Position numbers and translations under genes: made by a program
In this document: in pieces, positions 1 to 63,192 of the stretch
Layout: every line of letters begins with the position of its first letter
How positions within the stretch are numbered: the first letter of the stretch is position 1
The notes under the pieces: model-generated
Databases searched by the model: none
What the model saw: the letters and a program-made list of their open reading frames with translations, nothing else
Told to the model about the DNA's origin: nothing
IMG/VR virus record: IMGVR_UViG_3300044960_000525
Span: 1 to 63,192 of that record
Strand: one strand, 5' to 3'
DNA: 63,192 nt
Origin: a virus

Positions 1-126
1 CTATGCGTACCCGACGCGGCGGGTTCTGGAAGTTTGGGAGAACGTCGTGCGCACGCCTGTTCGGACACGATAGGGCATCACCTTGCGGCTCTGGCGGGCT
101 ATGAGCACGGGCTGACCCCCTCCCCC
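1..126. repeat. Terminal direct repeat, copy 1
   Basis: Identical to 63057-63182; the copies diverge at base 127 inside a C-rich low-complexity run. This is what an assembled circular (or circularly permuted, terminally redundant) phage genome looks like when written as a linear contig. The unit genome is therefore about 63,056 bases. Confidence 0.95.
2..73 (+). CDS. 3' end of the MLLKEAREYAGSS protein, cut by the window start
   Basis: These 23 codons plus TAG repeat the end of the gene at 62830-63129. It is not a separate gene but the same gene seen across the circular junction. Confidence 0.9.
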   Translation, partial: YAYPTRRVLEVWENVVRTPVRTR

Positions 127-136
127 TCCCCCACGA

Positions 137-186
137 ACCGCTCTCAGGGCTTCTGGTGGGGCTCCCAGGACCTTCTGGGGGCCCCC
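137..186 (+). repeat. Dispersed G/C-rich element, copy 1 (diverged)
   Basis: Has the CGCTC..GGGCTTCT..GGGGCTCCCAGGACCTTCT pattern of the family also seen near 4641, 15377, 30395, 37545 and 49044. It is flanked on both sides by C-runs and is the only copy that does not abut or enter a gene. Confidence 0.65.
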
Positions 187-247
187 TCCCCCCTCGTTTT
201 CCCCCCCCAATAATTGCCCTCTGTGCGCATCTGTGCTGCGGCGTCAC

Positions 248-274
248 GGGGGGCGGTCCCCCCCTCATTTTTCC
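248..274 (+). terminator. Probable rho-independent terminator
   Basis: A run of six G (248-253), loop CGGT, a run of C (258-263), then TCATTTTT. On the circular map it lies about 180 bases after the stop of the last rightward gene, so it could end transcription of the right arm. Confidence 0.5.
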
Positions 275-280
275 CAGTCC

Positions 281-400
281 CCGACAGGTTTTCCCCTACC
301 GATGGGCACAGATGGGTCCCCTTTCCCTCAACCGACAGGGCCTTTTTCTTCAACCGATGGTGGCCTTCGGGAACCGACAGGCCTTTCGGGGAAACGACAG
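281..400. repeat. Short direct repeats AACCGACAGG
   Basis: CCGACAGG or a close variant (CGACAGG, CCGATGG) recurs about every 20-35 bases, usually followed by CCTT. No gene spans it. It may be a protein-binding array next to the AT-rich repeats; function unknown. Confidence 0.5.
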
Positions 401-450
401 GCGTCCCCCCGGCGCTGTGCAACGCGGCGATGGCCCGTGGGCATTATTCG

Positions 451-835
451 GCGGCCAATTATTCATCGCCTCGGCGGCCAATTATTCATCGCCCGGCACC
501 GAATATTCTCTTGTTCCGGCGGCGCTGTCATTCATCGCTCAGCGCCGAATATGTCTCGTCACGCCAACAATTATTGGTATCATCTTCTCGCCAATTTTCC
601 GCTTCGCCGTCAACTATTATTCCCACACCAATAATTGTTTTCCCGCCAATAATTATTCCCATGCCAATTATGATTCTCACGCCAATAATTCATTCCCCCG
701 TCAATTATTATTCCCACGCCGTATTCTCACGCCAATAATTATTTCCCCGCCAACAATTATTTCCCCGTCAACAATTATTCCCACGCCAATAATTCATTTC
801 CACGCCAATAATTGTTCCCACGTCCCACCAATAAT
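451..835. repeat. AT-rich iteron-like array (CGCCAATAATTATTCCC)
   Basis: About 16 degenerate copies of CGCCAATAATTATTCCC, with AATAATT, CAATTATT or CAACAATT cores and spacing near 20-24 bases. The AATAATT core is nearly palindromic. Open reading through this stretch is driven by repeat composition and has no ribosome binding site or recognisable protein. Repeated AT-rich sites in the main intergenic region are typical of replication origins or a DNA-packing or segregation site. Origin function is an inference. Confidence 0.75.
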
Positions 836-1204
836 CCGCGCTGATACTCATTCTCCCCGCCCGCCTGAAAAAAGAAGATTCCAATATTCCCCCAGAAACG
901 CAATCACGATATTCCGGGAAGATTCCCAATATTCCCAATATTTCCGCAATCACAATCGTCACAATGCGGGCGTGGCCCCGCGCACGCGGCGCTCCCACGG
1001 ACGGTGGCCTGAGCGCCGTGTTCCATGCGCCGCCGGGTTTCTACTGCGCCGCCATAATTCAACCATGGCCCTGTGGGGCGTCGTACGTGCCGATACGCTC
1101 TTGCCGCTGACCGAACGGCAAACCGAACGGCAAGGGGTGGGCGATACGAGGATGGTACGAGGATCGCCGGGGACGCCGCCGGAGACGCCGCCGGGGTGGC
1201 CGCT
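836..1204. other. Non-coding stretch with AATATTCC repeats
   Basis: Between the iteron array and the GC-rich repeats. Several AATATTCC / CAATATTCC motifs occur at 873-950, and two near-identical AACGGCAA words at 1114-1131. No gene with a believable start is visible on either strand. Confidence 0.45.
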
Positions 1205-1310
1205 CCCTCGCCGCTGCCGCTGCGCCGCCGTCGCGGCGCTCCCTCGCCGCCGTCGCGGCGCTCCCCGTGGCGCCGTCGCGGCGCTCCCCGCGGCGCTCGG
1301 GTGCGGTGAC
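1205..1310. repeat. GC-rich palindromic tandem repeats (GCCGTCGCGGCGCTCCC)
   Basis: GCCGTCGCGGCGCTCCC occurs three times, about 27-30 bases apart, each carrying the self-complementary core GCCG..CGGC. It lies immediately upstream of the strong promoter at 1362-1390. It could bind a regulator or block replication forks; this is a guess. Confidence 0.6.
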
Positions 1311-1361
1311 GCGCGGCGACGGTGCGGCGACAGGGACGCGAAAAAAAGTTTTGGGAACCTG

Positions 1362-1390
1362 TTGACAAAACCTAAGAAGCGTGCTATACA
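1362..1390 (+). promoter_or_regulatory. Strong sigma-70 type promoter
   Basis: TTGACA (1362-1367), exactly 17 bases, TATACA (1385-1390). It drives the single gene 1431-1706, whose leader starts about 7 bases downstream. Confidence 0.85.
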
Positions 1391-1430
1391 GAGGATGCAG
1401 GGAAAACACAGCGAAGGGGAGGGACGAACG

Positions 1431-1706
1431 ATGAAGAAGACGAAGAAGATTGCGAAGGGGAAGGGGAAGGTGAAGGTCGCGAAGGGGAAGGGGAAGGTCG
1501 CGAACCTGAAGGAACGGGAGACCACTTCGTCGCGGTCCCGAAAGTGGATCGCGGACGTTGACGCTCGGTTCGTGTTCACCGTCCCGTCCGCGTACAGGAA
1601 CGCGCGGGACGTGGAAGACTATTTGAAGTCCGCGATCGTGTTCCTCCAGAAGCAGTTTCCGGGGGAGAAGATCGTGTTTAGGAAGATTGCTCCCCTGGAG
1701 GAGTAG
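1431..1706 (+). CDS. Small lysine-rich basic protein, probably nucleic-acid binding
   Basis: 91 aa. The first 30 residues are almost all Lys/Gly/Val with repeated KGKGKV units, followed by a compact region with DARFVFTVPSAYRN and an acidic end. I do not recognise a family. The ATG follows a GGGGAGGG Shine-Dalgarno. The gene has its own consensus promoter and its own strong terminator, so it is a single-gene transcription unit, probably highly expressed. The tail resembles histone-like tails, so DNA or RNA binding is inferred from composition only. Confidence 0.75.
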   Translation: MKKTKKIAKGKGKVKVAKGKGKVANLKERETTSSRSRKWIADVDARFVFTVPSAYRNARDVEDYLKSAIVFLQKQFPGEKIVFRKIAPLEE

Positions 1707-1718
1707 GTAGTTCGCGCG

Positions 1719-1758
1719 GAGGAGAGGAGAACGATTCCTCTCCTCCTTCTTTTTTTTT
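1719..1758 (+). terminator. Rho-independent terminator
   Basis: Perfect 11-bp stem GGAGGAGAGGA/TCCTCTCCTCC (1719-1729 with 1737-1747), 7-base loop, then a run of eight T and later six more. Confidence 0.95.
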
Positions 1759-1986
1759 GCTTTTTTGGGGACGATACACGCGCCCACGAGCCCGTTGCAG
1801 AGAGGCGCCGCGGAGGGTTCATCGAGGCCCCGAGGAACGCGGTCCTAGAAAACAAAAGGGGGGCGCTGCGGAGAAAAAGGTCTGTGGGGAGAAGGCGCTG
1901 CGGAACGGGCGCTGGAAGGGGCGCAGGGATGCGCCGAATAATCATGTGCGAGGCCGTGCGGCGGGGGGCGAGGTGTACCCCCTCCC
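1759..1986. other. Intergenic stretch, no gene seen
   Basis: Contains three GGCGCTG words (two as GGCGCTGCGGA) around 1860-1915. No reading frame has a ribosome binding site together with protein-like composition. Confidence 0.4.
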
Positions 1987-2110
1987 AATATATACGGCAT
2001 CCCTCGTACCCTTTTTCTCTCTCCCTCAATATATACGACATCCCTCATCCCCTTTTTTCTCAATATATACAGTATCCCTCATGCCCTTTTCCCCAATATA
2101 TCCGACACCC
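1987..2110. repeat. Tandem leader repeats (CAATATATACGRCATCCCTC)
   Basis: Four degenerate copies of CAATATATACGRCATCCCTCATCCC followed by pyrimidine tracts, period about 34-41 bases, directly upstream of the CCCCTCTTGACA motif and the HTH gene. The AATATATAC cores could be operator sites for the HTH protein encoded just downstream (inference). Confidence 0.7.
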
Positions 2111-2125
2111 CCATGCCCGTATTCA

Positions 2126-2160
2126 CCCCTCTTGACACGTCTGAGATACTCTACATAGGG
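2126..2160 (+). promoter_or_regulatory. Putative promoter with CCCCTCTTGACA -35 region
   Basis: Perfect TTGACA (2132-2137) inside CCCCTCTTGACA, the same 12 bases found at 35365 and 43769. The -10 is unclear: TACATA at 2152 is only 14 bases away, and the 17-base position is poor. It may need an activator. Confidence 0.5.
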
Positions 2161-2180
2161 AAAGGAGATGAGGGGAGACG

Positions 2181-2495
2181 ATGAAAGCCGGACGAGTCGA
2201 GTATGCGCGTGCGCGAGAGCGGAACGAGAAACTCTTTGAGAAATATCTCAAGGGGTATACGTACCGCGAACTCGCTGACCTGTTTGCGATTAGTCACAAC
2301 CGCGTGATGCAGATTGTGCAGCGCGAAGTGTCCCGACGCGCGGGACAATCGTATGCGCAGAGCGGGATTCTGCAAAAAGACAGGGACTTGAAGCGTCATC
2401 GGGATGCCATGCGAGCCGCGAGTCAGAAAACGGGACTGTCCCATCAAACCATTTCGCGGGTCTTGCGCGCGTATCTCGGAGCGATGTCCGCATGA
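2181..2495 (+). CDS. Helix-turn-helix DNA-binding protein
   Basis: 104 aa. Residues 26-50 form a clear HTH (YTYRELADLFAISHNRVMQIVQ) like sigma-70 region 4 or resolvase-type HTHs; residues 79-98 (SQKTGLSHQTISRVLRAYLG) look like a second HTH. There is no catalytic domain. Good Shine-Dalgarno (AGGAGATGAGGGGA) before the ATG. It overlaps the ParB-like gene by ATGA, so the two are co-translated. Likely a regulator or a DNA-recognition partner of the ParB-like protein. Confidence 0.8.
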   Translation: MKAGRVEYARARERNEKLFEKYLKGYTYRELADLFAISHNRVMQIVQREVSRRAGQSYAQSGILQKDRDLKRHRDAMRAASQKTGLSHQTISRVLRAYLGAMSA

Positions 2496-3085
2496 AAGTC
2501 CATCTGGTCCCGCTCACGACGATCAAGGAGATGCCGGGGAACCCGAGGAAGATTACGAATGAGGAACTCAAAGCGTTGATGCGGTCGTTGCGGAAATTCG
2601 GGATGCCGCAGCAAGCCATTGTCTTCAAACCGCGCGATCCGAGCGATGCGGAACATGAAAACGAAGTGATTGGGGGACACCAACGGATCAAAGCCGCGAA
2701 AGCGTTGAGTCAGCGTCCGCCATCGCAATGGGGAAAAATGCGAAAGTATCTTGAACGTGGTGTCGTTCCGGTCTCGTATTGGACAGGGTCGTATCGAGAA
2801 GCCCGAGCCCTCAATGTCGCGCTCAACAAAATCGGTGGCGACTTCGACGTGGATAAACTGGGAGAGTTTCTGTCGGACCTTGCGAATGACCAGTTGATTC
2901 GTGCGACAGGATTTACGGACGAAGAATTGGCTGCGTTGACCGAACAATTGGGTCAGTATACGCCGAAACTTGCGCCGGGGGAGGTGAAGGACATGGAGAT
3001 TGCGGTGGAGGCCCAACCCATTCGACCGCGGGAGCCGAAGAAGATTCGATGCCCGAAGTGCGCGCATCGGTTTTCTCTCTCGTAG
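2492..3085 (+). CDS. ParB/Srx-fold domain protein
   Basis: 197 aa. The N-terminal 90 residues match the ParB N-terminal (ParB/Sulfiredoxin) fold: a PGNPRK stretch near 15-20, then IGGHQRIKAAKAL (60-72), the counterpart of the GGHRRxxAA nucleotide-binding motif. The rest is charged and helical; the C-terminus carries a single CPKC pair (187-190) that could be half of a zinc site. In phages such proteins act in DNA binding, partition or nuclease roles, often near terminase and methylase genes. Exact role unknown. Confidence 0.8.
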   Translation: MKVHLVPLTTIKEMPGNPRKITNEELKALMRSLRKFGMPQQAIVFKPRDPSDAEHENEVIGGHQRIKAAKALSQRPPSQWGKMRKYLERGVVPVSYWTGSYREARALNVALNKIGGDFDVDKLGEFLSDLANDQLIRATGFTDEELAALTEQLGQYTPKLAPGEVKDMEIAVEAQPIRPREPKKIRCPKCAHRFSLS

Positions 3086-3092
3086 AGGAGTG

Positions 3093-3269
3093 ATGACGGT
3101 GATACAGTATGCGAACGATCGGTGTCCGCGATGCGGACAGACCGTCACCGAAGGGTATGTGTCGGTCTCCATTCCGTTTGCCTTCAAGTGGCTGTTCTTC
3201 ACGTTGACGAGAACGGTGCGTGTCGAATATAGTTTCCGATGCGGATATATGAATATTACGGTTGTCTGA
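3093..3269 (+). CDS. Small zinc-ribbon-like protein
   Basis: 58 aa starting at the ATG after GAGGAG; earlier in-frame starts overlap the previous gene without a ribosome site. CPRCG (11-15) gives one zinc knuckle and C50 may contribute, but a full four-ligand ribbon is not seen. The middle (FAFKWLFFTLTR) is hydrophobic. No family recognised. Confidence 0.6.
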   Translation: MTVIQYANDRCPRCGQTVTEGYVSVSIPFAFKWLFFTLTRTVRVEYSFRCGYMNITVV

Positions 3270-3282
3270 GGAGGACAAGCCG

Positions 3283-3528
3283 ATGGTGCTCGACGTGTTC
3301 ATCAAGATCATGCTGGCACAAGGAGCCCTCGCAGCCATTGAGTGGGCGCTCGCGAATCTCGTGAATCTCTCGCTTCCGACGGTCTGGTTCCTTCCGCGGG
3401 AGTGGATATTGATGATGTTGGGGGCCGCGCTCACCGCGCTTGCGACGTGGGTGCGAAACCAGACCCCGACGCTGCGTCAGACGCAGCCCACCTTCATCGT
3501 CTGGCGTATTTTTGGGATCGCACGATAA
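3283..3528 (+). CDS. Small two-helix membrane protein
   Basis: 81 aa. Two hydrophobic segments (about 5-30 and 47-63) joined by a short loop, with a polar basic tail. The start at 3283 is set by GAGGAGG 8 bases upstream. Size and topology would fit a holin or other inner-membrane protein, but it is far from the endolysin and a better holin candidate lies next to that gene. Confidence 0.65.
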   Translation: MVLDVFIKIMLAQGALAAIEWALANLVNLSLPTVWFLPREWILMMLGAALTALATWVRNQTPTLRQTQPTFIVWRIFGIAR

Positions 3529-3536
3529 CGACAGAT

Positions 3537-3573
3537 CGTGGGACCGAGGCCATTCCCGGGTCTCGGTCCCACG
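3537..3573 (+). promoter_or_regulatory. Strong intergenic hairpin
   Basis: 12-bp perfect stem CGTGGGACCGAG (3537-3548) with CTCGGTCCCACG (3562-3573) and a 13-base loop. No T-run follows; the next Shine-Dalgarno begins 8 bases later. It may be an RNase processing site, mRNA stabiliser or attenuator. Confidence 0.7.
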
Positions 3574-3589
3574 TGGATGGAGGTGACGC

Positions 3590-4585
3590 ATGAGCGAGTA
3601 TGACGACGCGCAGCGTGTCCTTCCGTTGCGGTCCTCGATGGTCTACAAGGGAATCGGCTATAAATATGTCAATGGACAAAAAACAGAGACGGTCGCGGTC
3701 GTCGTCGGGGTGGAACAGAAAAAGCCTCGTGCCCAGGTGTCACCGCACGAGATGATCCCGACCACGATTGATGGGATTCCCACCGATGTGCAAGAAAATC
3801 CGCCGATTCGCGCATGGTCGGGTCGTCCGATGACCATCGCGCACAGTCACACCGCGCGTGTGCGTCCCGTTCCCCCCGGAGTGTCCATCGGTCACGAGCA
3901 GACGACCGCGGGTACGCACGGAGGATACGTACAGTACGGGACAGACACCGCGTGGTATGGGCTCTCCAATAATCATGTGGTGGCCAATGAGAATCGTGCG
4001 CAGCGGGGAGATCGCATTTATCAGCCGGGACCCTACGATATTCCGGAGCAGACCCCAGACGCGGAGACGTATACGATTGCAACGTTGGAGACGTTCGTGC
4101 GTCTCGGTCCGTCAACGTCGGGATGTTTGTGGTGGCCGTTCACACGTCGTCAGGAACGCCGTCAGCCGTATCCCAATCTCGTGGACGCAGCGATTTATCG
4201 GATGCGCACACAAGATGATGTTGAGTTGGCCATCCAGGGGAGTGGACGGGTGGTGCGCGGGATTCGGGATATGGTGCTCGGGGATCGCTGCTACAAGGTC
4301 GGACGCACGACCGGCTATACCGACGGCGTCGTCGAAATCGTGAATATGGAGATACCGATTCACTACGACGCAGGCGTGTGGAATTTTGTCGATCAATTGG
4401 GGATTCGTCATCGCACGAATGGGGAGATGTTTTCTGCTCCCGGGGATTCGGGAAGTTGGGTCCTCTCCCATGATGATTATTTTGGAGCCCTCCTCTTCGC
4501 CGGGGGAGGCGGAGTCACGATCGCCAATCCCGTTGCGCATGTCGTGGCGCTGCTCGGGGTTCGTCTCCCTGCGCAGCGGGTGTGA
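3590..4585 (+). CDS. Trypsin-like (chymotrypsin-fold) serine protease
   Basis: 331 aa. Full catalytic triad in the expected contexts: H129 in LSNNHVVA, D199 in NLVDAAIY, S287 in APGDSGSW. The N-terminal 65 residues (GIGYKYVNGQKTETVAVVV...IPTTIDGIPTDV) match the leader of the bacterial NAL1/trypsin-like family, in which the phrase SNNHV..GD.I.QPG..D is standard. No signal peptide, so it acts in the cytoplasm or virion. It precedes the DUF4417/PLP cluster rather than the head genes, and the head already has its own XkdF protease, so prohead maturation is unlikely. Substrate unknown. Confidence 0.9.
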   Translation: MSEYDDAQRVLPLRSSMVYKGIGYKYVNGQKTETVAVVVGVEQKKPRAQVSPHEMIPTTIDGIPTDVQENPPIRAWSGRPMTIAHSHTARVRPVPPGVSIGHEQTTAGTHGGYVQYGTDTAWYGLSNNHVVANENRAQRGDRIYQPGPYDIPEQTPDAETYTIATLETFVRLGPSTSGCLWWPFTRRQERRQPYPNLVDAAIYRMRTQDDVELAIQGSGRVVRGIRDMVLGDRCYKVGRTTGYTDGVVEIVNMEIPIHYDAGVWNFVDQLGIRHRTNGEMFSAPGDSGSWVLSHDDYFGALLFAGGGGVTIANPVAHVVALLGVRLPAQRV

Positions 4586-4685
4586 GGGGGTGTCTGGGGG
4601 GGGTTCCGTCTTCCCCCCTCTCTTCCCCCTCCCTCCCCCCGAGAAATCGCTCCTGGAGCCTCCCAGGGGCTCTGACGAGGACGCT
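4586..4685 (+). repeat. Dispersed G/C-rich element, copy 2
   Basis: A G-run/C-run arm (4586-4640) and the core AATCGCTCCTGGAGCCTCCC (4645-4664) followed by AGGGGCTCTGACGAGG. It fills the whole gap between two genes; its last bases (GACGAGG) are the only possible Shine-Dalgarno of the next gene. Confidence 0.8.
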
Positions 4686-5438
4686 ATGACGCATCCCGTG
4701 GTCCCCAATCTCCCCTTCTGGCGCTCCCAAATCCCGTCGGTGCGTCCGACGATGCTGGGGGAGTTTCCCGATCAACGCGATTTGATTATGTTCGTGCAGC
4801 GTGGACATCGCACAACGTATCAGGGACCGGAGAAATCGTATATTCTTCGATGGGAAGGACGATGGCCGGCGATCAAAGCAGAACGACTCTATATTTCGCT
4901 CTTTGTTCCCGATCCATTGCTCGAAGAGATTTGGGCGGATTTGCGGACGTGGACACGTCAAGTCAAACACTACAACGCATACGCGGTGATGGGCGTGAGT
5001 TATTCGGTGTGGGTGGATGATCCGTTGCCGGTGCAACTCTATAATCTCTGGCGGGTTCGATTCACCGAACGGTATCTCCAAGATCATGGGGTTCGCGTGA
5101 TTCCCACGCTGGATTGCAGTCCTATCCTTCGAGAATTGACGGTGGCGACGTTGCCTCCGTATCTCCCTGCGGCGGCGATTGATATGCAAGTGTCCATCAA
5201 ACAAGGCTCAGTCGCCGCGTTGTGGTGGCAAACCTATGGCGCGTACCTTGCGGATACGATTCGGATTGATGCGCTATTTTTCAACGGTATCCAATCGCGC
5301 GAGAATCGCCTTCAGGTGCTCAAACAAGGGGTCGCGGCTCGTCATTTATTTGGGTCATGGGGGTACGACTATCGTGAATTGTTGGCGAAAAAGCGATTGT
5401 TGCCACGGGTGCCGACGCAGAGGAGATTTACTACATGA
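4686..5438 (+). CDS. DUF4417-like protein
   Basis: 250 aa from the ATG right after the dispersed element. The phrase VWVDDPLPVQLYNLWRVRFT followed by ERYLQDHGVRVIPTLD matches the conserved centre of DUF4417 (a D-x-P..Q..N..R pattern, then G-x-x-VIPT), with a later run resembling GSVAALW. DUF4417 proteins occur in phages and bacteria without an assigned activity. The stop overlaps the PLP enzyme start by ATGA, so the two are co-translated and probably work together. Confidence 0.75.
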   Translation: MTHPVVPNLPFWRSQIPSVRPTMLGEFPDQRDLIMFVQRGHRTTYQGPEKSYILRWEGRWPAIKAERLYISLFVPDPLLEEIWADLRTWTRQVKHYNAYAVMGVSYSVWVDDPLPVQLYNLWRVRFTERYLQDHGVRVIPTLDCSPILRELTVATLPPYLPAAAIDMQVSIKQGSVAALWWQTYGAYLADTIRIDALFFNGIQSRENRLQVLKQGVAARHLFGSWGYDYRELLAKKRLLPRVPTQRRFTT

Positions 5439-6421
5439 TTTATCGTCCCGCATCATCGCATTGTGAATTGGAATACTGGCAAATGCGCGCTCGTGATTTT
5501 TATGCGCGGAGCGGTCATGCGCTCGTTGACGAACTTGAACGTCGGTTGGCTGCGCTAGAGGGGAGTCGAGGCGCAGTAGCGACCGCATCGGGGATGGCCG
5601 CCTTGACGATGATTCTCGTGGGACTCCGGTGCAATCGTCGGACGCATCTCTGGTCGCACGATGGGGCGTTCCCGCAAACGAATGAACTCTTGTGGTTGTG
5701 GGGGAAGATGACGGGCTGTCGGGTCTCGCAAGTCCCGACCCTCCCGATGCGGATGTCGAAAACGCGTAGAAACATTGTGTTTCTTCAATCCCCACGGTCG
5801 GATACGCTGGAATCCTTTTCCCTTGCGGATACGATTGCTGCACTCCGCGCGGATGATCCCGCGGTGACGATTGTTGTCGATAATTCGATTGTCACGTCGC
5901 TCCGTGAACGGCCCCTTCACTATGGGGCGGATATTGTCTGGGCATCGGTGAGCAAGTATTATTCGGGACACGGGACGGTGTTGGCTGGAGTGGCGTACTC
6001 GAACGATGAGACGACGCTGCATACGTGGAGAATGGATGCGCGCTATTTGCTTGGACTCATTCTTGGACACCAGGCCGCACGCGAGGCATTGCAAGGACTA
6101 GAGACATTGGCTGTTCGTCTAGAGCAGAGTACCGCTCATGCGCAAGTGCTTGTTGATGAACTCCGCACCTATCCGTGGGTCACGCATCTGCAGCATGTCA
6201 ACAGTTTGATTGCGTTTCACTGTGCGGAGGCGGAATGGGTCGTCAATAGTCTCCAGAAATTCGATCTGAGTGTGCATTGGGGTCATGTGCGGAGTACAGC
6301 GGTCTACGATATGTGGGCGGATCGGATTCGGTTGAGTATTGGTCTTGAATCGCCATCGGAGTTGTTGGCTGATCTTCGACAAGCATTTGCGCGGAATTTC
6401 TTGACACGCGAGGTACGATAA
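5435..6421 (+). CDS. PLP-dependent Cys/Met-metabolism-type enzyme (cystathionine gamma-synthase fold)
   Basis: 328 aa, slightly shorter than the usual 380-400. Landmarks of the family appear in order: YARSGHALVDELERRLAALEG (first 20: 23-42), ATASGMAALTM (49-59, PLP phosphate site), VVDNS with D149 (pyridine N contact), SVSKYYSGHGTVLAGV with K174 as Schiff-base lysine, and a C-terminal RLSIGLESPSELLADL. All key residues are kept, so it should be active. Family members form or cleave C-S bonds of homocysteine, cysteine or methionine derivatives. It is rare in phages. Whether it serves metabolism, DNA modification or peptide modification cannot be decided here. Confidence 0.9.
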   Translation: MIYRPASSHCELEYWQMRARDFYARSGHALVDELERRLAALEGSRGAVATASGMAALTMILVGLRCNRRTHLWSHDGAFPQTNELLWLWGKMTGCRVSQVPTLPMRMSKTRRNIVFLQSPRSDTLESFSLADTIAALRADDPAVTIVVDNSIVTSLRERPLHYGADIVWASVSKYYSGHGTVLAGVAYSNDETTLHTWRMDARYLLGLILGHQAAREALQGLETLAVRLEQSTAHAQVLVDELRTYPWVTHLQHVNSLIAFHCAEAEWVVNSLQKFDLSVHWGHVRSTAVYDMWADRIRLSIGLESPSELLADLRQAFARNFLTREVR

Positions 6422-6481
6422 CCATGGATAGTCAACGATGGGCAGCAACGCCTAGTCTCTCACAGAAGGAGGACGACACGC

Positions 6482-6592
6482 ATGAGTGGTGGAGCAGGGG
6501 GTCGGCGTGGTGGTCGGCGTCGGCGTGTGAGAACGGGAACGGCTCGACGCGGTGGTGGCGGGCGGCGCGTAGCGATTCGTCGGCGTCCGTAA
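6482..6592 (+). CDS. Arg/Gly-rich microprotein
   Basis: 36 aa: starts MSGGAGGRRGG and is about 40% Arg and a third Gly, like RGG nucleic-acid-binding tails. An excellent Shine-Dalgarno (AGAAGGAGG, 8 bases before the ATG) and a terminator right behind it argue that it is expressed. It is the last gene of the protease-DUF4417-PLP cluster. It could bind DNA or RNA, or be a substrate of the neighbouring enzymes; both are inferences. Confidence 0.65.
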   Translation: MSGGAGGRRGGRRRRVRTGTARRGGGGRRVAIRRRP

Positions 6593-6617
6593 CGTCTCAA
6601 CGAACGTCGCACCGAAG

Positions 6618-6645
6618 GGGACATGGAGATTCCATGTCCCTTTTT
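6618..6645 (+). terminator. Rho-independent terminator
   Basis: 9-bp perfect stem GGGACATGG/CCATGTCCC with loop AGATT and TTTTT directly after. It separates the PLP cluster from the packaging genes. Confidence 0.95.
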
Positions 6646-6659
6646 CATCGTGATGAACC

Positions 6660-7280
6660 ATGACGCGGCGACGAACGGCGGTCACTCCAGATCAACTCGC
6701 GTTTGCGAAATCGCTGTATGTCTTCGGGATTGAAGACGAGAAGGGGAAGCGTGTCTTTCCGACGCTCCGACGAGTCGCTAAGCGCACAAAAATTCCTGTG
6801 CGCGTGTTAATTGAACACGCTCAACATGAAGATTGGCTTCAAGAACGCGGGTTTGCTCACGAAGAGTTTTATGTGCGGATGAAAGAGGAAATGCTGCAGA
6901 AACTCGTTGAAAAAAGCATTGAACTTCGGACACGACTTGCAGATGGCGCACGGGTAGGTATCAATATTGTGACCGCGCGACTTGGACTGATTGCGCGAGA
7001 AATGACCCAGGATCAGCATTCGACACCGAAAGGCGCGAGAGGGTTTGAATTGCGAGATTTGGGAATGGCGCTTGAAACATTCAAGCGTATTGGTCTCGAT
7101 TCGCTAGGAGATAATATGGCAGAAGAATTTACCTGGCGAGATTTGGTCACTCAAGCCAAAGGGTATCGTCAGGATCATGAGGAGCAGGATCGTGAAAAAG
7201 AAGACACCCCCCCTGTGGCCGAAAGAGCGTCCCCTCGTCGTCGCACCGTACTACAGCGGTCGCGCGCTGTCGAAGGATGA
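6660..7280 (+). CDS. terS: Terminase small subunit (probable)
   Basis: 206 aa directly before the large terminase. The N-terminus has an HTH-like region (PTLRRVAKRTKIPVRVLIEHAQHEDW, residues about 26-52), followed by a long charged helical segment, the usual plan of phage TerS (DNA recognition plus oligomerisation). The 3' end overlaps terL by about 90 bases. No catalytic motif is expected. The call rests on position and architecture. Confidence 0.75.
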   Translation: MTRRRTAVTPDQLAFAKSLYVFGIEDEKGKRVFPTLRRVAKRTKIPVRVLIEHAQHEDWLQERGFAHEEFYVRMKEEMLQKLVEKSIELRTRLADGARVGINIVTARLGLIAREMTQDQHSTPKGARGFELRDLGMALETFKRIGLDSLGDNMAEEFTWRDLVTQAKGYRQDHEEQDREKEDTPPVAERASPRRRTVLQRSRAVEG

Positions 7281-8769
7281 CGCGGCACTCATCCTGCAGC
7301 GGTCGCTCACGAATCCGGAGTTTTTTGCTCGAACGATTCTCGGTGTCTCCCTGTGGAAAACGCAGAGCGAGATTCTCAAAGCCACGTTGTCAAATCACAA
7401 ACGGGTAGCGGTAAAAGCCTGTCACGCGTCCGGCAAGTCGTTCGTGGCTGCCGTGATTGGGATGACGTTTGTGCATTTGAATATCCCGAGTGTGGTGGTG
7501 ACTACGGCTCCCACGCTTCGTCAAGTGGGAGCGGTGTTGTGGAAAGAGATTCATCGCATTTATCGAGGCGCACGAAAGCCCCTTGGGGGTCGGATGTTGC
7601 AGATGTCGTATGCGCTGGCCGACGATACGTTTATGATGGGATTGACCACCGATGATCCCAATAAATTCCAGGGATTCCACTCAGAAAACATTCTTGTCAT
7701 TGTTGATGAAGGACCGGGGGTTGAGGAAAATGTGTACGAAGCCATTGAAGGCGTCATGGCAGGAGGAAACGCGCGACTCTTGCTCCTTGGCAACCCTACG
7801 TCGCTCGAAGGGTCGTTTTATCGCGCATTTAATGATCCGGCCTATTCGCGTTTGTTCTACAAATTCACGATCTCGGCGTTCGACACCCCAAATGTGGTTG
7901 CGAAGAAAGAAATTATTCCGGGGCTGGTAACGCATCAATGGGTGAAAGAGCGACAAGCGGTTTGGGGCGTCGATCACCCGCTGTATCAAATCAAGGTCCT
8001 TGGGGAATTTCCTGGACGCGAATTCGGCGATCTTGTGATTCCACCAATTTTCATTGAGCGCGCGTTCAATGTCACGCTGAATCCGCTTCCTGACGATCCG
8101 GTCATTCTCGGTGTTGATATTGGTGAATTGGGAGGAGACGAAACGACATGTGCGCTTCGTCGCGGTCAGCGATTGTATTGGACAAAGGGATGGATTGACG
8201 CGACGCTCCCTCAGACTGTTCAACGCCTTCTTTCCATCATCAATGAGTATAAAGTCAACGAAGTCCGCATTGACAAGATTGGTGTTGGGGCTGGGGTCTA
8301 CCAAATGTTGAAAGAATTGGAAAACGAAGCCAAAGGACGATGGCGTGTGGTCGGGATTGATGTTCGTGAGAAACCTGTCAATGACGCCAAATACTACGAT
8401 TGTCGGTCAGAGATGTGGTATGAGTTTCGAGAGAATCTGCGCCATGATCGCATTGATCTCTCACAATTTATCAAGCAGACACGGGATAGCGACATTACCA
8501 TTGCCCAACTAACAACACCGAAGTTTCAACCGATGCCAAATAGTGGTCTCATCAAAGTGGAATCAAAAACAGAAATGCGCCGACGTGGTGTCGGGTCGCC
8601 AGATCGGGCCGATGCGGTTGTGCAAGCCTTTTATGATAGTTATGTGAGCAAGGAACCTATTGTGAACATCGGGAGTCCTGCGCAAATTGAAGCCATTATG
8701 AAGCAACCAAAGTGGACGGAGAGCGGAGAGGGGGGTCAAGCGCCGTGGCTAAGAACCCCATTCATGTAA
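7192..8769 (+). CDS. terL: Terminase large subunit
   Basis: About 525 aa. ATPase half: AVKACHASGKS is the deviant Walker A of TerL, ENILVIVDEGPG the Walker B with the catalytic Glu. Nuclease half: VILGVDIGELGGDET, then VNEVRIDKIGVGAGV and GSPDRADAVVQAF give the three Asp of the RNase H-like headful/cos nuclease. It cuts and pumps DNA into proheads. GTG 7192 is preferred over ATG 7177 because GAGGAG sits 8 bases before it. Confidence 0.95.
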   Translation: MKKKTPPLWPKERPLVVAPYYSGRALSKDDAALILQRSLTNPEFFARTILGVSLWKTQSEILKATLSNHKRVAVKACHASGKSFVAAVIGMTFVHLNIPSVVVTTAPTLRQVGAVLWKEIHRIYRGARKPLGGRMLQMSYALADDTFMMGLTTDDPNKFQGFHSENILVIVDEGPGVEENVYEAIEGVMAGGNARLLLLGNPTSLEGSFYRAFNDPAYSRLFYKFTISAFDTPNVVAKKEIIPGLVTHQWVKERQAVWGVDHPLYQIKVLGEFPGREFGDLVIPPIFIERAFNVTLNPLPDDPVILGVDIGELGGDETTCALRRGQRLYWTKGWIDATLPQTVQRLLSIINEYKVNEVRIDKIGVGAGVYQMLKELENEAKGRWRVVGIDVREKPVNDAKYYDCRSEMWYEFRENLRHDRIDLSQFIKQTRDSDITIAQLTTPKFQPMPNSGLIKVESKTEMRRRGVGSPDRADAVVQAFYDSYVSKEPIVNIGSPAQIEAIMKQPKWTESGEGGQAPWLRTPFM

Positions 8770-10298
8770 ACAAGCAATCACCAGTCGAGTTTCGAGAATT
8801 GGGCGTCACAGCCGTTCAAACGTCTTTTGGGACAATTTTCGATGAACGGTTGCCGAAATTGGTTGGCGTGCGCGGACGAGAGATTTATCGTCAAATGATG
8901 GATAACGATCCTGTTGTCGGCAGTATGATGTTGGCTGTTGAACAATCCATGCGATCAGTGAAATGGAAAGTGGACCCAGAAAATTCAACGGATGATGCGA
9001 AACGGGACGCTGAGTTTGTGTATCAAAACATGAACGATATGAGTCTCACGTGGCAAGATTTTATTACTGACGCCCTCTCCATGCTCGGGTACGGATGGTC
9101 CTATTTCGAGATACTCTACAAGCGTCGTGCGGGAGGCGACGAGGACGGTCCAGCGGAAATACGGTCTCGATACACCGACCGGCAAATTGGATGGAGAAAG
9201 TTTGCGATTCGGTCGCAGACGACACTAGACCATTGGGATTTGGACGATAAGGGTGGTCTTCGTGGCATGTATCAGCGAGACCCGAATACGGCGGCGCTGT
9301 ATTACATCCCAATTCAGAAATCTCTCCACTTCAAAACCAAACCGAGCGCAGGATCACCCGAAGGGCGGTCGCTTCTGCGAAATGCTTTTCGTCCGTGGTG
9401 GTTCAAAAAATATATTGAAGAAATCGAGGGGATTGGGGCTGAACGCGATCTCGCGGGGTTGCCGAAGATTATTGCTCCCAAAGGGGTAGATATTTTCAGC
9501 AAGCAGAATGAAAAATTGCTGTTTGCGTTGCAGGAACTCGTGAGAAACGTGCGTCAAGATAAATACGCGGGTATTATTCTTCCGGGAGAATATGAGTTTG
9601 AGTTAGTAGGATCGGCAGGCGCAAAGCAATTCGACACGAATCTGATTATTGCACGATACGATCAGCGAATTGCGATGACAATTCTCGCGCAGTTTATTTT
9701 GCTTGGGACAGAGCGCGTAGGATCGTATGCACTGGCCAGCCAGCAACGCGATTTGTTCACCACAGCCATCGAGGGATGGTTGTTGGTCCTCGAACAGGTT
9801 ATCAATAACTACGCGGTTGCGCGACTGATGCGCATCAACAATCGTCCGACTCGTCCGCTGATTACGCACGAGCCGGTGATTCAGCCGACGTTGCGTGAAC
9901 TGACGGATTCGTTGCGCGATCTCGATGAGCGCGGATACATTCTGCCGACCCTGGAGACAGAAAATGCGTTGCGTCGGAGGATGCTCTTGCCGCTTCGGTC
10001 GAACGACGATGACGAACGCGACGAGGAACGACCCCAGGACGTTGACAATGCGGTTGAGGAACTTCGGAGGGATGCGCTGGATGCATTTGACCGTTCGGAC
10101 AATGGGGTCCGTCTCAATGACTTGCTCCCGTATACGAAAGTGGTGAGAAAACTTGTCGAAGCCTTCGATAATGAAGATCGAGGAGTGACCCTCGCGCACA
10201 CGATGCGTGAAAAAGTGAAGCATGTCTTGCAACACAAGAACAAATTGAGCAAGCGCCAGATGCGGTCTCGACTCATGAAGGTCTTGAGCGAGGTGTGA
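8745..10298 (+). CDS. Portal protein, DUF935 (Mu gp29-like)
   Basis: About 517 aa. MMDNDPVVGSMMLAVEQSMRSVKWKV near the N-terminus (first 20: DNDPVVGSMMLAVEQSMRSV), a TDALSMLGYGWSYFEILYK stretch and later QFILLGTERVGSYALASQQ are characteristic of DUF935 phage portals. It forms the dodecameric DNA gate at the head vertex. GTG 8745 is chosen because GAGAGGGGGG lies 9 bases upstream. The C-terminal 100 residues are acidic, then basic, and probably lie inside the head. Confidence 0.9.
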   Translation: MAKNPIHVNKQSPVEFRELGVTAVQTSFGTIFDERLPKLVGVRGREIYRQMMDNDPVVGSMMLAVEQSMRSVKWKVDPENSTDDAKRDAEFVYQNMNDMSLTWQDFITDALSMLGYGWSYFEILYKRRAGGDEDGPAEIRSRYTDRQIGWRKFAIRSQTTLDHWDLDDKGGLRGMYQRDPNTAALYYIPIQKSLHFKTKPSAGSPEGRSLLRNAFRPWWFKKYIEEIEGIGAERDLAGLPKIIAPKGVDIFSKQNEKLLFALQELVRNVRQDKYAGIILPGEYEFELVGSAGAKQFDTNLIIARYDQRIAMTILAQFILLGTERVGSYALASQQRDLFTTAIEGWLLVLEQVINNYAVARLMRINNRPTRPLITHEPVIQPTLRELTDSLRDLDERGYILPTLETENALRRRMLLPLRSNDDDERDEERPQDVDNAVEELRRDALDAFDRSDNGVRLNDLLPYTKVVRKLVEAFDNEDRGVTLAHTMREKVKHVLQHKNKLSKRQMRSRLMKVLSEV

Positions 10299-10299
10299 T

Positions 10300-10986
10300 A
10301 TGCCCACCCTAGAATACATGAATAAAATCATTCAACTGTCGCAGAAATATCTGCCTCCGTGGCTCTATAAAGAACTTCATTACGCTGCGCGAGCCTATGC
10401 GGGAGGAAAATTGCGTGGACGAAAGCGCAAAGAGACTATTCAGAAACCGTATGATTCGCTTCAGGAGTTGCCGGATGCGGTGAAAAACCTTCCGAAGAAA
10501 AAGCGTCGTCAGTGGATGCATGTCTTCAATTCCGTGTATGAGCGTGTGGGAGAACAGCGAGCGCACGCAGCCGCGTGGGCAGCGGTCAATAAAGAATCTG
10601 TTGTTGGGAATTTCAGGATTATCAAAGCAGACGATGAAAAACGACTGCTCTACGGGGTCGTGTATGCTCCTCTGGAAGTGGATACGCAAAAAGACTTTGC
10701 CGAAGCCGAAGAGATTGAAAAAGCCGCGCACCAATTTTTGATCTTGTATGGTCGTGGAGAAGCGTTCATTGATGAGGGCCATAATGACAAACGAGCAGAA
10801 GCGGAACCCGTTGAGTCCTTTATTGCGCCGGTGGAGTTTACCTACGACAATGCGTCTGAGCCGTGTCCCAAAGGGTCGTGGGTGCTCGTTACCCATTTCT
10901 TGACTGATCGGGCATGGAAGCGGGCCAAGGAAGAATACGCCGGGTATAGTATGGCGGGGAAAGGAAAGCGCGAGCGAGTGACTTGA
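10300..10986 (+). CDS. ChaB-XkdF prohead protease
   Basis: 228 aa. Residues 51-99 match ChaB (SLQELPDAVKNLP...WMHVFNSVYE...AAWAAVNK). Residues 106-228 match the XkdF putative phage serine protease domain (LLYGVVYAPLEVDTQKDF, then FIDEGHNDK, then GSWVLVTHFLTDRAWKRAKE). It should mature the prohead. The XkdF motif that normally follows (EVSLVxRPAxxxxFxLxK) is missing here and begins the next gene instead, so the ancestral protein seems to have been split. Confidence 0.85.
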   Translation: MPTLEYMNKIIQLSQKYLPPWLYKELHYAARAYAGGKLRGRKRKETIQKPYDSLQELPDAVKNLPKKKRRQWMHVFNSVYERVGEQRAHAAAWAAVNKESVVGNFRIIKADDEKRLLYGVVYAPLEVDTQKDFAEAEEIEKAAHQFLILYGRGEAFIDEGHNDKRAEAEPVESFIAPVEFTYDNASEPCPKGSWVLVTHFLTDRAWKRAKEEYAGYSMAGKGKRERVT

Positions 10987-11023
10987 CGTGTTCGACTATA
11001 CTAGCCTGTAGGGAGAGAGACTA

Positions 11024-11905
11024 ATGATTACTAAACTCAAAGACATGAAAATCAACCGCGTGTCCCTGGTTCGTCGTCCGGCGATTCGTCGCCAATTTGT
11101 GCTCCGAAAATCAGCGGAAGCGGATGATGAAATCCATGAACTCGTGAAAGCCCTCCATCATCATATTGAAGCGGTCACTGAACTTCTCGGCGGCGATGAA
11201 GACATGAAAAAGAAAATCGAGCAGGTCGCAACCATGATCGAGGATGGAGGCGATCAAGCGGTTAGTCGGTTGTCGGGATTTCTCTGGCAATTGCGCGATT
11301 TGAAAACGATGTTGGAGTCTACGCTCACCAAGGATACGAACGATGAGGACAAGGAGGAGCCAGGTATGGAGAAGGGTGCCGTGAAGGAGCCTGTGAAGGA
11401 CCAGACCCAGAATGGGACACCTGCGGAAGCGCATGTCACGAAAACGGAGGTCGAAGAACTGCTCAAGTCAGAGCGTGAGGCGCGTATGAGGGCTGAGGAG
11501 CGTCTCGCAAAGATGGAGGAAGAGCGGAAGCAGGAACGCTATCTCGCCAAGGCTGCGAGTTACAAGCACCTGAATATTCCCGTTGAAGACCTTGCCCGCA
11601 TGATTCGCACCATGGATGAAGCCAATATTGATTGGGCAACGCACTTTGATCGTCTTGAAAAAGAGGCCCAGGAGTCTAAACTCATCGCTGTTAGCGGGGT
11701 TGATGGAGAAGAGACCAGGACCGTGCAGGAGGGTGAGTCGCCCTTCATGGCTGAGGTGGAGAAGCGTGTTCGGGAGCGCATTGTCAAGGGGGACACCGAT
11801 AAGCCAGAGAAGATTCGCGTGAATGTAATCGAGACACTTCAGAAAGAGAATCCCGGATTGTATTTGGAGCACATTCGTATTGTGCGTCGGCGAGGGAGGG
11901 AGTAA
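11024..11905 (+). CDS. Scaffold-like head protein carrying the XkdF C-terminal motif
   Basis: 293 aa. It starts with KINRVSLVRRPAIRRQFVLR, the usual last part of XkdF-type proteases, then has long charged coiled-coil stretches (about 35-75 and 140-190) and a C-terminal VNVIETLQKENPGLYLEHIR, as in phage scaffolds. ATG 11024 has a GGGAGAGAGA Shine-Dalgarno. It probably guides capsid assembly and is then degraded by the upstream protease. Confidence 0.75.
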   Translation: MITKLKDMKINRVSLVRRPAIRRQFVLRKSAEADDEIHELVKALHHHIEAVTELLGGDEDMKKKIEQVATMIEDGGDQAVSRLSGFLWQLRDLKTMLESTLTKDTNDEDKEEPGMEKGAVKEPVKDQTQNGTPAEAHVTKTEVEELLKSEREARMRAEERLAKMEEERKQERYLAKAASYKHLNIPVEDLARMIRTMDEANIDWATHFDRLEKEAQESKLIAVSGVDGEETRTVQEGESPFMAEVEKRVRERIVKGDTDKPEKIRVNVIETLQKENPGLYLEHIRIVRRRGRE

Positions 11906-11908
11906 GTC

Positions 11909-12277
11909 ATGGCATATGAAGCACCTGCGCCATTTCGGTATTCTGGAATTGCTGGGGGAACGGTTGCCGCCTATCGGTTCTTGCAGGATGACGGCTCAGG
12001 TCGAGTGATTCATGCGACTGGTGAAGGACAGAATATCGCCGGGGTGTCGCAGATGGCGGGAACCCTCGATACGGCCATTGAAGTGTGGGGGCCCCCGTGT
12101 GTGGTGAAGATTACTGCGAGCGGGGCGCTGGCCGCGGGGACGAAGGTGGTTCCCACGGTCGATGGAAAGGCAGCGGCGGCAGGAGCCGCGGGGACAGAAT
12201 ATTGGGGATGGTTGCTCGAAGCCTCAACCGGCGATAATCAGTTGGTGACACTCATGTTCATTCCAGGAACGGTGTAA
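11909..12277 (+). CDS. DUF2190-like head decoration protein
   Basis: 122 aa, Gly/Ala-rich beta protein between scaffold and capsid genes. GGTVAAYRFLQDDG..., then ATGEGQNIAGVSQM and PCVVKITASGALAAGTKVVP follow the DUF2190 pattern. Such proteins cap or stabilise capsids. It lies 3 bases after the previous stop. Confidence 0.75.
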   Translation: MAYEAPAPFRYSGIAGGTVAAYRFLQDDGSGRVIHATGEGQNIAGVSQMAGTLDTAIEVWGPPCVVKITASGALAAGTKVVPTVDGKAAAAGAAGTEYWGWLLEASTGDNQLVTLMFIPGTV

Positions 12278-12291
12278 GGGAGGGTATGGTG

Positions 12292-13299
12292 ATGCCGCTG
12301 ATTCGCAAAGCACAGCCTGATTTCCGAGAAGTGCATACGGATGAAGTGCTCACGAGTATCAGCGTGGCTTATCTTCCTGATCTCAATGCGGAGTTGATTT
12401 CGGGCTCCGCGTTCCCCGTGGTGTCGGTGCTTCGGGCCTCCGATAAGTACCGCGTGTACGACAAGGAAGACTTCAACAAGGCCCAGGCCCGCAAACGAGC
12501 GCCGGGAACGGAGTCGCATGGATCGGGCTATCGTGTCGGGTCCGATGTCTACTCAACAGAAGTCTTCGCGTTTCACAAAGATGTCGACGATTGGACACGT
12601 CCGAACGCTGATGGAGTGTTGGACCCAGATCGGGACGCTACGTTGTTGGTCACGCGATCCCTGTTGTTGACTCGGGAACTTGAATGGGTGAACAAGTTCT
12701 TCAAAACAGGAGTCTGGACGGGACAGGCCGATCAGACAGGGGTTGGCGCGAGTCCCGGAGCCAACCAGTTTCTTCAGTGGAACGATGCGGGGAGCGATCC
12801 AATCGCGGATATTCGTAAGGCGCGGTTGTCCATCAAGCGATCAACCGGATTTCGACCGAACACGCTCGTGCTCCAGGAGGAGGTATACGAAACGCTGCGG
12901 GAGCACCCGGATATTGTTGACCGCGTGAAATACACGCAGCGGGCGCTCGGCGATGCGTTGGGGGCGGATGTGCTTGCTGCGGCGCTCGGAGTGAGTCGGA
13001 TTCTTGTGCTCGGCACCGTTCACGCGACAGGGATCGAGCCAGGAGAATCCATGGGGTTCATGGCGGGCAAGCACGCATGGCTCGGGTATGTGGCCCCACG
13101 GCCCGGGTTGCTGGTTCCGTCAGCAGGGTACATTTTCTCCTGGCGTATCCCGAATGTGACACAGGGAGTCGATAATGTCGCCATCGAGCGGATTCGGATG
13201 CCTCATTTGAAGAGCGACCGCATCGAGGGCAATATGGCGTGGGACATGAAAGTCGTTGGTGCGGACCTGGGAGCGTTCTTCTCGACCTGTATCGCATAA
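12292..13299 (+). CDS. Major capsid protein
   Basis: 335 aa. Residues near the N-terminus (HTDEVLTSISVAYLPDLNAE), the central DRDATLLVTRSLLLTRELEW and SIKRSTGFRPNTLVLQEEVYETLREHPDI (first 20: SIKRSTGFRPNTLVLQEEVY), and a C-terminal MAWDMKVVGADLGAFFSTCIA (first 20: MAWDMKVVGADLGAFFSTCI), fit a Mu/HK97-fold coat protein of phages with DUF935 portals. ATG 12292 rather than 12286 is favoured by spacing from GGGAGGG. Position after decoration and scaffold genes supports the call. Confidence 0.85.
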   Translation: MPLIRKAQPDFREVHTDEVLTSISVAYLPDLNAELISGSAFPVVSVLRASDKYRVYDKEDFNKAQARKRAPGTESHGSGYRVGSDVYSTEVFAFHKDVDDWTRPNADGVLDPDRDATLLVTRSLLLTRELEWVNKFFKTGVWTGQADQTGVGASPGANQFLQWNDAGSDPIADIRKARLSIKRSTGFRPNTLVLQEEVYETLREHPDIVDRVKYTQRALGDALGADVLAAALGVSRILVLGTVHATGIEPGESMGFMAGKHAWLGYVAPRPGLLVPSAGYIFSWRIPNVTQGVDNVAIERIRMPHLKSDRIEGNMAWDMKVVGADLGAFFSTCIA

Positions 13300-13327
13300 A
13301 CGAACGTCCAAAGACATCATGGTGACG

Positions 13328-13348
13328 GTGAGGGCGTTATGCCCTCAC
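13328..13348 (+). terminator. Hairpin after the capsid gene, weak terminator
   Basis: 8-bp stem GTGAGGGC/GCCCTCAC with loop GTTAT. No T-run follows, so it may only attenuate or protect the abundant capsid mRNA. Confidence 0.45.
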
Positions 13349-13376
13349 TGCTCTCCATACTCAGGAGGGTGTCATC

Positions 13377-13805
13377 GTGGGTGCGCATCAAATCACAAAG
13401 TCACGTCGGCCAGTCGCGGGAGGGATTGTGCTTCCGCTGTATCACCATCTTGTCTATGTGTTTCCTACGAACGCGAGCCTTGTGGATGTGCATGGGTTTA
13501 TTGCCGATGATGACTATGAACTTGTTTCTGCGTCGGAAATTCATACCACAGCAGGCACTGATGCGGGGGCGGTGTCGCTCGACATCAAGAAATGCGTAGG
13601 CACAGAAGCCCCTGCATCGGGTGTAACGATGCTTACAAGTCCGTTTAACCTAAAAGCCACAACGCATACCGTACAACATGCGACGCTCACGACAACGGGA
13701 CAGCATCGTAAATTGACAAGAGGTGATCGTCTCGCCTTCGACTTTATTGGAACGCTCACTGCTGTTGCTGGTGTTACCGTACGAGTAACGCTCAAGCGTG
13801 TCTAA
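13377..13805 (+). CDS. Small head/virion protein, unknown family
   Basis: 142 aa; GTG start with CAGGAGGG 8 bases upstream. All-beta composition (VTMLTSPFNLKATTHTVQHA, then FIGTLTAVAGVTVRVTLKRV) resembles capsid-decorating or head-fibre proteins placed between capsid and connector genes. No family recognised. Confidence 0.65.
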   Translation: MGAHQITKSRRPVAGGIVLPLYHHLVYVFPTNASLVDVHGFIADDDYELVSASEIHTTAGTDAGAVSLDIKKCVGTEAPASGVTMLTSPFNLKATTHTVQHATLTTTGQHRKLTRGDRLAFDFIGTLTAVAGVTVRVTLKRV

Positions 13806-13838
13806 AACACGCTCAACCCACAGAAGGGGTGATATGGA

Positions 13839-14081
13839 GTGAACACAAAGAAGAAAAAGAAGAAGCGTGTGCTCCGTCACATGGTCACGAAGCCTTCGGG
13901 GATTACGTGGGAAGGAACGCATTATGCGTATGGGCAACTCCTTCCCCGAAGCGTTGTCGCGCACCCCAAGTTTCCTGTGCTGCTTCGCATTGGATATATT
14001 GCAGCAGCCGATTCTCCTCTTCGCTATGAGCGACAAATCCATCTTACTGATGAGCCGATAACGCCAACGAAGAAGGAATAA
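13839..14081 (+). CDS. Small basic head-region protein, unknown
   Basis: 80 aa beginning MNTKKKKKKRV, followed by a folded-looking region (GTHYAYGQLLPRSVVAHPKF). GTG start with AGAAGGGGTG upstream. The Lys tract could contact DNA or RNA. It sits between capsid and connector genes; no family known to me. Confidence 0.6.
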   Translation: MNTKKKKKKRVLRHMVTKPSGITWEGTHYAYGQLLPRSVVAHPKFPVLLRIGYIAAADSPLRYERQIHLTDEPITPTKKE

Positions 14082-14085
14082 GTAG

Positions 14086-14514
14086 ATGTCTGTGCTTGGG
14101 GTCTGGGACTACAATCCTGATTTGTCGCGTCCACTGGATCGTCTTCGATTTGAAGTCGGAGACGTGTTCAGCACGCGACAACTGCTGTCGAATGAAGAAA
14201 TTACGTATTTGTTGACCGTATACGGAGACAGTGGCGACGGATTCCTTGAAGCCTGTGCGCAAGCGTGCGAGAAAATTGCCCATCGCGTTGCGGGTGATCC
14301 GAATTTTCAGCGTGGAAGTTGGCGTCAGGACCGCAACGCTGTTGTGCAAAATTATCTTGCGATGGCAGAGCGGTTTCGCTTGCGTCGCGGGAGCGGGGTT
14401 GTGTTTACCAGCACGACTCCATCCGTGAAACCGTATTTTGACGTGGGGATGCACGATTTCCCCAACACGCCCCCGACGATGAGTAGAGACGACGAACCGG
14501 ATTTCCGCCCATGA
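14086..14514 (+). CDS. Head-tail connector (gp6/gp15-type)
   Basis: 142 aa, helical: RFEVGDVFSTRQLLSNEEITYLLTVYGD (first 20: RFEVGDVFSTRQLLSNEEIT), then FLEACAQACEKIAHRVAGDP. This is the familiar pattern of phage head completion proteins, which attach under the portal. Overlaps the next gene by ATGA. Confidence 0.75.
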   Translation: MSVLGVWDYNPDLSRPLDRLRFEVGDVFSTRQLLSNEEITYLLTVYGDSGDGFLEACAQACEKIAHRVAGDPNFQRGSWRQDRNAVVQNYLAMAERFRLRRGSGVVFTSTTPSVKPYFDVGMHDFPNTPPTMSRDDEPDFRP

Positions 14515-14864
14515 TTCTGTATGGGGTTCTCGAAAGCGAAATTACTCGATTCAACGTGTATCGGAAAACCGGGCACGCAGAAGATGTCGATAATCCCGTT
14601 GAACGGGACGTTCGCATTTTGGAAGGGATTCCCATGCTGGTGGAACCCCTGAATCCAGTATCGCCGTTCACGGTAACATTCCAGACCACGCACCGGATTC
14701 ATAGCGACTATCGAGACGATTTGCGGAGCGAAGATCGTTTGGTTGAATTGGATCATCGCGGACGAGAAACGTCCACGCGCTACACCATCAAATACATTCA
14801 CTCATTCAAACCGCATCATTTGGAACTCTATGTGGCGCTCGATTCTCAGCCGCTGGTGCTGTAA
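14511..14864 (+). CDS. Head-tail adaptor/stopper-like protein
   Basis: 117 aa, beta-rich. MLVEPLNPVSPFTVTFQTTHRI followed by RLVELDHRGRETSTRYTIKYI (first 20: RLVELDHRGRETSTRYTIKY) and HHLELYVALD fits head-closure proteins (the SPP1 gp16 class), and the order connector, this gene, HK97 gp10-like agrees. Confidence 0.65.
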   Translation: MILYGVLESEITRFNVYRKTGHAEDVDNPVERDVRILEGIPMLVEPLNPVSPFTVTFQTTHRIHSDYRDDLRSEDRLVELDHRGRETSTRYTIKYIHSFKPHHLELYVALDSQPLVL

Positions 14865-14867
14865 ATC

Positions 14868-15311
14868 ATGTTCGAGATCACTATCGAGGTCAATATGGAG
14901 TATCTCCACCAGCGTCTCCAGCGGGTGAGTCGGAGTCTTCGTGAAGAACTCGCTCGTCTCGTCACGGAAATCAGTGAAACGGGACTCGCGCGTATTCAGC
15001 GTATGCTCTCTGGTGAGCGGCTTCAACGGCGGTCAGGGCGTCTCTTCAGCGCATGGCACATTGTTCGTGAAACCGTATTGCGTGCGCGTATTCGTCCCGA
15101 TCCGCGGGTCCGATACGCGCTCATCCATGAAACAGGCGGTGTGATTGTTCCTCGGCGCGCTCCCTATTTGACCTTTCAAATTGATGGACGATGGGTGCGG
15201 ACGACACGAGTCGTGATTCCCGCACGGCACTATGTGCGCGATAGCATACGTGAATTGAAAATTGCACTCAACAATAAAGCCATTGTCGCCATTCGCCGGA
15301 TCATTGATTGA
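14868..15311 (+). CDS. HK97 gp10-like tail completion protein
   Basis: 147 aa. ETGLARIQRMLSGERLQRRSGRLFSAWHI, then RVRYALIHETGGVIVPRRAPYLTF: the RSGRL..S and YA.iHE.GG.i.pr.a.yL phrases are hallmarks of the HK97 gp10 family, which joins the tail to the head. Confidence 0.9.
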   Translation: MFEITIEVNMEYLHQRLQRVSRSLREELARLVTEISETGLARIQRMLSGERLQRRSGRLFSAWHIVRETVLRARIRPDPRVRYALIHETGGVIVPRRAPYLTFQIDGRWVRTTRVVIPARHYVRDSIRELKIALNNKAIVAIRRIID

Positions 15312-15337
15312 GGAAAAATATGCGTCAGAGGCTCGTT

Positions 15338-15435
15338 GTTCCTCTGGGGGGGTATCGAGGACCGGGGTCCCCCTCCAGAATCGCTCCTAGGGGCTCCTGG
15401 AGGCTCTAGCGGGGCTTCTAGAAGGGGGTCTGGAC
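15338..15435 (+). repeat. Dispersed G/C-rich element, copy 3
   Basis: G-run/C-run arm 15344-15376, then core AGAATCGCTCCTAGGGGCTC (15377-15396), ending GGGGCTTCTAGAAGGGGGTC. AGAAGGGGG acts as Shine-Dalgarno for the GTG at 15436. The element occupies the whole intergenic gap. Confidence 0.85.
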
Positions 15436-15903
15436 GTGCCCGCGACCGATTCGCTCTGGGTCCACGTCGAAGATCGGATTCGTGACATTGTGCGCACGGT
15501 GTTCCCAGACCAAACCTATGTGGTCGGGCAAACAGGCGCACGGGCCAAAGAATACGCGGAAGTGGGGAGTCCCCCCGACACCGTGATTACGCAACGATGG
15601 GTCACGATTTCAGGCGGACAATCACACCAGACCCTGTCGTATCTCGTACAGGTCGAGATCAATGTGCAGTACGATGACAAACAGCCCCATCTCACACGAT
15701 GGCGAGCGATGAATCTCACGCAACAGGTGATCAATGCGTGTTTTGAAGCCTGGAAACTCGACCCGTCAATGGGAAATACCGTGCTCATGCCGGAGGGAAT
15801 TCGGGTGACGGGGCCGCGGATGACAACGCCGCGAGAGACCGAACGCATTGATTGGACTGTTACAATGGTAATAGAACTAATGGGACGATTTTTCAACGTC
15901 TAA
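15436..15903 (+). CDS. Tail terminator/minor tail protein
   Basis: 155 aa, GTG start supplied with its ribosome site by the dispersed element. EDRIRDIVRTVFPDQTYVVG, then QTLSYLVQVEINVQYDDKQP and IDWTVTMVIELMGRFFNV look like gpU/gp17-type tail terminators (alpha/beta, about 150 aa) encoded between gp10-like and tube genes. Confidence 0.65.
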   Translation: MPATDSLWVHVEDRIRDIVRTVFPDQTYVVGQTGARAKEYAEVGSPPDTVITQRWVTISGGQSHQTLSYLVQVEINVQYDDKQPHLTRWRAMNLTQQVINACFEAWKLDPSMGNTVLMPEGIRVTGPRMTTPRETERIDWTVTMVIELMGRFFNV

Positions 15904-15932
15904 TCTAGACATGTTCAGGAAGGAGTAGGGCC

Positions 15933-17168
15933 ATGCCAATTGGATTGACAGGATTTTTGGGTGCAGGACGAGAGACGGTGTGGGGCACACCTGTGGCGGC
16001 GGTGCGGTATGCGCCGCTGATGAGCGAGAATCTCGATCCCGCGATTGAACATGTCGGACACGATAACGTGCTCGGATTTGGGGTGAGCCAGCAACAGTCC
16101 CCGGTATCCGGGCTCCGGACTGTCTCGGGAGAAATTGTGTTTCAGTCCCGTCCCGCATTTTTGGGAGATATGCTGCGGGCCCTGCTCAACAGCCCCATTT
16201 CCGCAGCACTGACCGTTGCCGATACCGGAGCATCACAGGATATCAGCGTCAACGCCACGACGCGGACCTTCACACGAGCGTCTGGAAGTTTTCTGACCGA
16301 CGGGTTCAAAATTGGACAGACCATTATTCCGAGCGGATACGTTGCGAGCGGGAACAACGCACCACGGGTGATTCATAGTGTCACCGCGAGCACCATTACT
16401 GTGGTCAATGGCGCGGGGCTCGTCACCGAAGCGGGAACAGGAAATGAACAGATCACCGCAAGTGCGGGTGGAATTCAGCACCTGTATCGTCCTCGCAATA
16501 CCCCCTTTGCGCCAGAAACCTGGTGTGCGCCGTACACGTTTGAGGTGTTCAAAGGGGTGGGGACCCAATCCCATCAGTTTCCTGGTGTGGTTGTCGATTC
16601 CATGGAGTTTCGATGGGGCGCGGGAAACCGACTCATGTCGGTGTCGATGAACACGATTGGGAAAGACCTTCCGACGTTCATCACGAAAACGACGCCTACG
16701 GTTGAAGACACGCTTCCCTTTGCGTGGAATCAGTGCTTCATCACGCTGCCTGATCCCACGCTGTTCAAGCAGTTTTCCGACTTGACGCTACGCATTACGT
16801 GGGGATTGCGCGCAGAATCTCTCATTGATGGAACCAGTGTCATTGGTGTGGTGATGCCGGATCAGTTGTTGTCGGTGGAACTCTCTGGAACCGCGTATCC
16901 CTTTACCACGGACGAATACCAGGAGTTTATTGCACAGTCGGAGCGTCCGGCGATCATCACCTTCGTGTCCGATGAGGTGATCGGAGCGACGAATCGGTAT
17001 CTCCTTCGTTTTTCCTTCCCCCGATTGCGCTACTCCGTCTATCGGTACGGTTTGCGAGGCGTCGGGCTCATTCAAGCGGAAATTACCGCACGGTCGTTCT
17101 ACAACGTTGCCACAACCCAGGGGTTCGAGGTTCTGTTGCAGAACGGCATCACGAGTTATGAAGCGTAA
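15933..17168 (+). CDS. Major tail tube protein
   Basis: 411 aa. Begins MPIGLTGFLGAGRETVWGTP, the typical opening (G.G.ETtwGTp) of tail tube proteins; then beta-rich with SFLTDGFKIGQTIIPSGYV and a C-terminal QAEITARSFYNVATTQGFEV. Preceded by AGGAAGGAG and followed by a strong terminator, consistent with high expression. Confidence 0.85.
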   Translation: MPIGLTGFLGAGRETVWGTPVAAVRYAPLMSENLDPAIEHVGHDNVLGFGVSQQQSPVSGLRTVSGEIVFQSRPAFLGDMLRALLNSPISAALTVADTGASQDISVNATTRTFTRASGSFLTDGFKIGQTIIPSGYVASGNNAPRVIHSVTASTITVVNGAGLVTEAGTGNEQITASAGGIQHLYRPRNTPFAPETWCAPYTFEVFKGVGTQSHQFPGVVVDSMEFRWGAGNRLMSVSMNTIGKDLPTFITKTTPTVEDTLPFAWNQCFITLPDPTLFKQFSDLTLRITWGLRAESLIDGTSVIGVVMPDQLLSVELSGTAYPFTTDEYQEFIAQSERPAIITFVSDEVIGATNRYLLRFSFPRLRYSVYRYGLRGVGLIQAEITARSFYNVATTQGFEVLLQNGITSYEA

Positions 17169-17197
17169 TTAAGCCCCATATCGGGTGTGACCGAAGC

Positions 17198-17227
17198 GGG
17201 AGAGTTGAGCACCAACTCTCCCCTTTT
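17198..17227 (+). terminator. Rho-independent terminator after tail tube gene
   Basis: 10-bp perfect stem GGGAGAGTTG (17198-17207) with CAACTCTCCC (17213-17222), loop AGCAC, followed by CTTTTGGTTT. Confidence 0.9.
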
Positions 17228-17304
17228 GGTTTGAAGAGCAGGACAGGGCCTCTCTTGCGCGAACACCACCGATCACGTATGGTGAATTGAGGAGGGGGTT
17301 GAGG

Positions 17305-17775
17305 ATGACAACACGCGCACAGAAAATTCGTGAACGCACGATCAAGGTCGTGGTTTCTCCGCTCACAGGAATCGACTACGAAATTACCAAAATCATGTTT
17401 GAAGACTTGATCGCCGAATTGGGGGAGATTCCTCTCGATCTTTTTGGCATGTCTCCCAACGAGGCGGTAGACGAAGCCACGAGCGAAGAGCATCAGCGCG
17501 AACAGATGCGGTTCGTTTTTCAAAATATCCACAAGATCAAGGAATTTTATCGTGCTGTGCTCAAACTCGGGTGTCTCGACCCTCGTGTTGTTGAAGATGT
17601 TCGTGACCCTGACCACGAAATCACTCCCTCGATGCTCGGGGAAGACTATCAGTGGCTCATCAACGAGATCATGGAATACAGCGGGTATGTGGGAAAAGAG
17701 CCGCAACCCTCCGACGCCTTGCCGAAAGCGAATTCGGAAGAACTCTCGGGTACACCGCCGAACGGTTTGGCGTAG
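17305..17775 (+). CDS. Tail assembly chaperone, short form (G)
   Basis: 156 aa. Helical acidic protein between tail tube and tape measure, the fixed place of lambda G-type chaperones, which coat the tape measure during tail assembly. ATG 17305 chosen because of GAGGAGGGGGTTGAGG upstream. The slippery heptamer at 17691-17697 lies in the right phase for a -1 shift, giving the longer GT form. Confidence 0.85.
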   Translation: MTTRAQKIRERTIKVVVSPLTGIDYEITKIMFEDLIAELGEIPLDLFGMSPNEAVDEATSEEHQREQMRFVFQNIHKIKEFYRAVLKLGCLDPRVVEDVRDPDHEITPSMLGEDYQWLINEIMEYSGYVGKEPQPSDALPKANSEELSGTPPNGLA

Positions 17776-17912
17776 CGCCAAGTGCGTTTATTCGCCGTTC
17801 AGTTGGTGATGTCTTGTATGACCTGTTCACGTTTCTCAATATGCGCCGCCATGAGCAACAGGAAGAACAGCGTCTGTCCGGTCCCAGACTAACGCTGCCA
17901 CGGAGATTGTGA
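17305..17912 (+). CDS. Tail assembly chaperone, frameshift product (GT)
   Basis: Made by -1 ribosomal frameshifting at G-GGA-AAA (17691-17697): after ..SGYVGK translation continues RAATLRRLAESEFGRTLGYT..., giving about 202 aa. The -1 frame stays open from well upstream to TGA 17910-17912, two bases before the tape-measure ATG. It has protein-like content (FIRRSVGDVLYDLFTFLNMR). Frameshifting here is conserved in siphophages; the ratio G to GT sets tail assembly. Confidence 0.85.
17691..17697 (+). promoter_or_regulatory. Programmed -1 frameshift site GGGAAAA
   Basis: The heptamer is read G GGA AAA in the zero frame, the X-XXY-YYZ arrangement. It differs from lambda's GGGAAAG only in the last base. 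Confidence 0.85.
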
Positions 17913-17913
17913 G

Positions 17914-20900
17914 ATGGCTGTAGATCGGCTGGACATCATTATCAATGCTGTAGATCATGCGACAGCGAAAATTCAACATTTGAATAACAACATGGTCCGC
18001 TATCTCCAAGGCATGACGGTGCAAAACCGTCACTTGCGGACCGCCGTTCAGCAGACCAACGCAACGCTCCAACAGCAATCAGCCATTCTCCAGCGTACGG
18101 CCAACCAGCAAAGCCAATATATGCGAAATATGAGTGTGCAATTGAGCCATGTCATTCAGCGATTGAATACGCTCATTGCGAATACGCGACACTATACGAC
18201 GCAGACACAGACCGCAGCCACCGCCACGCGGACGGCGACGACCGCTACCCAGTCATGGGTGGGCGCTCTTGCCAATCTTTCGGGCAACCTTGTGCGCGTC
18301 ATTGATAATTATCGTCATTTGCTCTTGAGAATTACTGTTGGTGTTGTTGTCTTTCGTAGCACAACGATGGCTATCGGCGGGTTTATCAACGCCATCAAAA
18401 GCGGAATCCAAGAAGTCGAGAATTATGAGCGTGCGATCTTGAGTATGACCTCAGCGTTTGTGTCCATGGATAGGCGAACCACCAGTGCGAACATCAGTCA
18501 GATGTTTCAGCAAACCGAGGAATATGTTCGTGCGCTGCTCAATTCGTTGCGTCTGCTCGACGTTGAGTTTTCTGGGTCACTTGAAGATTTGATCGCTATT
18601 ACCCGTGAATTTGCGGTGTATGGTGTCGTGATTGACACCAATAATCGAAGGCACCTTGAAGGGTTGCGTGGTGTTGCTGAAGCGATTAAAGCCCTCTCAC
18701 CGCACATGGATACAGCGAGAGAAGCGGCACAACTTGTACGAGCGGCTGTTTATGGAATTCGTGGCGAAATGGATAACGTCACACGCGCCCTTCGACTCTC
18801 GGGAGAAGAAGGGAAGAAGTTCCGCGCTGAGATGAACGCCGCAAAAACTCCTGCAGAACGTATGAATATCATTTGGGAGGCGCTTGCGGATCGAACGAAG
18901 GGATTCATTGAAGCGGGCGAACGGATGCGATTTACGCTTGAAGCCTCGGTAACGTCCCTGGAGACCGTATGGACAATTATTAGTCAAGAAGGGTTCAAGC
19001 AGGTATGGAAAGACATTGTGTTGACGTTGCAAGAATGGCGAAGTCTGCTCATGGACAACAATGGACAATTGACCGAGATGGGACAGCGGTTGGCCGACGA
19101 GATTAATGTTCAGTGGGAGCGGATCAAACAGGCGCTACGAGACGCTTTTGGAGGCACAGAACTTCCTGATTTTATTGCGCTAGTCAGAACAGCGGGAGAT
19201 ATTCTGGTCTCAATTATTCGTACCATTAACACGATTACCAAGACATTTATGGAGTTCAAACGGACATGGGATGCGCTTCCTGGATTTATCAAACAATTGG
19301 CAACCATAGCGGTGATTGCGCGATTTTTGTTGGGTCTCGATATTGTTTCAATGTTCATCAGACTTGGGAGATTCGTTGGGAGACTGCTTCCCTATCTTGA
19401 TAAATTGACCACAGCCTTTTGGGGTTTGCGTCTTGCGACATTGGGGTGGTACGGGGCGCTGATTCTCATTGGGGCAGGAACGGTTCTCTGGGCTATTCGA
19501 ACGATTGCGAGAAACATCGAGCGACTTCAAATGGGATTGCCACCTGGGGTGTTTCCTGACCAAGCCCTGCAGAGTGTTCGAACGCCGATGCTTCGTCTTC
19601 AGATACAAGGTGAGCGTCCTGGGCTCGCAGGGCTCACCGTACCACGATTGGAATATGAGCGTCCTTGGCTAGAACCCCCGCCATTTGGTCAACCGATTCC
19701 GTCATTGATCCCCTCGAAGCCGAAGAAGCCGCCGTTCACACCACAACCGACTCCGCGTGCTCCTGACGACAAGCAGCAAGGTCGTGAAGGTCGTGATCCT
19801 GCGATTGATAGGTTGCGTGACTTTCTCGCACTCAAGCAGCGGCAGCGTGAACTGAATGAAATTACCGCGGAAGAAGAACTCCAGCAATTGCGCACGACAG
19901 GAATGGCGTTGGCGAACAAGATCAAAGACGTACGCGAGAAAGAACTTGCGCTCCATAACGTTCGTGTTCGGATGCAACGGGTTGAGCAGGAGATGTATGA
20001 GTCCAGAATTCGAATCAATCAGGAACGCGAAGAAGCCACTAAACAACATGCACAGGAAGTCGAGCGTCTTACTGAAGACCTAGAACGCATGGTTGAACAA
20101 GCGGAAACTGAATATGATGTCTCACGAATTCAGCAATATCTCGCGGCAGCCGAGGCTGCAGGGACAATCACGAAAGAAGTGGCTGATGCGTGGCTTGCAA
20201 AGGTACGAGCCGTTGTTGAACTACGACAAGAAATTCGTCAAGCAGAAATCGACTTTGAGAATCAACGACGGCAGGACGAGCAAGCGGAAATTGAAATTCA
20301 ACAAAAGAACGAACAGCGACGCAAAGACGCCGATGCTCAACTCGAACTCCTGAGAGCAGAAATTGATTTGCAAGAAGCACTGGATGCGATTCGCCGTGAA
20401 GGAATTATTGGCGAGCGTCAGCGATATGAGGCCGATCTGAGAGCGCGACAGCGCGTTATTGAGAATTTGCAGCGTCAACTGGATTTGATGGAAAAGGCTA
20501 ACGAAGAAGCGGCGAAAATGCCGGGAGGGGTACTTGTCTATTCACCGCGCGAGATTCAAGAAATTACTGATAAAATCAGGATTGCCAAAGAGGAGGCTAA
20601 TGCATTTCAAGAAGCGTTCCGTATTCGTACCGATCCTGTGGCCGCATGGGCCGCGGTGATTGAGCAAATTCGCGGATATGTCCATAATTGGTATGAGACC
20701 TTTCTGAGAGTCACCGATGCAATTGAAGGAGCGTTTCAGCAACTCTTTACCGATATTTTGTCTGGAAGCAAGGAGTTTGGCGAATCATTGTTGGACTTTT
20801 TCCGAGGGATCGTAAACGCAATTATTGCGGAATTGGCTCGACTCGCCGCGCGATGGGTTATTGGGTGGCTGTTCCCGTTTGCGAAAGGCGGGATCATCCC

Positions 20901-21234
20901 AATGGCTCATGGAGGAATGATTCCTGCTTATCAATATGGCGCTGTCGTTGCAACAGGAAGTCGCGCGGGGGTGTATGGAGAACCCACCTATCTCGTGGGT
21001 GAAGGACGTAATCGTGAAGCGGTGGTTCCACTGCCCGATAATCGTTCCATTCCTGTGCGATTCGAGAATGGAGGGGCACAACAGCCGCTCGAAGTAAAAA
21101 TCAAAGTCGTTCAAGTCTTTGATCCGCGTAATATTCCAAAGCCTGATCCTGATGAAATTCTCGCGGTCGTGGCTGCGGATGCAATGCGGGGAGGACCGAT
21201 GGCCAAGGTTATCAAGAAAGTAATTGGGCGGTAG
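17914..21234 (+). CDS. Tape measure protein
   Basis: 1106 aa, the longest gene of the tail region. Long Gln/Asn-rich coiled coils (about 20-110 and 640-900), three hydrophobic stretches (for example RITVGVVVFRSTTMAIGGFI, QLATIAVIARFLLGLDIVSM and TLGWYGALILIGAGTVLWAI), and the usual Gly-rich end (AKGGIIPMAHGGMIPAYQYG, later YLVGEGRNREAVVPLPDNRS). It sets tail length and helps DNA entry. At roughly 1.5 angstrom per residue the tail would be about 150-165 nm. Confidence 0.95.
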   Translation: MAVDRLDIIINAVDHATAKIQHLNNNMVRYLQGMTVQNRHLRTAVQQTNATLQQQSAILQRTANQQSQYMRNMSVQLSHVIQRLNTLIANTRHYTTQTQTAATATRTATTATQSWVGALANLSGNLVRVIDNYRHLLLRITVGVVVFRSTTMAIGGFINAIKSGIQEVENYERAILSMTSAFVSMDRRTTSANISQMFQQTEEYVRALLNSLRLLDVEFSGSLEDLIAITREFAVYGVVIDTNNRRHLEGLRGVAEAIKALSPHMDTAREAAQLVRAAVYGIRGEMDNVTRALRLSGEEGKKFRAEMNAAKTPAERMNIIWEALADRTKGFIEAGERMRFTLEASVTSLETVWTIISQEGFKQVWKDIVLTLQEWRSLLMDNNGQLTEMGQRLADEINVQWERIKQALRDAFGGTELPDFIALVRTAGDILVSIIRTINTITKTFMEFKRTWDALPGFIKQLATIAVIARFLLGLDIVSMFIRLGRFVGRLLPYLDKLTTAFWGLRLATLGWYGALILIGAGTVLWAIRTIARNIERLQMGLPPGVFPDQALQSVRTPMLRLQIQGERPGLAGLTVPRLEYERPWLEPPPFGQPIPSLIPSKPKKPPFTPQPTPRAPDDKQQGREGRDPAIDRLRDFLALKQRQRELNEITAEEELQQLRTTGMALANKIKDVREKELALHNVRVRMQRVEQEMYESRIRINQEREEATKQHAQEVERLTEDLERMVEQAETEYDVSRIQQYLAAAEAAGTITKEVADAWLAKVRAVVELRQEIRQAEIDFENQRRQDEQAEIEIQQKNEQRRKDADAQLELLRAEIDLQEALDAIRREGIIGERQRYEADLRARQRVIENLQRQLDLMEKANEEAAKMPGGVLVYSPREIQEITDKIRIAKEEANAFQEAFRIRTDPVAAWAAVIEQIRGYVHNWYETFLRVTDAIEGAFQQLFTDILSGSKEFGESLLDFFRGIVNAIIAELARLAARWVIGWLFPFAKGGIIPMAHGGMIPAYQYGAVVATGSRAGVYGEPTYLVGEGRNREAVVPLPDNRSIPVRFENGGAQQPLEVKIKVVQVFDPRNIPKPDPDEILAVVAADAMRGGPMAKVIKKVIGR

Positions 21235-21270
21235 GATACAATATGACTGACTCCAAGGGAGGGATGGGTG

Positions 21271-21531
21271 ATGCCGCGTATTACTGTTGTGGCCGTTGAT
21301 GCGCTTGGCGCTCGTTCAGCCCCAGCCACCGTTGAGGTGCGTGTCAACCAAGCACCAGTCATTGACACTGTGACGGTGGACCCACCGCGAGTGAATCCAG
21401 GAGGAGAAGCACTCATCACCATTGTCGCACGCGACCCGGACAATGACGCGCTAACCTACGAGGTCACAGCAGACGTTGGAAGTATCGAAGCAACAACGCA
21501 GCCGCACATCTTCCGGTATCGTGCGCCATAA
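21271..21531 (+). CDS. Small Ig/cadherin-like tail protein
   Basis: 86 aa. The phrase NQAPVIDTVTVDPPRVNPGG followed by ALITIVARDPDNDALTYEVT and ADVGSIEA is a bacterial Ig-like/PKD-type beta-sandwich repeat. ATG 21271 has GGGAGGG 7 bases upstream. It is the first of three consecutive genes with such domains just after the tape measure, probably a surface-exposed tail decoration. Confidence 0.7.
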   Translation: MPRITVVAVDALGARSAPATVEVRVNQAPVIDTVTVDPPRVNPGGEALITIVARDPDNDALTYEVTADVGSIEATTQPHIFRYRAP

Positions 21532-21541
21532 GGGGCCTCTA

Positions 21542-21778
21542 GTGTTCAATTGGCTGCTAACGCTCGTGCGACGGATATGGGACTGGCTGCGGGGCTGGCC
21601 GCTCCACCCAACGATTACATCTATTCAGGCTGATCCTACGGTCGTCGCCCCGGGTGGCACATCTACCATCACGGTGCGTGTGCGTGGTGGTCAGGTGCCA
21701 TATCAGTATGTGGTGAGCACCACCCATGGACGTGTCCAGCAAATCAGCGATGGGGTTTTTCAATGGCGCGAGGAGTGA
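21542..21778 (+). CDS. Small membrane-anchor plus Ig-like protein
   Basis: 78 aa from GTG 21542 (AAGGGG upstream). An aromatic amphipathic start (FNWLLTLVRRIWDWLRGWPL) followed by the same Ig-like phrase as the previous gene (ITSIQADPTVVAPGGTSTIT). The two genes and the first residues of the next (ELTIRVRDSLGLEARRTVSV) look like separated repeats of one ancestral fibre. Confidence 0.65.
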   Translation: MFNWLLTLVRRIWDWLRGWPLHPTITSIQADPTVVAPGGTSTITVRVRGGQVPYQYVVSTTHGRVQQISDGVFQWREE

Positions 21779-21784
21779 TGGGCG

Positions 21785-23605
21785 ATGAGTCCTGAACTCA
21801 CCATTCGTGTGCGTGACTCGTTGGGGTTGGAGGCCCGACGGACCGTCTCAGTGCCGGTGGAGACCGGTGCGCCCGTCGTACGCTGGTCCACGCTGGGGTT
21901 GACCCGTACGTCGTCGTACGTCATCCCGTCCGGGGTGACGGTACTGCAGGACGTAGACGACGCCGAGGTTGGCCGCCTCCAAGTCCTCGGTGTGCTGCGA
22001 GCAGATCGCACCCGCCCGACACGCCTCCGACTCTACGGGAACCTGGTCGTCACGGAAGGGGGTGTGGTGGACTACGGCACGCCGGAGGACCCGGTGCTGG
22101 TGGACTGTCGGCTGTGGTGGCCCGTGGTGGATGAGTCGCGGATCGTCGGGGGCGGCATGACCGTGCTGGAGACCGACCCCGGGCTGTGGGTGATGCACCA
22201 CGGCAGGCTGCAGACGCACGGCGCGCGCACGACCCCGTGGACGCGCGCCACGAGCGGCCTAGTGGCGGGGCAGAGCGAGTTCACCGTCGAGGATGCGTCC
22301 GGGTGGCGCGCGGGGGACGAACTCGCGATTGCGCCGACCAATCCACCGACGACGCCCTCGTACTGGATGCAGACGGAGCGGCGCATCATCGCATCAGTCA
22401 GCGGCAACGTCGTGCGGCTGACGCTCCCGCTGTCGGTGGCGCACCCCGCGGTGGTCACGCCGTGGGCGACGTACACCGCGGAAGTCGCGAACCTCACGCG
22501 CACGGTGAAGATCGGCGGGACACCAACCGGTCGCGCGCACATCTTCATCCACGCGCATCATCCACAGGCGATCCACTACGCGGAGTTGCACCACCTGGGC
22601 CCGCTGGGCACAGGACGAGGACGCTACGCGCTGCACTATCATCACAACTTCGATGGCACCGACGGTACGGTCGAGGAGGGTGTGGTCGCGCACGACATCG
22701 GGAGTAACGCGTTCGTCCCGCACCTGAGTAGCGGGATCACGTTCCGCCAATTCGTTGCCGCGTTCATCAAGGACAACGCCTTCTGGTTCGACCCGCGTCG
22801 CACGAATCCGAACGAAGCCTTCATGGATTGGGGGCGTGTGACCTACGACCGCTGTCTCTCGATCCAGGTCGGCGATGGCGGCAACGACGACCACTATTTC
22901 CTCGGGGCGGGTGTGGGCAACCGCTGCCTCGACTGCGTGGCGGTCGGCGGCGAGGCCAAGGGCTTCAACTGGCCCGAGGATGAGAGTTTGGGGAGTCAGC
23001 CGGGGCAGGGGGTGTGGGAGTTCCGTCACGGGCTCGCGCACAACGTGCGGTTCCTCGGTCTGCGGAGTTGGCAGAACGATCCCTGGCTGCACACCATCGA
23101 CGGGTTCGATGGATACTACTGCCGCGAACAGGGACGTGAACCGTTCGCGGTGGAGTTGGGCGCGTACACCCTGCGCTACCAGATGCACCGGTTGCGCCTG
23201 TGGTGGCCCTCGGGGATCAAGACCCACGCGGTCGGGATCGACCACTATCACCACGAGCAGGATGGTCGCGGCGTGGAGGACTTCGCCCTCTGGGCGCGGG
23301 ACGACCAAGCGTTCAGCGAGCATGTCCCGCGTCTCATCGTGGCCCCCGTCTGGCGGAACTATCGGGTCGCGGGACTGGGCGTCCTGCGTACCACCGATGG
23401 GCAAGGTCGTTTGCAGGCCGTCAAGTACGAACTTCGCAACCCACAGACCCCGGGGACGCCGACGCCCGTGTGGTTCGCGGACGACTGTCACCCGGACTGT
23501 GAGGTGCTGCTCGTCCGCGACGGTCAGCCCACGCTGCGTCTGCGACGGCGGGATCAGCCGGGGACGTATGACCCGCGATTCAACGCGTCGGTGACGGTGC
23601 TCTGA
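21785..23605 (+). CDS. G8-domain/parallel beta-helix tail protein (CEMIP-like)
   Basis: 606 aa. Residues about 35-150 match the G8 domain (VIPSGVTVLQDV, LGVLRADRTRPTRLRLYGNL, VVTEGGVVDYGTPEDPVLVD). Next comes LWVMHHGRLQTHGARTTPWT, WRAGDELAIAPTNPP and TYTAEVANLTRTVKIGG, then a right-handed beta-helix (AELHHLGPLGTGRGRYALHY, HHNFDGTDG) ending in an Ig-like piece. This order is that of CEMIP/TMEM2 and bacterial G8 proteins, some of which degrade hyaluronan-type glycans. In a tail it would be a receptor-binding or depolymerising spike. GC content is clearly above that of the tape measure, suggesting recent acquisition. Confidence 0.85.
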   Translation: MSPELTIRVRDSLGLEARRTVSVPVETGAPVVRWSTLGLTRTSSYVIPSGVTVLQDVDDAEVGRLQVLGVLRADRTRPTRLRLYGNLVVTEGGVVDYGTPEDPVLVDCRLWWPVVDESRIVGGGMTVLETDPGLWVMHHGRLQTHGARTTPWTRATSGLVAGQSEFTVEDASGWRAGDELAIAPTNPPTTPSYWMQTERRIIASVSGNVVRLTLPLSVAHPAVVTPWATYTAEVANLTRTVKIGGTPTGRAHIFIHAHHPQAIHYAELHHLGPLGTGRGRYALHYHHNFDGTDGTVEEGVVAHDIGSNAFVPHLSSGITFRQFVAAFIKDNAFWFDPRRTNPNEAFMDWGRVTYDRCLSIQVGDGGNDDHYFLGAGVGNRCLDCVAVGGEAKGFNWPEDESLGSQPGQGVWEFRHGLAHNVRFLGLRSWQNDPWLHTIDGFDGYYCREQGREPFAVELGAYTLRYQMHRLRLWWPSGIKTHAVGIDHYHHEQDGRGVEDFALWARDDQAFSEHVPRLIVAPVWRNYRVAGLGVLRTTDGQGRLQAVKYELRNPQTPGTPTPVWFADDCHPDCEVLLVRDGQPTLRLRRRDQPGTYDPRFNASVTVL

Positions 23606-24678
23606 TGGCCCTGGTGACGTTCTCGCGCTCCTTCTACTGGCCCCAGGTCTTCCGCACCGCGGGTGGTGATCCGACGGGAGAGTTCGGCACGACCGCGCTC
23701 AACGCGAGCGGGCATCGCTTCGGCTGGGTGTTCACCGCGCCGGTCGGGGGATCGTGGGAAGGATTCGGCTTCCGCACGGGGAGCGTGACGACGGCGAGGG
23801 ATACGGATGCGCGCGCCGAGACGGTGGGCAGCGACGCCAACCCCACCGGCACGCTGGTCGCGACGGGTGCGCAGGTCACGATTCCGGCGGCATCCATCAC
23901 GGCGAACACCTGGATCACCGCGACGTTCGGAACCGCGCCCACCATTGCGGCAGGAGACGAACTCGCGGCGGTGCTTGCGCCCACCAGCACGCCGAACTAC
24001 CAGACCGCGAACCGTCTCATCAGGCACCTGGAGTCGTTTTGGCCTGCTGGACGGTTCTGGGGCGGCTCGTCGTGGACACACTTGCCCAACTGGCTCGTCT
24101 TCGCCGTTCGTATTGATGGGACCTGGATTTTCCTGCCCGGTGCGATCCCTATCGCAAGCCATCAGAACGTGCTCTTCCGCACCGGCCAGAGCCCCTCCGA
24201 GGTCGGCGTGTACCTGACGCCTTCGGTCCGCCTGCGCACCGTCGGGTTTCTGGTCAGCGGGTTTTCGTTCATGTCTGACGGTACCACTGCGACGGTGCGG
24301 GTGCGAGCGCTCGACAACACGGTGCTCGCGGAGTCCACGGGCTGGCGGGGCGGGATGCGGACGGCGCTGGGCAGCAACGCGTCGCAGTTACGCGGACGCT
24401 GGGCGAGTCCGACGACGCTGGAGCCGAACATCACCTACAGGTTGGTGATCGAGGGCACATCGTCCACTGACAACTGCCGCTTGCAGTATCAGCGGCTCCC
24501 GTCCACCGCGTACGCGACCGCGATGCCGCAGGGGTCTGGCCACTATCGCACCGAGCGGTCGGGCTCGGGCTCGTGGACGGACACGGACACCGACTACGCG
24601 AACATGGCGCTGGAGATCGACGCGGTCGAGGGGGGCGAAACTGTCCTCGTGCCGCGCCGGACGACGTACTTCGCCTAA
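23605..24678 (+). CDS. Beta-sandwich tail protein, unknown
   Basis: 357 aa, overlapping the previous stop by one base (TGATG). Two similar halves: AGDELAAVLAPTSTPNYQTA... and LEPNITYRLVIEGTSSTDNC, each after a segment like VRVRALDNTVLAESTGW, suggest jelly-roll carbohydrate-binding modules. GC-rich like its neighbours. Probably a spike or fibre component; no family recognised. Confidence 0.65.
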   Translation: MALVTFSRSFYWPQVFRTAGGDPTGEFGTTALNASGHRFGWVFTAPVGGSWEGFGFRTGSVTTARDTDARAETVGSDANPTGTLVATGAQVTIPAASITANTWITATFGTAPTIAAGDELAAVLAPTSTPNYQTANRLIRHLESFWPAGRFWGGSSWTHLPNWLVFAVRIDGTWIFLPGAIPIASHQNVLFRTGQSPSEVGVYLTPSVRLRTVGFLVSGFSFMSDGTTATVRVRALDNTVLAESTGWRGGMRTALGSNASQLRGRWASPTTLEPNITYRLVIEGTSSTDNCRLQYQRLPSTAYATAMPQGSGHYRTERSGSGSWTDTDTDYANMALEIDAVEGGETVLVPRRTTYFA

Positions 24679-24693
24679 TCAGGAGGGGCGCCG

Positions 24694-25155
24694 ATGGCAC
24701 GGGTCTACAGCATTGTGGTCGATGCGTTGTCCGTCAACGCGGTGACCGATCTCGTCTACATCAAGCCGCACGCGACGCGGGGTTTCGTCGTACACGAGGT
24801 GCTGGTCACGCAGGACACGAGCGAGACCAGCGAGCAGTTGCCGCTCAACCTGTTCCGCACCGCGACGGACAATGCGGCCCAGGGGACCGCGGGGACCGCG
24901 AACCCGCTGGTGCCTGGCGATTCGGCGTTCGGCGGTACGGTACGCGTGGGCATCACCGGCGCCAACCTCGCCGCGGAGACGACGCTGCTGCGGCGCGAAT
25001 CGCAGAACGTGCTCGGCGGATGGCATTACCTCCCGACGCCGGAAGCACGGTATGTCTTCCCCGGCGGCGGGCATGGCTTCGTCGTCAAACTCGACGCGGC
25101 CCCATCGTCCGCGCTGACCATTTCGGTGACGGTGACGATTGAAGAACTCTTTTAG
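24694..25155 (+). CDS. Small beta-rich tail protein, unknown
   Basis: 153 aa, good GGAGGGG ribosome site. Pattern VYSIVVDALSVNAVTDLVYI, then RGFVVHEVLVTQDTSETSEQ and FVVKLDAAPSSALTISVTVT looks like a trimeric fibre head or capping module. Last gene of the GC-rich cassette. Confidence 0.6.
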   Translation: MARVYSIVVDALSVNAVTDLVYIKPHATRGFVVHEVLVTQDTSETSEQLPLNLFRTATDNAAQGTAGTANPLVPGDSAFGGTVRVGITGANLAAETTLLRRESQNVLGGWHYLPTPEARYVFPGGGHGFVVKLDAAPSSALTISVTVTIEELF

Positions 25156-25165
25156 TTAGCGACCG

Positions 25166-26605
25166 ATGCGGACATGGGTCTACCGCCGCCCTCCGCAGGA
25201 ACGCCCACGACGTGGGTCGTGGGTGGTACTCCACTCCGGTCAAGAACTGCAATCGCTATTTGCGAGCGTGACTGTTCCTTGGGACAGTAGCGGCGCAATT
25301 GCGCACACAGCAACCATTCCATGGACATCGACACGCACGCTCGTGCAGACACCAAGCGTCCCGTGGGAGTCCCTAGCCTCACGAGAACGCGCGGCGGAGT
25401 CACTCTGGGAAAGTCTGTCTGGGATTACTCACAGCCACGCGATCTCGTGGGAGAGTCTGTTTGGAATTGTTCGCAGCGACACCGTCGTATGGGAAAATCT
25501 GCACAGTGTGCTCCGCAGCGATAGCGTTCCATGGGAACATCTATTCCGCTTGTTCCGCGAACATGATACGTCATGGGAGAGTCTGCAAGGTGTGCTCCGC
25601 AGCGATGCGATTGCATGGGAGAATCTACACACACTGCTCCGCGGCGAGGGTCTCTCGTGGGAGAGTGTGCAGACCATCTCCCGCAATAATAGTGTGGAAT
25701 GGGAACATCTCCACGGTCTCCTCCGCAGCGATGCGATTCCATGGGAAAGTGGTCATGGAATACAACGTAGCGAGAACATCCCATGGGCATCAGGCGGAAC
25801 AGCCACACAAACGGGAAGTATTTCGTGGGAATCGTTGGAAAGACTCGCGCAAAGCGGAAGTCCTTTGTGGGAATCCGTGCAGGGAGTATTTCAGACAGTC
25901 ACGAGTGTGTGGGAAGCCCTTCACGGGCTTGAACACTCTGCGGTGATGTTCTGGGAATCAGGAGGAACAGCCACAGGACTTGTTCTTGTTCCCTGGGAAT
26001 CGCTCGCACATCGTGAGCGTCATGCGCAGACTGTCTGGGAAGCCCTCCATGGACTCCGACGTTCTGACGATGAACCGTGGGAAGCCCTCCAGCACATAGC
26101 ACCCGCTGTTGTGGTTGTGTGGGAAGCCGCAGGCACGATCACACGTCTCTCTGATGTCCTGTGGGAAAGTCTTCAGCATCGTCTCCAACGTGAAGATGTT
26201 CACTGGGAGTCGCTGCGCGACATTACCGCGTTGACGACTCCTTCATGGGAGGCTTTGCGGGCCCTTTCAACTCATGCTATTCTAGTGTGGGAAGCCGGTG
26301 AGTACTGTCTTGCGATGGCGGTGGTTCCATGGGAATCTACAGGCGAAGTGCTTGCAACAGTCACACAGCACGCGCTGATTCCTTGGGAATCCATAGGATT
26401 CGTTCACGGGGTGGCGGTGGTTCCATGGGAATCGGTTCCCTTCCACGACATTCCACTTCAACACTTTCGCGTCACGTCACTCCCAATTTTTCTGGTTCAC
26501 GAGTCCGCAGTGTTTCGTGTAGCACCACTTTCGATATTTGTCGTCACGTACGATCTCAACCTTCGTGTTGCTAAAATTCGTGTATTTATTGTGCCAAAAG
26601 CATGA
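25166..26605 (+). CDS. Tail fibre-like protein of 28 tryptophan repeats (14 residues)
   Basis: 479 aa. From residue 39 to about 435 the protein consists of 28 tandem repeats, nearly all exactly 14 residues: WESLQGVLRSDAIA, WENLHTLLRGEGLS, WEHLHGLLRSDAIP and so on; one unit is 18 long. W1 is invariant, position 2 is nearly always Glu, position 3 Ser/Ala/Asn/His, and positions 13-14 are often hydrophobic-Pro. This implies a regular solenoid, one turn per repeat, with stacked Trp. A short non-repeat end (HFRVTSLPIFLVHESAVFRV) is beta-rich. It follows the G8 protein and precedes other tail genes, so a fibre shaft is likely. No named family known to me. Confidence 0.75.
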   Translation: MRTWVYRRPPQERPRRGSWVVLHSGQELQSLFASVTVPWDSSGAIAHTATIPWTSTRTLVQTPSVPWESLASRERAAESLWESLSGITHSHAISWESLFGIVRSDTVVWENLHSVLRSDSVPWEHLFRLFREHDTSWESLQGVLRSDAIAWENLHTLLRGEGLSWESVQTISRNNSVEWEHLHGLLRSDAIPWESGHGIQRSENIPWASGGTATQTGSISWESLERLAQSGSPLWESVQGVFQTVTSVWEALHGLEHSAVMFWESGGTATGLVLVPWESLAHRERHAQTVWEALHGLRRSDDEPWEALQHIAPAVVVVWEAAGTITRLSDVLWESLQHRLQREDVHWESLRDITALTTPSWEALRALSTHAILVWEAGEYCLAMAVVPWESTGEVLATVTQHALIPWESIGFVHGVAVVPWESVPFHDIPLQHFRVTSLPIFLVHESAVFRVAPLSIFVVTYDLNLRVAKIRVFIVPKA

Positions 26606-26625
26606 GCCCATAAGGAGGATATACC

Positions 26626-27363
26626 ATGCCGATCAGTGCCAACGATCTCATCCCCTATCTTGCCGAGAACAATCCAGACGACGATGTGTCGACCGGGGGT
26701 GGAGGCATTGAGACTCTCGGTCGCCCAACGTTCACGCAGTGGACGGCCAATGCGGTGGTGGCTGTCGTCTCCGATGGAACCGATACTCGTACCTTGAACG
26801 TCGAAGGACGCTCTCCGACTGGAAGTATTGTCACCGATGCGATTGTCTTGAACGGGACCACCGAAGCGGTGGGCACAGTCACCTTTGAGCGTATTCTGAA
26901 ATTGAGTTTGTCCACAACCGATGCGAGTCGAACGGTCACAATTCGACAGGGAGCAGGCGGCCCAACACGAGCGACCATTGATCCGAACGAACGGTTTCGC
27001 TTTGCGCATTTCAAGCGCAGTGCGTCAGAAGCCACCACGGTTACTCGATACGATAAATTGCATTGGAAAAACACCCACGCGACGCTGACGTTGCAAAATG
27101 CCAAGGTACAGTTGGCTGCTGATCCTGACGCCCGTATTCGTCAGGGCATCCATACGTCGAAAAACGATACCGTCACCATTGCCAACCGCAAAACCGCACC
27201 ACCAGGAATCACGTTTGTTGATGATACCGTTGACCAGGATGTTCCCGGCACCACGCTTGAAGCGGGATCGTCCATCGGTGTCTGGTATGAGCAAACGCTT
27301 CCCGCAAACGATCCCGCGCATCGAACCACGTATACATCACAAATTACTGGACAAACTGTCTAG
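26626..27363 (+). CDS. Tail structural protein, unknown
   Basis: 245 aa with ribosome site AAGGAGG. SPTGSIVTDAIVLNGTTEAV GTVTFERILKLSL-type beta strands and RTVTIRQGAGGPTRATIDPN suggest an Ig-like or tube-like virion protein; a conserved Trp-Tyr end (GVWYEQTLPANDPAHRTTYT). GC returns to the genome average here. Confidence 0.6.
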   Translation: MPISANDLIPYLAENNPDDDVSTGGGGIETLGRPTFTQWTANAVVAVVSDGTDTRTLNVEGRSPTGSIVTDAIVLNGTTEAVGTVTFERILKLSLSTTDASRTVTIRQGAGGPTRATIDPNERFRFAHFKRSASEATTVTRYDKLHWKNTHATLTLQNAKVQLAADPDARIRQGIHTSKNDTVTIANRKTAPPGITFVDDTVDQDVPGTTLEAGSSIGVWYEQTLPANDPAHRTTYTSQITGQTV

Positions 27364-27377
27364 GGAGGCGCTCATGC

Positions 27378-27830
27378 ATGAACATCGAAGAGATTCTCCA
27401 ACGAGTCGAGGCTGGTGAGGCCATCACCCGCGCGGACGCGAACGCCGTTGTGCGTCTCTGTGAGCGTCGGTGTCGAGGCAACACGCTTGTGCCTCCCGAG
27501 ATTCAAAAGAAATACTTTGCGTTTCTGGCTGACCCAACGATTGACACGCATACCCTCTTTTCCGCGTTTCTCAATGAAGACTTCGAGGGAGCCGCTGATG
27601 TGAGGACCTATGCGCAGACACGGCTCGCTGTACGAGGACGCGACGATGTACGATCCGCGCTCATTGACGCGCTCCGCGCACGAGCCGCAGATGTTGGTCA
27701 GGGATGCGGGTATGATTTCAACGATATTGTGTGTGCTGGACCGTTCGATGGACGTGAATACCCATTTGTCTGCCCGCAGTGCGGGGTTGAGGGGACCTAT
27801 CGCGCGCCGAGGTTTGTGCTCAATGGCTGA
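27378..27830 (+). CDS. Zinc-finger protein in tail region, unknown
   Basis: 150 aa. The helical N-terminal part is followed by CGYDFNDIVCAG (two Cys) and YPFVCPQCGVEGTY, so four Cys could hold one zinc. ATG 27378 follows GGGAGG. It overlaps the next gene by 8 bases. Function unknown; possibly a tail assembly factor. Confidence 0.6.
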   Translation: MNIEEILQRVEAGEAITRADANAVVRLCERRCRGNTLVPPEIQKKYFAFLADPTIDTHTLFSAFLNEDFEGAADVRTYAQTRLAVRGRDDVRSALIDALRARAADVGQGCGYDFNDIVCAGPFDGREYPFVCPQCGVEGTYRAPRFVLNG

Positions 27831-28134
27831 ACCCCTGTTTCGCGCCGATCCAAAACAGCCCAGCGAAATTTATCCCATTGCGGTTGATTGGGAAAATCGG
27901 CTCTCTCCAGGGGAAACAATTGTCACCCATGGAGCGTCGGCAATTCGTCTTGATACCGGCGCTGATGCGACCAGTGATTTGTTGATTTTGCCCACATCTA
28001 TTGTGGGAACGCAGCAGCGTGTCACCCTGAAAAATGGGAGTCACGGTGTCTATTATAAAGTCACCTTCACCATTACGACGAGCGCCGGTCATCTGCTTGA
28101 GGCCGATGTCATTCTTCCTGTGGTTGAACGGTGA
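27823..28134 (+). CDS. Fibre-tail adaptor-like protein
   Basis: 103 aa starting at the ATG overlapping the previous stop. PSEIYPIAVDWENRLSPGET followed by GTQQRVTLKNGSHGVYYKVT and FTITTSAGHLLEADVILPV matches the Ig-like pattern of phage fibre-tail adaptor proteins (a DW...L..GD/E motif, then a Y.v...itT..G...e). Small tail-surface component. Confidence 0.65.
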   Translation: MAEPLFRADPKQPSEIYPIAVDWENRLSPGETIVTHGASAIRLDTGADATSDLLILPTSIVGTQQRVTLKNGSHGVYYKVTFTITTSAGHLLEADVILPVVER

Positions 28135-28140
28135 GTCCTG

Positions 28141-28485
28141 ATGGCTGTCTATCCCGATAGTCCGCGTCCAGGGTCCATTGAGATCGAGCGATTGCAGTAC
28201 GATATGCTGAGCGATGATTGGCGGCGAGTGACGCGACAGGTTCGACGACGCCATCTTGTGATGCATCGACGAGTGTCGCTCCGGTATCCGTCATTGTCTG
28301 TGGCCCAATTTGAACTGTTCTTGAACTTCTATACTGCGCGTCGCGGGCCCGCAGAACGATTTGAGTACGTCCATCCCGTGACCGGAGAACAATATATGGT
28401 TCGATTTGCGGCTCCCCTCCAATGGGCCCATATCCCGCATAGTGATCGGTATATGCTTACCGTGGAACTCAAAGAAGCACCATGA
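28141..28485 (+). CDS. Minor tail protein M-like
   Basis: 114 aa. SLRYPSLSVAQFELFLNFYT, then PAERFEYVHPVTGEQYMVRF resembles the lambda gpM/DUF2460-like group (insert, then F.f.hP.tge...VRF). Paralogous in layout to the next gene. Role at the tail tip. Confidence 0.65.
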   Translation: MAVYPDSPRPGSIEIERLQYDMLSDDWRRVTRQVRRRHLVMHRRVSLRYPSLSVAQFELFLNFYTARRGPAERFEYVHPVTGEQYMVRFAAPLQWAHIPHSDRYMLTVELKEAP

Positions 28486-28874
28486 GCATTGTGCCTCGTC
28501 CCTTCACGATTCCCCTGGAAGGGCCTGGAGCCTATCCGATTACGTTTCCTCGCGCAACACGGATTACCACCGAAACAGAAGAATGGTTATCAACGGACGT
28601 TGAGTTTGATAGTCAGTATTCACAAGTGCTCCTGCTCGCCAATGTGGGATTGCGGTTCATTGAACTCGAATATCAAAATCTCACGACTGATGAATGGGCC
28701 GTGTTACGGGGGTTTTGGGAATCTGTAGGCGGGCTCGAAGGGACATTTCCGTTCACGCACCCCTCGCGGGGATGGACGGCGAGGATGCGGTTCGCTGAAG
28801 ATTTCCTTGAATGGACCTATTATGACCCCGCGGAGACACGAACAGTGATTGTGCGATTGGAGGAGGCCCAATAA
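28482..28874 (+). CDS. Minor tail protein M-like, second copy
   Basis: 130 aa, start overlaps the previous stop by ATGA. LEYQNLTTDEWAVLRGFWES, then LEGTFPFTHPSRGWTARMRF parallels the same positions of the preceding protein, so the two are probably an ancient duplication of one tail-tip gene. Confidence 0.65.
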   Translation: MSIVPRPFTIPLEGPGAYPITFPRATRITTETEEWLSTDVEFDSQYSQVLLLANVGLRFIELEYQNLTTDEWAVLRGFWESVGGLEGTFPFTHPSRGWTARMRFAEDFLEWTYYDPAETRTVIVRLEEAQ

Positions 28875-29677
28875 TGCAAAAGTATGAAAACTCTGCGTGG
28901 AATAGCACCACCGGCCTTCCGATTGCCGAACCCACCATTGAGGTTCGACATGCGGGAACAGGCACAACCGCAACCATTTATTCTGATGATGGTGTCACCC
29001 CCAAGAGTAATCCGTTTCTCGGAGACACCGTTGGACGATTTTCCTTTTATGCGCCGACGGGGCGGTACGACATTATTGTGACAAAAACAGGTGTTACGAG
29101 TTATACGATTACCGATGTGTCCTTGACAGAGCCGCGAAGCGGAGGGTATGAACTCGCGCACGGCGTTGATGTCCAAGCCTTGCTGGCGAACGCGCTCCAT
29201 GACCGTGTCACCAATACGTGGCATCGTCGACATACGGCCCGACCCGCGTGGCGCGTGGAAACCGATTCAACGACGAGCAATGATTATTTCCGTGCGCTCC
29301 ATGCGCTTGCAGGCGCCAACCCTATTACGTGGACAGAACTCTGGCGTCTCGATGGCACAGGACAGATGCAACTCGGTGGAAATATTGTCATTGGTGGAAC
29401 CTTGGCGCACACTGGCACCGCAGTCGGATTTTACGCGAAGACGCCGGTGCCGATTGCGGACGCGAGTGACAATTTGACCGATAACAGCGGAGGAACGGCT
29501 GATGATAACATTGAATTCATACCGGACCCCGCGGATGATCCGGCGACCGCAGATGACCTGCGCGATGACCTTGTTGCGAATCTGATTCCCGAATTGCGGA
29601 ACAATTTTGCGGATTTGACCGCAAAAGTGAACAAAGCCTTGACGGTGCTTCGTGATGTGGGGTTGATGGACACATGA
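28874..29677 (+). CDS. Tail fibre/appendage protein
   Basis: 267 aa. Begins with a beta-sandwich (IAEPTIEVRHAGTGTTATIY SDDG...: TIEVRHAGTGTTATIYSDDG; GRFSFYAPTGRYDIIVTKTG) common at the N-terminus of phage fibres, continues with WRVETDSTTSNDYFRALHAL and ends in a helical coiled segment (LRNNFADLTAKVNKALTVLR). Probably a trimeric fibre. Confidence 0.65.
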   Translation: MQKYENSAWNSTTGLPIAEPTIEVRHAGTGTTATIYSDDGVTPKSNPFLGDTVGRFSFYAPTGRYDIIVTKTGVTSYTITDVSLTEPRSGGYELAHGVDVQALLANALHDRVTNTWHRRHTARPAWRVETDSTTSNDYFRALHALAGANPITWTELWRLDGTGQMQLGGNIVIGGTLAHTGTAVGFYAKTPVPIADASDNLTDNSGGTADDNIEFIPDPADDPATADDLRDDLVANLIPELRNNFADLTAKVNKALTVLRDVGLMDT

Positions 29678-29862
29678 TTCATGAATTTACGCACCTCATC
29701 AAAGAGCATATTGTGCGCCATGAACGCACGCTTCAAGAATTATTGCGTGCCGAGGACAACTTGCTCCAGGTGTTACGAGACAATAAACGTGCTCAACATG
29801 AGGCCACGGGCGCCATCAACGCCCTGCAGACCATCCTCAAGGCGGTAAACCCCGATGCCTAA
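29674..29862 (+). CDS. Small coiled-coil protein
   Basis: 62 aa, almost entirely one amphipathic helix (HERTLQELLRAEDNLLQVLR). Overlaps both neighbours by a few bases. Probably a trimerising or clamp helix of the tail tip; no family known. Confidence 0.6.
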   Translation: MIHEFTHLIKEHIVRHERTLQELLRAEDNLLQVLRDNKRAQHEATGAINALQTILKAVNPDA

Positions 29863-30358
29863 ATTGATGTCTCCCGGCATGATCGCCGCCAAACATGTCC
29901 TCGATCCTCAAGGACCGTGGGTGACGCTCTACAAATTGAATTTGAATCCTCCAGGAGAATCCAATCCCACGCTCTACCGACGTATTGTCAATCATCCGCG
30001 CGCCATTGTGTATGGAGGAGAAGAATATCTTCCCTTTCCCGTACGGCACGAGGGGATTCGAGAGGAAGCCCAGGGACGATTGCAGCGCATTACGGTGCAG
30101 GTGGCCAATGTGAGTCGAGAAATCCAGGATTTGCTCGAAGCGCACGATGGGTTGCGGGGCAAACACGTCACGTTGATTGCGATCAATCTCGATCAGCCCG
30201 ATCTGGGCGATGTGCGACAAACATTCATTATTGATAGCGTGACCGCAGGGGATCAGGTGGTCTCAATCACCTTGGGCAAACCCATCCCCATTATGGACGT
30301 AAAATTGCCCAAACGGCTCATTTTCCGCGACCTGTTCCCCGCGGTGATGTATACATGA
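29855..30358 (+). CDS. Minor tail protein L-like
   Basis: 167 aa. VTLYKLNLNPPGESNPTLYR, then YLPFPVRHEGIREEAQGRLQ RITVQVAN (phrase from Y to Q shown) and LEAHDGLRGKHVTLIAINLD fit lambda gpL/DUF1833-like tail-tip proteins. It precedes NlpC-like and J-like genes in lambda order L-K-J. Confidence 0.75.
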   Translation: MPKLMSPGMIAAKHVLDPQGPWVTLYKLNLNPPGESNPTLYRRIVNHPRAIVYGGEEYLPFPVRHEGIREEAQGRLQRITVQVANVSREIQDLLEAHDGLRGKHVTLIAINLDQPDLGDVRQTFIIDSVTAGDQVVSITLGKPIPIMDVKLPKRLIFRDLFPAVMYT

Positions 30359-30849
30359 CCCCCCAGGGGGGTGTCTTCCCCCTTCCCCGTCCCTCCGAAG
30401 CCCTCCTGGGGGCTCCCAGGCCCCTTCCTGGGGCTTCTAGAACGCACCCAGGATACTCGTGCGCGTGGTGTGAAGCGCATTTTCCCCCAACACTCCACGA
30501 TTGGCTGGGATGGCACCATTTTCACACGGATGCGCCGTGCTGGTGGTTTGTTCACCAGGTCTATCGTCGCCATCTGCAGATTGTGTTGCCCAAACATGAA
30601 GTGATTGAAACCCGGGATCAATGGTCGTCGCTCGTCACCGCTCACATGACGCAATTCCAGCGCGCAGACCCCGACACGTATCGGCTCGTGTTATTCTGCT
30701 ACCCCAATGGGACGATGCACGTGGGGATTATGGAAAATGCTCGATGGTTTCTCCATGTGCCGACGCCCGAAGCCGGCGTCTGTCGCGCTGAACTCATGCG
30801 CTATCAGGAACGAGGGTATCTCCGTGGAATCTATCGCTACATCGGGTGA
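30355..30849 (+). CDS. NlpC/P60-like tail-tip peptidase (K-like)
   Basis: 164 aa. DAPCWWFVHQVYRRH carries the presumed catalytic Cys and YPNGTMHVGIMEN the His, as in NlpC/P60 domains of lambda gpK. It would cut peptidoglycan during DNA entry. CAWCEAHFP shows an extra Cys pair. The first about 40 residues (MTPQGGVFPLPRPSEALLGA...) are translated from dispersed element copy 4 and are not part of the domain. Starts by ATGA overlap. Confidence 0.7.
   Translation: MTPQGGVFPLPRPSEALLGAPRPLPGASRTHPGYSCAWCEAHFPPTLHDWLGWHHFHTDAPCWWFVHQVYRRHLQIVLPKHEVIETRDQWSSLVTAHMTQFQRADPDTYRLVLFCYPNGTMHVGIMENARWFLHVPTPEAGVCRAELMRYQERGYLRGIYRYIG
30358..30452 (+). repeat. Dispersed G/C-rich element, copy 4 (inside a gene)
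   Basis: C/G-run arm 30359-30390, core GAAGCCCTCCTGGGGGCTCC (30396-30415), then TTCCTGGGGCTTCTAGAACG. This copy is read through in frame as the N-terminus of the NlpC-like protein. Confidence 0.8.
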
Positions 30850-33436
30850 GCGTCTTCGGTGCTATCATTGTTCGACGTTGGTGTCCATCCCGCACCGACG
30901 ATGGGCGCACTGTCCATCGTGTCTGCGCAAAGTGCGCTATCGCAAAGGACGACGATTTTACCAAAAAACGACCATTGATCTCGATGAAAAACTCGCAACA
31001 CTCGGGTTGCGGCATCATTCGCGGGCACGTGTCCGAGGAGCCCTTGTGGGGGCATTTCTTGGGTGGTGGGCGACCGCGTCGGTGCTCGCAAAAGTCTTCG
31101 TCGGTCTCTTTGTGGTCGCTGGTCTCATGTACGTTGCACGACTCCTCCAGCGTCCACGTCCCGACCGAGAGACTCAACAAGTCTATGGGTTCACGTCTCG
31201 AACAAATGCCGTTGGGACAGGAACGCCGGTTCCCATTATTTATGGGGAACATCGTCATTGGCCTGCAGTCGTTCAAGAATATGTTGATGTCGTCAATAAT
31301 ATTTCGACGCTTTATCGGCTCTATTGTCTTGGAGAAGGACCCATTGAATCCGTAACAGGCATCGAGTTGAATAATCAACCCATTGAGTTTTTCAATGGAG
31401 TGTCGTGGCAGGTGCGCTATGGGCATCCTGTTCAAACGGTGATTCCATGGTTTGCGGATAATCGGAATACGTATCATGTTGGCATTGAATTGTTGGCTGA
31501 TGGGCGCAGTTTTATCTATCGGACGATTACGCCCATTGATGAGTTTATTGTGCGAGTCTTGTTCCCCCAAGGGCTCACAGGAAGTGGTGGGGCCACAGGC
31601 AGCGGAACCAACTCCGTGACGGTGCGGGTTGAGCATCGCATCCTCGGCGACGTGCCGTGGACGCTTCTTGGCAACTTTGTTGTGAATGGGGTCGCCAACG
31701 ATACACGACCTATTTTGCGACAATTCCGCTCGGGTCCTTTGACGCCTATTACCGTCAAATTGCCTGGATCAGTGACCAACAACAACAGTATCGGGGGAAC
31801 AGCATGGACGAACCCCGCTCATGCGTTGACCTCGAATGACCAGTGGGCTGTTGTTGACGAACCCACGTCTACTCCGCGCGATACCCAATATCTCCTGTTC
31901 ACCGATTTTCAAATGAACCTACCTGGCGATGCTGTTGTGAATGGGATACAAGTTGAAGTCGAGCGACATCATGCGCCTGGTGGAGTGAGTGGAGGCAACG
32001 ATTGGCTCCCCGAAGGACCGCCTGAGTCTACCTATGATCGGAGCGTGCGGTTGTATGTCAACGGCACATTCATGGGGGAGAATAAGGCCGATACCACGAC
32101 AGCCTGGCCAACAACCGATGCGACAAAATCGTATGGAGGCCCATCAGATTTGTGGGGGCTCACGTCAGCAGAGTTGAACCCAACAACCCTCAACGCTTCA
32201 AACTTTGGATTTGGGATTGCTGCTCGCGTGGACAATGGATCAGCGAAAATTGATGCCGCAACAATCCGCGTCTATTACACGTCGTCGAGTGTGCCGGGTA
32301 TTGCACGACGAGAAATTCGTGTAACGCGAGTGAGTACGTCGAGCACACCGAAACCTCCAATGTCCTTTGATTCCATTGATGAAATTAGTTATGGGAGTAT
32401 TCTCAACACGTATCCCAATATTGCGATACTCGGGCTCAAAGTTCAAGCGAGTGAACAATTGTCTGGGTCGGTTACGACAAGTTGTCTTGTGCGCGGACGA
32501 ACAGTGCGTCAACTCACCGATGGCGAATTGAGTACGACAGAATCGTGGTCACAAAATCCTGTTGAATGTTTGATTGACTTGCTGACGAACGCCCGATACG
32601 GGCTCGGCACATACATTACCGATGCGGATTTGTTGCTTTCCTCGTTCCAAACCGCAAAGGATTATTGCAATGAGATTGTCGAGGGAGAGACCCGTCATCA
32701 GTTGGACATTATTATGGACGAATATCTCAACGCCTGGGATTGGCTCGAAGTCTTGCTGAATACGTGTCGTGGGATTCTCATTGAAAGCGATGGGCGCTGG
32801 AAACTCGGCGTTGACCACCTTACGGAACCCTCACAGGTATTCACCAACGCGAACATTGTCAAAGGCACGTTTACCAATGCTTGGGTCTCATTGTCAGAGG
32901 AATACGATACCGTCGAGGGCATCTATTTTGATCGTGAATTGGATTATCGACGTGAAAGCGTCTTCGATCCCGTGCCAGCGGGACGGCGCATCAAGTCCAT
33001 TCAAATCAAGGGAATTGTTCGGCGAAGTCATGCGCTCCGCGAAGTTCGATACCATCGGCGCGTCATCGAACTCACCTCTCGATTTATTGAGTTTGAAACG
33101 TCCATTGAGGCGCTCGGGTCTGATGTTATGGATGTCATTCTCGTCTCTCACGATGTTCCAAAATGGGGAATGAGTGGGCGTGTCGTGAGCGTGAGCGGAT
33201 TGACGATTACCGTTGATCGAAATGATCTCCCCACCGATGTGGCTACCACGGATTATGATTTGATTGTTCGTCAGCAAAATGGGGATATTGAGCAGCGAGC
33301 CATTACGGCTATTTCGGCTCCCTATGTTTCTTCTGAAGGGCATCCGCGGCAAGACATTACGATTGCGTCTTCGTTTGCGTCTTCACCGGTTCCACGAAAT
33401 ACCTTGTGGGTACTCGTGCTCGCTGAGGGCGATTAA
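30824..33436 (+). CDS. Tail tip/baseplate hub protein (J-like) with zinc-ribbon and membrane N-terminus
   Basis: 870 aa from GTG 30824. N-terminus: CYHCSTLVSIPHRRWAHCPS (zinc ribbon with a later CLRK), then a hydrophobic segment (ALVGAFLGWWATASVLAKVF, continuing to about 115) like lambda gpI, then the J hub: TGTPVPIIYGEHRHW, ALGSDVMDVILVSHDVPKWG and VSGLTITVDRNDLPTDVATT. It ends NTLWVLVLAEGD, exactly before the RxxxIxE..yxIxAxEYxPxxY motif with which J hubs continue; that motif lies in the next two genes. Host-recognition and tail-closing role inferred from the family. Confidence 0.85.
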   Translation: MESIATSGERLRCYHCSTLVSIPHRRWAHCPSCLRKVRYRKGRRFYQKTTIDLDEKLATLGLRHHSRARVRGALVGAFLGWWATASVLAKVFVGLFVVAGLMYVARLLQRPRPDRETQQVYGFTSRTNAVGTGTPVPIIYGEHRHWPAVVQEYVDVVNNISTLYRLYCLGEGPIESVTGIELNNQPIEFFNGVSWQVRYGHPVQTVIPWFADNRNTYHVGIELLADGRSFIYRTITPIDEFIVRVLFPQGLTGSGGATGSGTNSVTVRVEHRILGDVPWTLLGNFVVNGVANDTRPILRQFRSGPLTPITVKLPGSVTNNNSIGGTAWTNPAHALTSNDQWAVVDEPTSTPRDTQYLLFTDFQMNLPGDAVVNGIQVEVERHHAPGGVSGGNDWLPEGPPESTYDRSVRLYVNGTFMGENKADTTTAWPTTDATKSYGGPSDLWGLTSAELNPTTLNASNFGFGIAARVDNGSAKIDAATIRVYYTSSSVPGIARREIRVTRVSTSSTPKPPMSFDSIDEISYGSILNTYPNIAILGLKVQASEQLSGSVTTSCLVRGRTVRQLTDGELSTTESWSQNPVECLIDLLTNARYGLGTYITDADLLLSSFQTAKDYCNEIVEGETRHQLDIIMDEYLNAWDWLEVLLNTCRGILIESDGRWKLGVDHLTEPSQVFTNANIVKGTFTNAWVSLSEEYDTVEGIYFDRELDYRRESVFDPVPAGRRIKSIQIKGIVRRSHALREVRYHRRVIELTSRFIEFETSIEALGSDVMDVILVSHDVPKWGMSGRVVSVSGLTITVDRNDLPTDVATTDYDLIVRQQNGDIEQRAITAISAPYVSSEGHPRQDITIASSFASSPVPRNTLWVLVLAEGD

Positions 33437-33437
33437 T

Positions 33438-34181
33438 ATGCCTCGCTATGTTGATGCGTTCAACCGACCTCCAGGAATTGATCTCAATGCGTCATGGATT
33501 GAAAGTCGGTATGCTGTCGATAATCCTCCCGCCGCTTTGTTGGGCGATGGAACGGTTATGCTGATTACGAGCATAGATAACAGCGAAGTGCATGGCGGAC
33601 TCTTTTTGTGGGATCGACCAGTAAGGAACAATCAGTATAGTCGCCTTGTGTATTCACGAGTGTCTCCAGGTTTGCCAGGAGATTCAGGGCCAGTGGTTCG
33701 AGGGTCTGGCACCTATTCATCAATGACGGGATATTTTCTTTCTCAAGCGGGAGGACCAGATATTTCGCTAAAAAAGGTCGTCAATGGTTTTGCGTTTCCT
33801 GGAGTCACAATTGGCGATGTTCAACTCTCTGGTCCCTTGAATGAGGGAGATGTGCTTGAACTTCGTGCCGTTGATGATGTCTTGACGGTTCTCGTCAATA
33901 ATGTGGTTGTGCTCACTGTGGTTGATGCGGATATTCCTACTGGTCACGTGGGCATGGTGTGTTTGGGGTTTGTGTGGGTGGAGAATGAAGTTCCTGCTCC
34001 CTATGATGGTCCAGTCATGCAAGTGTGGCACCGATGGGAAGGCGGGGATATTGTACGACGTGTCTCAACCAACATCGGTGAAGCCAAACTCTTTCGTATC
34101 ATGGGGATGGAACTCAAAGAGGATTTTCGCTGGCGCATCCATGCATCAGAATATCATCCCGATATTTATGATCTCGACTGA
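33438..34181 (+). CDS. Lectin-like tail-tip protein with J C-terminal motif
   Basis: 247 aa. Residues about 5-185 are a concanavalin/LamG-like beta-sandwich (NNQYSRLVYSRVSPGLPGDS, VLELRAVDDVLTVLVNNVVV, DADIPTGHVGMVCLGF). The last 30 residues, AKLFRIMGMELKEDFRWRIH ASEYHPDIYD (split here), are the conserved J-hub motif and recur in the next gene. It looks like a glycan-binding cassette inserted into a J gene. Confidence 0.75.
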   Translation: MPRYVDAFNRPPGIDLNASWIESRYAVDNPPAALLGDGTVMLITSIDNSEVHGGLFLWDRPVRNNQYSRLVYSRVSPGLPGDSGPVVRGSGTYSSMTGYFLSQAGGPDISLKKVVNGFAFPGVTIGDVQLSGPLNEGDVLELRAVDDVLTVLVNNVVVLTVVDADIPTGHVGMVCLGFVWVENEVPAPYDGPVMQVWHRWEGGDIVRRVSTNIGEAKLFRIMGMELKEDFRWRIHASEYHPDIYDLD

Positions 34182-34189
34182 GGTGCGCT

Positions 34190-34363
34190 ATGAATCGCGC
34201 CAAATTGTTCCGTATCGTTGGCATAGAACTCAAAGAGGATTTTCGTTGGCGTATTCATGCGTCGGAATATCATCCTGAAATCTACGAGCCTGCAGAAGGC
34301 CTTCCCATGAAACTTCTTCGGGCGGAAAAATCAGCAAAAATCGAGAAAAAATCGAGAAAATGA
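34190..34363 (+). CDS. Short J C-terminal fragment/duplicate
   Basis: 57 aa: MNRAKLFRIVGIELKEDFRW then RIHASEYHPEIYEPAEGLPM, near identical to the end of the preceding protein, followed by a Lys-rich tail. Probably the displaced original C-terminus of the J hub after cassette insertion. A short GGTGCG precedes the ATG, so translation may be weak. Confidence 0.65.
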   Translation: MNRAKLFRIVGIELKEDFRWRIHASEYHPEIYEPAEGLPMKLLRAEKSAKIEKKSRK

Positions 34364-34600
34364 ATAATATAGATATAGAGATATAGATATAGATATAGGA
34401 ATTATCTCTTCCTCTCCATTCGATAAACATGCCCTTTGTTCTTCCTTTCATCTCCCTTTCAATAACATGCCTCTTTCATCTCCCTTTCAGTAACATGCCC
34501 TTTTATATTCCTTTCAGCAACATGCCTCTCTTTATCTCTATCCCTATCCCCCCTTACCCCCCTTTCCCTTTCTCTTTTTCTCTCCTTTCCGTCATCGCCA
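34364..34600. repeat. Tandem leader repeats: GATATA run and AACATGCC units
   Basis: 34368-34400 is a (GATATA)n microsatellite. 34427-34540 holds four degenerate units AACATGCCYTT...CCTTTCA, period about 27-38 bases. Then a pyrimidine-rich stretch to the promoter. No gene seen. The arrangement (tandem repeats, then TTGAC promoter) parallels 1987-2137. Confidence 0.65.
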
Positions 34601-34610
34601 TGTCTATTTT

Positions 34611-34638
34611 TTGACCTCATAGACGGGCAATGTATAAT
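34611..34638 (+). promoter_or_regulatory. Sigma-70 type promoter for the lysis genes
   Basis: TTGACC (34611-34616), 16 bases, TATAAT (34633-34638); the holin-candidate ATG is 30 bases downstream with GAAAGGGGG between. Confidence 0.85.
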
Positions 34639-34667
34639 AGCCTTTGAACACGAAAGGGGGTTTACCG

Positions 34668-34946
34668 ATGCAAATGCGCGGATTCATCGTCGGATTCGCC
34701 ATGGTCATCTTCCTGTTTTCAGGACTAGTAATGTCCAGCAAAGCGGAAGCCGTTCACCAAGAGTCTTCTCACATCGTGTTCGATGGCACTATCACATTAG
34801 GCAATCTGCTCACTCTCCTGGGGATGCTCATTGCCCTTATCACCAGTTATACTCGCATCATGTCTCGCATCGGAATTATTGAAACCCGGGTCCATGATTT
34901 ATGGGATGACTATAAAAACCGACGAAGTCGAAAGGACAATGACTAA
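34668..34946 (+). CDS. Holin candidate
   Basis: 92 aa. Hydrophobic segment 1 (GFIVGFAMVIFLFSGLVMSS) could be a signal-arrest helix; segment 2 (TLGNLLTLLGMLIALITSYT), then an RIMSRIGIIETRVHDLWDDY coiled end, as in many holins. It directly overlaps the endolysin start by one base. Class II-like topology. The distal alternative is the protein at 3283. Confidence 0.75.
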   Translation: MQMRGFIVGFAMVIFLFSGLVMSSKAEAVHQESSHIVFDGTITLGNLLTLLGMLIALITSYTRIMSRIGIIETRVHDLWDDYKNRRSRKDND

Positions 34947-35374
34947 TGGGCGACATTACCAAACACTTCAGTTGGTGGGAATTTCGCTCCAAAGACGGCG
35001 CGCCAACACCCGAGTCCGTCAAACCTAATATTATTCGGGTAGCGCGGATGCTCGAACTCCTTCGAAGCGCAGTGTCAGACCATGTCGGGCGTGATTGTCC
35101 CCTAATTATTCTTTCAGGGTATCGCAGTCCTGCGCACAATACAGCCGTTGGTGGTGTTCCCACATCATTTCATCTCAAAGGATTGGCTGCCGATATTGTG
35201 TCACGTTTTGCGTCACCGCACACCATTCAATCCCTTGCGCGGTCCTTACAAGCACGAGGAATTATTGGCGGGCTCGGGGTCTATGCGGGTTTCACACACG
35301 TTGATTTGGGACCACGACGAAATTGGACCGAAGCGACGAGAACGCAGAAGGGAGGGGAGAATTTCCCCTCTTGA
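34946..35374 (+). CDS. Endolysin, peptidase M15 (D,D/L,D-carboxypeptidase-like)
   Basis: 142 aa. SFHLKGLAADI gives H76 and D83, GFTHVDLG gives H118: the zinc ligands of Peptidase_M15_3. SWWEFRSKDG, then ILSGYRSPAHNTAVGGVPTS are typical too. It cuts stem peptides of peptidoglycan. No signal peptide, so it depends on the adjacent holin. Promoter motif CCCCTCTTGACA overlaps its last codons. Confidence 0.9.
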   Translation: MGDITKHFSWWEFRSKDGAPTPESVKPNIIRVARMLELLRSAVSDHVGRDCPLIILSGYRSPAHNTAVGGVPTSFHLKGLAADIVSRFASPHTIQSLARSLQARGIIGGLGVYAGFTHVDLGPRRNWTEATRTQKGGENFPS

Positions 35375-35399
35375 CAGTCCTCGGTCGAAGGAGTATCTT
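35371..35399 (+). promoter_or_regulatory. Sigma-70 type promoter for replication genes
   Basis: TTGACA (35371-35376), 17 bases, TATCTT (35394-35399), within the shared CCCCTCTTGACA motif. Leader of about 75 bases to the gene at 35478. Confidence 0.8.
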
Positions 35400-35477
35400 C
35401 AAGGGGATTGTCGGGAGTGCGACCGATCTCTCTTCAACCGAAAACAATAACGAGAACAATGAAAGGAGAACAATGAT

Positions 35478-35888
35478 ATGGAGATTCCGCAGCGCGTCAA
35501 AAAAGCATTGGAAGGATACGCCATTATTCTGCGCGAAGAACGCGATCTCAAATACAAGAAACAACAATTTGGCTATGAACTCCGAAAATTTATTGAACAG
35601 ATACGTCAGCGCGATCCCACATTCACAACATTCAGCACAGAACACGGCACGGCAACGCTTGTTGAGCCCGTCAAAGACGACATTGATGCTGATGCGCTCT
35701 ACCATGACTTGAAACGCAAAGGATTGCTCACTCCCGAGATTCAAACAGCCTTTCGCCGCGTTGTTGACAAGGCAAAAATTGTCCAGTTTCTCGACGAGTT
35801 AAAACTGCCCCGACAACTCGTCAAGAAACATTGGACCGAGAGCCCCGCAGAACCCTATATTCGTGTGACGCCAGGCCGAGAGGGTTAA
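35478..35888 (+). CDS. Helical protein upstream of primase, unknown
   Basis: 136 aa, first gene of the replication operon. Long charged helices (EERDLKYKKQQFGYELRKFI) and no recognised motif. The context suggests a replication accessory factor; no family known to me. Confidence 0.65.
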   Translation: MEIPQRVKKALEGYAIILREERDLKYKKQQFGYELRKFIEQIRQRDPTFTTFSTEHGTATLVEPVKDDIDADALYHDLKRKGLLTPEIQTAFRRVVDKAKIVQFLDELKLPRQLVKKHWTESPAEPYIRVTPGREG

Positions 35889-35894
35889 CTCAAT

Positions 35895-36875
35895 ATGAGT
35901 GGACCGAGTCCACAAACGTCACGCTTTGATGTCGTGGCGATTCTTTCACACTATGGAATCAAGGCACAAGCGTTGTCCATGGGACAATTGCACGCGTGGT
36001 GTCCGTTCCACAACGACCGACGGCCATCATTGTCCGTGCATCTCCATACCGGCCAATGGCTCTGCTTTGGGTGTCACCGTCAAGGAAACATGATTGATTT
36101 TGTCAACGAAATCGAAGGGTTCAACGATGAACTGAAGGCTATTTTGACCGCTAAACGTATTGGGCAGATTGAGCGCACAATTCAGCCCGACTTCAATATG
36201 TGGGATTTGGACCGGGTATCTGACGTTGATGTGTCTCGATTCGATCAACCGCCGTGGAAGCGATTGTTTCGGATTTATACGAAAATGCGATATGGAACCC
36301 ACGGAGGGACACCGTTGTACGCTTTTGCGCGTGGATTGGTGCCGATAACCCTTCGACAGTTTGATGTGCGATGGGATCATCGCCGCAAGCATCTCATTTT
36401 TCCTGTGCGATGGCAGAATAGAATTATTGGGTATCAGCGGCGAGTGACGGTGACAGAGGACGAAGCCTTTGGGAAATATCGCAATAGCGCCGGACTTCCT
36501 CGACTCCGTATTTTCTACTGGACGCGACAATGGATTGACGATGAGGGATTTCCTCCCCTCCTCGTGGAAGGTGTTCTCGATGCCCTTCGCGCTGTGCAAT
36601 TTGGGTGGAAACACGTTGTGCATCCGTTTGGGTGCAAAGTATCGCCGATTCAGCGCGAGTGGTTACAGCGTCTGATGAGACACTACACAACGCTCTATGT
36701 TGCCTTCGACAATGATCGAGAAGGACGTGACGCTGAACGCGCTCTTTCACTGGGAATACGGGTGCCAAAAAAACACTGGGGAGGGGTGTCTGATATTGGC
36801 GGTCTCACCAAAACGCAATTTTGGCTGTCCATGCGCGATGCGGGATGGACACAGGGAGGTGATTGGACACGCTGA
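35895..36875 (+). CDS. DNA primase (CHC2 zinc finger plus TOPRIM)
   Basis: 326 aa. Zinc finger C36-x2-H39 and C57-x2-C60 (WCPFHNDRRPSLSVHL, WLCFGCHRQGNMIDFV) as in DnaG. TOPRIM: LLVEGVLDALRAV around 222-234 and LYVAFDNDREGRDAE around 270-284 (DxD). The C-terminal helicase or DnaB-binding domain is missing; the length suits a stand-alone phage primase. No replicative helicase was found elsewhere, so the host helicase is probably used. Confidence 0.9.
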   Translation: MSGPSPQTSRFDVVAILSHYGIKAQALSMGQLHAWCPFHNDRRPSLSVHLHTGQWLCFGCHRQGNMIDFVNEIEGFNDELKAILTAKRIGQIERTIQPDFNMWDLDRVSDVDVSRFDQPPWKRLFRIYTKMRYGTHGGTPLYAFARGLVPITLRQFDVRWDHRRKHLIFPVRWQNRIIGYQRRVTVTEDEAFGKYRNSAGLPRLRIFYWTRQWIDDEGFPPLLVEGVLDALRAVQFGWKHVVHPFGCKVSPIQREWLQRLMRHYTTLYVAFDNDREGRDAERALSLGIRVPKKHWGGVSDIGGLTKTQFWLSMRDAGWTQGGDWTR

Positions 36876-36899
36876 CCTGAAGGGCGCTCGCGGTATATT
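36872..36899 (+). promoter_or_regulatory. Possible promoter upstream of SSB gene
   Basis: CTGACC (36872-36877), 16 bases, TATATT (36894-36899); the start codon is 21 bases downstream. Confidence 0.45.
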
Positions 36900-36920
36900 C
36901 TCTCTCCGAAGGGGGCTGAC

Positions 36921-37511
36921 ATGGTAAAGCGAAGCACGATGGAAATTATCGAGGAAGAACAGCGGCGACGAGGCGCAAGCCAGATACTCGATCATTTTAT
37001 CCTGCTTCGTGAAAGCGGGGATGAAGTGACCTTGCGGTTTCTCGATGAATTTGAAGGGAAGGATGAACAGGACAAGCGTGTGGCGCACACCTTCAAGGTG
37101 CATCATTTTGGCGGCGCAGGTACCAAAGACCCCTACCAGGCCATTCTGTGTGGGGGAGTCGGGTGTCAACTCTGCACTGACAATCCGCCGCGCGTCCACG
37201 TCGTTTTCCGCGCGTGGGTGTATGACGACAAGACCGTCAAACTCTTCGACGCGAAGGCGCGGTCGGATGTGATTCTCGATCTTGTCGAGCACGTGAAACA
37301 GTACGGGAGTATCACCAACGCTGACTATGTGTTCAAGCGCCGTGGAAAGCAGATGGACACGCGCTATTTTTTGCTCCGTCAAGAGAAAATGCCGCTTTCC
37401 GAAAAACTCAAGAAGCGTATCAAGGCGGAATGGCTGTCCTCGAAGCGTGTCCGCGAATTGATTGAGGCGCGGTATCGTCCGTGGGAAAAACGCACGACGG
37501 AGGAGGAGTAG
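36921..37511 (+). CDS. Single-stranded DNA-binding protein candidate (gp32-like)
   Basis: 196 aa. LCGGVGCQLCTDNPPRVHVV FRAWVYDDKTVKLFDA (broken here) with a CxxxxCxxC knot recalls the zinc-containing OB fold of T4 gp32-like proteins, as does SITNADYVFKRRGKQMDTRY. The C-terminus ends in acidic residues (TTEEE), as SSBs do. It lies between primase and polymerase. Binding is inferred. Confidence 0.65.
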   Translation: MVKRSTMEIIEEEQRRRGASQILDHFILLRESGDEVTLRFLDEFEGKDEQDKRVAHTFKVHHFGGAGTKDPYQAILCGGVGCQLCTDNPPRVHVVFRAWVYDDKTVKLFDAKARSDVILDLVEHVKQYGSITNADYVFKRRGKQMDTRYFLLRQEKMPLSEKLKKRIKAEWLSSKRVRELIEARYRPWEKRTTEEE

Positions 37512-37600
37512 GGGGAGGGGGGGTGGTCTCCCCCCTTCCTCCCCAGAAAATCGCTCCTGGAGGCTCCTACGGGGCTTCCTGGGGCTTCTAGGAGGGGATA
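37512..37600 (+). repeat. Dispersed G/C-rich element, copy 5
   Basis: G-run/C-run hairpin 37510-37544, core AAAATCGCTCCTGGAGGCTC (37546-37565), end GGGGCTTCTAGGAGGGGATA; AGGAGGGG is the Shine-Dalgarno of the next ATG. Fills the whole intergenic gap. Confidence 0.9.
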
Positions 37601-37774
37601 ATGGACGCGCGGATTCCTCTTGGATACACCGATGATGGGCACCCCGTGTGGGGACGAACGTATGGCGGAAAATATATTGTTGGACACTGTCAGTACGCTG
37701 ACGGAGAAATTGTCTATACCGTCTCTGTTCAAGAACATTGTCTTGTTCAGCAGGCACACATCGAGTATGCGTGA
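37601..37774 (+). CDS. Small protein, unknown
   Basis: 57 aa: MDARIPLGYTDDGHPVWGRT then YGGKYIVGHCQYADGEIVYT, a beta-rich tiny protein with an excellent ribosome site from the dispersed element, 8-base overlap with the nuclease gene. No family known. Confidence 0.7.
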   Translation: MDARIPLGYTDDGHPVWGRTYGGKYIVGHCQYADGEIVYTVSVQEHCLVQQAHIEYA

Positions 37775-38309
37775 GCGCGATTTTGTCTCTGAGTTTGGGC
37801 GGAGTATACGCCACGAGGGGGGGTTTTGGCACAAAATTAGCGATAGCCCAATTTTCAAGGGGATGAAGACGCGGTTCACGCGCAAGAAACCATTTGATGG
37901 CATCGCGGTGCTTCCAGGACTCGTGCTCTTTTGCGAGATGAAAATTGCTCGTCCATCAATTACGTTGATGAAGCACCAAGAACAGAGTTTGCGGCAGATT
38001 CAGCGTTTGCTCACGTGTGATGCTCTAGCGGCGATCATTATCTACGAAGGGAGAGGACGCGCATGGCTCGTGCCCATCGCACACTATCCAAGACATCATC
38101 GCACCCTTCATCGACGCACCCTCGCAACGCTCGGCGTGCCAATTCTCAAGCGACAAGGGTATTGGACGCTCCACGACCTCCGAAATACCTTGTCGCCATT
38201 CTTGGGGTCAGAATCTTCAAAAAGAGACTCCGAAAATCTATCCTTGCGCTCTCCAAAGAACTGGCCAAGGCGGAAGAAACGCAATATTTGCGCCATCTTG
38301 CCCCCCTGA
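37767..38309 (+). CDS. PD-(D/E)XK nuclease (Holliday-resolvase/RecB-like)
   Basis: 180 aa. KPFDGIAVLPGLVLFCEMKI carries D44, E57 and K59, the PD..ExK site; before it FGRSIRHEGGFWHKISDSP as in RecU/VRR-like nucleases. The real start is ATG 37767. The last about 25 residues are encoded in a region overlapped out of phase by the next gene. Confidence 0.8.
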   Translation: MRERDFVSEFGRSIRHEGGFWHKISDSPIFKGMKTRFTRKKPFDGIAVLPGLVLFCEMKIARPSITLMKHQEQSLRQIQRLLTCDALAAIIIYEGRGRAWLVPIAHYPRHHRTLHRRTLATLGVPILKRQGYWTLHDLRNTLSPFLGSESSKRDSENLSLRSPKNWPRRKKRNICAILPP

Positions 38310-38413
38310 TTGTTCAAGGACTTGCGAAGGGGCCAACGTTTGCCAAAGTGACGTATGCGCGAGTCTATACGCCACATCGTCGATATCATGCGGAAGTTGG
38401 AAATCAAGAATAA
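38063..38413 (+). CDS. Basic helical protein overlapping the nuclease gene
   Basis: 116 aa with a strong Shine-Dalgarno (AAGGGAGAGG) 5 bases before ATG, lying 247 bases inside the nuclease gene in another frame. The C-terminal half (SILALSKELAKAEETQYLRH) is clearly protein-like; the Ser/Arg/Pro-rich start may be a by-product of overlap. A frameshifted nuclease tail is the alternative. Confidence 0.5.
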   Translation: MARAHRTLSKTSSHPSSTHPRNARRANSQATRVLDAPRPPKYLVAILGVRIFKKRLRKSILALSKELAKAEETQYLRHLAPLIVQGLAKGPTFAKVTYARVYTPHRRYHAEVGNQE

Positions 38414-38440
38414 CACGACACGATACAGGAGAACTACGAC

Positions 38441-40957
38441 ATGGCGCGGATACCCTCGTTCTGTCATTTGCATGTTCACACTGAAATGAGTTTTGGCGAT
38501 GCAATTGGGTCGATTGCGCAATACGCCGAAGAAGCAGCGCGGCTCGATCAACCTGGATTTGCGGTTACTGACCACGGGCATCTTTTTGGTCTCGTGGATG
38601 CGGTGACGACGACCGGGGTCAAAGTCATTCCGGGATGCGAACTCTATGTCATTGATCCACAAGAAGAGAAGCGACACGGTACCAGTCACCTGACCGTCAT
38701 TGCGAAGTCTTCAAAGGGATTGCGTCAATTGTTGGCGCTATTATCACGGTCACAGACCGAGCATTATTACTATCACGGGAGAACGCCGCTTGATGAACTC
38801 TCGTCGCTCACGGAGTGCTTCATTTTTTCGGGATGTCGATTCGGATACTGCGCCAAACCCCTTCTTGAACGAGGTGATGCGCGCGAAAGTCGTCGGCGCC
38901 TTGACCACCTTCGTGCCATGTTTGGAGATCGGTTCTTCGCTGAACTCCAGGCCCATGATGATGCTGCGCAACTTACGTGGAATACATTTCTCCGCACGTA
39001 CGGCACACAACATATTCTGACGAATGACGTGCATTATCCGAAGCGAGACCACGTGCTCGCTCAACAAGTTGTTGTCGGAGGGCGCGCGTCACGTCGTGAG
39101 ACGACGGAATCACCGCCAACGCAATTGTGGCTCAAGAGTGCTCAACGGATGTATCGGGATATGCGACAGCAAGGATTTACGGACGCGGAAGTCGTGCGCT
39201 TCATGGAACGAACGGTTGACGTGGCCGAGGGATGTGTGGTGCGGCTCACCTCGAATGACTATCGCGTGCCATCGCCGGATAATGCCCTCCAGCGCATTGA
39301 ACACGTTATTCAACACTCAGCACTATTGCGAAAACGACGGTATCGAGAACGAGTGCGCGAAGAACTCGCCATTATTCGCGCGAAGGGATTTGCGGGGTTC
39401 TTTTGGCTCCTCCATGAAATTGTGACATGGGCGCGATCACGCGGGATGTATGTGTCCAATCGCGGGAGCGCGGTCTCCAGTCTTGTGCTCCATCTTCTTG
39501 GTGTCACCACCATTGATCCGCTGATGTATGACCTGCCCGTTTTTCGATTCATTTCTCTGACACGGGATGAGCCTCCCGACGTTGATATTGATGTCGAGCG
39601 GGCACGGCGCGATGAATTGATGACACACATTTTTTCAACCTATGGAGAAGAGCACGTTGCGCCGTTGGCCAATATCGGACGTTACAAACCGTACCTGTTG
39701 ATGAACGATATTGTTCGAGCCTGGGAAAAGGGGTATATCCCCGATTTTGGATCATGTACGCCGACAATGAAATCACTGCTCAGAGAGATTGCGGAGAACA
39801 AACGTGAATGGCCGAAAACGCCGCAGATGCGGAAAATTCGTGAGATATATGATTTGCTTGAGGACCGGGCGCGATACGTGAGCGTCCACGCAGGAGGTCT
39901 TGTGTTCTCCGCTCGTCCCATTTGGCACAGCACGCATCTTTATCGCATGAACAATCAGCACGTTGCGGCGATTGATAAATTCATGGCTGAAAAAATTGGG
40001 ATGATGAAACTTGACGTGTTGATTGTGGACACGCTCGATATTCTTCGTCAAGCGGTTGTCAAGCGCGAGCGAGATGCGCTCTTCAATCAGCCGCCGACGG
40101 ATCCGCAGGTGTATCGCTGGTTGCGACACCATCCGTATGATTTGGCCGGAATCTTTCAACTGTCTGATAAAGGACGAGATGCTGTTCAACAGATTCAACC
40201 ACGCACATTCAACGATCTCATGGTGGCGACTACGGTGATTCGCCCAGGAAGTTCGGGGCTCCAAGAATACATACAGGGTGGTGTGACTGTTCCAGAACGT
40301 TTCAAGAAATACCTTGTACGAACGCGAGGCGTCGTGTTGTACCAGGAGCAAATTATGCAACTCGTTATGGATGTTGGGTTTACGCCGCACGAAGCGGATT
40401 ACCTGATGAAATTGAACAAGAAACGGGAGAATCAAAAAACGTATCGAAGCGATTATGCGAGACTGCGCCGCAAATGGATCGCGGGATGTGTGCGCCATCA
40501 CATTCCCGTGAATGATGCGGCGCGTTTGTGGGGCTATTTGACTGAATACGGATTCAATCTCGGTCATGCGTGTGGGTATGCGTATTTGACCTATCTGACA
40601 GCGTGGGCGAAGTCGAGATACTATCTTCGCTTCATGTGTGCGCTGCTCAATTATGAAAAAAATGAAGCGAAAGAGCGACAAATTGTGCGCGAACTTCTTC
40701 GTTCAGGCGTTCGGTTGCTTCCTCCGCATGTGAACGAGAGCAAAGTGCAGCATTGCGTGGTGCCGGGAGCAAAAGCCATTCGTATTGGGCTTGGGTCCAT
40801 CAAATTCGTCGGTCACGCAGCGGAGCAGATTGTCAAACACGCTCCGTTTACCAAAAAGACATGGGAGCAATTTCAGCAACGCCATACACGACTCATCAAT
40901 AAGCGCGTTGTTGATGCGCTGATGGCGGCTAACGCCTTGGAAAATATTCTCCCATAG
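38441..40957 (+). CDS. dnaE: DNA polymerase III alpha-type (DnaE) with PHP domain
   Basis: 838 aa versus about 1160 in hosts. PHP start CHLHVHTEMSFGDAIG (H9, H11, H13). Polymerase site: PDVDID at 379-384 and MMKLDVLIVDTLDIL with D525, the third catalytic Asp; then PGSSGLQEYIQGG and YQEQIMQLVMDVGFTPHEAD. The OB fold and tau-binding end of host DnaE are absent, so it may work without the host clamp loader. It should copy the phage genome. Confidence 0.95.
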   Translation: MARIPSFCHLHVHTEMSFGDAIGSIAQYAEEAARLDQPGFAVTDHGHLFGLVDAVTTTGVKVIPGCELYVIDPQEEKRHGTSHLTVIAKSSKGLRQLLALLSRSQTEHYYYHGRTPLDELSSLTECFIFSGCRFGYCAKPLLERGDARESRRRLDHLRAMFGDRFFAELQAHDDAAQLTWNTFLRTYGTQHILTNDVHYPKRDHVLAQQVVVGGRASRRETTESPPTQLWLKSAQRMYRDMRQQGFTDAEVVRFMERTVDVAEGCVVRLTSNDYRVPSPDNALQRIEHVIQHSALLRKRRYRERVREELAIIRAKGFAGFFWLLHEIVTWARSRGMYVSNRGSAVSSLVLHLLGVTTIDPLMYDLPVFRFISLTRDEPPDVDIDVERARRDELMTHIFSTYGEEHVAPLANIGRYKPYLLMNDIVRAWEKGYIPDFGSCTPTMKSLLREIAENKREWPKTPQMRKIREIYDLLEDRARYVSVHAGGLVFSARPIWHSTHLYRMNNQHVAAIDKFMAEKIGMMKLDVLIVDTLDILRQAVVKRERDALFNQPPTDPQVYRWLRHHPYDLAGIFQLSDKGRDAVQQIQPRTFNDLMVATTVIRPGSSGLQEYIQGGVTVPERFKKYLVRTRGVVLYQEQIMQLVMDVGFTPHEADYLMKLNKKRENQKTYRSDYARLRRKWIAGCVRHHIPVNDAARLWGYLTEYGFNLGHACGYAYLTYLTAWAKSRYYLRFMCALLNYEKNEAKERQIVRELLRSGVRLLPPHVNESKVQHCVVPGAKAIRIGLGSIKFVGHAAEQIVKHAPFTKKTWEQFQQRHTRLINKRVVDALMAANALENILP

Positions 40958-40967
40958 GAGATTGACG

Positions 40968-41777
40968 ATGCATGAGACAGCGAAACGACTCTTGAAAGAC
41001 CTGCAATCCCAATTCGGGAAAGACGTGATTATGACCGGCGCAGATTTGAATGTTGGGAAAAAATTGCGGTTCTGGAGAATCAAGACGCTGAACCATCTCC
41101 TTGGAGGGGGTGTGCCACGCTCAAAACTCACCGAGATTTTTGGTCCCGAAGATAGCGGGAAAACAACGCTGGCCTATCGTCTTCTTGCTCAGGTTCAGCG
41201 AGAAGATGGTGTTCCCGCCTATATTGATGCTGAAGGACAATGGGACCATGACTGGGCCCAACAACAAGGTGTTGACCCCGCAAATATGATTTTGGTTCGT
41301 CCTGTGTCTGCGGAAGCCATGTTGGAGGCGGTTGTGCAGTTAGTGAAACAACATGTGCCGCTGGTGATTTTCGACAGTATTGCGGCCCAAGAATCCCTCA
41401 AGGTCCACGAAGGGGATATGGATGTCGGCGCGATGGCGGACATTCCACGACTGTTGAACCGCTGTGTCCGAAAATGCTTGGTCTTGTTTCGGACGAGTCC
41501 AACGTCGCTGGTGTTCCTCAATCAGGTTCGGGAACGGGTTGTTCGAGGACGCCCGCTCTATGGGGATTTTCTGACGACAACCGGGGGACGAGGGATTCGT
41601 CACTTTGCTCATCTGCGACTTGAGGTCGTTCGCACGCGCTACTTGACAGCACGGAGAAAGAAAGACACGATTCGCGTAGGCCAGGTGGTCGCGGTACGAG
41701 TGCAAAAATCAAAGGTGAGCAAGCCAGGAGGGCATTGTGAATTGATTTTGAGATATGGGGAGGGATTTGTGACATGA
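40968..41777 (+). CDS. RecA-like recombinase
   Basis: 269 aa. Walker A GPEDSGKT at 59-66, YIDAEGQWDHDW, Walker B VPLVIFDSIAAQ, then SLVFLNQVRERV and TTGGRGIRHFAHLRLEV, all in RecA order. The C-terminal domain of RecA is missing. ATG 40968 follows AGGAG. Strand exchange in replication-recombination. Confidence 0.9.
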   Translation: MHETAKRLLKDLQSQFGKDVIMTGADLNVGKKLRFWRIKTLNHLLGGGVPRSKLTEIFGPEDSGKTTLAYRLLAQVQREDGVPAYIDAEGQWDHDWAQQQGVDPANMILVRPVSAEAMLEAVVQLVKQHVPLVIFDSIAAQESLKVHEGDMDVGAMADIPRLLNRCVRKCLVLFRTSPTSLVFLNQVRERVVRGRPLYGDFLTTTGGRGIRHFAHLRLEVVRTRYLTARRKKDTIRVGQVVAVRVQKSKVSKPGGHCELILRYGEGFVT

Positions 41778-41971
41778 AGCACATTACCCTCACGGTCAGT
41801 GTCAAGGAGTCCGATGAAAAGAGCATAGAAGAGATGTTTATGGCGATAGCGACATCCTTGATGAAAGAGTGTGCGACACGACTGACGATCAAGACGCTTG
41901 ATAATGAACAGGAGGGATGGATTATTACAACACCCATTGATACTCTCACGTCAGGTCCGACGCACGAATAG
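41774..41971 (+). CDS. Small protein, unknown
   Basis: 65 aa: MKHITLTVSVKESDEKSIEE and later WIITTPIDTL. ATGA overlap with the recombinase gene, so co-translated. A beta-alpha-alpha-beta pattern; no family known. Confidence 0.65.
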   Translation: MKHITLTVSVKESDEKSIEEMFMAIATSLMKECATRLTIKTLDNEQEGWIITTPIDTLTSGPTHE

Positions 41972-41994
41972 AACGGCGAAAACGTTGGTGGAGG

Positions 41995-42684
41995 ATGCTT
42001 GTGGGCACGCTCGGGACCTTTCTCAAGGCTGAAGGACCGCTGTTGCACTATGAGATGGCGCTTCATCAATCGCTGCGAAAAGACTATGCACGCGATGAAG
42101 CCGCGCGGCGACACGAACTTCATGCGTCGTTGCTCGACGGAGATCACTATTGTTTACGTCGAACGGTTCTCGCCGCGGCAGGACAATTGCGATCATTCCA
42201 TGGATTGCACGTGTTGCTCCGATTCGAGGATGGTCATTGGCGGCACAAGAAATGGCAGCATCGGCTCCTTCAGGCGAAATTGACTGCGCCGCTCCTAATT
42301 GAACAGCGCAGAACCTTGTCGGTGCGAACGCTGTGTACGACCGATAGTGTGATCTATATTGCCCGCGTCCCATATATTTGGGAGTGCAAGGGGATGCGTG
42401 ACGATCTGTTTCGCAAAGTGGTGAAGGAGAACAAGCCACCTGCGCAATTCATTCGACGGATGCACTTGTATTTTGCTGCGCAGAAAATACCTCGCGGGAT
42501 TTTGCATATTGATGCTAAAGGGAGTAACGAGTTCAAGGCGTTTCTTGTCCATGAAGACCCAGCATTATCCACGATGATGCTCCAGCGCGTGCAAGCGGCT
42601 GAGAAGGCGTATGGTCGCTATCTCAAACACAAACAATTGCCGCCAAGGTGTGCGTATGAAACCTGCGACGTATGCCGACGTTGA
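41995..42684 (+). CDS. Cas4/AddB-like PD-(D/E)XK exonuclease with putative Fe-S cluster
   Basis: 229 aa. Nuclease core: H88 region (WRHKKWQHRLLQAKL), TDSVIYIARVPYIWECKG with D117, E130, K132, then the QxxxY-like stretch PPAQFIRRMHLYFAAQ. One Cys early (C53, DHYCLRR) and three at the end (CAYETCDVC) are placed as in the 4Fe-4S nucleases Cas4 and AddB. GTG 42001 is an alternative start. Probable end resection partner of the recombinase. Confidence 0.8.
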   Translation: MLVGTLGTFLKAEGPLLHYEMALHQSLRKDYARDEAARRHELHASLLDGDHYCLRRTVLAAAGQLRSFHGLHVLLRFEDGHWRHKKWQHRLLQAKLTAPLLIEQRRTLSVRTLCTTDSVIYIARVPYIWECKGMRDDLFRKVVKENKPPAQFIRRMHLYFAAQKIPRGILHIDAKGSNEFKAFLVHEDPALSTMMLQRVQAAEKAYGRYLKHKQLPPRCAYETCDVCRR

Positions 42685-42928
42685 AAGGAGGCTCCGACAA
42701 TGGGGGTATCGAATCGTCAGGATGAGCACGACCATCACGCTCGCGGTACACGCGAAGACGTTCGTGATCGTCAGCCTAAAGAAGACGTATTTACAACCCT
42801 TTCTCCAGACGCTCTCGGAATTTCCTGGCAAGGTCTATCTCATCACACAGGAGGGTCGCACGTGGACCGTATACACGCTCGTGGAGAACACACTACGTCC
42901 GGGAACATGGAGCGAAATGAGGAATTGA
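42656..42928 (+). CDS. Small protein, unknown
   Basis: 90 aa from ATG 42656, overlapping the nuclease gene by 29 bases and the cold-shock gene by 22. TYADVERRLRQWGYRIVRMS, then KTFVIVSLKKTYLQPFLQTL shows an alpha/beta fold; no motif. Confidence 0.6.
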   Translation: MKPATYADVERRLRQWGYRIVRMSTTITLAVHAKTFVIVSLKKTYLQPFLQTLSEFPGKVYLITQEGRTWTVYTLVENTLRPGTWSEMRN

Positions 42929-43227
42929 TTCGCACGCTCCGCCATGTTCAGGTTGGCATCAATAAAGCCCTTCGGATGCTCACGGGAATTCGGAAGGGGG
43001 AATTTACCATCGGCGAAGAGTTGCAGGGTATTGTGAAGTGGTTCAGCACCGAGCGAGGATATGGGTTCCTGGAAATCAAAAACCGTGGGGATTTGTTCGT
43101 GCATTACACCGAAATTGTTGGGGAAGGGTATCGGGTGCTCCATGAGGGCGAACTCGTCTCATGCACCGTGAAGCAGGGGCAAAAAGGATTCGAGGCAAGC
43201 GGTGTGCGTGTGCTTCAGGAGACATAA
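42907..43227 (+). CDS. Cold-shock domain protein
   Basis: 106 aa starting at ATG 42907. Residues 40-104 are a CSD: GIVKWFSTERGYGFLEIKNR (RNP1-like), GDLFVHYTEI (RNP2-like), SCTVKQGQKGFEASGVRV. The N-terminal 38 residues form a helix, which ordinary CspA lacks. Binds single-stranded nucleic acid; may help phage mRNA translation or replication. Confidence 0.9.
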   Translation: MERNEELIRTLRHVQVGINKALRMLTGIRKGEFTIGEELQGIVKWFSTERGYGFLEIKNRGDLFVHYTEIVGEGYRVLHEGELVSCTVKQGQKGFEASGVRVLQET

Positions 43228-43229
43228 AT

Positions 43230-43403
43230 ATGGCTATAGATTTTCACGTTGTCTTCGTTGATGAAGAGGGACAATTATGGGGTATTGATGTGTGTGCGGA
43301 GTCATGGGAAGACGCTCTCCAGCAAGCATTACATCGTCGTGCGCACGATCCTCTCGGATCGGCGTTATCGTCGGTTGTAACTATCGAGATTGACCATGAG
43401 TGA
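43230..43403 (+). CDS. Small acidic protein, unknown
   Basis: 57 aa: MAIDFHVVFVDEEGQLWGID, then SWEDALQQALHRRAHDPLGS. The alpha/beta pattern resembles small phage proteins of unknown role. It overlaps the next gene by 8 bases. Confidence 0.65.
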   Translation: MAIDFHVVFVDEEGQLWGIDVCAESWEDALQQALHRRAHDPLGSALSSVVTIEIDHE

Positions 43404-43806
43404 GGCGAGACGATCCGAACGCAAAGGCGCACGATTGACACATTCTCGTCTTCATCGTGCGTCGGGGAGTTTGTGGATGCCGGGCGAGAAAGCAGACTAC
43501 GATAATGATGATTATGTGACCGAACACAAGCACACACGATACCGAACGTGGTATTTATCCCCCACCGTATGGAATCGTGTGGTGGAACAGGCCAATGCTG
43601 TACACAAACGTCCCCGGATTCTTGTGTGTTTTCGTCCGGTGGCCGGAATCGAATATTGGTGGGAAATTGTTGCATCGGAGGTCCCTCCACAACGCATCAC
43701 CAAGGGGTTTTTGGTCCATGCAGAGGACAATTCCAGGGACCGGAGGGGAGTTTGCGTTCGAAAGTTTTCCCCTCTTGACAAACGGGACCGACGGGGACTA
43801 CAATAA
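43396..43806 (+). CDS. Third PD-(D/E)XK nuclease candidate (resolvase-like)
   Basis: 136 aa. LHRASGSLWMPGEKADYDND then YVTEHKHTRYRTWYLSPTVW fits small phage resolvases: GSGS-like loop, acidic pair D35/D37, E43-x-K45, then a helix (WNRVVEQANAVHKRPRILVC) as in the endonuclease-I/Hjc-like group. The C-terminus overlaps promoter 43775-43804. Confidence 0.6.
   Translation: MSEARRSERKGARLTHSRLHRASGSLWMPGEKADYDNDDYVTEHKHTRYRTWYLSPTVWNRVVEQANAVHKRPRILVCFRPVAGIEYWWEIVASEVPPQRITKGFLVHAEDNSRDRRGVCVRKFSPLDKRDRRGLQ
43775..43804 (+). promoter_or_regulatory. Sigma-70 type promoter of the structured leader
   Basis: TTGACA (43775-43780) within CCCCTCTTGACA, 18 bases, TACAAT (43799-43804). Transcription should start near 43811. 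Confidence 0.8.
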
Positions 43807-43810
43807 AGGG

Positions 43811-44036
43811 GTCCCTGGGAGTACGGGAACGCGCATATCGCACTCCACGCGATCACTGTGGTCTGCCCTTCTTGGGGATGCACACATAATTCCATTGAAC
43901 CTGTCACCGACCCGATAGCCGAGCAGTGTGTGCCCAACGAGAGGCCGTGCAGTGTGCTGTGGAAACATTGGGGCTTCGGGTCTCCTCTCAAAATCCCGTA
44001 GAGGAGCAGGTTCAGTCCACAGTGCGCTGCACATTT
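43811..44036 (+). ncRNA. Candidate structured RNA (about 225 nt)
   Basis: No gene lies between 43807 and 44121. Nested complementary stems: A GCG+CACTGTGG (43849-43861) with CCACAGTG+CGC (44017-44027); B GAACCTG (43897-43903) with CAGGTTC (44007-44013); D CCCGA (43911-43915) with TCGGG (43976-43980); E CCCAA (43933-43937) with TTGGG (43968-43972); C CTCCTCT (43982-43988) with AGAGGAG (44000-44006), contiguous with B. CATTTTT follows stem A. It is not 6S, tmRNA or RNase P by landmarks I know. It could be a free RNA or a cis-acting leader. Confidence 0.55.
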
Positions 44037-44121
44037 TTCGGCCACGAAAGGGGTGAGAGACCGAATACTCCTGAAACGCCCTCATGTCTTATCCCAACAA
44101 TAATTGTCTAGGAGGATCGGT

Positions 44122-44730
44122 GTGCCAAAGGACAAACAGGAAATTCCTGACCTGTGGGAATTGCTCGAAGAGATTCAGAAAAACGAGCACGCGGCTAATC
44201 TGAAAATTGCGGAGAAGTGGCCGACGCTGTATTACGCGATCTCCGCGATGAACGCTCAGGAAATTGATGAATGGCTTCAAACAGCAGCACAGACAAAGGG
44301 CGTGAAGGTCAAGAAAGACGTGAGTGTTGCTGAGAGTGATGACGACGAGGAGGACGACGAAGAGGGCGACGACGACGAAGACGAAGACGAAGACGAAGAC
44401 GACGACGACGACGAAGACGAAGACGAAGACGAAGACGAAGACGAAGACGAAGACGAAGACGAAGACGAAGACGAAGACGAAGACGAAGACGAAGACGACG
44501 ACGAAGACGACGACGAGGAGGAGGACGAGGAGTTGGCGCGTAAACCCCTTCACAAGGACGACGAAGAGGACGAAGACGAGGAGGAGGAAGACGAGGAGGA
44601 CGAGGAGGAGACACCCAAGAAGCGGGCTTCTGCAGCAACGAAGCGGCAGGTTGCTGTGACAAAGAAGCGTCGTGGACCGGGGCGTCCGAGGGGAGTGAAG
44701 GACCGTAAGCCACGGAAGAAGCGACGCTAA
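44122..44730 (+). CDS. Acidic-repeat protein with C-terminal AT-hook-like tail
   Basis: 202 aa, GTG start after AGGAGG. Folded N-terminus (about 1-65, IPDLWELLEEIQKNEHAANL, LYYAISAMNAQEIDEWLQTA), then about 80 residues nearly all Asp/Glu, then a basic end with RRGPGRPRGVKDRKPRKKRR, an AT-hook-type motif. The layout is like eukaryotic HMG or histone chaperones: acidic tract plus minor-groove hook. May mimic DNA or dislodge host nucleoid proteins. The acidic tract is a (GACGAA)n hexanucleotide run that is prone to length change. Confidence 0.75.
   Translation: MPKDKQEIPDLWELLEEIQKNEHAANLKIAEKWPTLYYAISAMNAQEIDEWLQTAAQTKGVKVKKDVSVAESDDDEEDDEEGDDDEDEDEDEDDDDDEDEDEDEDEDEDEDEDEDEDEDEDEDEDDDEDDDEEEDEELARKPLHKDDEEDEDEEEEDEEDEEETPKKRASAATKRQVAVTKKRRGPGRPRGVKDRKPRKKRR
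44378..44500. repeat. (GACGAA)n / (GACGAC) microsatellite
   Basis: About 16-17 consecutive GACGAA hexamers within the acidic tract, coding (Asp-Glu)n. Slippage changes tract length without a frameshift, a possible contingency-like locus. Confidence 0.9.
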
Positions 44731-44747
44731 CCGAGCACGGATGCGGG

Positions 44748-44787
44748 GATAAGGGGGTGGAAGAGCACCGCCCCCTTATCTCTTTCC
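44748..44787 (+). terminator. Rho-independent terminator
   Basis: GATAAGGGGG..GG (44748-44760) pairs with CC.CCCCCTTATC (44768-44780); TCTTTCC follows. Confidence 0.75.
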
Positions 44788-44802
44788 TCACAAGGAGTGG
44801 CG

Positions 44803-44943
44803 ATGGGACAACATATCAAAATATACTGCGGATGTCAGTTCGTTACATCGGAGATTGATGAAGCGCAAGCGCACGCGAATCAAACAGGACACACGCTCAT
44901 TGTTCAGGGCACCATTACTTCAAATATCACGAGGGATCGCTAA
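44803..44943 (+). CDS. Small zinc-finger-like protein
   Basis: 46 aa: MGQHIKIYCGCQFVTSEIDE, then AQAHANQTGHTLIVQG. C-x-C and H-x5-H are spaced like a degenerate C2H2 knuckle (small phage proteins of this CxC..H..GH type are common). AAGGAG 8 bases before ATG; ends 2 bases before the AAA ATPase start. Confidence 0.65.
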   Translation: MGQHIKIYCGCQFVTSEIDEAQAHANQTGHTLIVQGTITSNITRDR

Positions 44944-44945
44944 CC

Positions 44946-45899
44946 ATGAAACTCCCGCCGATTGTCGGAAAATCATCAAAGCGGCTCTACGCGCATCTCA
45001 AACACATGCTCCGTACTTCTCGCACGCCGATTGCGTTGGTTGGTCCGACGGGATCGGGCAAGACGCTCATTGGGCTGCATCTCCTCTCCTGGTACGAGCG
45101 TACATTCCGCGTTCCGTCGTACTACTTGCAAATGTCGCCGGATACGAACCGCACGGTGCTCGTCGGAGGGTTTCGTCTCATCGAGGGGTCTCTGACACCC
45201 GTGAAAGGAGTGATTATGCGGGCACAGGACGAAGGAGGAATTGTGTTCCTCGATGAGTTTACGCACGCGGAGACGGACGATCAGGCGTCGGTTAACAGCG
45301 CGTTCAACAGCGACCGTGTGAAGATCGTCTCAATTGGTGAATTGGTGAGCGAAGCCCAGTCGAGTACGCGCTATATGATTGCGCACAACCCCATCACGTA
45401 TGCGGGAAATCATCCTATGCCGATTTCGCTCCGACGGCGATTGTATTCGGTCTGGGTGGATTTTCCCCCAGTGCAAGAAGAAAGTCGAATAGCGCGCGCA
45501 ATCGTCCAGCGAGAGACGAACAAGAAACCGCTTCGGGCCCTCGTGCAGTATCTGGTCCAAATTGCGCGAGAAATCCGCAACGAAGACGCGCCTCTGTGCG
45601 CAGCGAACGTCGCTAATGCGATAATGGCGCTCTCCACCCTCAAGAAGGGTGAAACGACGGAGTTGCTCCCAGAACAGACGCTCACGGAGGCGGTCTATCG
45701 GAATCTCTACACCAAGATTCATGGCACAGCCCCGACTTCGACAGAAGCCCTCGACGATAAATCCGTTATCGCACTTCACACGCTGATTGCTCGCGTCGGC
45801 GGAGAACAATTCAGAGACATTGTGTTTCGCGCGTTCATGGGACCCTATCTCACGGAGAAAACTCGCGCGACGCTCGTGGCGTTGCTCCCGCAGTTCTAG
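44946..45899 (+). CDS. MoxR-type AAA+ ATPase (CobS-like)
   Basis: 317 aa. Walker A GPTGSGKT at 33-40, Walker B GGIVFLDEF at 97-105, sensor STRYMIAHNP, then ISLRRRLYSVWVDFPP with the arginine region, as in MoxR/AAA_5. Partner of the VWA protein directly downstream. Such pairs act as chaperones that load cofactors or remodel complexes. Confidence 0.9.
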   Translation: MKLPPIVGKSSKRLYAHLKHMLRTSRTPIALVGPTGSGKTLIGLHLLSWYERTFRVPSYYLQMSPDTNRTVLVGGFRLIEGSLTPVKGVIMRAQDEGGIVFLDEFTHAETDDQASVNSAFNSDRVKIVSIGELVSEAQSSTRYMIAHNPITYAGNHPMPISLRRRLYSVWVDFPPVQEESRIARAIVQRETNKKPLRALVQYLVQIAREIRNEDAPLCAANVANAIMALSTLKKGETTELLPEQTLTEAVYRNLYTKIHGTAPTSTEALDDKSVIALHTLIARVGGEQFRDIVFRAFMGPYLTEKTRATLVALLPQF

Positions 45900-45916
45900 G
45901 AGAGGAGTGGTTCCCA

Positions 45917-47548
45917 GTGTTCGACCCCAGGATGCTTGTTGGATCACGGCGTATTGAAATTCGACGGGGGTCTGTGAGTGAACAAACCTCCCGGTATCTC
46001 GACACCGGTAGTCTCTCTCTCGGCTATTGCCAAAAAACGAATGACGGGTATTGTGTTGTGCTCTTTACTCCCAAGGGCACGAGACCGGTGGTTGATTTGG
46101 GGCTTGTGACACACGAAATTGCGCATATTCGATATGGGTCGCTCGATCACCTAATGTTATTCAGGAACTATCAACGGCAGTGGGGAGAATTAGCCTCGGT
46201 ATTTTGCGCAATCTGGAATTACCTTGAAGATGTACGGGTCGAGTACCAATTCGTGCTCGATTTCCCTCATGCGTTCCCCTATATCGCCGCGTTTCGCGGT
46301 GTGATGCGTGACATGATTGTTCGCTGGAAAACCTGGAAAACGTCGTTGCCTTCAGACCCGGCTGAGCATGACGCGAGAAATCAACTCCAAAAAGCCTTGG
46401 ACGTTACACGCGATTTTGTTCAGTTTGGAACGTATCCGCCAGATTGGCGTTCTGAAGTGAACTTTCTCGCAGGGCGACTGACGCTGGTTGCGCGAAGTAC
46501 GTCGGCGAAAGATACGTTGAGACTCGCAAGCGAATATCTTGCATATGTGATTCTGCGCCGAAACATTCCTATCCCGAAAACGAATGTTCAAGTTGAACAA
46601 AAACTCAATCGCAAGCGGGCCAACGACATTGAGCGTATAGCGTCTCAAGAGTCACACGCGCAGGGAAGTCGTCGCGCATCAACAACGCGTTCCAAAAACA
46701 CCCACATTCAGCCGACAACTCCTTGGGGTGGGGCTCAAGGCCAGTGGGATAGACTTGTGAAGGGGTTTGCGCACCAACTCATGCACGGCGGTGGAGTAGG
46801 GGTCAGTGATTCCATGAAGATACTCGATGTGATCGAGACGAGCGGATTTGTGGCTCGCGTCGAATCTATGCGAAAGGATGAGATTCGCCGCTATACCGAA
46901 GCGTTCAAGCGCATCGAATCTCGAACAACCCATTATGCGCATGATGGGATCATTGCACTGGAACGACAACAGGATGCGTACACGCAATCCTTCCTCGGTC
47001 CCGATGACCAGGGAAAGGTGTACGCGCGAAAACGGCGAGTGCCCGCACAGTATGATGCGGCAGTGGTTATTGATGTGAGTGGGTCAATGGGAGCGTTGGC
47101 GGAACAAGCCATGAGCGATGCGGTCGTACTCGTGAAAGCGATGGATTCGCCTCATGTTCGATTGGGGATTTTTGGGGTCAACAACGACCTCCATGTCTAC
47201 AAACACTTTGACGAACGACTGGAGGCTGCACGCCTGTCCATAAGGAGCGAGGGACTCACGAACTTCCATCACTTCTTCACGAAATTCCCGACAATTGCGA
47301 CGTGGACCCATCCACGCCGCATGATTTTCATCATCAGCGACGGTAAATGGTCTTGGGGAAGGATTGTGCCTGACACTATCAAGAACAATCCGTTCTACCA
47401 GGACGTTGAGTGGTATGTCGTGTTCATGAATGAGTGGCGCATCCTTGAATATGGGGCGTTGGATAAAACAAAAGCCATGTTCAAGCAGGTGTTCTTCACG
47501 CTTCCGGATGCGGTGAGCGCCGCGACAGGAATGAGGGTTGCCCAATGA
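45917..47548 (+). CDS. VWA-domain protein with HExxH (CobT-like)
   Basis: 543 aa. HEIAH at 66-70 and a later NYLEDVRVEYQF (metzincin-like E) in the N-terminal half, as in CobT/VWA-like proteins; charged middle; VWA domain with MIDAS VIDVSGSMG (D386, S388, S390), then MIFIISDGKWSW. Usually works with a MoxR ATPase, which is the gene before it. Target unknown in phages; possibly virion or host-complex remodelling. Confidence 0.9.
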   Translation: MFDPRMLVGSRRIEIRRGSVSEQTSRYLDTGSLSLGYCQKTNDGYCVVLFTPKGTRPVVDLGLVTHEIAHIRYGSLDHLMLFRNYQRQWGELASVFCAIWNYLEDVRVEYQFVLDFPHAFPYIAAFRGVMRDMIVRWKTWKTSLPSDPAEHDARNQLQKALDVTRDFVQFGTYPPDWRSEVNFLAGRLTLVARSTSAKDTLRLASEYLAYVILRRNIPIPKTNVQVEQKLNRKRANDIERIASQESHAQGSRRASTTRSKNTHIQPTTPWGGAQGQWDRLVKGFAHQLMHGGGVGVSDSMKILDVIETSGFVARVESMRKDEIRRYTEAFKRIESRTTHYAHDGIIALERQQDAYTQSFLGPDDQGKVYARKRRVPAQYDAAVVIDVSGSMGALAEQAMSDAVVLVKAMDSPHVRLGIFGVNNDLHVYKHFDERLEAARLSIRSEGLTNFHHFFTKFPTIATWTHPRRMIFIISDGKWSWGRIVPDTIKNNPFYQDVEWYVVFMNEWRILEYGALDKTKAMFKQVFFTLPDAVSAATGMRVAQ

Positions 47549-47754
47549 CCAAACTGACAGATGTTCGAGTGCATGTTGTGCGAAGTGCGACCATCCCTAC
47601 CGGTCGCTATAAATCAACGCGAGTAGAATTTGGACTCGCGGGTATGTTGAGTGGAGTTGTGAGCGATACACAGGTTCGTCTCGCCTATAAACGTCTCAAA
47701 CGATTGGTTGAAGACGAACTTGTTCGAGAAAAGCGCCGGTTGCAGGAGGAATGA
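47545..47754 (+). CDS. Small protein, unknown
   Basis: 69 aa, ATGA overlap with the VWA gene. RVEFGLAGMLSGVVSDTQVR LAYKRLKRLVEDEL (broken at 20) ends in a charged helix. Probably belongs to the MoxR-VWA unit. Confidence 0.65.
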   Translation: MTKLTDVRVHVVRSATIPTGRYKSTRVEFGLAGMLSGVVSDTQVRLAYKRLKRLVEDELVREKRRLQEE

Positions 47755-47756
47755 CG

Positions 47757-48200
47757 ATGACGCGACAGACGCAAACGATACACACGTTCAAGTGTCCTCA
47801 TGGGAGTGTGCGGTTTGTCCGCAGTTCACAAGGTTATTTCCGGTTCTTGCACCGCGATGGTCACCCATGTCCGGTGCTATCAACGTTTACTGCGACCTTG
47901 AAAGATGCGTATGCGCCTCAAGAGGAGAGAAAGCCTGCGCGACTCTCTGATGTCGTGTCCATTTTTGCGATGATGGGAGACCCGATGTCCAAACTGTTCG
48001 ATGACGCCAAGAAAATCCTGCATCGTCAGTTATCGTTGCGGGAATTCTTTGAAGGGGTGGAATCGCCTCCGACAGAGGAGAAACAGGTCGAGGATGCGAA
48101 CAAGGAAATTGAAGAACTCGCCCGATCCTTGACCGAGAACGTCGCACGATTGACGCATGTGAAGAAACTTGCACACGACCTTGAAAAGGGGCGACCATGA
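47757..48200 (+). CDS. Protein with coiled-coil end, unknown
   Basis: 147 aa; ATG 47757 fits AGGAGGA better than ATG 47751. The start has FKCPHGSVRFVRSSQGYFRF and a second Cys (HPCPV), a possible zinc site; the end is a coiled coil (EDANKEIEELARSLTENVAR). No family known. Confidence 0.6.
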   Translation: MTRQTQTIHTFKCPHGSVRFVRSSQGYFRFLHRDGHPCPVLSTFTATLKDAYAPQEERKPARLSDVVSIFAMMGDPMSKLFDDAKKILHRQLSLREFFEGVESPPTEEKQVEDANKEIEELARSLTENVARLTHVKKLAHDLEKGRP

Positions 48201-48248
48201 CGAACGAACACCCCTCTGTCACCCAATAATTCACAAAAAGGAGTATGT

Positions 48249-48602
48249 ATGAGTGCGTCTCAGACCCGCTTGCACGTACTTGCCATCTACAAGGGAACGG
48301 GTGGACGTTGTTCAGAAGAGGAGAATGTTCTGACTCCACGATTTGAAGTTCCATCAGGACAGATTGCTAAAGCCATCAAAGCACAGGTGTATTGGCTGGA
48401 AAAACCCCTTGTAGTAAAAATTCGTGTTGAGCGGTCACACCATATTATTGGGCGAGCGACAGGGGTGCTTCGCGCGGTAAACGTCTACGCGGACCAGCGG
48501 TCGCTTTGGGTTTTTCAATGGTCAGCGCGAGAGGAACGGGCGGTGCGGTGGATTGCTCACACATTTAGGACCAACGTGGTCCTCTCGCTGAGGAAACTGT
48601 GA
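48249..48602 (+). CDS. Small protein, unknown
   Basis: 117 aa, AAAAGGAG ribosome site. TRLHVLAIYKGTGGRCSEEE, then KPLVVKIRVERSHHIIGRAT GVLRAVNV. A mixed alpha/beta protein without motifs that I know; overlaps the next gene by ATGA-type spacing. Confidence 0.6.
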   Translation: MSASQTRLHVLAIYKGTGGRCSEEENVLTPRFEVPSGQIAKAIKAQVYWLEKPLVVKIRVERSHHIIGRATGVLRAVNVYADQRSLWVFQWSAREERAVRWIAHTFRTNVVLSLRKL

Positions 48603-48850
48603 TGGCGACACACGATCCTGATGATATTTTCTACGTTGTGGTGTCCTCCCATGATACGGAGGAATATGAACTCCCATTTGGCGTGTGCCAACGATGCGGT
48701 GATATTGTGGAAGTGCAAAATGGCGTTCCCGTTACAGCCACAGACGCACGAATCAGCGCGGTGTGCAATGCAGATGATCGAGATGTCCTCTACAAAGTCG
48801 CCGCTCGTATTCGGTCCATGATTCACAAGGCACTAGCGATGATGAATTGA
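48599..48850 (+). CDS. Small protein with Cys pair, unknown
   Basis: 83 aa. ELPFGVCQRCGDIVEVQNGV has a CxxC knuckle; the rest is alpha/beta. GTG start overlapping the previous gene by 4 bases. Confidence 0.6.
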   Translation: MMATHDPDDIFYVVVSSHDTEEYELPFGVCQRCGDIVEVQNGVPVTATDARISAVCNADDRDVLYKVAARIRSMIHKALAMMN

Positions 48851-48863
48851 GGGGGTGAGGGTT

Positions 48864-49433
48864 GTGCGCCGAGTACGACCGGGGCCTCGATTTACTCCGC
48901 TCTTGCAGACGACCCCTCGTCAGCGACAACGCGAAGTCATTATTGGAGCAACAATTGTTCTTCTGGCCGTGCTCGTGGGATTTGCGCTAGGGCTGTTTTG
49001 GGGGGGGTACGCATCGAGGAGGGGGGAAGAGACCCCATCGCGTCTAGAATCGCTCCTGGAGGCTCCCAGGGACCTTCCTGAGCCTTCTAGGAGCACGGTC
49101 CTGACCGTCACGCGCACCGCATACAATCCAGTTCCTGAACAGACGTGGGGCGATCCCTGTATCGGGGCTTCAGGGAAAAACCTGTGCGAGATGGCCAAGC
49201 AGGGGAAACGCATTATTGCAACAACCCCCGATCTATCGCTCCCCTTTGGCACACGTGTCCGTATCGAAGGACATATCTACGAAGTGTGGGATCGGATGCC
49301 GACTTCTCGGTATGATTTTCAACGAAAACGACGTGTTCCGCAAACGCAGGCTGTAGACATTTTTACGTTCGACTATGCTGAAGCGATGCGATTGGGACGA
49401 CGCCAGGTGCAGATGGAGGTCCTCGATGACTAA
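48864..49433 (+). CDS. Membrane-anchored 3D-domain/RlpA-like lytic protein
   Basis: About 189 aa. One transmembrane helix (VIIGATIVLLAVLVGFALGL), a linker, then VTRTAYNPVPEQTWGDPCIG, PFGTRVRIEGHIYEVWDRM and AVDIFTFDYAEAMRLGRRQV: the 3D/double-psi beta-barrel fold of MltA-type transglycosylases, with AVDIF as the Asp motif. It may cleave peptidoglycan or act at entry. The linker between helix and domain is translated dispersed element copy 6. Confidence 0.8.
   Translation: MRRVRPGPRFTPLLQTTPRQRQREVIIGATIVLLAVLVGFALGLFWGGYASRRGEETPSRLESLLEAPRDLPEPSRSTVLTVTRTAYNPVPEQTWGDPCIGASGKNLCEMAKQGKRIIATTPDLSLPFGTRVRIEGHIYEVWDRMPTSRYDFQRKRRVPQTQAVDIFTFDYAEAMRLGRRQVQMEVLDD
48995..49100 (+). repeat. Dispersed G/C-rich element, copy 6 (in frame within a gene)
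   Basis: G-run 49000-49007 and GGGGGG at 49021, core AGAATCGCTCCTGGAGGCTC (49046-49065), then CCAGGGACCTTCCTGAGCCT and TCTAGGAG. It lies inside the lysin gene without breaking the frame. Confidence 0.85.
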
Positions 49434-49671
49434 CGGATTGTTGACTCTTGGTGAGCGTGTTGATACTCCGTATGGGTCCGGAATTATTGTGGGGTTTGGG
49501 AGGGCTCGTGCGGGATGGGAGGGGGTATGGCAAGTCGACATCGTAGACCCAACGCTCGGTCCCGTTCGTGTTGTGGGCACGAAAGGTCCCTTTGTGGTTG
49601 TGCTCATCGAGGATCGAACCATCTCGGTGCTCTATGACGAAATCAATCCCCTGAGGAGGGATATTGAGTGA
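49426..49671 (+). CDS. Small SH3/KOW-like beta protein
   Basis: 81 aa, overlapping the lysin stop by 8 bases. LTLGERVDTPYGSGIIVGFG has the KOW-like pattern (G-D-x-V..G..G.V), with VWQVDIVDP and VVVLIEDRTI strands. Perhaps a nucleic-acid or cell-wall binding module. Confidence 0.6.
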   Translation: MTNGLLTLGERVDTPYGSGIIVGFGRARAGWEGVWQVDIVDPTLGPVRVVGTKGPFVVVLIEDRTISVLYDEINPLRRDIE

Positions 49672-50009
49672 GTCGCCTTGTGCGTATAGGAATTCTCGCG
49701 TGCGCGGTGTTTGTGGCTGTGGAACTTGGTCCACCAATTTGGAAGGGAAATATCCGAGATGGCTTGGTGGCGACTGGGGAGACGCCGTTGCACGATAAAT
49801 CCCACCCCCCAGATACGTCTCCCCCTTCAGATACGTCTCACCCCGAACGATCAACCGACGATGCGCCGTGGGGGTGGATGGTGATTCGGAAGACCGATCC
49901 GTTTCGACGCATGATTTATGGTCCGTTTTTGACCCCCGAGCCCGAATGTCGGGGGTATGAGCGACGATTTCCTGCGCTCTATGTGTGTGTGCCGCTCAAA
50001 GTGCTGTAA
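49668..50009 (+). CDS. Secreted or membrane-anchored small protein
   Basis: 113 aa with an N-terminal hydrophobic segment (VRIGILACAVFVAVELG), a Pro/Ser/His-rich linker (PPDTSPPSDTSHPERSTDD) and a Cys-containing C-terminus (TPEPECRGYERRFPALYVCV). Spanin or lysis accessory is possible from the topology and nearby lysin, but there is no lipobox. Confidence 0.55.
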   Translation: MSRLVRIGILACAVFVAVELGPPIWKGNIRDGLVATGETPLHDKSHPPDTSPPSDTSHPERSTDDAPWGWMVIRKTDPFRRMIYGPFLTPEPECRGYERRFPALYVCVPLKVL

Positions 50010-50031
50010 ACCACAAGGAGGGATGAATCAC

Positions 50032-50232
50032 ATGATTGCATCTCCGCTTCTGTCACTGGGTGCGAGAATGGAACGGAAAGCGATTCGACGGTATCTGCAA
50101 CGGAAACTCAAGAAATACAATGACGAATCAGCCTATTCAGTATGTAAAGAGATGCTGCAGTGGGTGCTCACTCGTCAGAAGCGATACGATTCACGTCCAG
50201 GCGGATTGGGAAGATCACGTCGAAAGACATGA
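50032..50232 (+). CDS. Small basic protein, unknown
   Basis: 66 aa; ATG 50032 is 9 bases after AAGGAGG. AIRRYLQRKLKKYNDESAYS, then VLTRQKRYDSRPGGLGRSRR. Helical and basic; no family. Confidence 0.55.
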   Translation: MIASPLLSLGARMERKAIRRYLQRKLKKYNDESAYSVCKEMLQWVLTRQKRYDSRPGGLGRSRRKT

Positions 50233-50245
50233 GGAGATACACACC

Positions 50246-50617
50246 ATGACTGTGTGGACGATGCTTCGTGCGTGGGGTGCGCCGATAGTGTCTGTGGAGG
50301 AAGATGGGGATCGCTTTCTCGGGCTCACCCCCGATGCGATCCCCAGCCCAACGCTCAAGGCCGCGACCGAGCGGGTTGCGGCTGTCGCCAACTGGTATCC
50401 CGAAATCACCTCCCTGGTCGTTGGGCTGGTGCTCGACGGGGATGCGGATCGGTTGCGGGCGTGGAATCGCGCGATGTTGGAGCGCGTGGGGTATGAGACG
50501 GCTGAGGTCTCCGATCCCACAGCGCGGATGACATCTGCCAGGGCATATGCTGATAGGGTGATGGACGCGCTGGGGGGTCTCGCGTCTCTGATAGAGACCG
50601 AGGAGGGAGAACCATAA
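50246..50617 (+). CDS. Paralogue family A, member 1, unknown
   Basis: 123 aa. Shares WGAP near the start, then the pattern WYPEITSLVVGLVLDGDADR LRAWNRAMLERVG and a YADRVMDALGGLASLIETEE ending with members at 58764 and 59192. All-helical. Function unknown; clustered in the right arm with other duplicated small genes. Confidence 0.75.
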   Translation: MTVWTMLRAWGAPIVSVEEDGDRFLGLTPDAIPSPTLKAATERVAAVANWYPEITSLVVGLVLDGDADRLRAWNRAMLERVGYETAEVSDPTARMTSARAYADRVMDALGGLASLIETEEGEP

Positions 50618-50642
50618 TGAGTCAGATGACACGGGGTGACAC

Positions 50643-51026
50643 ATGCTCTCCGCGGTGAGGCACGTCTCCCCATGGTTTGACCAAGAGCCGCCTGAGCGCC
50701 CCATTGTCGGCTTCGTGGCGTCGCTCGACATCTCCCCGTCATGGGAGTTGGACGCGATGGCCGTGTTCCGTGTGACAGGTCGCGGATACCTGGTCGTGCA
50801 TGTCCGCGGGTGTTCGTGCTGGCCGCTCTATGGGGACACGGTGCAGATGTATGCTCCGACAGTTGCCGAGGCTGAACGGACGATCCGTCGGCTGTGGGAT
50901 GGGGACGCGGACGCCAAGGCAGCGGCTGCGGAGTTAGTCCTGCGCTGTCAGCGTGCTCGGTGGCGTATCACGGGGTCGTCTGCTGAAAGCGGGGAGCGTC
51001 ATAATGAGCCAGATGACAAGGGGTGA
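50643..51026 (+). CDS. Small protein, unknown
   Basis: 127 aa with PIVGFVASLDISPSWELDAM and FRVTGRGYLVVHVRGCSCWP, plus a helical end. The leader (ATAATGAGTCAGATGACA and GGGGTGACA) is repeated before the gene at 51033. Confidence 0.6.
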   Translation: MLSAVRHVSPWFDQEPPERPIVGFVASLDISPSWELDAMAVFRVTGRGYLVVHVRGCSCWPLYGDTVQMYAPTVAEAERTIRRLWDGDADAKAAAAELVLRCQRARWRITGSSAESGERHNEPDDKG

Positions 51027-51032
51027 CATGGC

Positions 51033-51239
51033 GTGGTGTCTCTCCGTCCGTTGGCTTGGTGTAACGTTTCGAAATGTGGTCAGCCAGCGGTTTGGGAAGT
51101 CTACAGTCCCCGTGGGATATTTCTGGGGACATATTGTGAGCGACATGCGCAGGATGAAGTACAGCGCGGGGTGTTGATCCGACAGCGGCGATTGCGTCAG
51201 AGGGTGTTGCGGGAGACGCACGGACGAGAGAGGAGATGA
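51033..51239 (+). CDS. Small zinc-binding protein (paralogue of 53579)
   Basis: 68 aa, GTG start after AAGGGG. WCNVSKCGQPAVWEVYSPRG then FLGTYCERHAQDEV: C-x4-C..YC..H, one putative zinc site; arginine-rich end. The same plan is found in the protein at 53579. Confidence 0.6.
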   Translation: MVSLRPLAWCNVSKCGQPAVWEVYSPRGIFLGTYCERHAQDEVQRGVLIRQRRLRQRVLRETHGRERR

Positions 51240-51275
51240 CATCATGGGTTACGTACGGAGGGCGCGGGAGGGACG

Positions 51276-51845
51276 ATGGCGCGATGGGCTCTGGTGATGA
51301 GCGAGTCGGAGACATGGACGTATCTTGCGGAGGTGTGGGAGCGCACCGCTCGGGCACGGCGACGCAGAGTGGCCGGGCCGGAGCGTCGCATGTGGTATGG
51401 GCTCTGCGCGGGGGTAGATTATATTCGCGCGCAGCGGTGGATTTCCCGACGGATTTATCAGAATATGTTCGACACGTTGAACCGCGCGGTGGAGCGGTCG
51501 GGGCGCACGGACGGTTTTGCCTGGCCGTTGACGGTGGAGGGCGCGAGACAGCGAGCGCGGTTCTGTCGTCGGATGGCGAGAGCCACGGCGCAGGACACGA
51601 CGACGAGGACGCAGCGCACGTCTCGTCGGACGACGGGGACGGGGGTGCGTGATGGTCCGTGGTGGGCACGTGGGCACGGAGGGCTGGACGGATATTGTGA
51701 TGTCGGAGAAGACGGACGATTGGGTCAAGGCTTTCATGGCCAACCCGGACCCTTACGGGGCGGAGGTGATTGGCGGCGCCATTCTGGTGATGGCGCAACT
51801 GGCGGTTGGCAAAGACCCCGCTGCGGCGGCACAGGACGTGTTTGA
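51276..51845 (+). CDS. Paralogue family B, member 1, unknown
   Basis: 189 aa. Residues 8-109 are paralogous to the protein at 57690 (SESETWTYLAEVWERTARAR, GLCAGVDYIRAQRWISRRIY, ARQRARFCRRMAR). The remaining 80 residues are Gly/Arg-rich and overlap the next gene out of phase, so they may be a translation run-on after stop loss; the paralogue ends right after RFCRQMARMR. Confidence 0.65.
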   Translation: MARWALVMSESETWTYLAEVWERTARARRRRVAGPERRMWYGLCAGVDYIRAQRWISRRIYQNMFDTLNRAVERSGRTDGFAWPLTVEGARQRARFCRRMARATAQDTTTRTQRTSRRTTGTGVRDGPWWARGHGGLDGYCDVGEDGRLGQGFHGQPGPLRGGGDWRRHSGDGATGGWQRPRCGGTGRV

Positions 51846-52071
51846 TGACCTGAGTGTGTTCCAGATGTGCTTAGTGGCTGAAATGGTCAGCGCGCTCAGC
51901 CCGCGAGGAGAGGAGTTCCGGAGGTGGTGGAACTTCCACGTGCCCAAGACAGCGGTTGAGGAGTCCCGGCTGCTGCGGGACACCTACGTGAAGGCGTTGG
52001 TGCTCGCGCTGGTCATCAGCATGATTGCTGGGCTGTACGTGCTGATGTGCGGCTACGCAGGCGGCCCCTGA
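51652..52071 (+). CDS. C-terminally anchored membrane protein, unknown
   Basis: 139 aa. Soluble part with WVKAFMANPDPYGAEVIGGA ILVMAQLAV and a C-terminal helix (VLALVISMIAGLYVLMCGYA). ATG 51652 after GGGGACGGGGG; ATG 51700 is an alternative. Confidence 0.6.
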   Translation: MVRGGHVGTEGWTDIVMSEKTDDWVKAFMANPDPYGAEVIGGAILVMAQLAVGKDPAAAAQDVFDDLSVFQMCLVAEMVSALSPRGEEFRRWWNFHVPKTAVEESRLLRDTYVKALVLALVISMIAGLYVLMCGYAGGP

Positions 52072-52163
52072 CCGCCCGAATCGTAGAGGCTCCTGCTACA
52101 ACGGCGGGATGGGTTGGTTGGGGGCCGCCCGCTCGTGTAAGGGACGTTGAGGGAGGAACGGTT

Positions 52164-52346
52164 ATGAAGCGCAAAACCGAGCAACAGTCTTTGTGGGGAG
52201 TGCGTCTCCTGTTCGAGACAGTGACGGTTGACATACCAGGAGAACGGCAGATCAAGGTGCCCATGACGAGTCCACAGGGGGGCTTGGCCGGGGTGATTCT
52301 GGAGCGAAAGGAGACGGGAGATGACCGACAGTGTGCAGACCGCTGA
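52164..52346 (+). CDS. Small basic protein, unknown
   Basis: 60 aa, GGGAGGAACGG before ATG. MKRKTEQQSLWGVRLLFETV then TVDIPGERQIKVPMTSPQGG. The 3' end overlaps the IS110-like gene by 26 bases. Confidence 0.55.
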   Translation: MKRKTEQQSLWGVRLLFETVTVDIPGERQIKVPMTSPQGGLAGVILERKETGDDRQCADR

Positions 52347-53160
52347 CGTGCGTCAGGACGGCGATGTGCTCCATCGCTTGCGACGCGATCTCCGTCGAGC
52401 GATGGTGACGCTCTCACCGCAAGAGGTGCGGTACCTGGTTGACGCCTACTACACGATGCAGAAACAGCGCATCCGTGCGGGGAACCAGGCCACCGCGATG
52501 CGCAAGGTGGGAGAGCCCAATGAGGCGGTCACCTGGTACATGGAGGAGTCGGAGCGCCTGGAGGAGGAGGTGTACGGGGTTCTCCGGGCGTACGCTCAAG
52601 GGCACCCTGTGGGGCAATGGTCGCTCTCCATCGTCGGTATTGGGCCTGTGATCTCTGCAGGACTGCTGGCGCACATTGACATCGAGCGCGCACCGACGGT
52701 CGGGCACATCTGGCGGTTTGCTGGGCTCGATCCCACGGTGACATGGGAGCGGGGCGCGAAGCGGCCCTTCAACCGACGGCTCAAAGTGATTTGCTGGCAC
52801 ATCGGCGAGTCATTCAAGCGCACCAGCGGTCATGCGCGATCGTTCTACGGTCCGCTCTACCGGGCACGCAAGGCCCTGGAGGAGCAGCGGAACGCGGAGG
52901 GGCTCTACGCCGAGCAGGCTGCGCGCACGCTGCGGGAGCGACCCACCCACGCGCAGCGGGATATCTACGCGGAGGGGCGTCTGCCGCAGGGTCGTCTCGA
53001 CTTGCGGGCGACGCGATGGGTGACGAAACTCTTTCTAGCGCACTGGCACCACGTCGCCTACGTGGTGCGCTATGGGACCGCGCCGCCGAAGCCCTACGTC
53101 ATCAGCGTGATGGGCCACGGGGACTACATCGCGCCGCCCAATTGGCCGATGCCAGAGTAG
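52321..53160 (+). CDS. IS110-family transposase C-terminal-like protein
   Basis: 279 aa. SIVGIGPVISAGLLAHIDIE (helix-hairpin-helix), then IWRFAGLDPTVTWERGAKRP FNRRLKVICWHIGESF follows the Transposase_20 (IS116/IS110/IS902) domain. The N-terminal DEDD/RuvC nuclease half of an active IS110 transposase is not present, and no IS ends are visible, so it is probably a domesticated DNA-binding protein rather than a mobile element. Confidence 0.7.
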   Translation: MTDSVQTADVRQDGDVLHRLRRDLRRAMVTLSPQEVRYLVDAYYTMQKQRIRAGNQATAMRKVGEPNEAVTWYMEESERLEEEVYGVLRAYAQGHPVGQWSLSIVGIGPVISAGLLAHIDIERAPTVGHIWRFAGLDPTVTWERGAKRPFNRRLKVICWHIGESFKRTSGHARSFYGPLYRARKALEEQRNAEGLYAEQAARTLRERPTHAQRDIYAEGRLPQGRLDLRATRWVTKLFLAHWHHVAYVVRYGTAPPKPYVISVMGHGDYIAPPNWPMPE

Positions 53161-53169
53161 GGGTGCAGA

Positions 53170-53545
53170 GTAGCCGCGGAGAGTACCGCGAGTTCGGAGC
53201 GAGCCGTGAGGAGCGAGAGTACCGTGGCTGCAGAGCGAGCCGAAGGCGAGGAGAGTACCGCCTGGTGCGAGCGAGCCGAGTCGGGAGAGAGTACCGTTGG
53301 CGGAGAGCGAGCCGTGGTCACCGAGAGTACCGTGGACAGGGAGCGAGCCGCGCGACAGGAGAGTACCGTGAAACCGGAGCGAGCCGAAAGTGCGGAGAGT
53401 ACCGTGGGCCCTGAGCGAGCCGGGGCTGTCGAGAGTGCCGTTGCTGGTGAGCGAGCCGCGAGGGACGAGAGTACCGTGGGAACCGAGCGAGCCGTCCTCT
53501 GGGAGAGTACCGCGTCGCGCGAGCGATCCGTAAGTAGCGAGAGTG
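53170..53545. repeat. 18-nt array of alternating GAGAGTACCG and GAGCGAGCCG
   Basis: About 20 units, each a fixed 10-mer plus 8 variable bases. GAGAGTACCG alternates strictly with GAGCGAGCCG (36-base super-repeat). The 10-mers are conserved at every base while the 8-mers are freely variable. A frame starting at 53206 would code (ESTVxxERAxxx)n and other frames are also open; full base conservation suggests a DNA or RNA function instead. Not a CRISPR (repeats too short, spacing 8). Confidence 0.8.
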
Positions 53546-53613
53546 AGGGTTCGATTCGGAGTGGGGAGGGAAACAGCGATGGCGTATCTGCGTACATTGC
53601 CTGTGTGCAATGA
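53206..53613 (+). CDS. Possible 12-residue repeat protein (doubtful)
   Basis: 135 aa if translated: ESTVGGERAVVT, ESTVDRERAARQ, ESTVKPERAESA and so on. No good ribosome site was found at the ATG, and two other frames are open as well, a by-product of the 18-nt period. Listed as the alternative to a purely DNA-level array. Confidence 0.25.
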   Translation: MRSESTVAAERAEGEESTAWCERAESGESTVGGERAVVTESTVDRERAARQESTVKPERAESAESTVGPERAGAVESAVAGERAARDESTVGTERAVLWESTASRERSVSSESEGSIRSGEGNSDGVSAYIACVQ

Positions 53614-53779
53614 GTCGGGGTGTACCCGATGGGCAACGCACTCTCTGTATGATGAGGGGGCCATTCGTTTGGGAGACTACTGCAGCCTGCACGCTCTGGC
53701 TGCGCTCCACCGATGGGTGAAGAGACATGATCGTGTTCGCAGTCACAGCACAGAGAAAGAACGGGGAAAGAAGTCATAA
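53579..53779 (+). CDS. Small zinc-binding protein (paralogue of 51033)
   Basis: 66 aa, GGGGAGGG before ATG. VCNESGCTRWATHSLYDEGA IRLGDYCSLHALAAL shows C-x4-C..YC..H as in 51033, with a basic end. Immediately upstream of the methyltransferase. Confidence 0.65.
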   Translation: MAYLRTLPVCNESGCTRWATHSLYDEGAIRLGDYCSLHALAALHRWVKRHDRVRSHSTEKERGKKS

Positions 53780-53790
53780 CCAAGTCCCTG

Positions 53791-54660
53791 ATGGAGGACG
53801 AAGTGACCGGGAGAATCTACCTGGCGGACAACCTGGAGGTTCTTCGAACACTACCGGCTGAGTCCGTGGACCTTGTCTATATTGATCCCCCATTCAACAC
53901 GGGCAAGGTCCAGCAGCGCACCCATCTGAAGACTGTGCGCTCGTCGAAAGGTGGCCGTGTCGGTTTCCAGGGTCGTCGTTACAAGAGTATCGTCGTGGGA
54001 ACGAGACGCTTTGCCGACCTCTTCGATGACTACTTGGCCTTCCTGGAGCCGCGCCTCACCGAGGCTCATCGAGTCCTGGCCCCTCACGGGTCCTTCTACT
54101 TCCACATTGATTACCGCGAGGTGCATTACTGCAAGGTCCTCCTCGACCACATCTTCGGGCGGGAGTGCTTTCTGAACGAGATCATCTGGGCCTATGACTA
54201 CGGTGGTCGGCCCAAGGACCGGTGGCCGCCGAAGCACGACAACATTCTCCTCTACGTGAAGAACCCGTCGAAGTATATCTTCAACGTGGACGCGATTGAG
54301 CGAATCCCGTATATGACGCCTGGTCTTGTGGGACCAGAAAAGGCGGCGCGGGGGAAACTCCCGACCGACACGTGGTGGCACACCATCGTGCCAACGAACA
54401 GTGTGGAGAAGACGGGGTATCCGACACAAAAACCGCTCGGGATTCTTCGACGTATTGTCATGGCTTCTTCACGACCAGGAGCATTAGTTCTGGACTTTTT
54501 TGCGGGGAGCGGAACCACTGGTGTTGCAGCGTTGGAATGTGGGCGGCACTTTCTTTTGGTGGACAATAATCCAGAGGCCCTTGAGGTCATGGCTAAGCGG
54601 TTCGACGGTGTGGACGGTATTGAGTGGGTCGGATTCAACCCCGTGGTCAAGCGGAGATAG
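53791..54660 (+). CDS. Beta-class DNA methyltransferase (N6-A or N4-C)
   Basis: 289 aa. Motif IV IDPPFNTG at 31-38 precedes motif I DFFAGSGTTGVAA at 235-247, the beta order (N6_N4_Mtase). EAHRVLAPHGSFYFHIDYRE and YPTQKPLGILRRIV are typical too. No restriction enzyme adjacent, so it probably protects phage DNA. GTG 53803 with GGAGG upstream is an alternative start. Confidence 0.95.
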   Translation: MEDEVTGRIYLADNLEVLRTLPAESVDLVYIDPPFNTGKVQQRTHLKTVRSSKGGRVGFQGRRYKSIVVGTRRFADLFDDYLAFLEPRLTEAHRVLAPHGSFYFHIDYREVHYCKVLLDHIFGRECFLNEIIWAYDYGGRPKDRWPPKHDNILLYVKNPSKYIFNVDAIERIPYMTPGLVGPEKAARGKLPTDTWWHTIVPTNSVEKTGYPTQKPLGILRRIVMASSRPGALVLDFFAGSGTTGVAALECGRHFLLVDNNPEALEVMAKRFDGVDGIEWVGFNPVVKRR

Positions 54661-54683
54661 GTGATAAGGAGGGAGAATGACCT

Positions 54684-54797
54684 ATGCGCCTATCCGAGTT
54701 CTGGACGATGTTGAATAATGACCGACGTGGTATTGGGCTCAAAATTATTCTCCTTGCTCTCCTTATGCTCATAGCAGCGTTGCTGGAACCGAGATAG
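54684..54797 (+). CDS. Small single-helix membrane protein
   Basis: 37 aa: MRLSEFWTMLNNDRRGIGLK then a membrane helix (IILLALLMLIAALLE). AAGGAGGGAG upstream. Unknown role. Confidence 0.6.
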   Translation: MRLSEFWTMLNNDRRGIGLKIILLALLMLIAALLEPR

Positions 54798-54892
54798 CAA
54801 GGAATCCGACCGTGGCGATTTCACAATTCTTCCGCTTTTCCTGGGGTCGAGCGGGGTGAAGTCGTCACGGTCACTTCATTGTTCGTGGGATT

Positions 54893-54991
54893 ATGGGTCT
54901 GCACACGACATTGAAACTGGGGAGGGGGTTGAGAACGCGGCGCAGAAAACGGAATCCGCATGACAGCAGGGATGAACCGTGGAGGAGATGA
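54893..54991 (+). CDS. Possible basic microprotein
   Basis: 32 aa, Arg/Lys-rich (LKLGRGLRTRRRKRNPHDSR). No clear ribosome site; kept as doubtful. The rest of 54798-54997 shows nothing else. Confidence 0.25.
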   Translation: MGLHTTLKLGRGLRTRRRKRNPHDSRDEPWRR

Positions 54992-54997
54992 ACAGGG

Positions 54998-55204
54998 ATG
55001 AAGCCACCGAACTACCCGGTGATTGTTGTGCATCTGGAGGATGGAGGCAGAACGGCGTGTACGGGTGATGAATTACCGGACCCCCCGTCCGTGGTGTTTC
55101 AGAACGTACCACGGTATCTCTGCCCGGGATGCCGACTTATCGTGTTCCTTCGTGACCGTCAGAGAGCACCGATGGACGATTTTGGAGAGCGCCGGACACC
55201 TTGA
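54998..55204 (+). CDS. Small protein, unknown
   Basis: 68 aa with GAGGAGATGAACAGGG before the ATG. YPVIVVHLEDGGRTACTGDE, then RYLCPGCRLIVFLRDRQRAP carries a CxxC knuckle. Confidence 0.55.
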   Translation: MKPPNYPVIVVHLEDGGRTACTGDELPDPPSVVFQNVPRYLCPGCRLIVFLRDRQRAPMDDFGERRTP

Positions 55205-55324
55205 AGTGATTTGCCGCCGCCGGGCGAGTGCTGTTGTAGAATATGGCGGCGTACAAAATCCATTTGCTCGGAGATGACGAGTGGTTCACGAAACGGGTAG
55301 GGAGCGGGGTGTGATGAGACGACG

Positions 55325-55798
55325 ATGAAATTCATTCGGCTGACACAGGGGAAAATTACCGTGATTGATACGCGGGATTGGCTCCGTGTGAGTCGATATA
55401 AACGCTGGCACGCGGTGAATTGGGGAGGACGGTTCTACGCCGCCACTACGCTCAAAAATGGTCGGAAACTCTATTTGCATCGGTTGCTCCTCAACGCTCC
55501 TGCGGATGCGCAAATTGACCATATCAACGGGAATACGCTGGATAACCGCCGAAGTAATTTGCGGATCAGTACCGCGTCCACCAATCAACAAAATCGTCAC
55601 CGCGTGCAGGGACATATTCCCTATAAAGGGGTCTACCGTCACACCGATGGGCGATTTATCGCGCGGATCAAGGTGAGGAACACACAATACTGGTTGGGAT
55701 CGTTCAAAACCGCACTCGAAGCCGCGCGTGCGTATGATCGAAAAGCCCGCTATTATTTCGGTGCTTTTGCGAGGGTGAATTTCCCACAATGGAAATGA
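55325..55798 (+). CDS. HNH-AP2 homing-type endonuclease
   Basis: 157 aa. HNH core 51-90: YLHRLLLNAPADAQIDHING then NTLDNRRSNLRISTASTNQQ. AP2 DNA-binding domain 98-150: KGVYRHTDGRFIARIKVRNT, YWLGSFKTALEAARAYDRKA. A classic stand-alone phage homing endonuclease; GC is lower than in its neighbours, consistent with mobility. No intron boundaries seen. Confidence 0.95.
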   Translation: MKFIRLTQGKITVIDTRDWLRVSRYKRWHAVNWGGRFYAATTLKNGRKLYLHRLLLNAPADAQIDHINGNTLDNRRSNLRISTASTNQQNRHRVQGHIPYKGVYRHTDGRFIARIKVRNTQYWLGSFKTALEAARAYDRKARYYFGAFARVNFPQWK

Positions 55799-55874
55799 GG
55801 CCGCCTGTGTCATCGGTGCGCTTGCCGACACATCGGCAAAGAAATCGAATACGTATGCTCTACGCAGCGACCGA

Positions 55875-56366
55875 ATGAAGGTGCGGTTGGTCGCTCGAAC
55901 CCCGCCAGGCCACTGGCTGCGTCCTGCACTCGGCCTGTCTCTGCATCAGTATCTCGCCATCTTCGAGCCCACGCCGCTTCCCGACACGCTAGAGGCTATC
56001 GACGCGCTCTTGCGGTCGTCTCGCCAAATTCTGTGTGTTGGCCGAGACGTGGCCCGCGCTTTTGGCGTGCCTCGTCGCACGCCGTTTCTCACGAATATTC
56101 CTATCTATCAAGACGAGCAACACACAGGGTGGATTGCCGTAATCCCGGTGTCGGCGTGTTGGTGGTCGTCGGTGGAGCAGCGTTATGCTGCTCGCGCGTT
56201 CCTCTCCCAAATCACGATGGACCGGGCTGTGTATCATCGCGGGCTGGCGTACTATGAAACACCATTGCGTGACACCGATAGCGAGCCTGACCCTGACGTG
56301 CTTCGCACGATTGCAGAACCTCCAATGGGAGTGCGGAGGATTCCTCGGTTCCTGCGAACGCTTTAG
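55875..56366 (+). CDS. Protein of unknown function
   Basis: 163 aa. VRLVARTPPGHWLRPALGLS, then VGRDVARAFGVPRRTPFLTN and TGWIAVIPVSACWWSSVEQR. Alpha/beta, no known motif. It is followed directly by the promoter at 56372. Confidence 0.6.
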   Translation: MKVRLVARTPPGHWLRPALGLSLHQYLAIFEPTPLPDTLEAIDALLRSSRQILCVGRDVARAFGVPRRTPFLTNIPIYQDEQHTGWIAVIPVSACWWSSVEQRYAARAFLSQITMDRAVYHRGLAYYETPLRDTDSEPDPDVLRTIAEPPMGVRRIPRFLRTL

Positions 56367-56371
56367 ACCCC

Positions 56372-56401
56372 TTGACGGAACCTTACTAAATCCCCTATAC
56401 T
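56372..56401 (+). promoter_or_regulatory. Sigma-70 type promoter of the right-arm leader
   Basis: TTGACG (56372-56377), 18 bases, TATACT (56396-56401). About 455 bases of apparently untranslated leader follow. Confidence 0.8.
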
Positions 56402-56857
56402 TCACTTAAACTGCATAAGTAGTGGTGAACGTAGTCCCGTGACCACGGGACACCGCCGAGTGACGTTGGAACGGGTGATGCTGTTCCAAACGATGCGAGG
56501 TGGGGGAAAGAAAGGCGGGGTGCATGAACCCGCGCGGATCACCCGGGGTGACGCCGAGCCGAGAGGACAGACGCGAATCACCCCCCCCTGGGGAGGGCCG
56601 AGAGGACAGACAACCTGGGGATGCAGCACATAACCCGATGACCCGCCGGACGGATGGAGTGATGACCTAAAGTCGGGGCTCATTACTTCCTGCGGTGCGT
56701 GCTTCGTGTTCGGCGGATCAGGGTCGCGAGCCGCAGGAGGTGATGGGCCCCGCGCCGTTCCAGAACGACCCCGGGGGGAACACGCCATGGAGAATGAGCG
56801 CCCGGGAGAGAAAGAACACAAAGGGCAGGATAGACCGGAGAGAGAGGAGGAACAGCG
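56402..56857 (+). other. Long hairpin-rich leader, no gene seen
   Basis: Hairpins in series: GTCCCGT/ACGGGAC (56434-56451), TTGGAAC/GTTCCAA (56466-56489), GCGGG/CCCGC (56515-56533) and CCTGCGG/CCGCAGG (56689-56737). The 15-mer GCCGAGAGGACAGAC is repeated at 56558 and 56597. No frame has both a ribosome site and protein-like content. Either a structured RNA or a regulatory leader. Confidence 0.5.
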
Positions 56858-57259
56858 ATGGAGGAGACGATGGAATATTATTACCACGGAACGTCTACTC
56901 GGTTGGTCGGCTCTATCCTTCGGGAGGGGCTGCAACCGCGGGGCGAGACTCTGGCTCCCGGGGAGGAGCCAGGGGTGTTTTTTGCCACGCGGCCCGAGAG
57001 AGCAGTAATGTTCTCCTATTATGCTTGCGGGCGCTATGGAGGAAGGCCCGTGGTGCTCCGGGTACGGGCCGATGCGGTGAGGGCGCAGTCCCTCCAGGCG
57101 TATGGCTTGGAGGATTGTGGACAGGTCTATTCGTCGAACCCCGTCCCTCCCGACGCCATTGCGGTCGGGTGGGTGGAGGGGGTCTGCGACGAGTGCGCTC
57201 GCGGTGCGTGGTGGGCGTGCTGCGGGTGCTGGCCCCATTGGACGCGGAGGGAGCCCTAA
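56858..57259 (+). CDS. ADP-ribosyltransferase/KptA-like protein
   Basis: 133 aa. YYYHGTSTRLVGSILREGLQ P is the beta1-helix signature of the ART fold (H10, then GxS and an IL..GL), GVFFATRPERAVMFSYYACG matches the second segment, and RPVVLRVRADAV the third. Similar to small ART-like and RNA 2'-phosphotransferase relatives. Phage ARTs modify host targets, but the catalytic Glu is not certain here. Cys-rich end (CDECARGAWWACCGCW). Strong GGAGGAACAGCG site. Confidence 0.7.
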   Translation: MEETMEYYYHGTSTRLVGSILREGLQPRGETLAPGEEPGVFFATRPERAVMFSYYACGRYGGRPVVLRVRADAVRAQSLQAYGLEDCGQVYSSNPVPPDAIAVGWVEGVCDECARGAWWACCGCWPHWTRREP

Positions 57260-57693
57260 TGGAGAAGAGACTTATCAACCTGACGGAGCACGACATCACC
57301 GTGCTTCCGGAAGGTAGAGTTGGCGTCACGGCCCACATTCTCGGTGCGCGCATCCGTCGTACCCGTCGGGTGACTATCCCGCCGTCCGGTGTGGTCGCTC
57401 GCGTTCACGCCGTCCACGAGGAGGTCGCGCGGGTGACTATCGACGGGGGCGATATCTCCATTGTTTCGACGCGCTTTGGGGAAATCGTCGGGCTCCCTGC
57501 TCCTGAGCCCGGGGTGCTCTACATTGCGAGCACCCTGGTCGCTCAAGCGGCGGCTCGCGCTGGGCGGCGCGACGTTGTCGCTCCCGACACCGGGCCCGAC
57601 AGCGTCATTCGTGGTCCGGACGGTCGGCCTGTGGCGGTTCAGCGGTTTCAGACCTTTTGGGCCGACGACGAGGAGGAGGCGAAGAACGTATGA
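57259..57693 (+). CDS. Conserved protein of the LPAPxPGxLYIxSxLVA type
   Basis: 144 aa. RLINLTEHDITVLPEGRVGV, IPPSGVVARV, GEIVGLPAPEPGVLYIASTL VAQAA and VVAPDTGPDSVIRGPDGRPV resemble a short uncharacterised protein group common in actinobacteria and their phages (recalled pattern, no name known). Overlaps both neighbours by 1-4 bases. Confidence 0.75.
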   Translation: MEKRLINLTEHDITVLPEGRVGVTAHILGARIRRTRRVTIPPSGVVARVHAVHEEVARVTIDGGDISIVSTRFGEIVGLPAPEPGVLYIASTLVAQAAARAGRRDVVAPDTGPDSVIRGPDGRPVAVQRFQTFWADDEEEAKNV

Positions 57694-58046
57694 GCACTAA
57701 GGTCTGGCACCCCGAGCACCGCACAGCACGCCGTTCTGCCCCCACCCTCCAGATGAGCGAATCGGAGGCGTGGACGTATCTTGCGGAGGTGTGGACGAAC
57801 GCGTATCGGGCCCGGCGGTGCAGAGCAGCAGGGCCGGATGATCAGATATGGACCGGGCTCTGCGAGGGAGTGGACTATCTGCGCGCGAAGCGGCGGATTA
57901 CCCGACAGACCTATCAGGTCATGATCCGAACGTTGAAGGATATGGTCGTTCGGTCGGGACGCAATGACTGTCTTGCTTGGCCGCTGACGATCAAGGGCGC
58001 CCAACACCGGGCGCGGTTCTGTCGTCAGATGGCACGAATGAGGTGA
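57690..58046 (+). CDS. Paralogue family B, member 2, unknown
   Basis: 118 aa. SESEAWTYLAEVWTNAYRAR, GLCEGVDYLRAKRRITRQTY and GAQHRARFCRQMARMR align with residues 8-109 of the protein at 51276. ATGA overlap with the preceding gene. All-helical, function unknown. Confidence 0.75.
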   Translation: MSTKVWHPEHRTARRSAPTLQMSESEAWTYLAEVWTNAYRARRCRAAGPDDQIWTGLCEGVDYLRAKRRITRQTYQVMIRTLKDMVVRSGRNDCLAWPLTIKGAQHRARFCRQMARMR

Positions 58047-58078
58047 AAAGCGATATTCGCCAGAAGGAGGAACAGCGA

Positions 58079-58288
58079 ATGAAAAAGTGTAGGTTCGCCT
58101 TGCACGGAAAGACCGTGTTGTTGATGTTGAAGGAAGATCGGAGTGTGTTGGCCGTTCCCTCGCTGCGCATCAAGTTGGTGGGAGAGAAGCCCGCGGTGAT
58201 AGCGCGGGCTAAAGAGTATCTGGAGCGCCCTTGGCTGTTGCAGGGTGCGCAAGACAGGATCATTGTCTTGAAGGGAGAGAGGACATGA
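58079..58288 (+). CDS. Small protein, unknown
   Basis: 69 aa with GAAGGAGGAACAGCG before the ATG. MKKCRFALHGKTVLLMLKED then SLRIKLVGEKPAVIARAKEY. A beta-alpha protein; overlaps radC-like start by ATGA. Confidence 0.65.
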   Translation: MKKCRFALHGKTVLLMLKEDRSVLAVPSLRIKLVGEKPAVIARAKEYLERPWLLQGAQDRIIVLKGERT

Positions 58289-58743
58289 ACATGAAACGCG
58301 AGGGGCGCTACACGGTGAAAACGGTGCGGGTTCGGCTGCGAGTAAGTGAACCGCTGGAATTGGTAAGAAGGCCCGCGGACGCAGCGCGGATTGCAGAGGC
58401 GGTGTACCGTAACCTGGACGCTGACCAGGAACACTTCACGATCCTGGCGCTGGACGCGCAACACCAGATGATCGGGTTCAAGGTGATATCCAGTGGCGGG
58501 ATGGACTCCGCGCACGTTGACTTTCGTCTGGTGTTCCGCGCTGCATTGCTGCTGGGCGCCGCTTCGATCATTGTGGTGCATAATCACCCGAGCGGCGATT
58601 CCGATCCGAGTTCTGACGATATGCAGATAACCGTGAGGTTGATAGAGGCCGGTGCGCTTCTGGGATTACCGGTGTTGGACCACATAGTGCTCGGCGCAGG
58701 TTGCTATCACAGTTTCGGCGAGCATGGGCTCATGTCCAAATAG
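58285..58743 (+). CDS. RadC/JAB-domain protein
   Basis: 152 aa. JAMM motif HNHPSGDSDPSSDD (H99, H101, D112) with HFTILALDAQHQMIGFKVIS and VDFRLVFRAALLLGAASIIV before it: the RadC/MPN+ domain without the usual N-terminal HhH. Such short versions occur on mobile elements and phages, often linked to anti-restriction genes; a metallo-hydrolase activity is possible. Confidence 0.9.
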   Translation: MNMKREGRYTVKTVRVRLRVSEPLELVRRPADAARIAEAVYRNLDADQEHFTILALDAQHQMIGFKVISSGGMDSAHVDFRLVFRAALLLGAASIIVVHNHPSGDSDPSSDDMQITVRLIEAGALLGLPVLDHIVLGAGCYHSFGEHGLMSK

Positions 58744-58763
58744 ACCGGAGAGGAGGAGCAGGG

Positions 58764-59144
58764 ATGAGGGACAAGACTGCTCGATTGGCGTTGGATATGC
58801 GAGGGTTGATTGTCTGGGGGGCGATGCCGTCGATGGAAACCGTTGCGGCGTCCATTCCGGTGGACCGGGTGCCCGATGTCAAACTCCGGGCCCAGATCAA
58901 GGAGATGATGCTGAACTATCGCTTTCCACCGTATGTCGCGTCCTACATCGCGGGGCGCATCCTCGCAGGGGACGCGGAGGGACTGCGGTGCTGGAACCGC
59001 GAGGCGTTGGAGGCCATTGGGCTCCAGATGGCTGAACAGCGCCACGCAGGTCCGGTTGATAAGAGGGTTTATGCCAGGTGTTATGCGGAGGAACTGAAAA
59101 AGGACTTGGAGAGTCTCGCGCAGTCCGTGGAGAGGGAGGCGTGA
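58764..59144 (+). CDS. Paralogue family A, member 2, unknown
   Basis: 126 aa. GLIVWGAMPSMETVAASIPV, then YIAGRILAGDAEGLRCWNRE ALEAIG and VYARCYAEELKKDLESLAQS follow the same plan as 50246 and 59192 (WGA..., a D-A-x-x-L-R-x-W core and a YA..V/L ending). Ribosome site ACCGGAGAGGAGGAGCAGGG. Confidence 0.75.
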   Translation: MRDKTARLALDMRGLIVWGAMPSMETVAASIPVDRVPDVKLRAQIKEMMLNYRFPPYVASYIAGRILAGDAEGLRCWNREALEAIGLQMAEQRHAGPVDKRVYARCYAEELKKDLESLAQSVEREA

Positions 59145-59191
59145 TTATGTACCCGCTCCGGACCATCAGAGGATGGAGGGAGGACAGAGAC

Positions 59192-59587
59192 ATGTTGAGC
59201 GTCAAGGATGAGTGGACGGCACTGCAGATTGCTCGATCCTGGGGTGCGCCGGTGCCCGAGACACCCCAGGCGCGCGATGCGTACACCGGGTGGTACACCG
59301 GGTGGTCGTTATTCGCCGTGCCCGCCTGTTTCCGTCGGGCCATTGAGGCGGTCGAAGCCGAGGCCAATTGGCCCGTGGAAGTAACCGAGGTTCTCATCGG
59401 GTTAGTGGTCCGCAGGGACGCGAACCTTCTGAGGGCTTGGCGTCGCCAAGCCTTGGTGGAAGTTGGCGAGGCCACGTCCGAGGAGCGGACGCGCGCAGCG
59501 CGGGCGGCGTCGGCAGAGCGCTATGCTGACCGGGTCATCGCGGCCTTGGGGCGGGTGGCGGACATGGTGCAGGAGAGGGAGACGTGA
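59192..59587 (+). CDS. Paralogue family A, member 3, unknown
   Basis: 131 aa from ATG 59192 (GGAGGGAGGACAG upstream; ATG 59147 lacks a site). IARSWGAPVPETPQARDAYT, ANWPVEVTEVLIGLVVRRDA, then LLRAWRRQALVEVG and ERYADRVIAALGRVADMVQE. Third copy in the genome. Confidence 0.75.
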   Translation: MLSVKDEWTALQIARSWGAPVPETPQARDAYTGWYTGWSLFAVPACFRRAIEAVEAEANWPVEVTEVLIGLVVRRDANLLRAWRRQALVEVGEATSEERTRAARAASAERYADRVIAALGRVADMVQERET

Positions 59588-59645
59588 TATATACCCGCTC
59601 CGGAACGATTCGGGACCGTATCCTCGGAGAGGAGGAGGAGGAACG

Positions 59646-59819
59646 ATGCGCACGCCACCGACCGAGCAACCGCCGCGTCTGTGTAGTTGTGGAAATCCTG
59701 CACAGGCGTATATCTGGGGATCATGGCTCTGCGAGGAATGTCTTGAGATCATTATGACTCCAACGGATGATGAGTTCGGCGAATGGGAACCGGAGAGGAG
59801 GAATCAAAGATGCTCTTGA
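59646..59819 (+). CDS. Small zinc-ribbon protein
   Basis: 57 aa. LCSCGNPAQAYIWGSWLCEE C gives CxC and CxxC, a complete four-Cys ribbon. GGAGAGGAGGAGGAACG before the ATG. Overlaps the next gene by 10 bases. Confidence 0.65.
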   Translation: MRTPPTEQPPRLCSCGNPAQAYIWGSWLCEECLEIIMTPTDDEFGEWEPERRNQRCS

Positions 59820-60136
59820 AGGACGCTCGGGAGCACGCGGGCTCGTCAAAGTTCTCGGGATATGACCAGAAGGGGCGGGTGTTGGCCGCCGCGTTGTGGT
59901 TGTTGTCCCTGGAATCCGGTCATGACGAGGAGGCCGGGGATGCGGTCGATGGGCCGGGCTGGTTCGCCTTGTTTCATCGGTCGCACCGACCGACATCGTT
60001 TGTGCTGTCGGTCTCGCCGAGTGGGTTCGTGGACATTTCCACGCACCCGTCCCGTAAGGTGCTCGCGGTCTGGGAGCGGATTGTGAGGGACCTTGAGGGC
60101 GAAGAGGAGAAGGGGGGATGCGACCGTTTCTCGTAG
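59810..60136 (+). CDS. Paralogue family C, member 1, unknown
   Basis: 108 aa. MLLKDAREHAGSSKFSGYDQ KGRVLAAALWLLSLESGHD and HRPTSFVLSVSPSG, then HPSRKVLAVWERIVR align along their whole length with 62830. Unknown alpha/beta protein. ATG 59810 with GGAGAGGAGG upstream. Confidence 0.75.
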   Translation: MLLKDAREHAGSSKFSGYDQKGRVLAAALWLLSLESGHDEEAGDAVDGPGWFALFHRSHRPTSFVLSVSPSGFVDISTHPSRKVLAVWERIVRDLEGEEEKGGCDRFS

Positions 60137-60420
60137 GAGTTGTCGGCCACGAAACAGTTCCCGTCGTCGTGATGTTCGCAACCTCACGACGTGCTGCGTA
60201 CAGGGCGTTCATCAAAGACGCCCCATTTTTTCGAGGGGATGCGATCTTCGTGATTCCGCTTCCGCGCGGGTCACGGTATATCGTGAAACGACGACAACGG
60301 GCGTGGACACCGTTGTCGAAACCGTTGAAGAAGCCTCGGACGAGAAGGCCGGAACCGGAAACGATTCCGGAGATCATCAAGGACGCCCTACAACGAGCAG
60401 CGAGGAGGAGACGACGATGA
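60118..60420 (+). CDS. Small protein with basic end, unknown
   Basis: 100 aa. MRPFLVGVVGHETVPVVVMF ATSRRAAYRAF starts like an alpha/beta domain; the last 40 residues are Pro/Arg/Lys-rich and end in RRRRR. ATGA overlap with the following gene. Confidence 0.6.
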   Translation: MRPFLVGVVGHETVPVVVMFATSRRAAYRAFIKDAPFFRGDAIFVIPLPRGSRYIVKRRQRAWTPLSKPLKKPRTRRPEPETIPEIIKDALQRAARRRRR

Positions 60421-61430
60421 CGTTGAGCAACGCGGAAGTGATTCGGCGGTTTGCTGCCCAGCAGGTGAACCGTGCTACAAGCAAGGTGAACCCTAAGGTG
60501 TATTGGCGTTCACATGGTCTCACCACGTCCGGCGATGGGTTGTATTCGTATGGACAACTCATCGCGCGGTATTTGGCCCCCAATCTCTTCCTGAAGTGTG
60601 GTGATCGGTTCACGGCCAGGACAGGGGGTGCGGAAGTTCCGTACTCGGTCACCACGAATCAGCATATCGGGATGATCGTATCTCCCAGAGGGCTTCGGGG
60701 GCCCGTTGTATCGTTCAACGCCCTGGAGAGCGCAGGGGTTGACGTGCGGGAGTTGACCGCCGACAACATCGTGCATTGGACAGCGGATCACACGATTCCC
60801 CTGTATCGGGAGTCATTGGACGCGGAATGGCGGGACGCGAGGACGCACGAGGCGTTCAAGGCTCCAGACCAGGGGATGCTCATTCCCGAGGTTGATGGGC
60901 TCCATGCGGAATGGCACTTCATCGACGAGACCCTCCTGAACGTGAAGGGGCGCACGTTGCTGTGTCGCCTCGATGAGAACGTGTATTGCGTCATCGAGGT
61001 TCCTTCTGGCCCGCGCACGGTGCATGAGGCGATTGAGAGCCTCAAGCCCGCTCCCGTGAAGGAGAGCGAGGCTGCGGGGGTCCCCGTGCTGCGACAGGGC
61101 GAGTGGTTCTTCGTTCCCTTTGCGAAAGACGACGCGGACCTTGCAACGAAGTTGGGCTTGGCGAGCAAGACCGCGGTGCGGAAGCAGAGTCGGATGCGTC
61201 CTCTTCCTCGAAGAGACGCTTCTTCAAGGGCGCATTTTGCTGTAACTCTGATTCACGACAATCGCATCTATGCTCGGGGGACGGTGCATCATCGGCGGGA
61301 AGTGATGAGGCCCTATCGGGAGAAGTGGTGTGCGTCGGGGGAGCATAGGCCGTTGCGCTTGGACGGATGGTATGCGGTCTACCCTAACTTGGAGATCGCC
61401 TCCTGGACGCAATCGGGGAATTTCGACTAG
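60417..61430 (+). CDS. Conserved hypothetical protein (FSNAExIxxF type)
   Basis: 337 aa, the largest gene here. LSNAEVIRRFAAQQVNRATS, GDGLYSYGQLIARYLAPNLF and VPYSVTTNQHIGMIV match phage/bacterial proteins whose common core is SNxxxIxxF, LYSYGxxIA and YSVTTxxHQ (recalled pattern, no function known). The middle has a helical insert; the end (FAVTLIHDNRIYARGTVHHR) is beta-rich. Ribosome site GAGGAGGAGACGACG. Confidence 0.7.
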   Translation: MTLSNAEVIRRFAAQQVNRATSKVNPKVYWRSHGLTTSGDGLYSYGQLIARYLAPNLFLKCGDRFTARTGGAEVPYSVTTNQHIGMIVSPRGLRGPVVSFNALESAGVDVRELTADNIVHWTADHTIPLYRESLDAEWRDARTHEAFKAPDQGMLIPEVDGLHAEWHFIDETLLNVKGRTLLCRLDENVYCVIEVPSGPRTVHEAIESLKPAPVKESEAAGVPVLRQGEWFFVPFAKDDADLATKLGLASKTAVRKQSRMRPLPRRDASSRAHFAVTLIHDNRIYARGTVHHRREVMRPYREKWCASGEHRPLRLDGWYAVYPNLEIASWTQSGNFD

Positions 61431-61729
61431 TGCGCCACCGTCGAAAAACCGTGAGCGTGTATTTGTTGTGCCGTTCCTCCGCAACTCCAGCGGAGATTGT
61501 GCAGACCATCACTGACGCCCTAAATACCACCGCATGGGGCGCGATCACGGACATTATTGGCGCACAGGACTATGTGGCTGTTGCGCCAACCATGGACCAG
61601 CATGCGCTTGCGCGCATCTATTCGCTCGCCAAAGGGGGGATAATTCGGAAAATCGCCAAACGCGCACTGACCGCAGGGAACTACTGGAAGTGGAAAAAGG
61701 CTACTCATCTCTGGAAACACGGAGGATAA
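61430..61729 (+). CDS. Small protein, unknown
   Basis: 99 aa, GTG start overlapping the previous TAG by one base. TVSVYLLCRSSATPAEIVQT ITDALNTTAWG, then MDQHALARIYSLAKGGIIRK and a basic helical end. No motif. Confidence 0.6.
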   Translation: MRHRRKTVSVYLLCRSSATPAEIVQTITDALNTTAWGAITDIIGAQDYVAVAPTMDQHALARIYSLAKGGIIRKIAKRALTAGNYWKWKKATHLWKHGG

Positions 61730-61731
61730 CC

Positions 61732-61980
61732 ATGGCCAAGAAGACGAAAGAGGATGTTGTGGTTGCGCCGCGTGGGTTCGTGATCCTCTCCCCGGAGGAA
61801 AAGTTGAAGGTGGCCCGCGCTGCGGAAAAGGACTTCAGCAAGATTCCTGCGGCGCACCGCGACGCGGTGGTCGCGGTCATCAACAAATACTTCCTCCAGA
61901 TCGGCTACAAGCCCCTTGTGCGTCTGCTCCGCGGGAAAACTCCAGAGCAGGCCATCAGCAAGTGGGGAAAGGGGGAGTAA
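61732..61980 (+). CDS. Small helical basic protein, unknown
   Basis: 82 aa, GGAGGATAACC site. MAKKTKEDVVVAPRGFVILS, PEEKLKVARAAEKDFSKIPA and QIGYKPLVRLLRGKTPEQAI. No family known. Confidence 0.6.
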   Translation: MAKKTKEDVVVAPRGFVILSPEEKLKVARAAEKDFSKIPAAHRDAVVAVINKYFLQIGYKPLVRLLRGKTPEQAISKWGKGE

Positions 61981-61985
61981 CGTGA

Positions 61986-62207
61986 ATGTCGCCCGTCAAA
62001 CCCGTTTTCGCGGGTGTCGCCTATGTCAAGTTCTACCGCACCATGAATAGGGTGATCGTGGCGCTTCCCCACCATATCATCGTCGCGCCGAATAGGTGGA
62101 CGTGGATTCTCAAGCGTCAGCGCCACGCGAATATCGACCGTCTCCTCCAGAAGCGGGGGTTGCTACCTCCAAAGCGCGTTCCTAGGCTGAAAAGGCCGAA
62201 CACTTGA
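61986..62207 (+). CDS. Small basic protein, unknown
   Basis: 73 aa. FAGVAYVKFYRTMNRVIVAL PHHIIVAPNRWTW then RQRHANIDRLLQKRGLLPPK. Overlaps the next gene by one base (TGATG). Confidence 0.55.
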   Translation: MSPVKPVFAGVAYVKFYRTMNRVIVALPHHIIVAPNRWTWILKRQRHANIDRLLQKRGLLPPKRVPRLKRPNT

Positions 62208-62371
62208 TGCGTGACCCCTTCCGGGTGCAGCGGGTGTTCATCAAGACGCTGCACTCCTTCCCACGAGCGGCCATCCACCTCTTCGTGGTCTATCTGCTCT
62301 GGGGATGGCGCAGTATTCTCTTCTGGCTCGTGGTCGTCTACTATGTCGTCTATATTTTAGGCGACGACTGA
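62207..62371 (+). CDS. Small membrane protein
   Basis: 54 aa: MRDPFRVQRVFIKTLHSFPR, then a hydrophobic end (IHLFVVYLLWGWRSILFWLV, VVYYVVYILG) forming one or two helices. Directly before a terminator. Confidence 0.6.
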   Translation: MRDPFRVQRVFIKTLHSFPRAAIHLFVVYLLWGWRSILFWLVVVYYVVYILGDD

Positions 62372-62385
62372 CCACGCACGGGATG

Positions 62386-62412
62386 GGGGGGCGGTCGCAC
62401 GCCCCCCTTTTC
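62386..62412 (+). terminator. Rho-independent terminator
   Basis: Perfect 8-bp stem GGGGGGCG (62386-62393) with CGCCCCCC (62400-62407), loop GTCGCA, then TTTTCCC. Confidence 0.85.
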
Positions 62413-62458
62413 CCTCAGCCCTCGGTTGCATGTGTTCTGGAACAAGGAGGAAGACACC

Positions 62459-62716
62459 ATGGCGCGATCTCGGGCCCGCAAGGCGGATTCGTCGCGGTAT
62501 CGGGTCCGCAAGGTGAGTTTTTACGATCTCGCGCGGACTGTCGCGTATGTCGTCGAAGACACGGAGGCGATCATTAACTCTGTCGTTGACGCGTTCTCCG
62601 AATCGACGTATGGCGCCCAGGCGCGGACTGTCGCGATGAAGCGTCGGGATGCACTGAACACGGAGCACGCCCTTCGCCGAATTTTGCAATCCTCCCAGGA
62701 CGTTCGTCAGGGTTGA
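62459..62716 (+). CDS. Small basic helical protein, unknown
   Basis: 85 aa, AAGGAGGAAG site. MARSRARKADSSRYRVRKVS, then VVEDTEAIINSVVDAFSEST. First gene after the terminator; unknown function. Confidence 0.6.
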   Translation: MARSRARKADSSRYRVRKVSFYDLARTVAYVVEDTEAIINSVVDAFSESTYGAQARTVAMKRRDALNTEHALRRILQSSQDVRQG

Positions 62717-62829
62717 GCACGGGACGGTGGGGTGGCTTGTGCCAGACCCGAGGAGGAGGGGGAATGGGGCTGTCTACAACGCGAAGGCGGAATCTGTGGG
62801 AGAACGAAACGAAGGGAGGGGAACGACGG

Positions 62830-63129
62830 ATGCTCCTCAAGGAGGCCAGGGAGTACGCAGGGTCGTCGCAATTTGACAGGTATACCCCGCGGGGTCGCAT
62901 GCTTGTGGCGTCCCTGTATCTTCTCGCGTTGAAGGGTGGCCACGACGTGGAAACCTGGGGTACGGCTGATGGGACGGTTCGGTTGACGTTGTTTTATCGT
63001 CCCCACCGGCCTACGTCCTTCGTCCTGTTGGTATCGCCGTCGGAAGGCATGATTGTCTATGCGTACCCGACGCGGCGGGTTCTGGAAGTTTGGGAGAACG
63101 TCGTGCGCACGCCTGTTCGGACACGATAG
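62830..63129 (+). CDS. Paralogue family C, member 2, unknown
   Basis: 99 aa. MLLKEAREYAGSSQFDRYTP RGRMLVASLYLLALKGGHD and HRPTSFVLLVSPSEG, then YPTRRVLEVWENVVR align fully with 59810. Last gene before the circular junction; its 3' end reappears at 2-73. Confidence 0.75.
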   Translation: MLLKEAREYAGSSQFDRYTPRGRMLVASLYLLALKGGHDVETWGTADGTVRLTLFYRPHRPTSFVLLVSPSEGMIVYAYPTRRVLEVWENVVRTPVRTR

Positions 63130-63182
63130 GGCATCACCTTGCGGCTCTGGCGGGCTATGAGCACGGGCTGACCCCCTCCCCC
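63057..63182. repeat. Terminal direct repeat, copy 2
   Basis: Exact match of 1-126. The final 10 bases (63183-63192) match 127-136 only in part, in a C-rich stretch. Confidence 0.95.
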
Positions 63183-63192
63183 GCCCCCGCGG

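Follow-up and report, generated by a model that had tools for sequence, protein, structure and literature searches.

A repeat gene in the tail region

The window, the whole stretch of 63,192 nucleotides of viral DNA that was analysed, is a 63-kb IMG/VR virus record carrying genes for terminase, portal, protease, major head protein, tape measure, and gpL-like and J-like proteins; it is a new siphophage. Between the tape measure gene and the gpL-like and J-like genes lies a gene for a protein with tryptophan at a fixed 14-residue step (Table 1). It sits within a run that encodes, in order, a 153-aa protein, the repeat protein, a 245-aa protein named here for its ‘EDDxSxxGGAI’ motif, a 150-aa protein and a Gp77-like protein.

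Table 1. Features of the repeat locus and its surroundings (window coordinates)
Feature	Coordinates	Strand	Remarks
Tape measure protein	17914..21234	+	phrog_339, E 1.7e-14
G8-domain protein (PF10162), 606 aa	21785..23605	+	distant homologue upstream of the L252 repeat gene
153-aa protein directly upstream of repeat gene	24694..25155	+	homologue directly upstream of the L296 repeat gene, E 2e-19
14-residue-repeat protein	25166..26605	+	479 aa; basic N-terminal ~38 aa, 28 W units, beta-like C-terminal tail (residues ~434-479)
28-unit array	25280..26467	+	26 units of 14 residues, one of 18, last unit without closing Trp
Sole 18-residue unit WESTGEVLATVTQHALIP	26330..26383	+	4-residue insertion, in the unit's variable part
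Last W unit and C-terminal tail	26426..26605	+	repeated FRVxxLPIFxV-like segments
Partner, 245 aa, ‘EDDxSxxGGAI’ protein	26626..27363	+	near repeat gene in most relatives
150-aa protein	27378..27830	+	homologues in L022, L082, L241, L295 and L293, same module
Gp77 ‘fiber-tail adaptor’-like protein, 103 aa	27823..28134	+	PF23148, E 1e-14, scanned within ORF 27610-28134; start 27823 inferred
Minor tail protein L-like	29855..30358	+	PF05100, E 2.8e-9
Central tail fibre J-like protein	30707..33436	+	phrog_31, E 3.8e-93; true start may be downstream

The 28 tryptophans in register occupy residues 39-421 (nt 25280-26428). They are separated by 27 intervals, 26 of 14 residues and one of 18; the longest unbroken run at step 14 is 26, whereas 20,000 shuffled versions of the protein gave at most 5. 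A preliminary description, drawn from the letters of the sequence, had given 28 repeats and the 14-residue step correctly; its count of 27 units of 14 and one of 18 is true only when the final unit, lacking a closing tryptophan, is included. The consensus it offered, WESLxGxLRSDAIP, stands in its first half, since the array as a whole reads WES/AL-x-G-[IL]; the RSDAIP tail was drawn from a few neighbouring units, with R in 12 of 30 units, P in 9 of 30 and SDAI in only 2.

At the DNA level the 42-base units have diverged: pairwise identity averages 42% overall and 35% at third codon positions. Where residues are identical, 41% of pairs also have the same codon, a figure that codon usage would put at 34%. 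Diverged units with near-chance codon sharing mean that the array is old and that the 14-residue pattern has been kept at the protein level. Both earlier claims on this point, a 42-base period in diverged units and selection on the protein pattern, are thus borne out. A low-complexity or slippage product without function might be argued from relatives L041 and L260, which contain near-identical recent units; but the window units keep frame and spacing despite their divergence, and the family keeps its synteny in unrelated phages. Divergence with a conserved period refutes this reading, whose probability is close to nil.

Several other features of the window were recorded. Three adjacent genes at 21785-25155 (606, 357 and 153 aa) have a third-position GC of 0.84-0.86, compared with 0.48-0.55 on both sides; on this compositional contrast the segment, between the tape measure and repeat genes, appears to be a fibre cassette acquired by recent exchange. 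Immediately ahead of the G8 gene, two short ORFs overlap in different frames (21268-21778); both have weak Ig-like matches (Big_9, SprB), and they are possibly one gene split by a frameshift. Other repeats include 18-base units ATTATTCCCACGCCAATA near the window start (616-822); about 31 copies of a GACGAA-type hexamer (44344-44528), forming an Asp/Glu run in ORF 44104-44730, whose end is a basic tail; and 36-base repeats reading ESTVxxERAxxx, with a 12-residue period, at 53179-53494 (frame 53206-53613).

Relatives and linked genes

Searches of Pfam and NCBIfam with the repeat protein return no family above curated cut-off, and a sequence search of solved PDB structures returns no relative. 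The profile phrog_6079, ‘tail protein’, matches the window repeats only (E 4.3e-20, profile positions 56-171, in three separate stretches). Full-length members of phrog_6079 (L268-L272 from bacterial genomes; Acidovorax phage ACPWH) have 14-15-residue W/Y-[EQ]-[DE]-A repeats in the N-terminal region, for example TWEDAARLRTERAG RYQQAAPL, followed by a conserved C-terminal domain. That domain (profile ~257-604) is missing here: there is no match past position 171 and the ORF ends after the array; the window protein is therefore not filed as a phrog_6079 member. The link lies in the repeats alone, and convergence of simple repeats may account for it.

Relatives were found with difficulty. Related-locus searches with the plain protein, the L-like protein or a hand-made consensus gave no matches; tblastn with the window, L041 and L238 proteins found no stand-alone relative among 50,697 phage records; and a pattern scan of genome contigs returned mostly simple tandem repeats. 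Two kinds of scan over viral contigs, one for W-E recurring every 14 residues and one for E-W-L, also gave many simple repeats, together with true relatives from uncultivated phages at L022, L028 (full gene in L296), L041/L059, L068/L074, L082, L234, L237, L238, L252, L259 and L260/L261. When an alignment of 12 units was searched against genomes, matches appeared in 6 of 369 of one class and 1 of 385 of another. A part of these are simple repeats, while L293, L294 and L295 seem to be genuine prophage relatives. The WEE/WELGIGN loci and the coil-like L232/L243 were excluded because they are simple repeats, and L060, with only four units and no partner gene, was left out.

The stand-alone family is defined here by at least nine units of 14 residues with hydrophobic-E-x-L and by a linked partner gene. 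The window protein has 26 units uninterrupted, and L022, L041, L238, L295 and others have 13 to 30, in a choice of units partly biased to E. The family consensus is [VI]-P-hydrophobic-E-[AS]-L-x-G-[ILV]. Among 212 units picked by hydrophobic-[ED] at exactly 14, a selection that fixes positions 0 and 1 so that frequencies there are not independent, W fills position 0 in 58% and V/Y/I/L/F fill it in the others; L stands at position 3 in 64%, L/I/V at position 6 in 75% and P at position 13 in 42%. Where units run to 15-18 residues, the additional ones lie in the variable part.

Most relatives do without the strict tryptophan. A P-V-E-W-L branch (L259, L260, L289) has Trp at position 2 and Val at position 0; a V/I-E-A-L branch has no Trp, the L295 array containing none at all. 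Trp is thus a family variant and not a defining feature, and with branches in which it is shifted or absent, Trp stacking cannot be a general principle. Some relatives also carry globular parts: the 1007-aa protein of L296 has a globular domain between two arrays, and L286 and L260 have a globular N-terminal part ahead of the array. L082 encodes a second repeat protein of 245 aa (6945-7682, minus strand) adjoining one of 512 aa, a pair that suggests gene duplication.

Gene context ties the family together. Homologues of the ‘EDDxSxxGGAI’ partner (E 1e-28 to 1e-116) lie near the repeat gene in L022, L041/L059, L074/L068, L082, L237, L238, L252 and L296 and in the prophages L293, L294 and L295, as the partner gene itself does in the window. 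Of 10 well-matched loci, 8 have it nearby, whereas none of the 121 unrelated viral loci picked up by these scans does (Fisher p ~1e-8, a value inflated by near-duplicate contigs). A G8-domain protein is encoded ahead of the repeat gene in L252 as well as in the window. Structural neighbours of the relatives include tape measure and Dit in L238 and L252, tape measure in L294, tape measure, L-like and J in L295, and a baseplate wedge in L028; the family accordingly spans siphovirus-like contigs (L252, L294 and L295 by tape measure; L238 by Dit), myovirus-like ones (L028 by baseplate wedge) and prophages. The preliminary assignment as a tail protein holds, on the position of the gene, the PHROG ‘tail’ match and the placing of relatives among structural genes.

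A probable rod or scaffold, and how its units might pack

One way to understand these arrays is to regard the repeat protein as a structural component of the virion, a rod or scaffold of a host-adhesion (tail fibre) module, and this is probably correct, with substantial room for doubt. Fused globular domains and an adhesion-module context are what would be expected of a rod or scaffold. Identical 14-residue steps would build the elongated body; the hydrophobic residues at positions 0 (always Trp in the window), 3 (Leu) and 6 (Ile/Leu/Val) would form one face, packing on neighbouring units, sister chains or a partner subunit, with Glu-1 kept beside it and positions 7-11 as a variable loop. Unit number would set rod length, changing by duplication of single units or of four-unit blocks. 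In the virion, the short N-terminal segment would probably anchor the protein to the tail, and the products of 26626-27363 and 24694-25155 would probably dock on the array; in relatives, the globular domains before or between arrays would be carried by the same rod.

How the units pack is less clear from prediction. AlphaFold2 was run on monomers. Twelve units, with 13 alignment rows, give an all-beta model of regular pattern (pLDDT 49, pTM 0.44); the full-length chain gives short helices (pLDDT 29, pTM 0.15), with strands only at E434-445 and E448-460, at low confidence. The two weak models thus conflict. Foldseek against the PDB gives no significant match (E > 0.1, TM < 0.4 to any solved structure). 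The preliminary description had named a prediction of disorder as fatal to its model, but low pLDDT in a repetitive, possibly oligomeric and relative-poor protein is not evidence of disorder.

That model was a solenoid fibre shaft with stacked tryptophans: a self-stacking beta-solenoid or trimeric beta shaft, close to the triple beta-spiral. The all-beta 12-unit model, Pro and Gly at fixed places, and a Trp that, at +0 or +2 by branch, would point to one and the same face of a strand all agree with it. However, averaged hydrophobicity peaks at unit positions 0, 3 and 6, and the hydrophobic moment is greatest at 110-120 degrees and not at 170, which argues against a simple beta ladder; the conserved Glu-1 has low strand propensity; and the 12-unit model is of low confidence and resembles no solved structure. 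Trp is also dispensable in the family. The models neither support nor exclude a stacked-Trp solenoid, and a beta shaft of this kind is improbable.

The 0/3/6 spacing leaves open a short helix, a three-sided coil or partner binding. Helical units would each comprise a short helix (positions ~0-8) and a loop, winding into a superhelix with four units per turn. The amphipathic periodicity fits this, as do L295 units such as IEALRELAQSS and the short helices that follow Trp in the full-length model (pLDDT ~30). A four-unit (56-residue) superperiod in the window array (lag 4, z 3.6, p 0.001), common also to L022 (p < 0.001) and L082 (z 6.4), fits as well, but it may also reflect old block duplications, and the peak in L041 is at lag 5, not 4. 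Between a quarter and a half of the units have Gly at position 4 or 5, and some branches have Pro at 8 or 9; these residues sit badly in a helix, and such a helical superhelix seems doubtful. A continuous coiled coil is rejected by Pro at 13 and Gly at 4/5, and a seven-bladed propeller (28 = 7 x 4) was dropped because the unit numbers of relatives do not fit.

The main rival to the rod supposes a chain with no fold of its own, an extended multivalent docking strand in which a single unit, or a block of four, would serve as the docking site for one partner-fibre subunit, so that the array counts subunits. AlphaFold2 does not fold the array alone, aromatic and Glu-x-Leu units resemble docking motifs, and the partner gene is strictly linked. 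The lateral fibres of phage JBD30 (gp47/gp48, gp49 domain I) are multi-subunit fibres touched by an extended chain (PMC11445458); yet gp49 itself has no such 14-residue repeat, and motifs on a flexible chain need no exact 14-residue step, whereas insertions here are few and fall only within the unit's variable part. A docking strand is accordingly rather unlikely, if worth keeping in view.

If the rod or scaffold is the right perspective, it might further be an undescribed repeat fold, with a 14-residue step and four steps per superhelical turn, serving as a length-adjustable adhesion rod in several unrelated tailed phages, its core aromatic placed at either of two positions or replaced. This more specific proposal is tentative, a real possibility that falls somewhat short of an even chance. 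The fibres of phages set limits to host range, and predicting them is difficult. With its fixed 14-residue step, clear consensus and constant partner gene, the family offers an annotatable class for genes that are now blank, and a testable structural problem; a Trp that moves between two positions while Glu stays fixed is a direct handle on unit packing.

Comparison with known systems

The triple beta-spiral shafts of adenovirus fibre and reovirus sigma 1 build a rod from short Pro/Gly repeats of similar length. Their motif differs from that of the window protein, which has no sequence match to any solved chain, and the models made here are of monomers. The phrog_6079 ‘tail protein’ family (e.g. 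Acidovorax phage ACPWH, AXY83362) is like the window protein in its aromatic-acid/Gln repeats of 14-15 residues and in being encoded where the block of tail genes ends; unlike the window protein, its members possess the conserved C-terminal domain and repeat Q/E-D-A instead of E-S-L.

J-like proteins of Casjensviridae (Aeromonas phages AVP3 and BUCT552) likewise have a C-terminal 14-residue period with aromatic and Gly residues (APYGLQPGVIADLT), but with Tyr and not Trp, no E-x-L, and as an appendage to a J-like protein; the tblastn similarity (weak, E 1e-5) is below established homology. The AVP3 protein (L002, 4216-8601) ends in many near-identical units APYGLQPGVIADLT, an unrelated-looking motif. 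A BUCT552 match was dismissed as the antisense strand of a repeat.

A profile search for a link between phrog_6079 and the JBD30 distal tail protein did not find one, and the searches done revealed no sequence relation between the window protein and JBD30 gp47, gp48 or gp49. The likeness to JBD30 is one of arrangement: in both, the fibre module comes right after the tape measure gene (PMC11445458).
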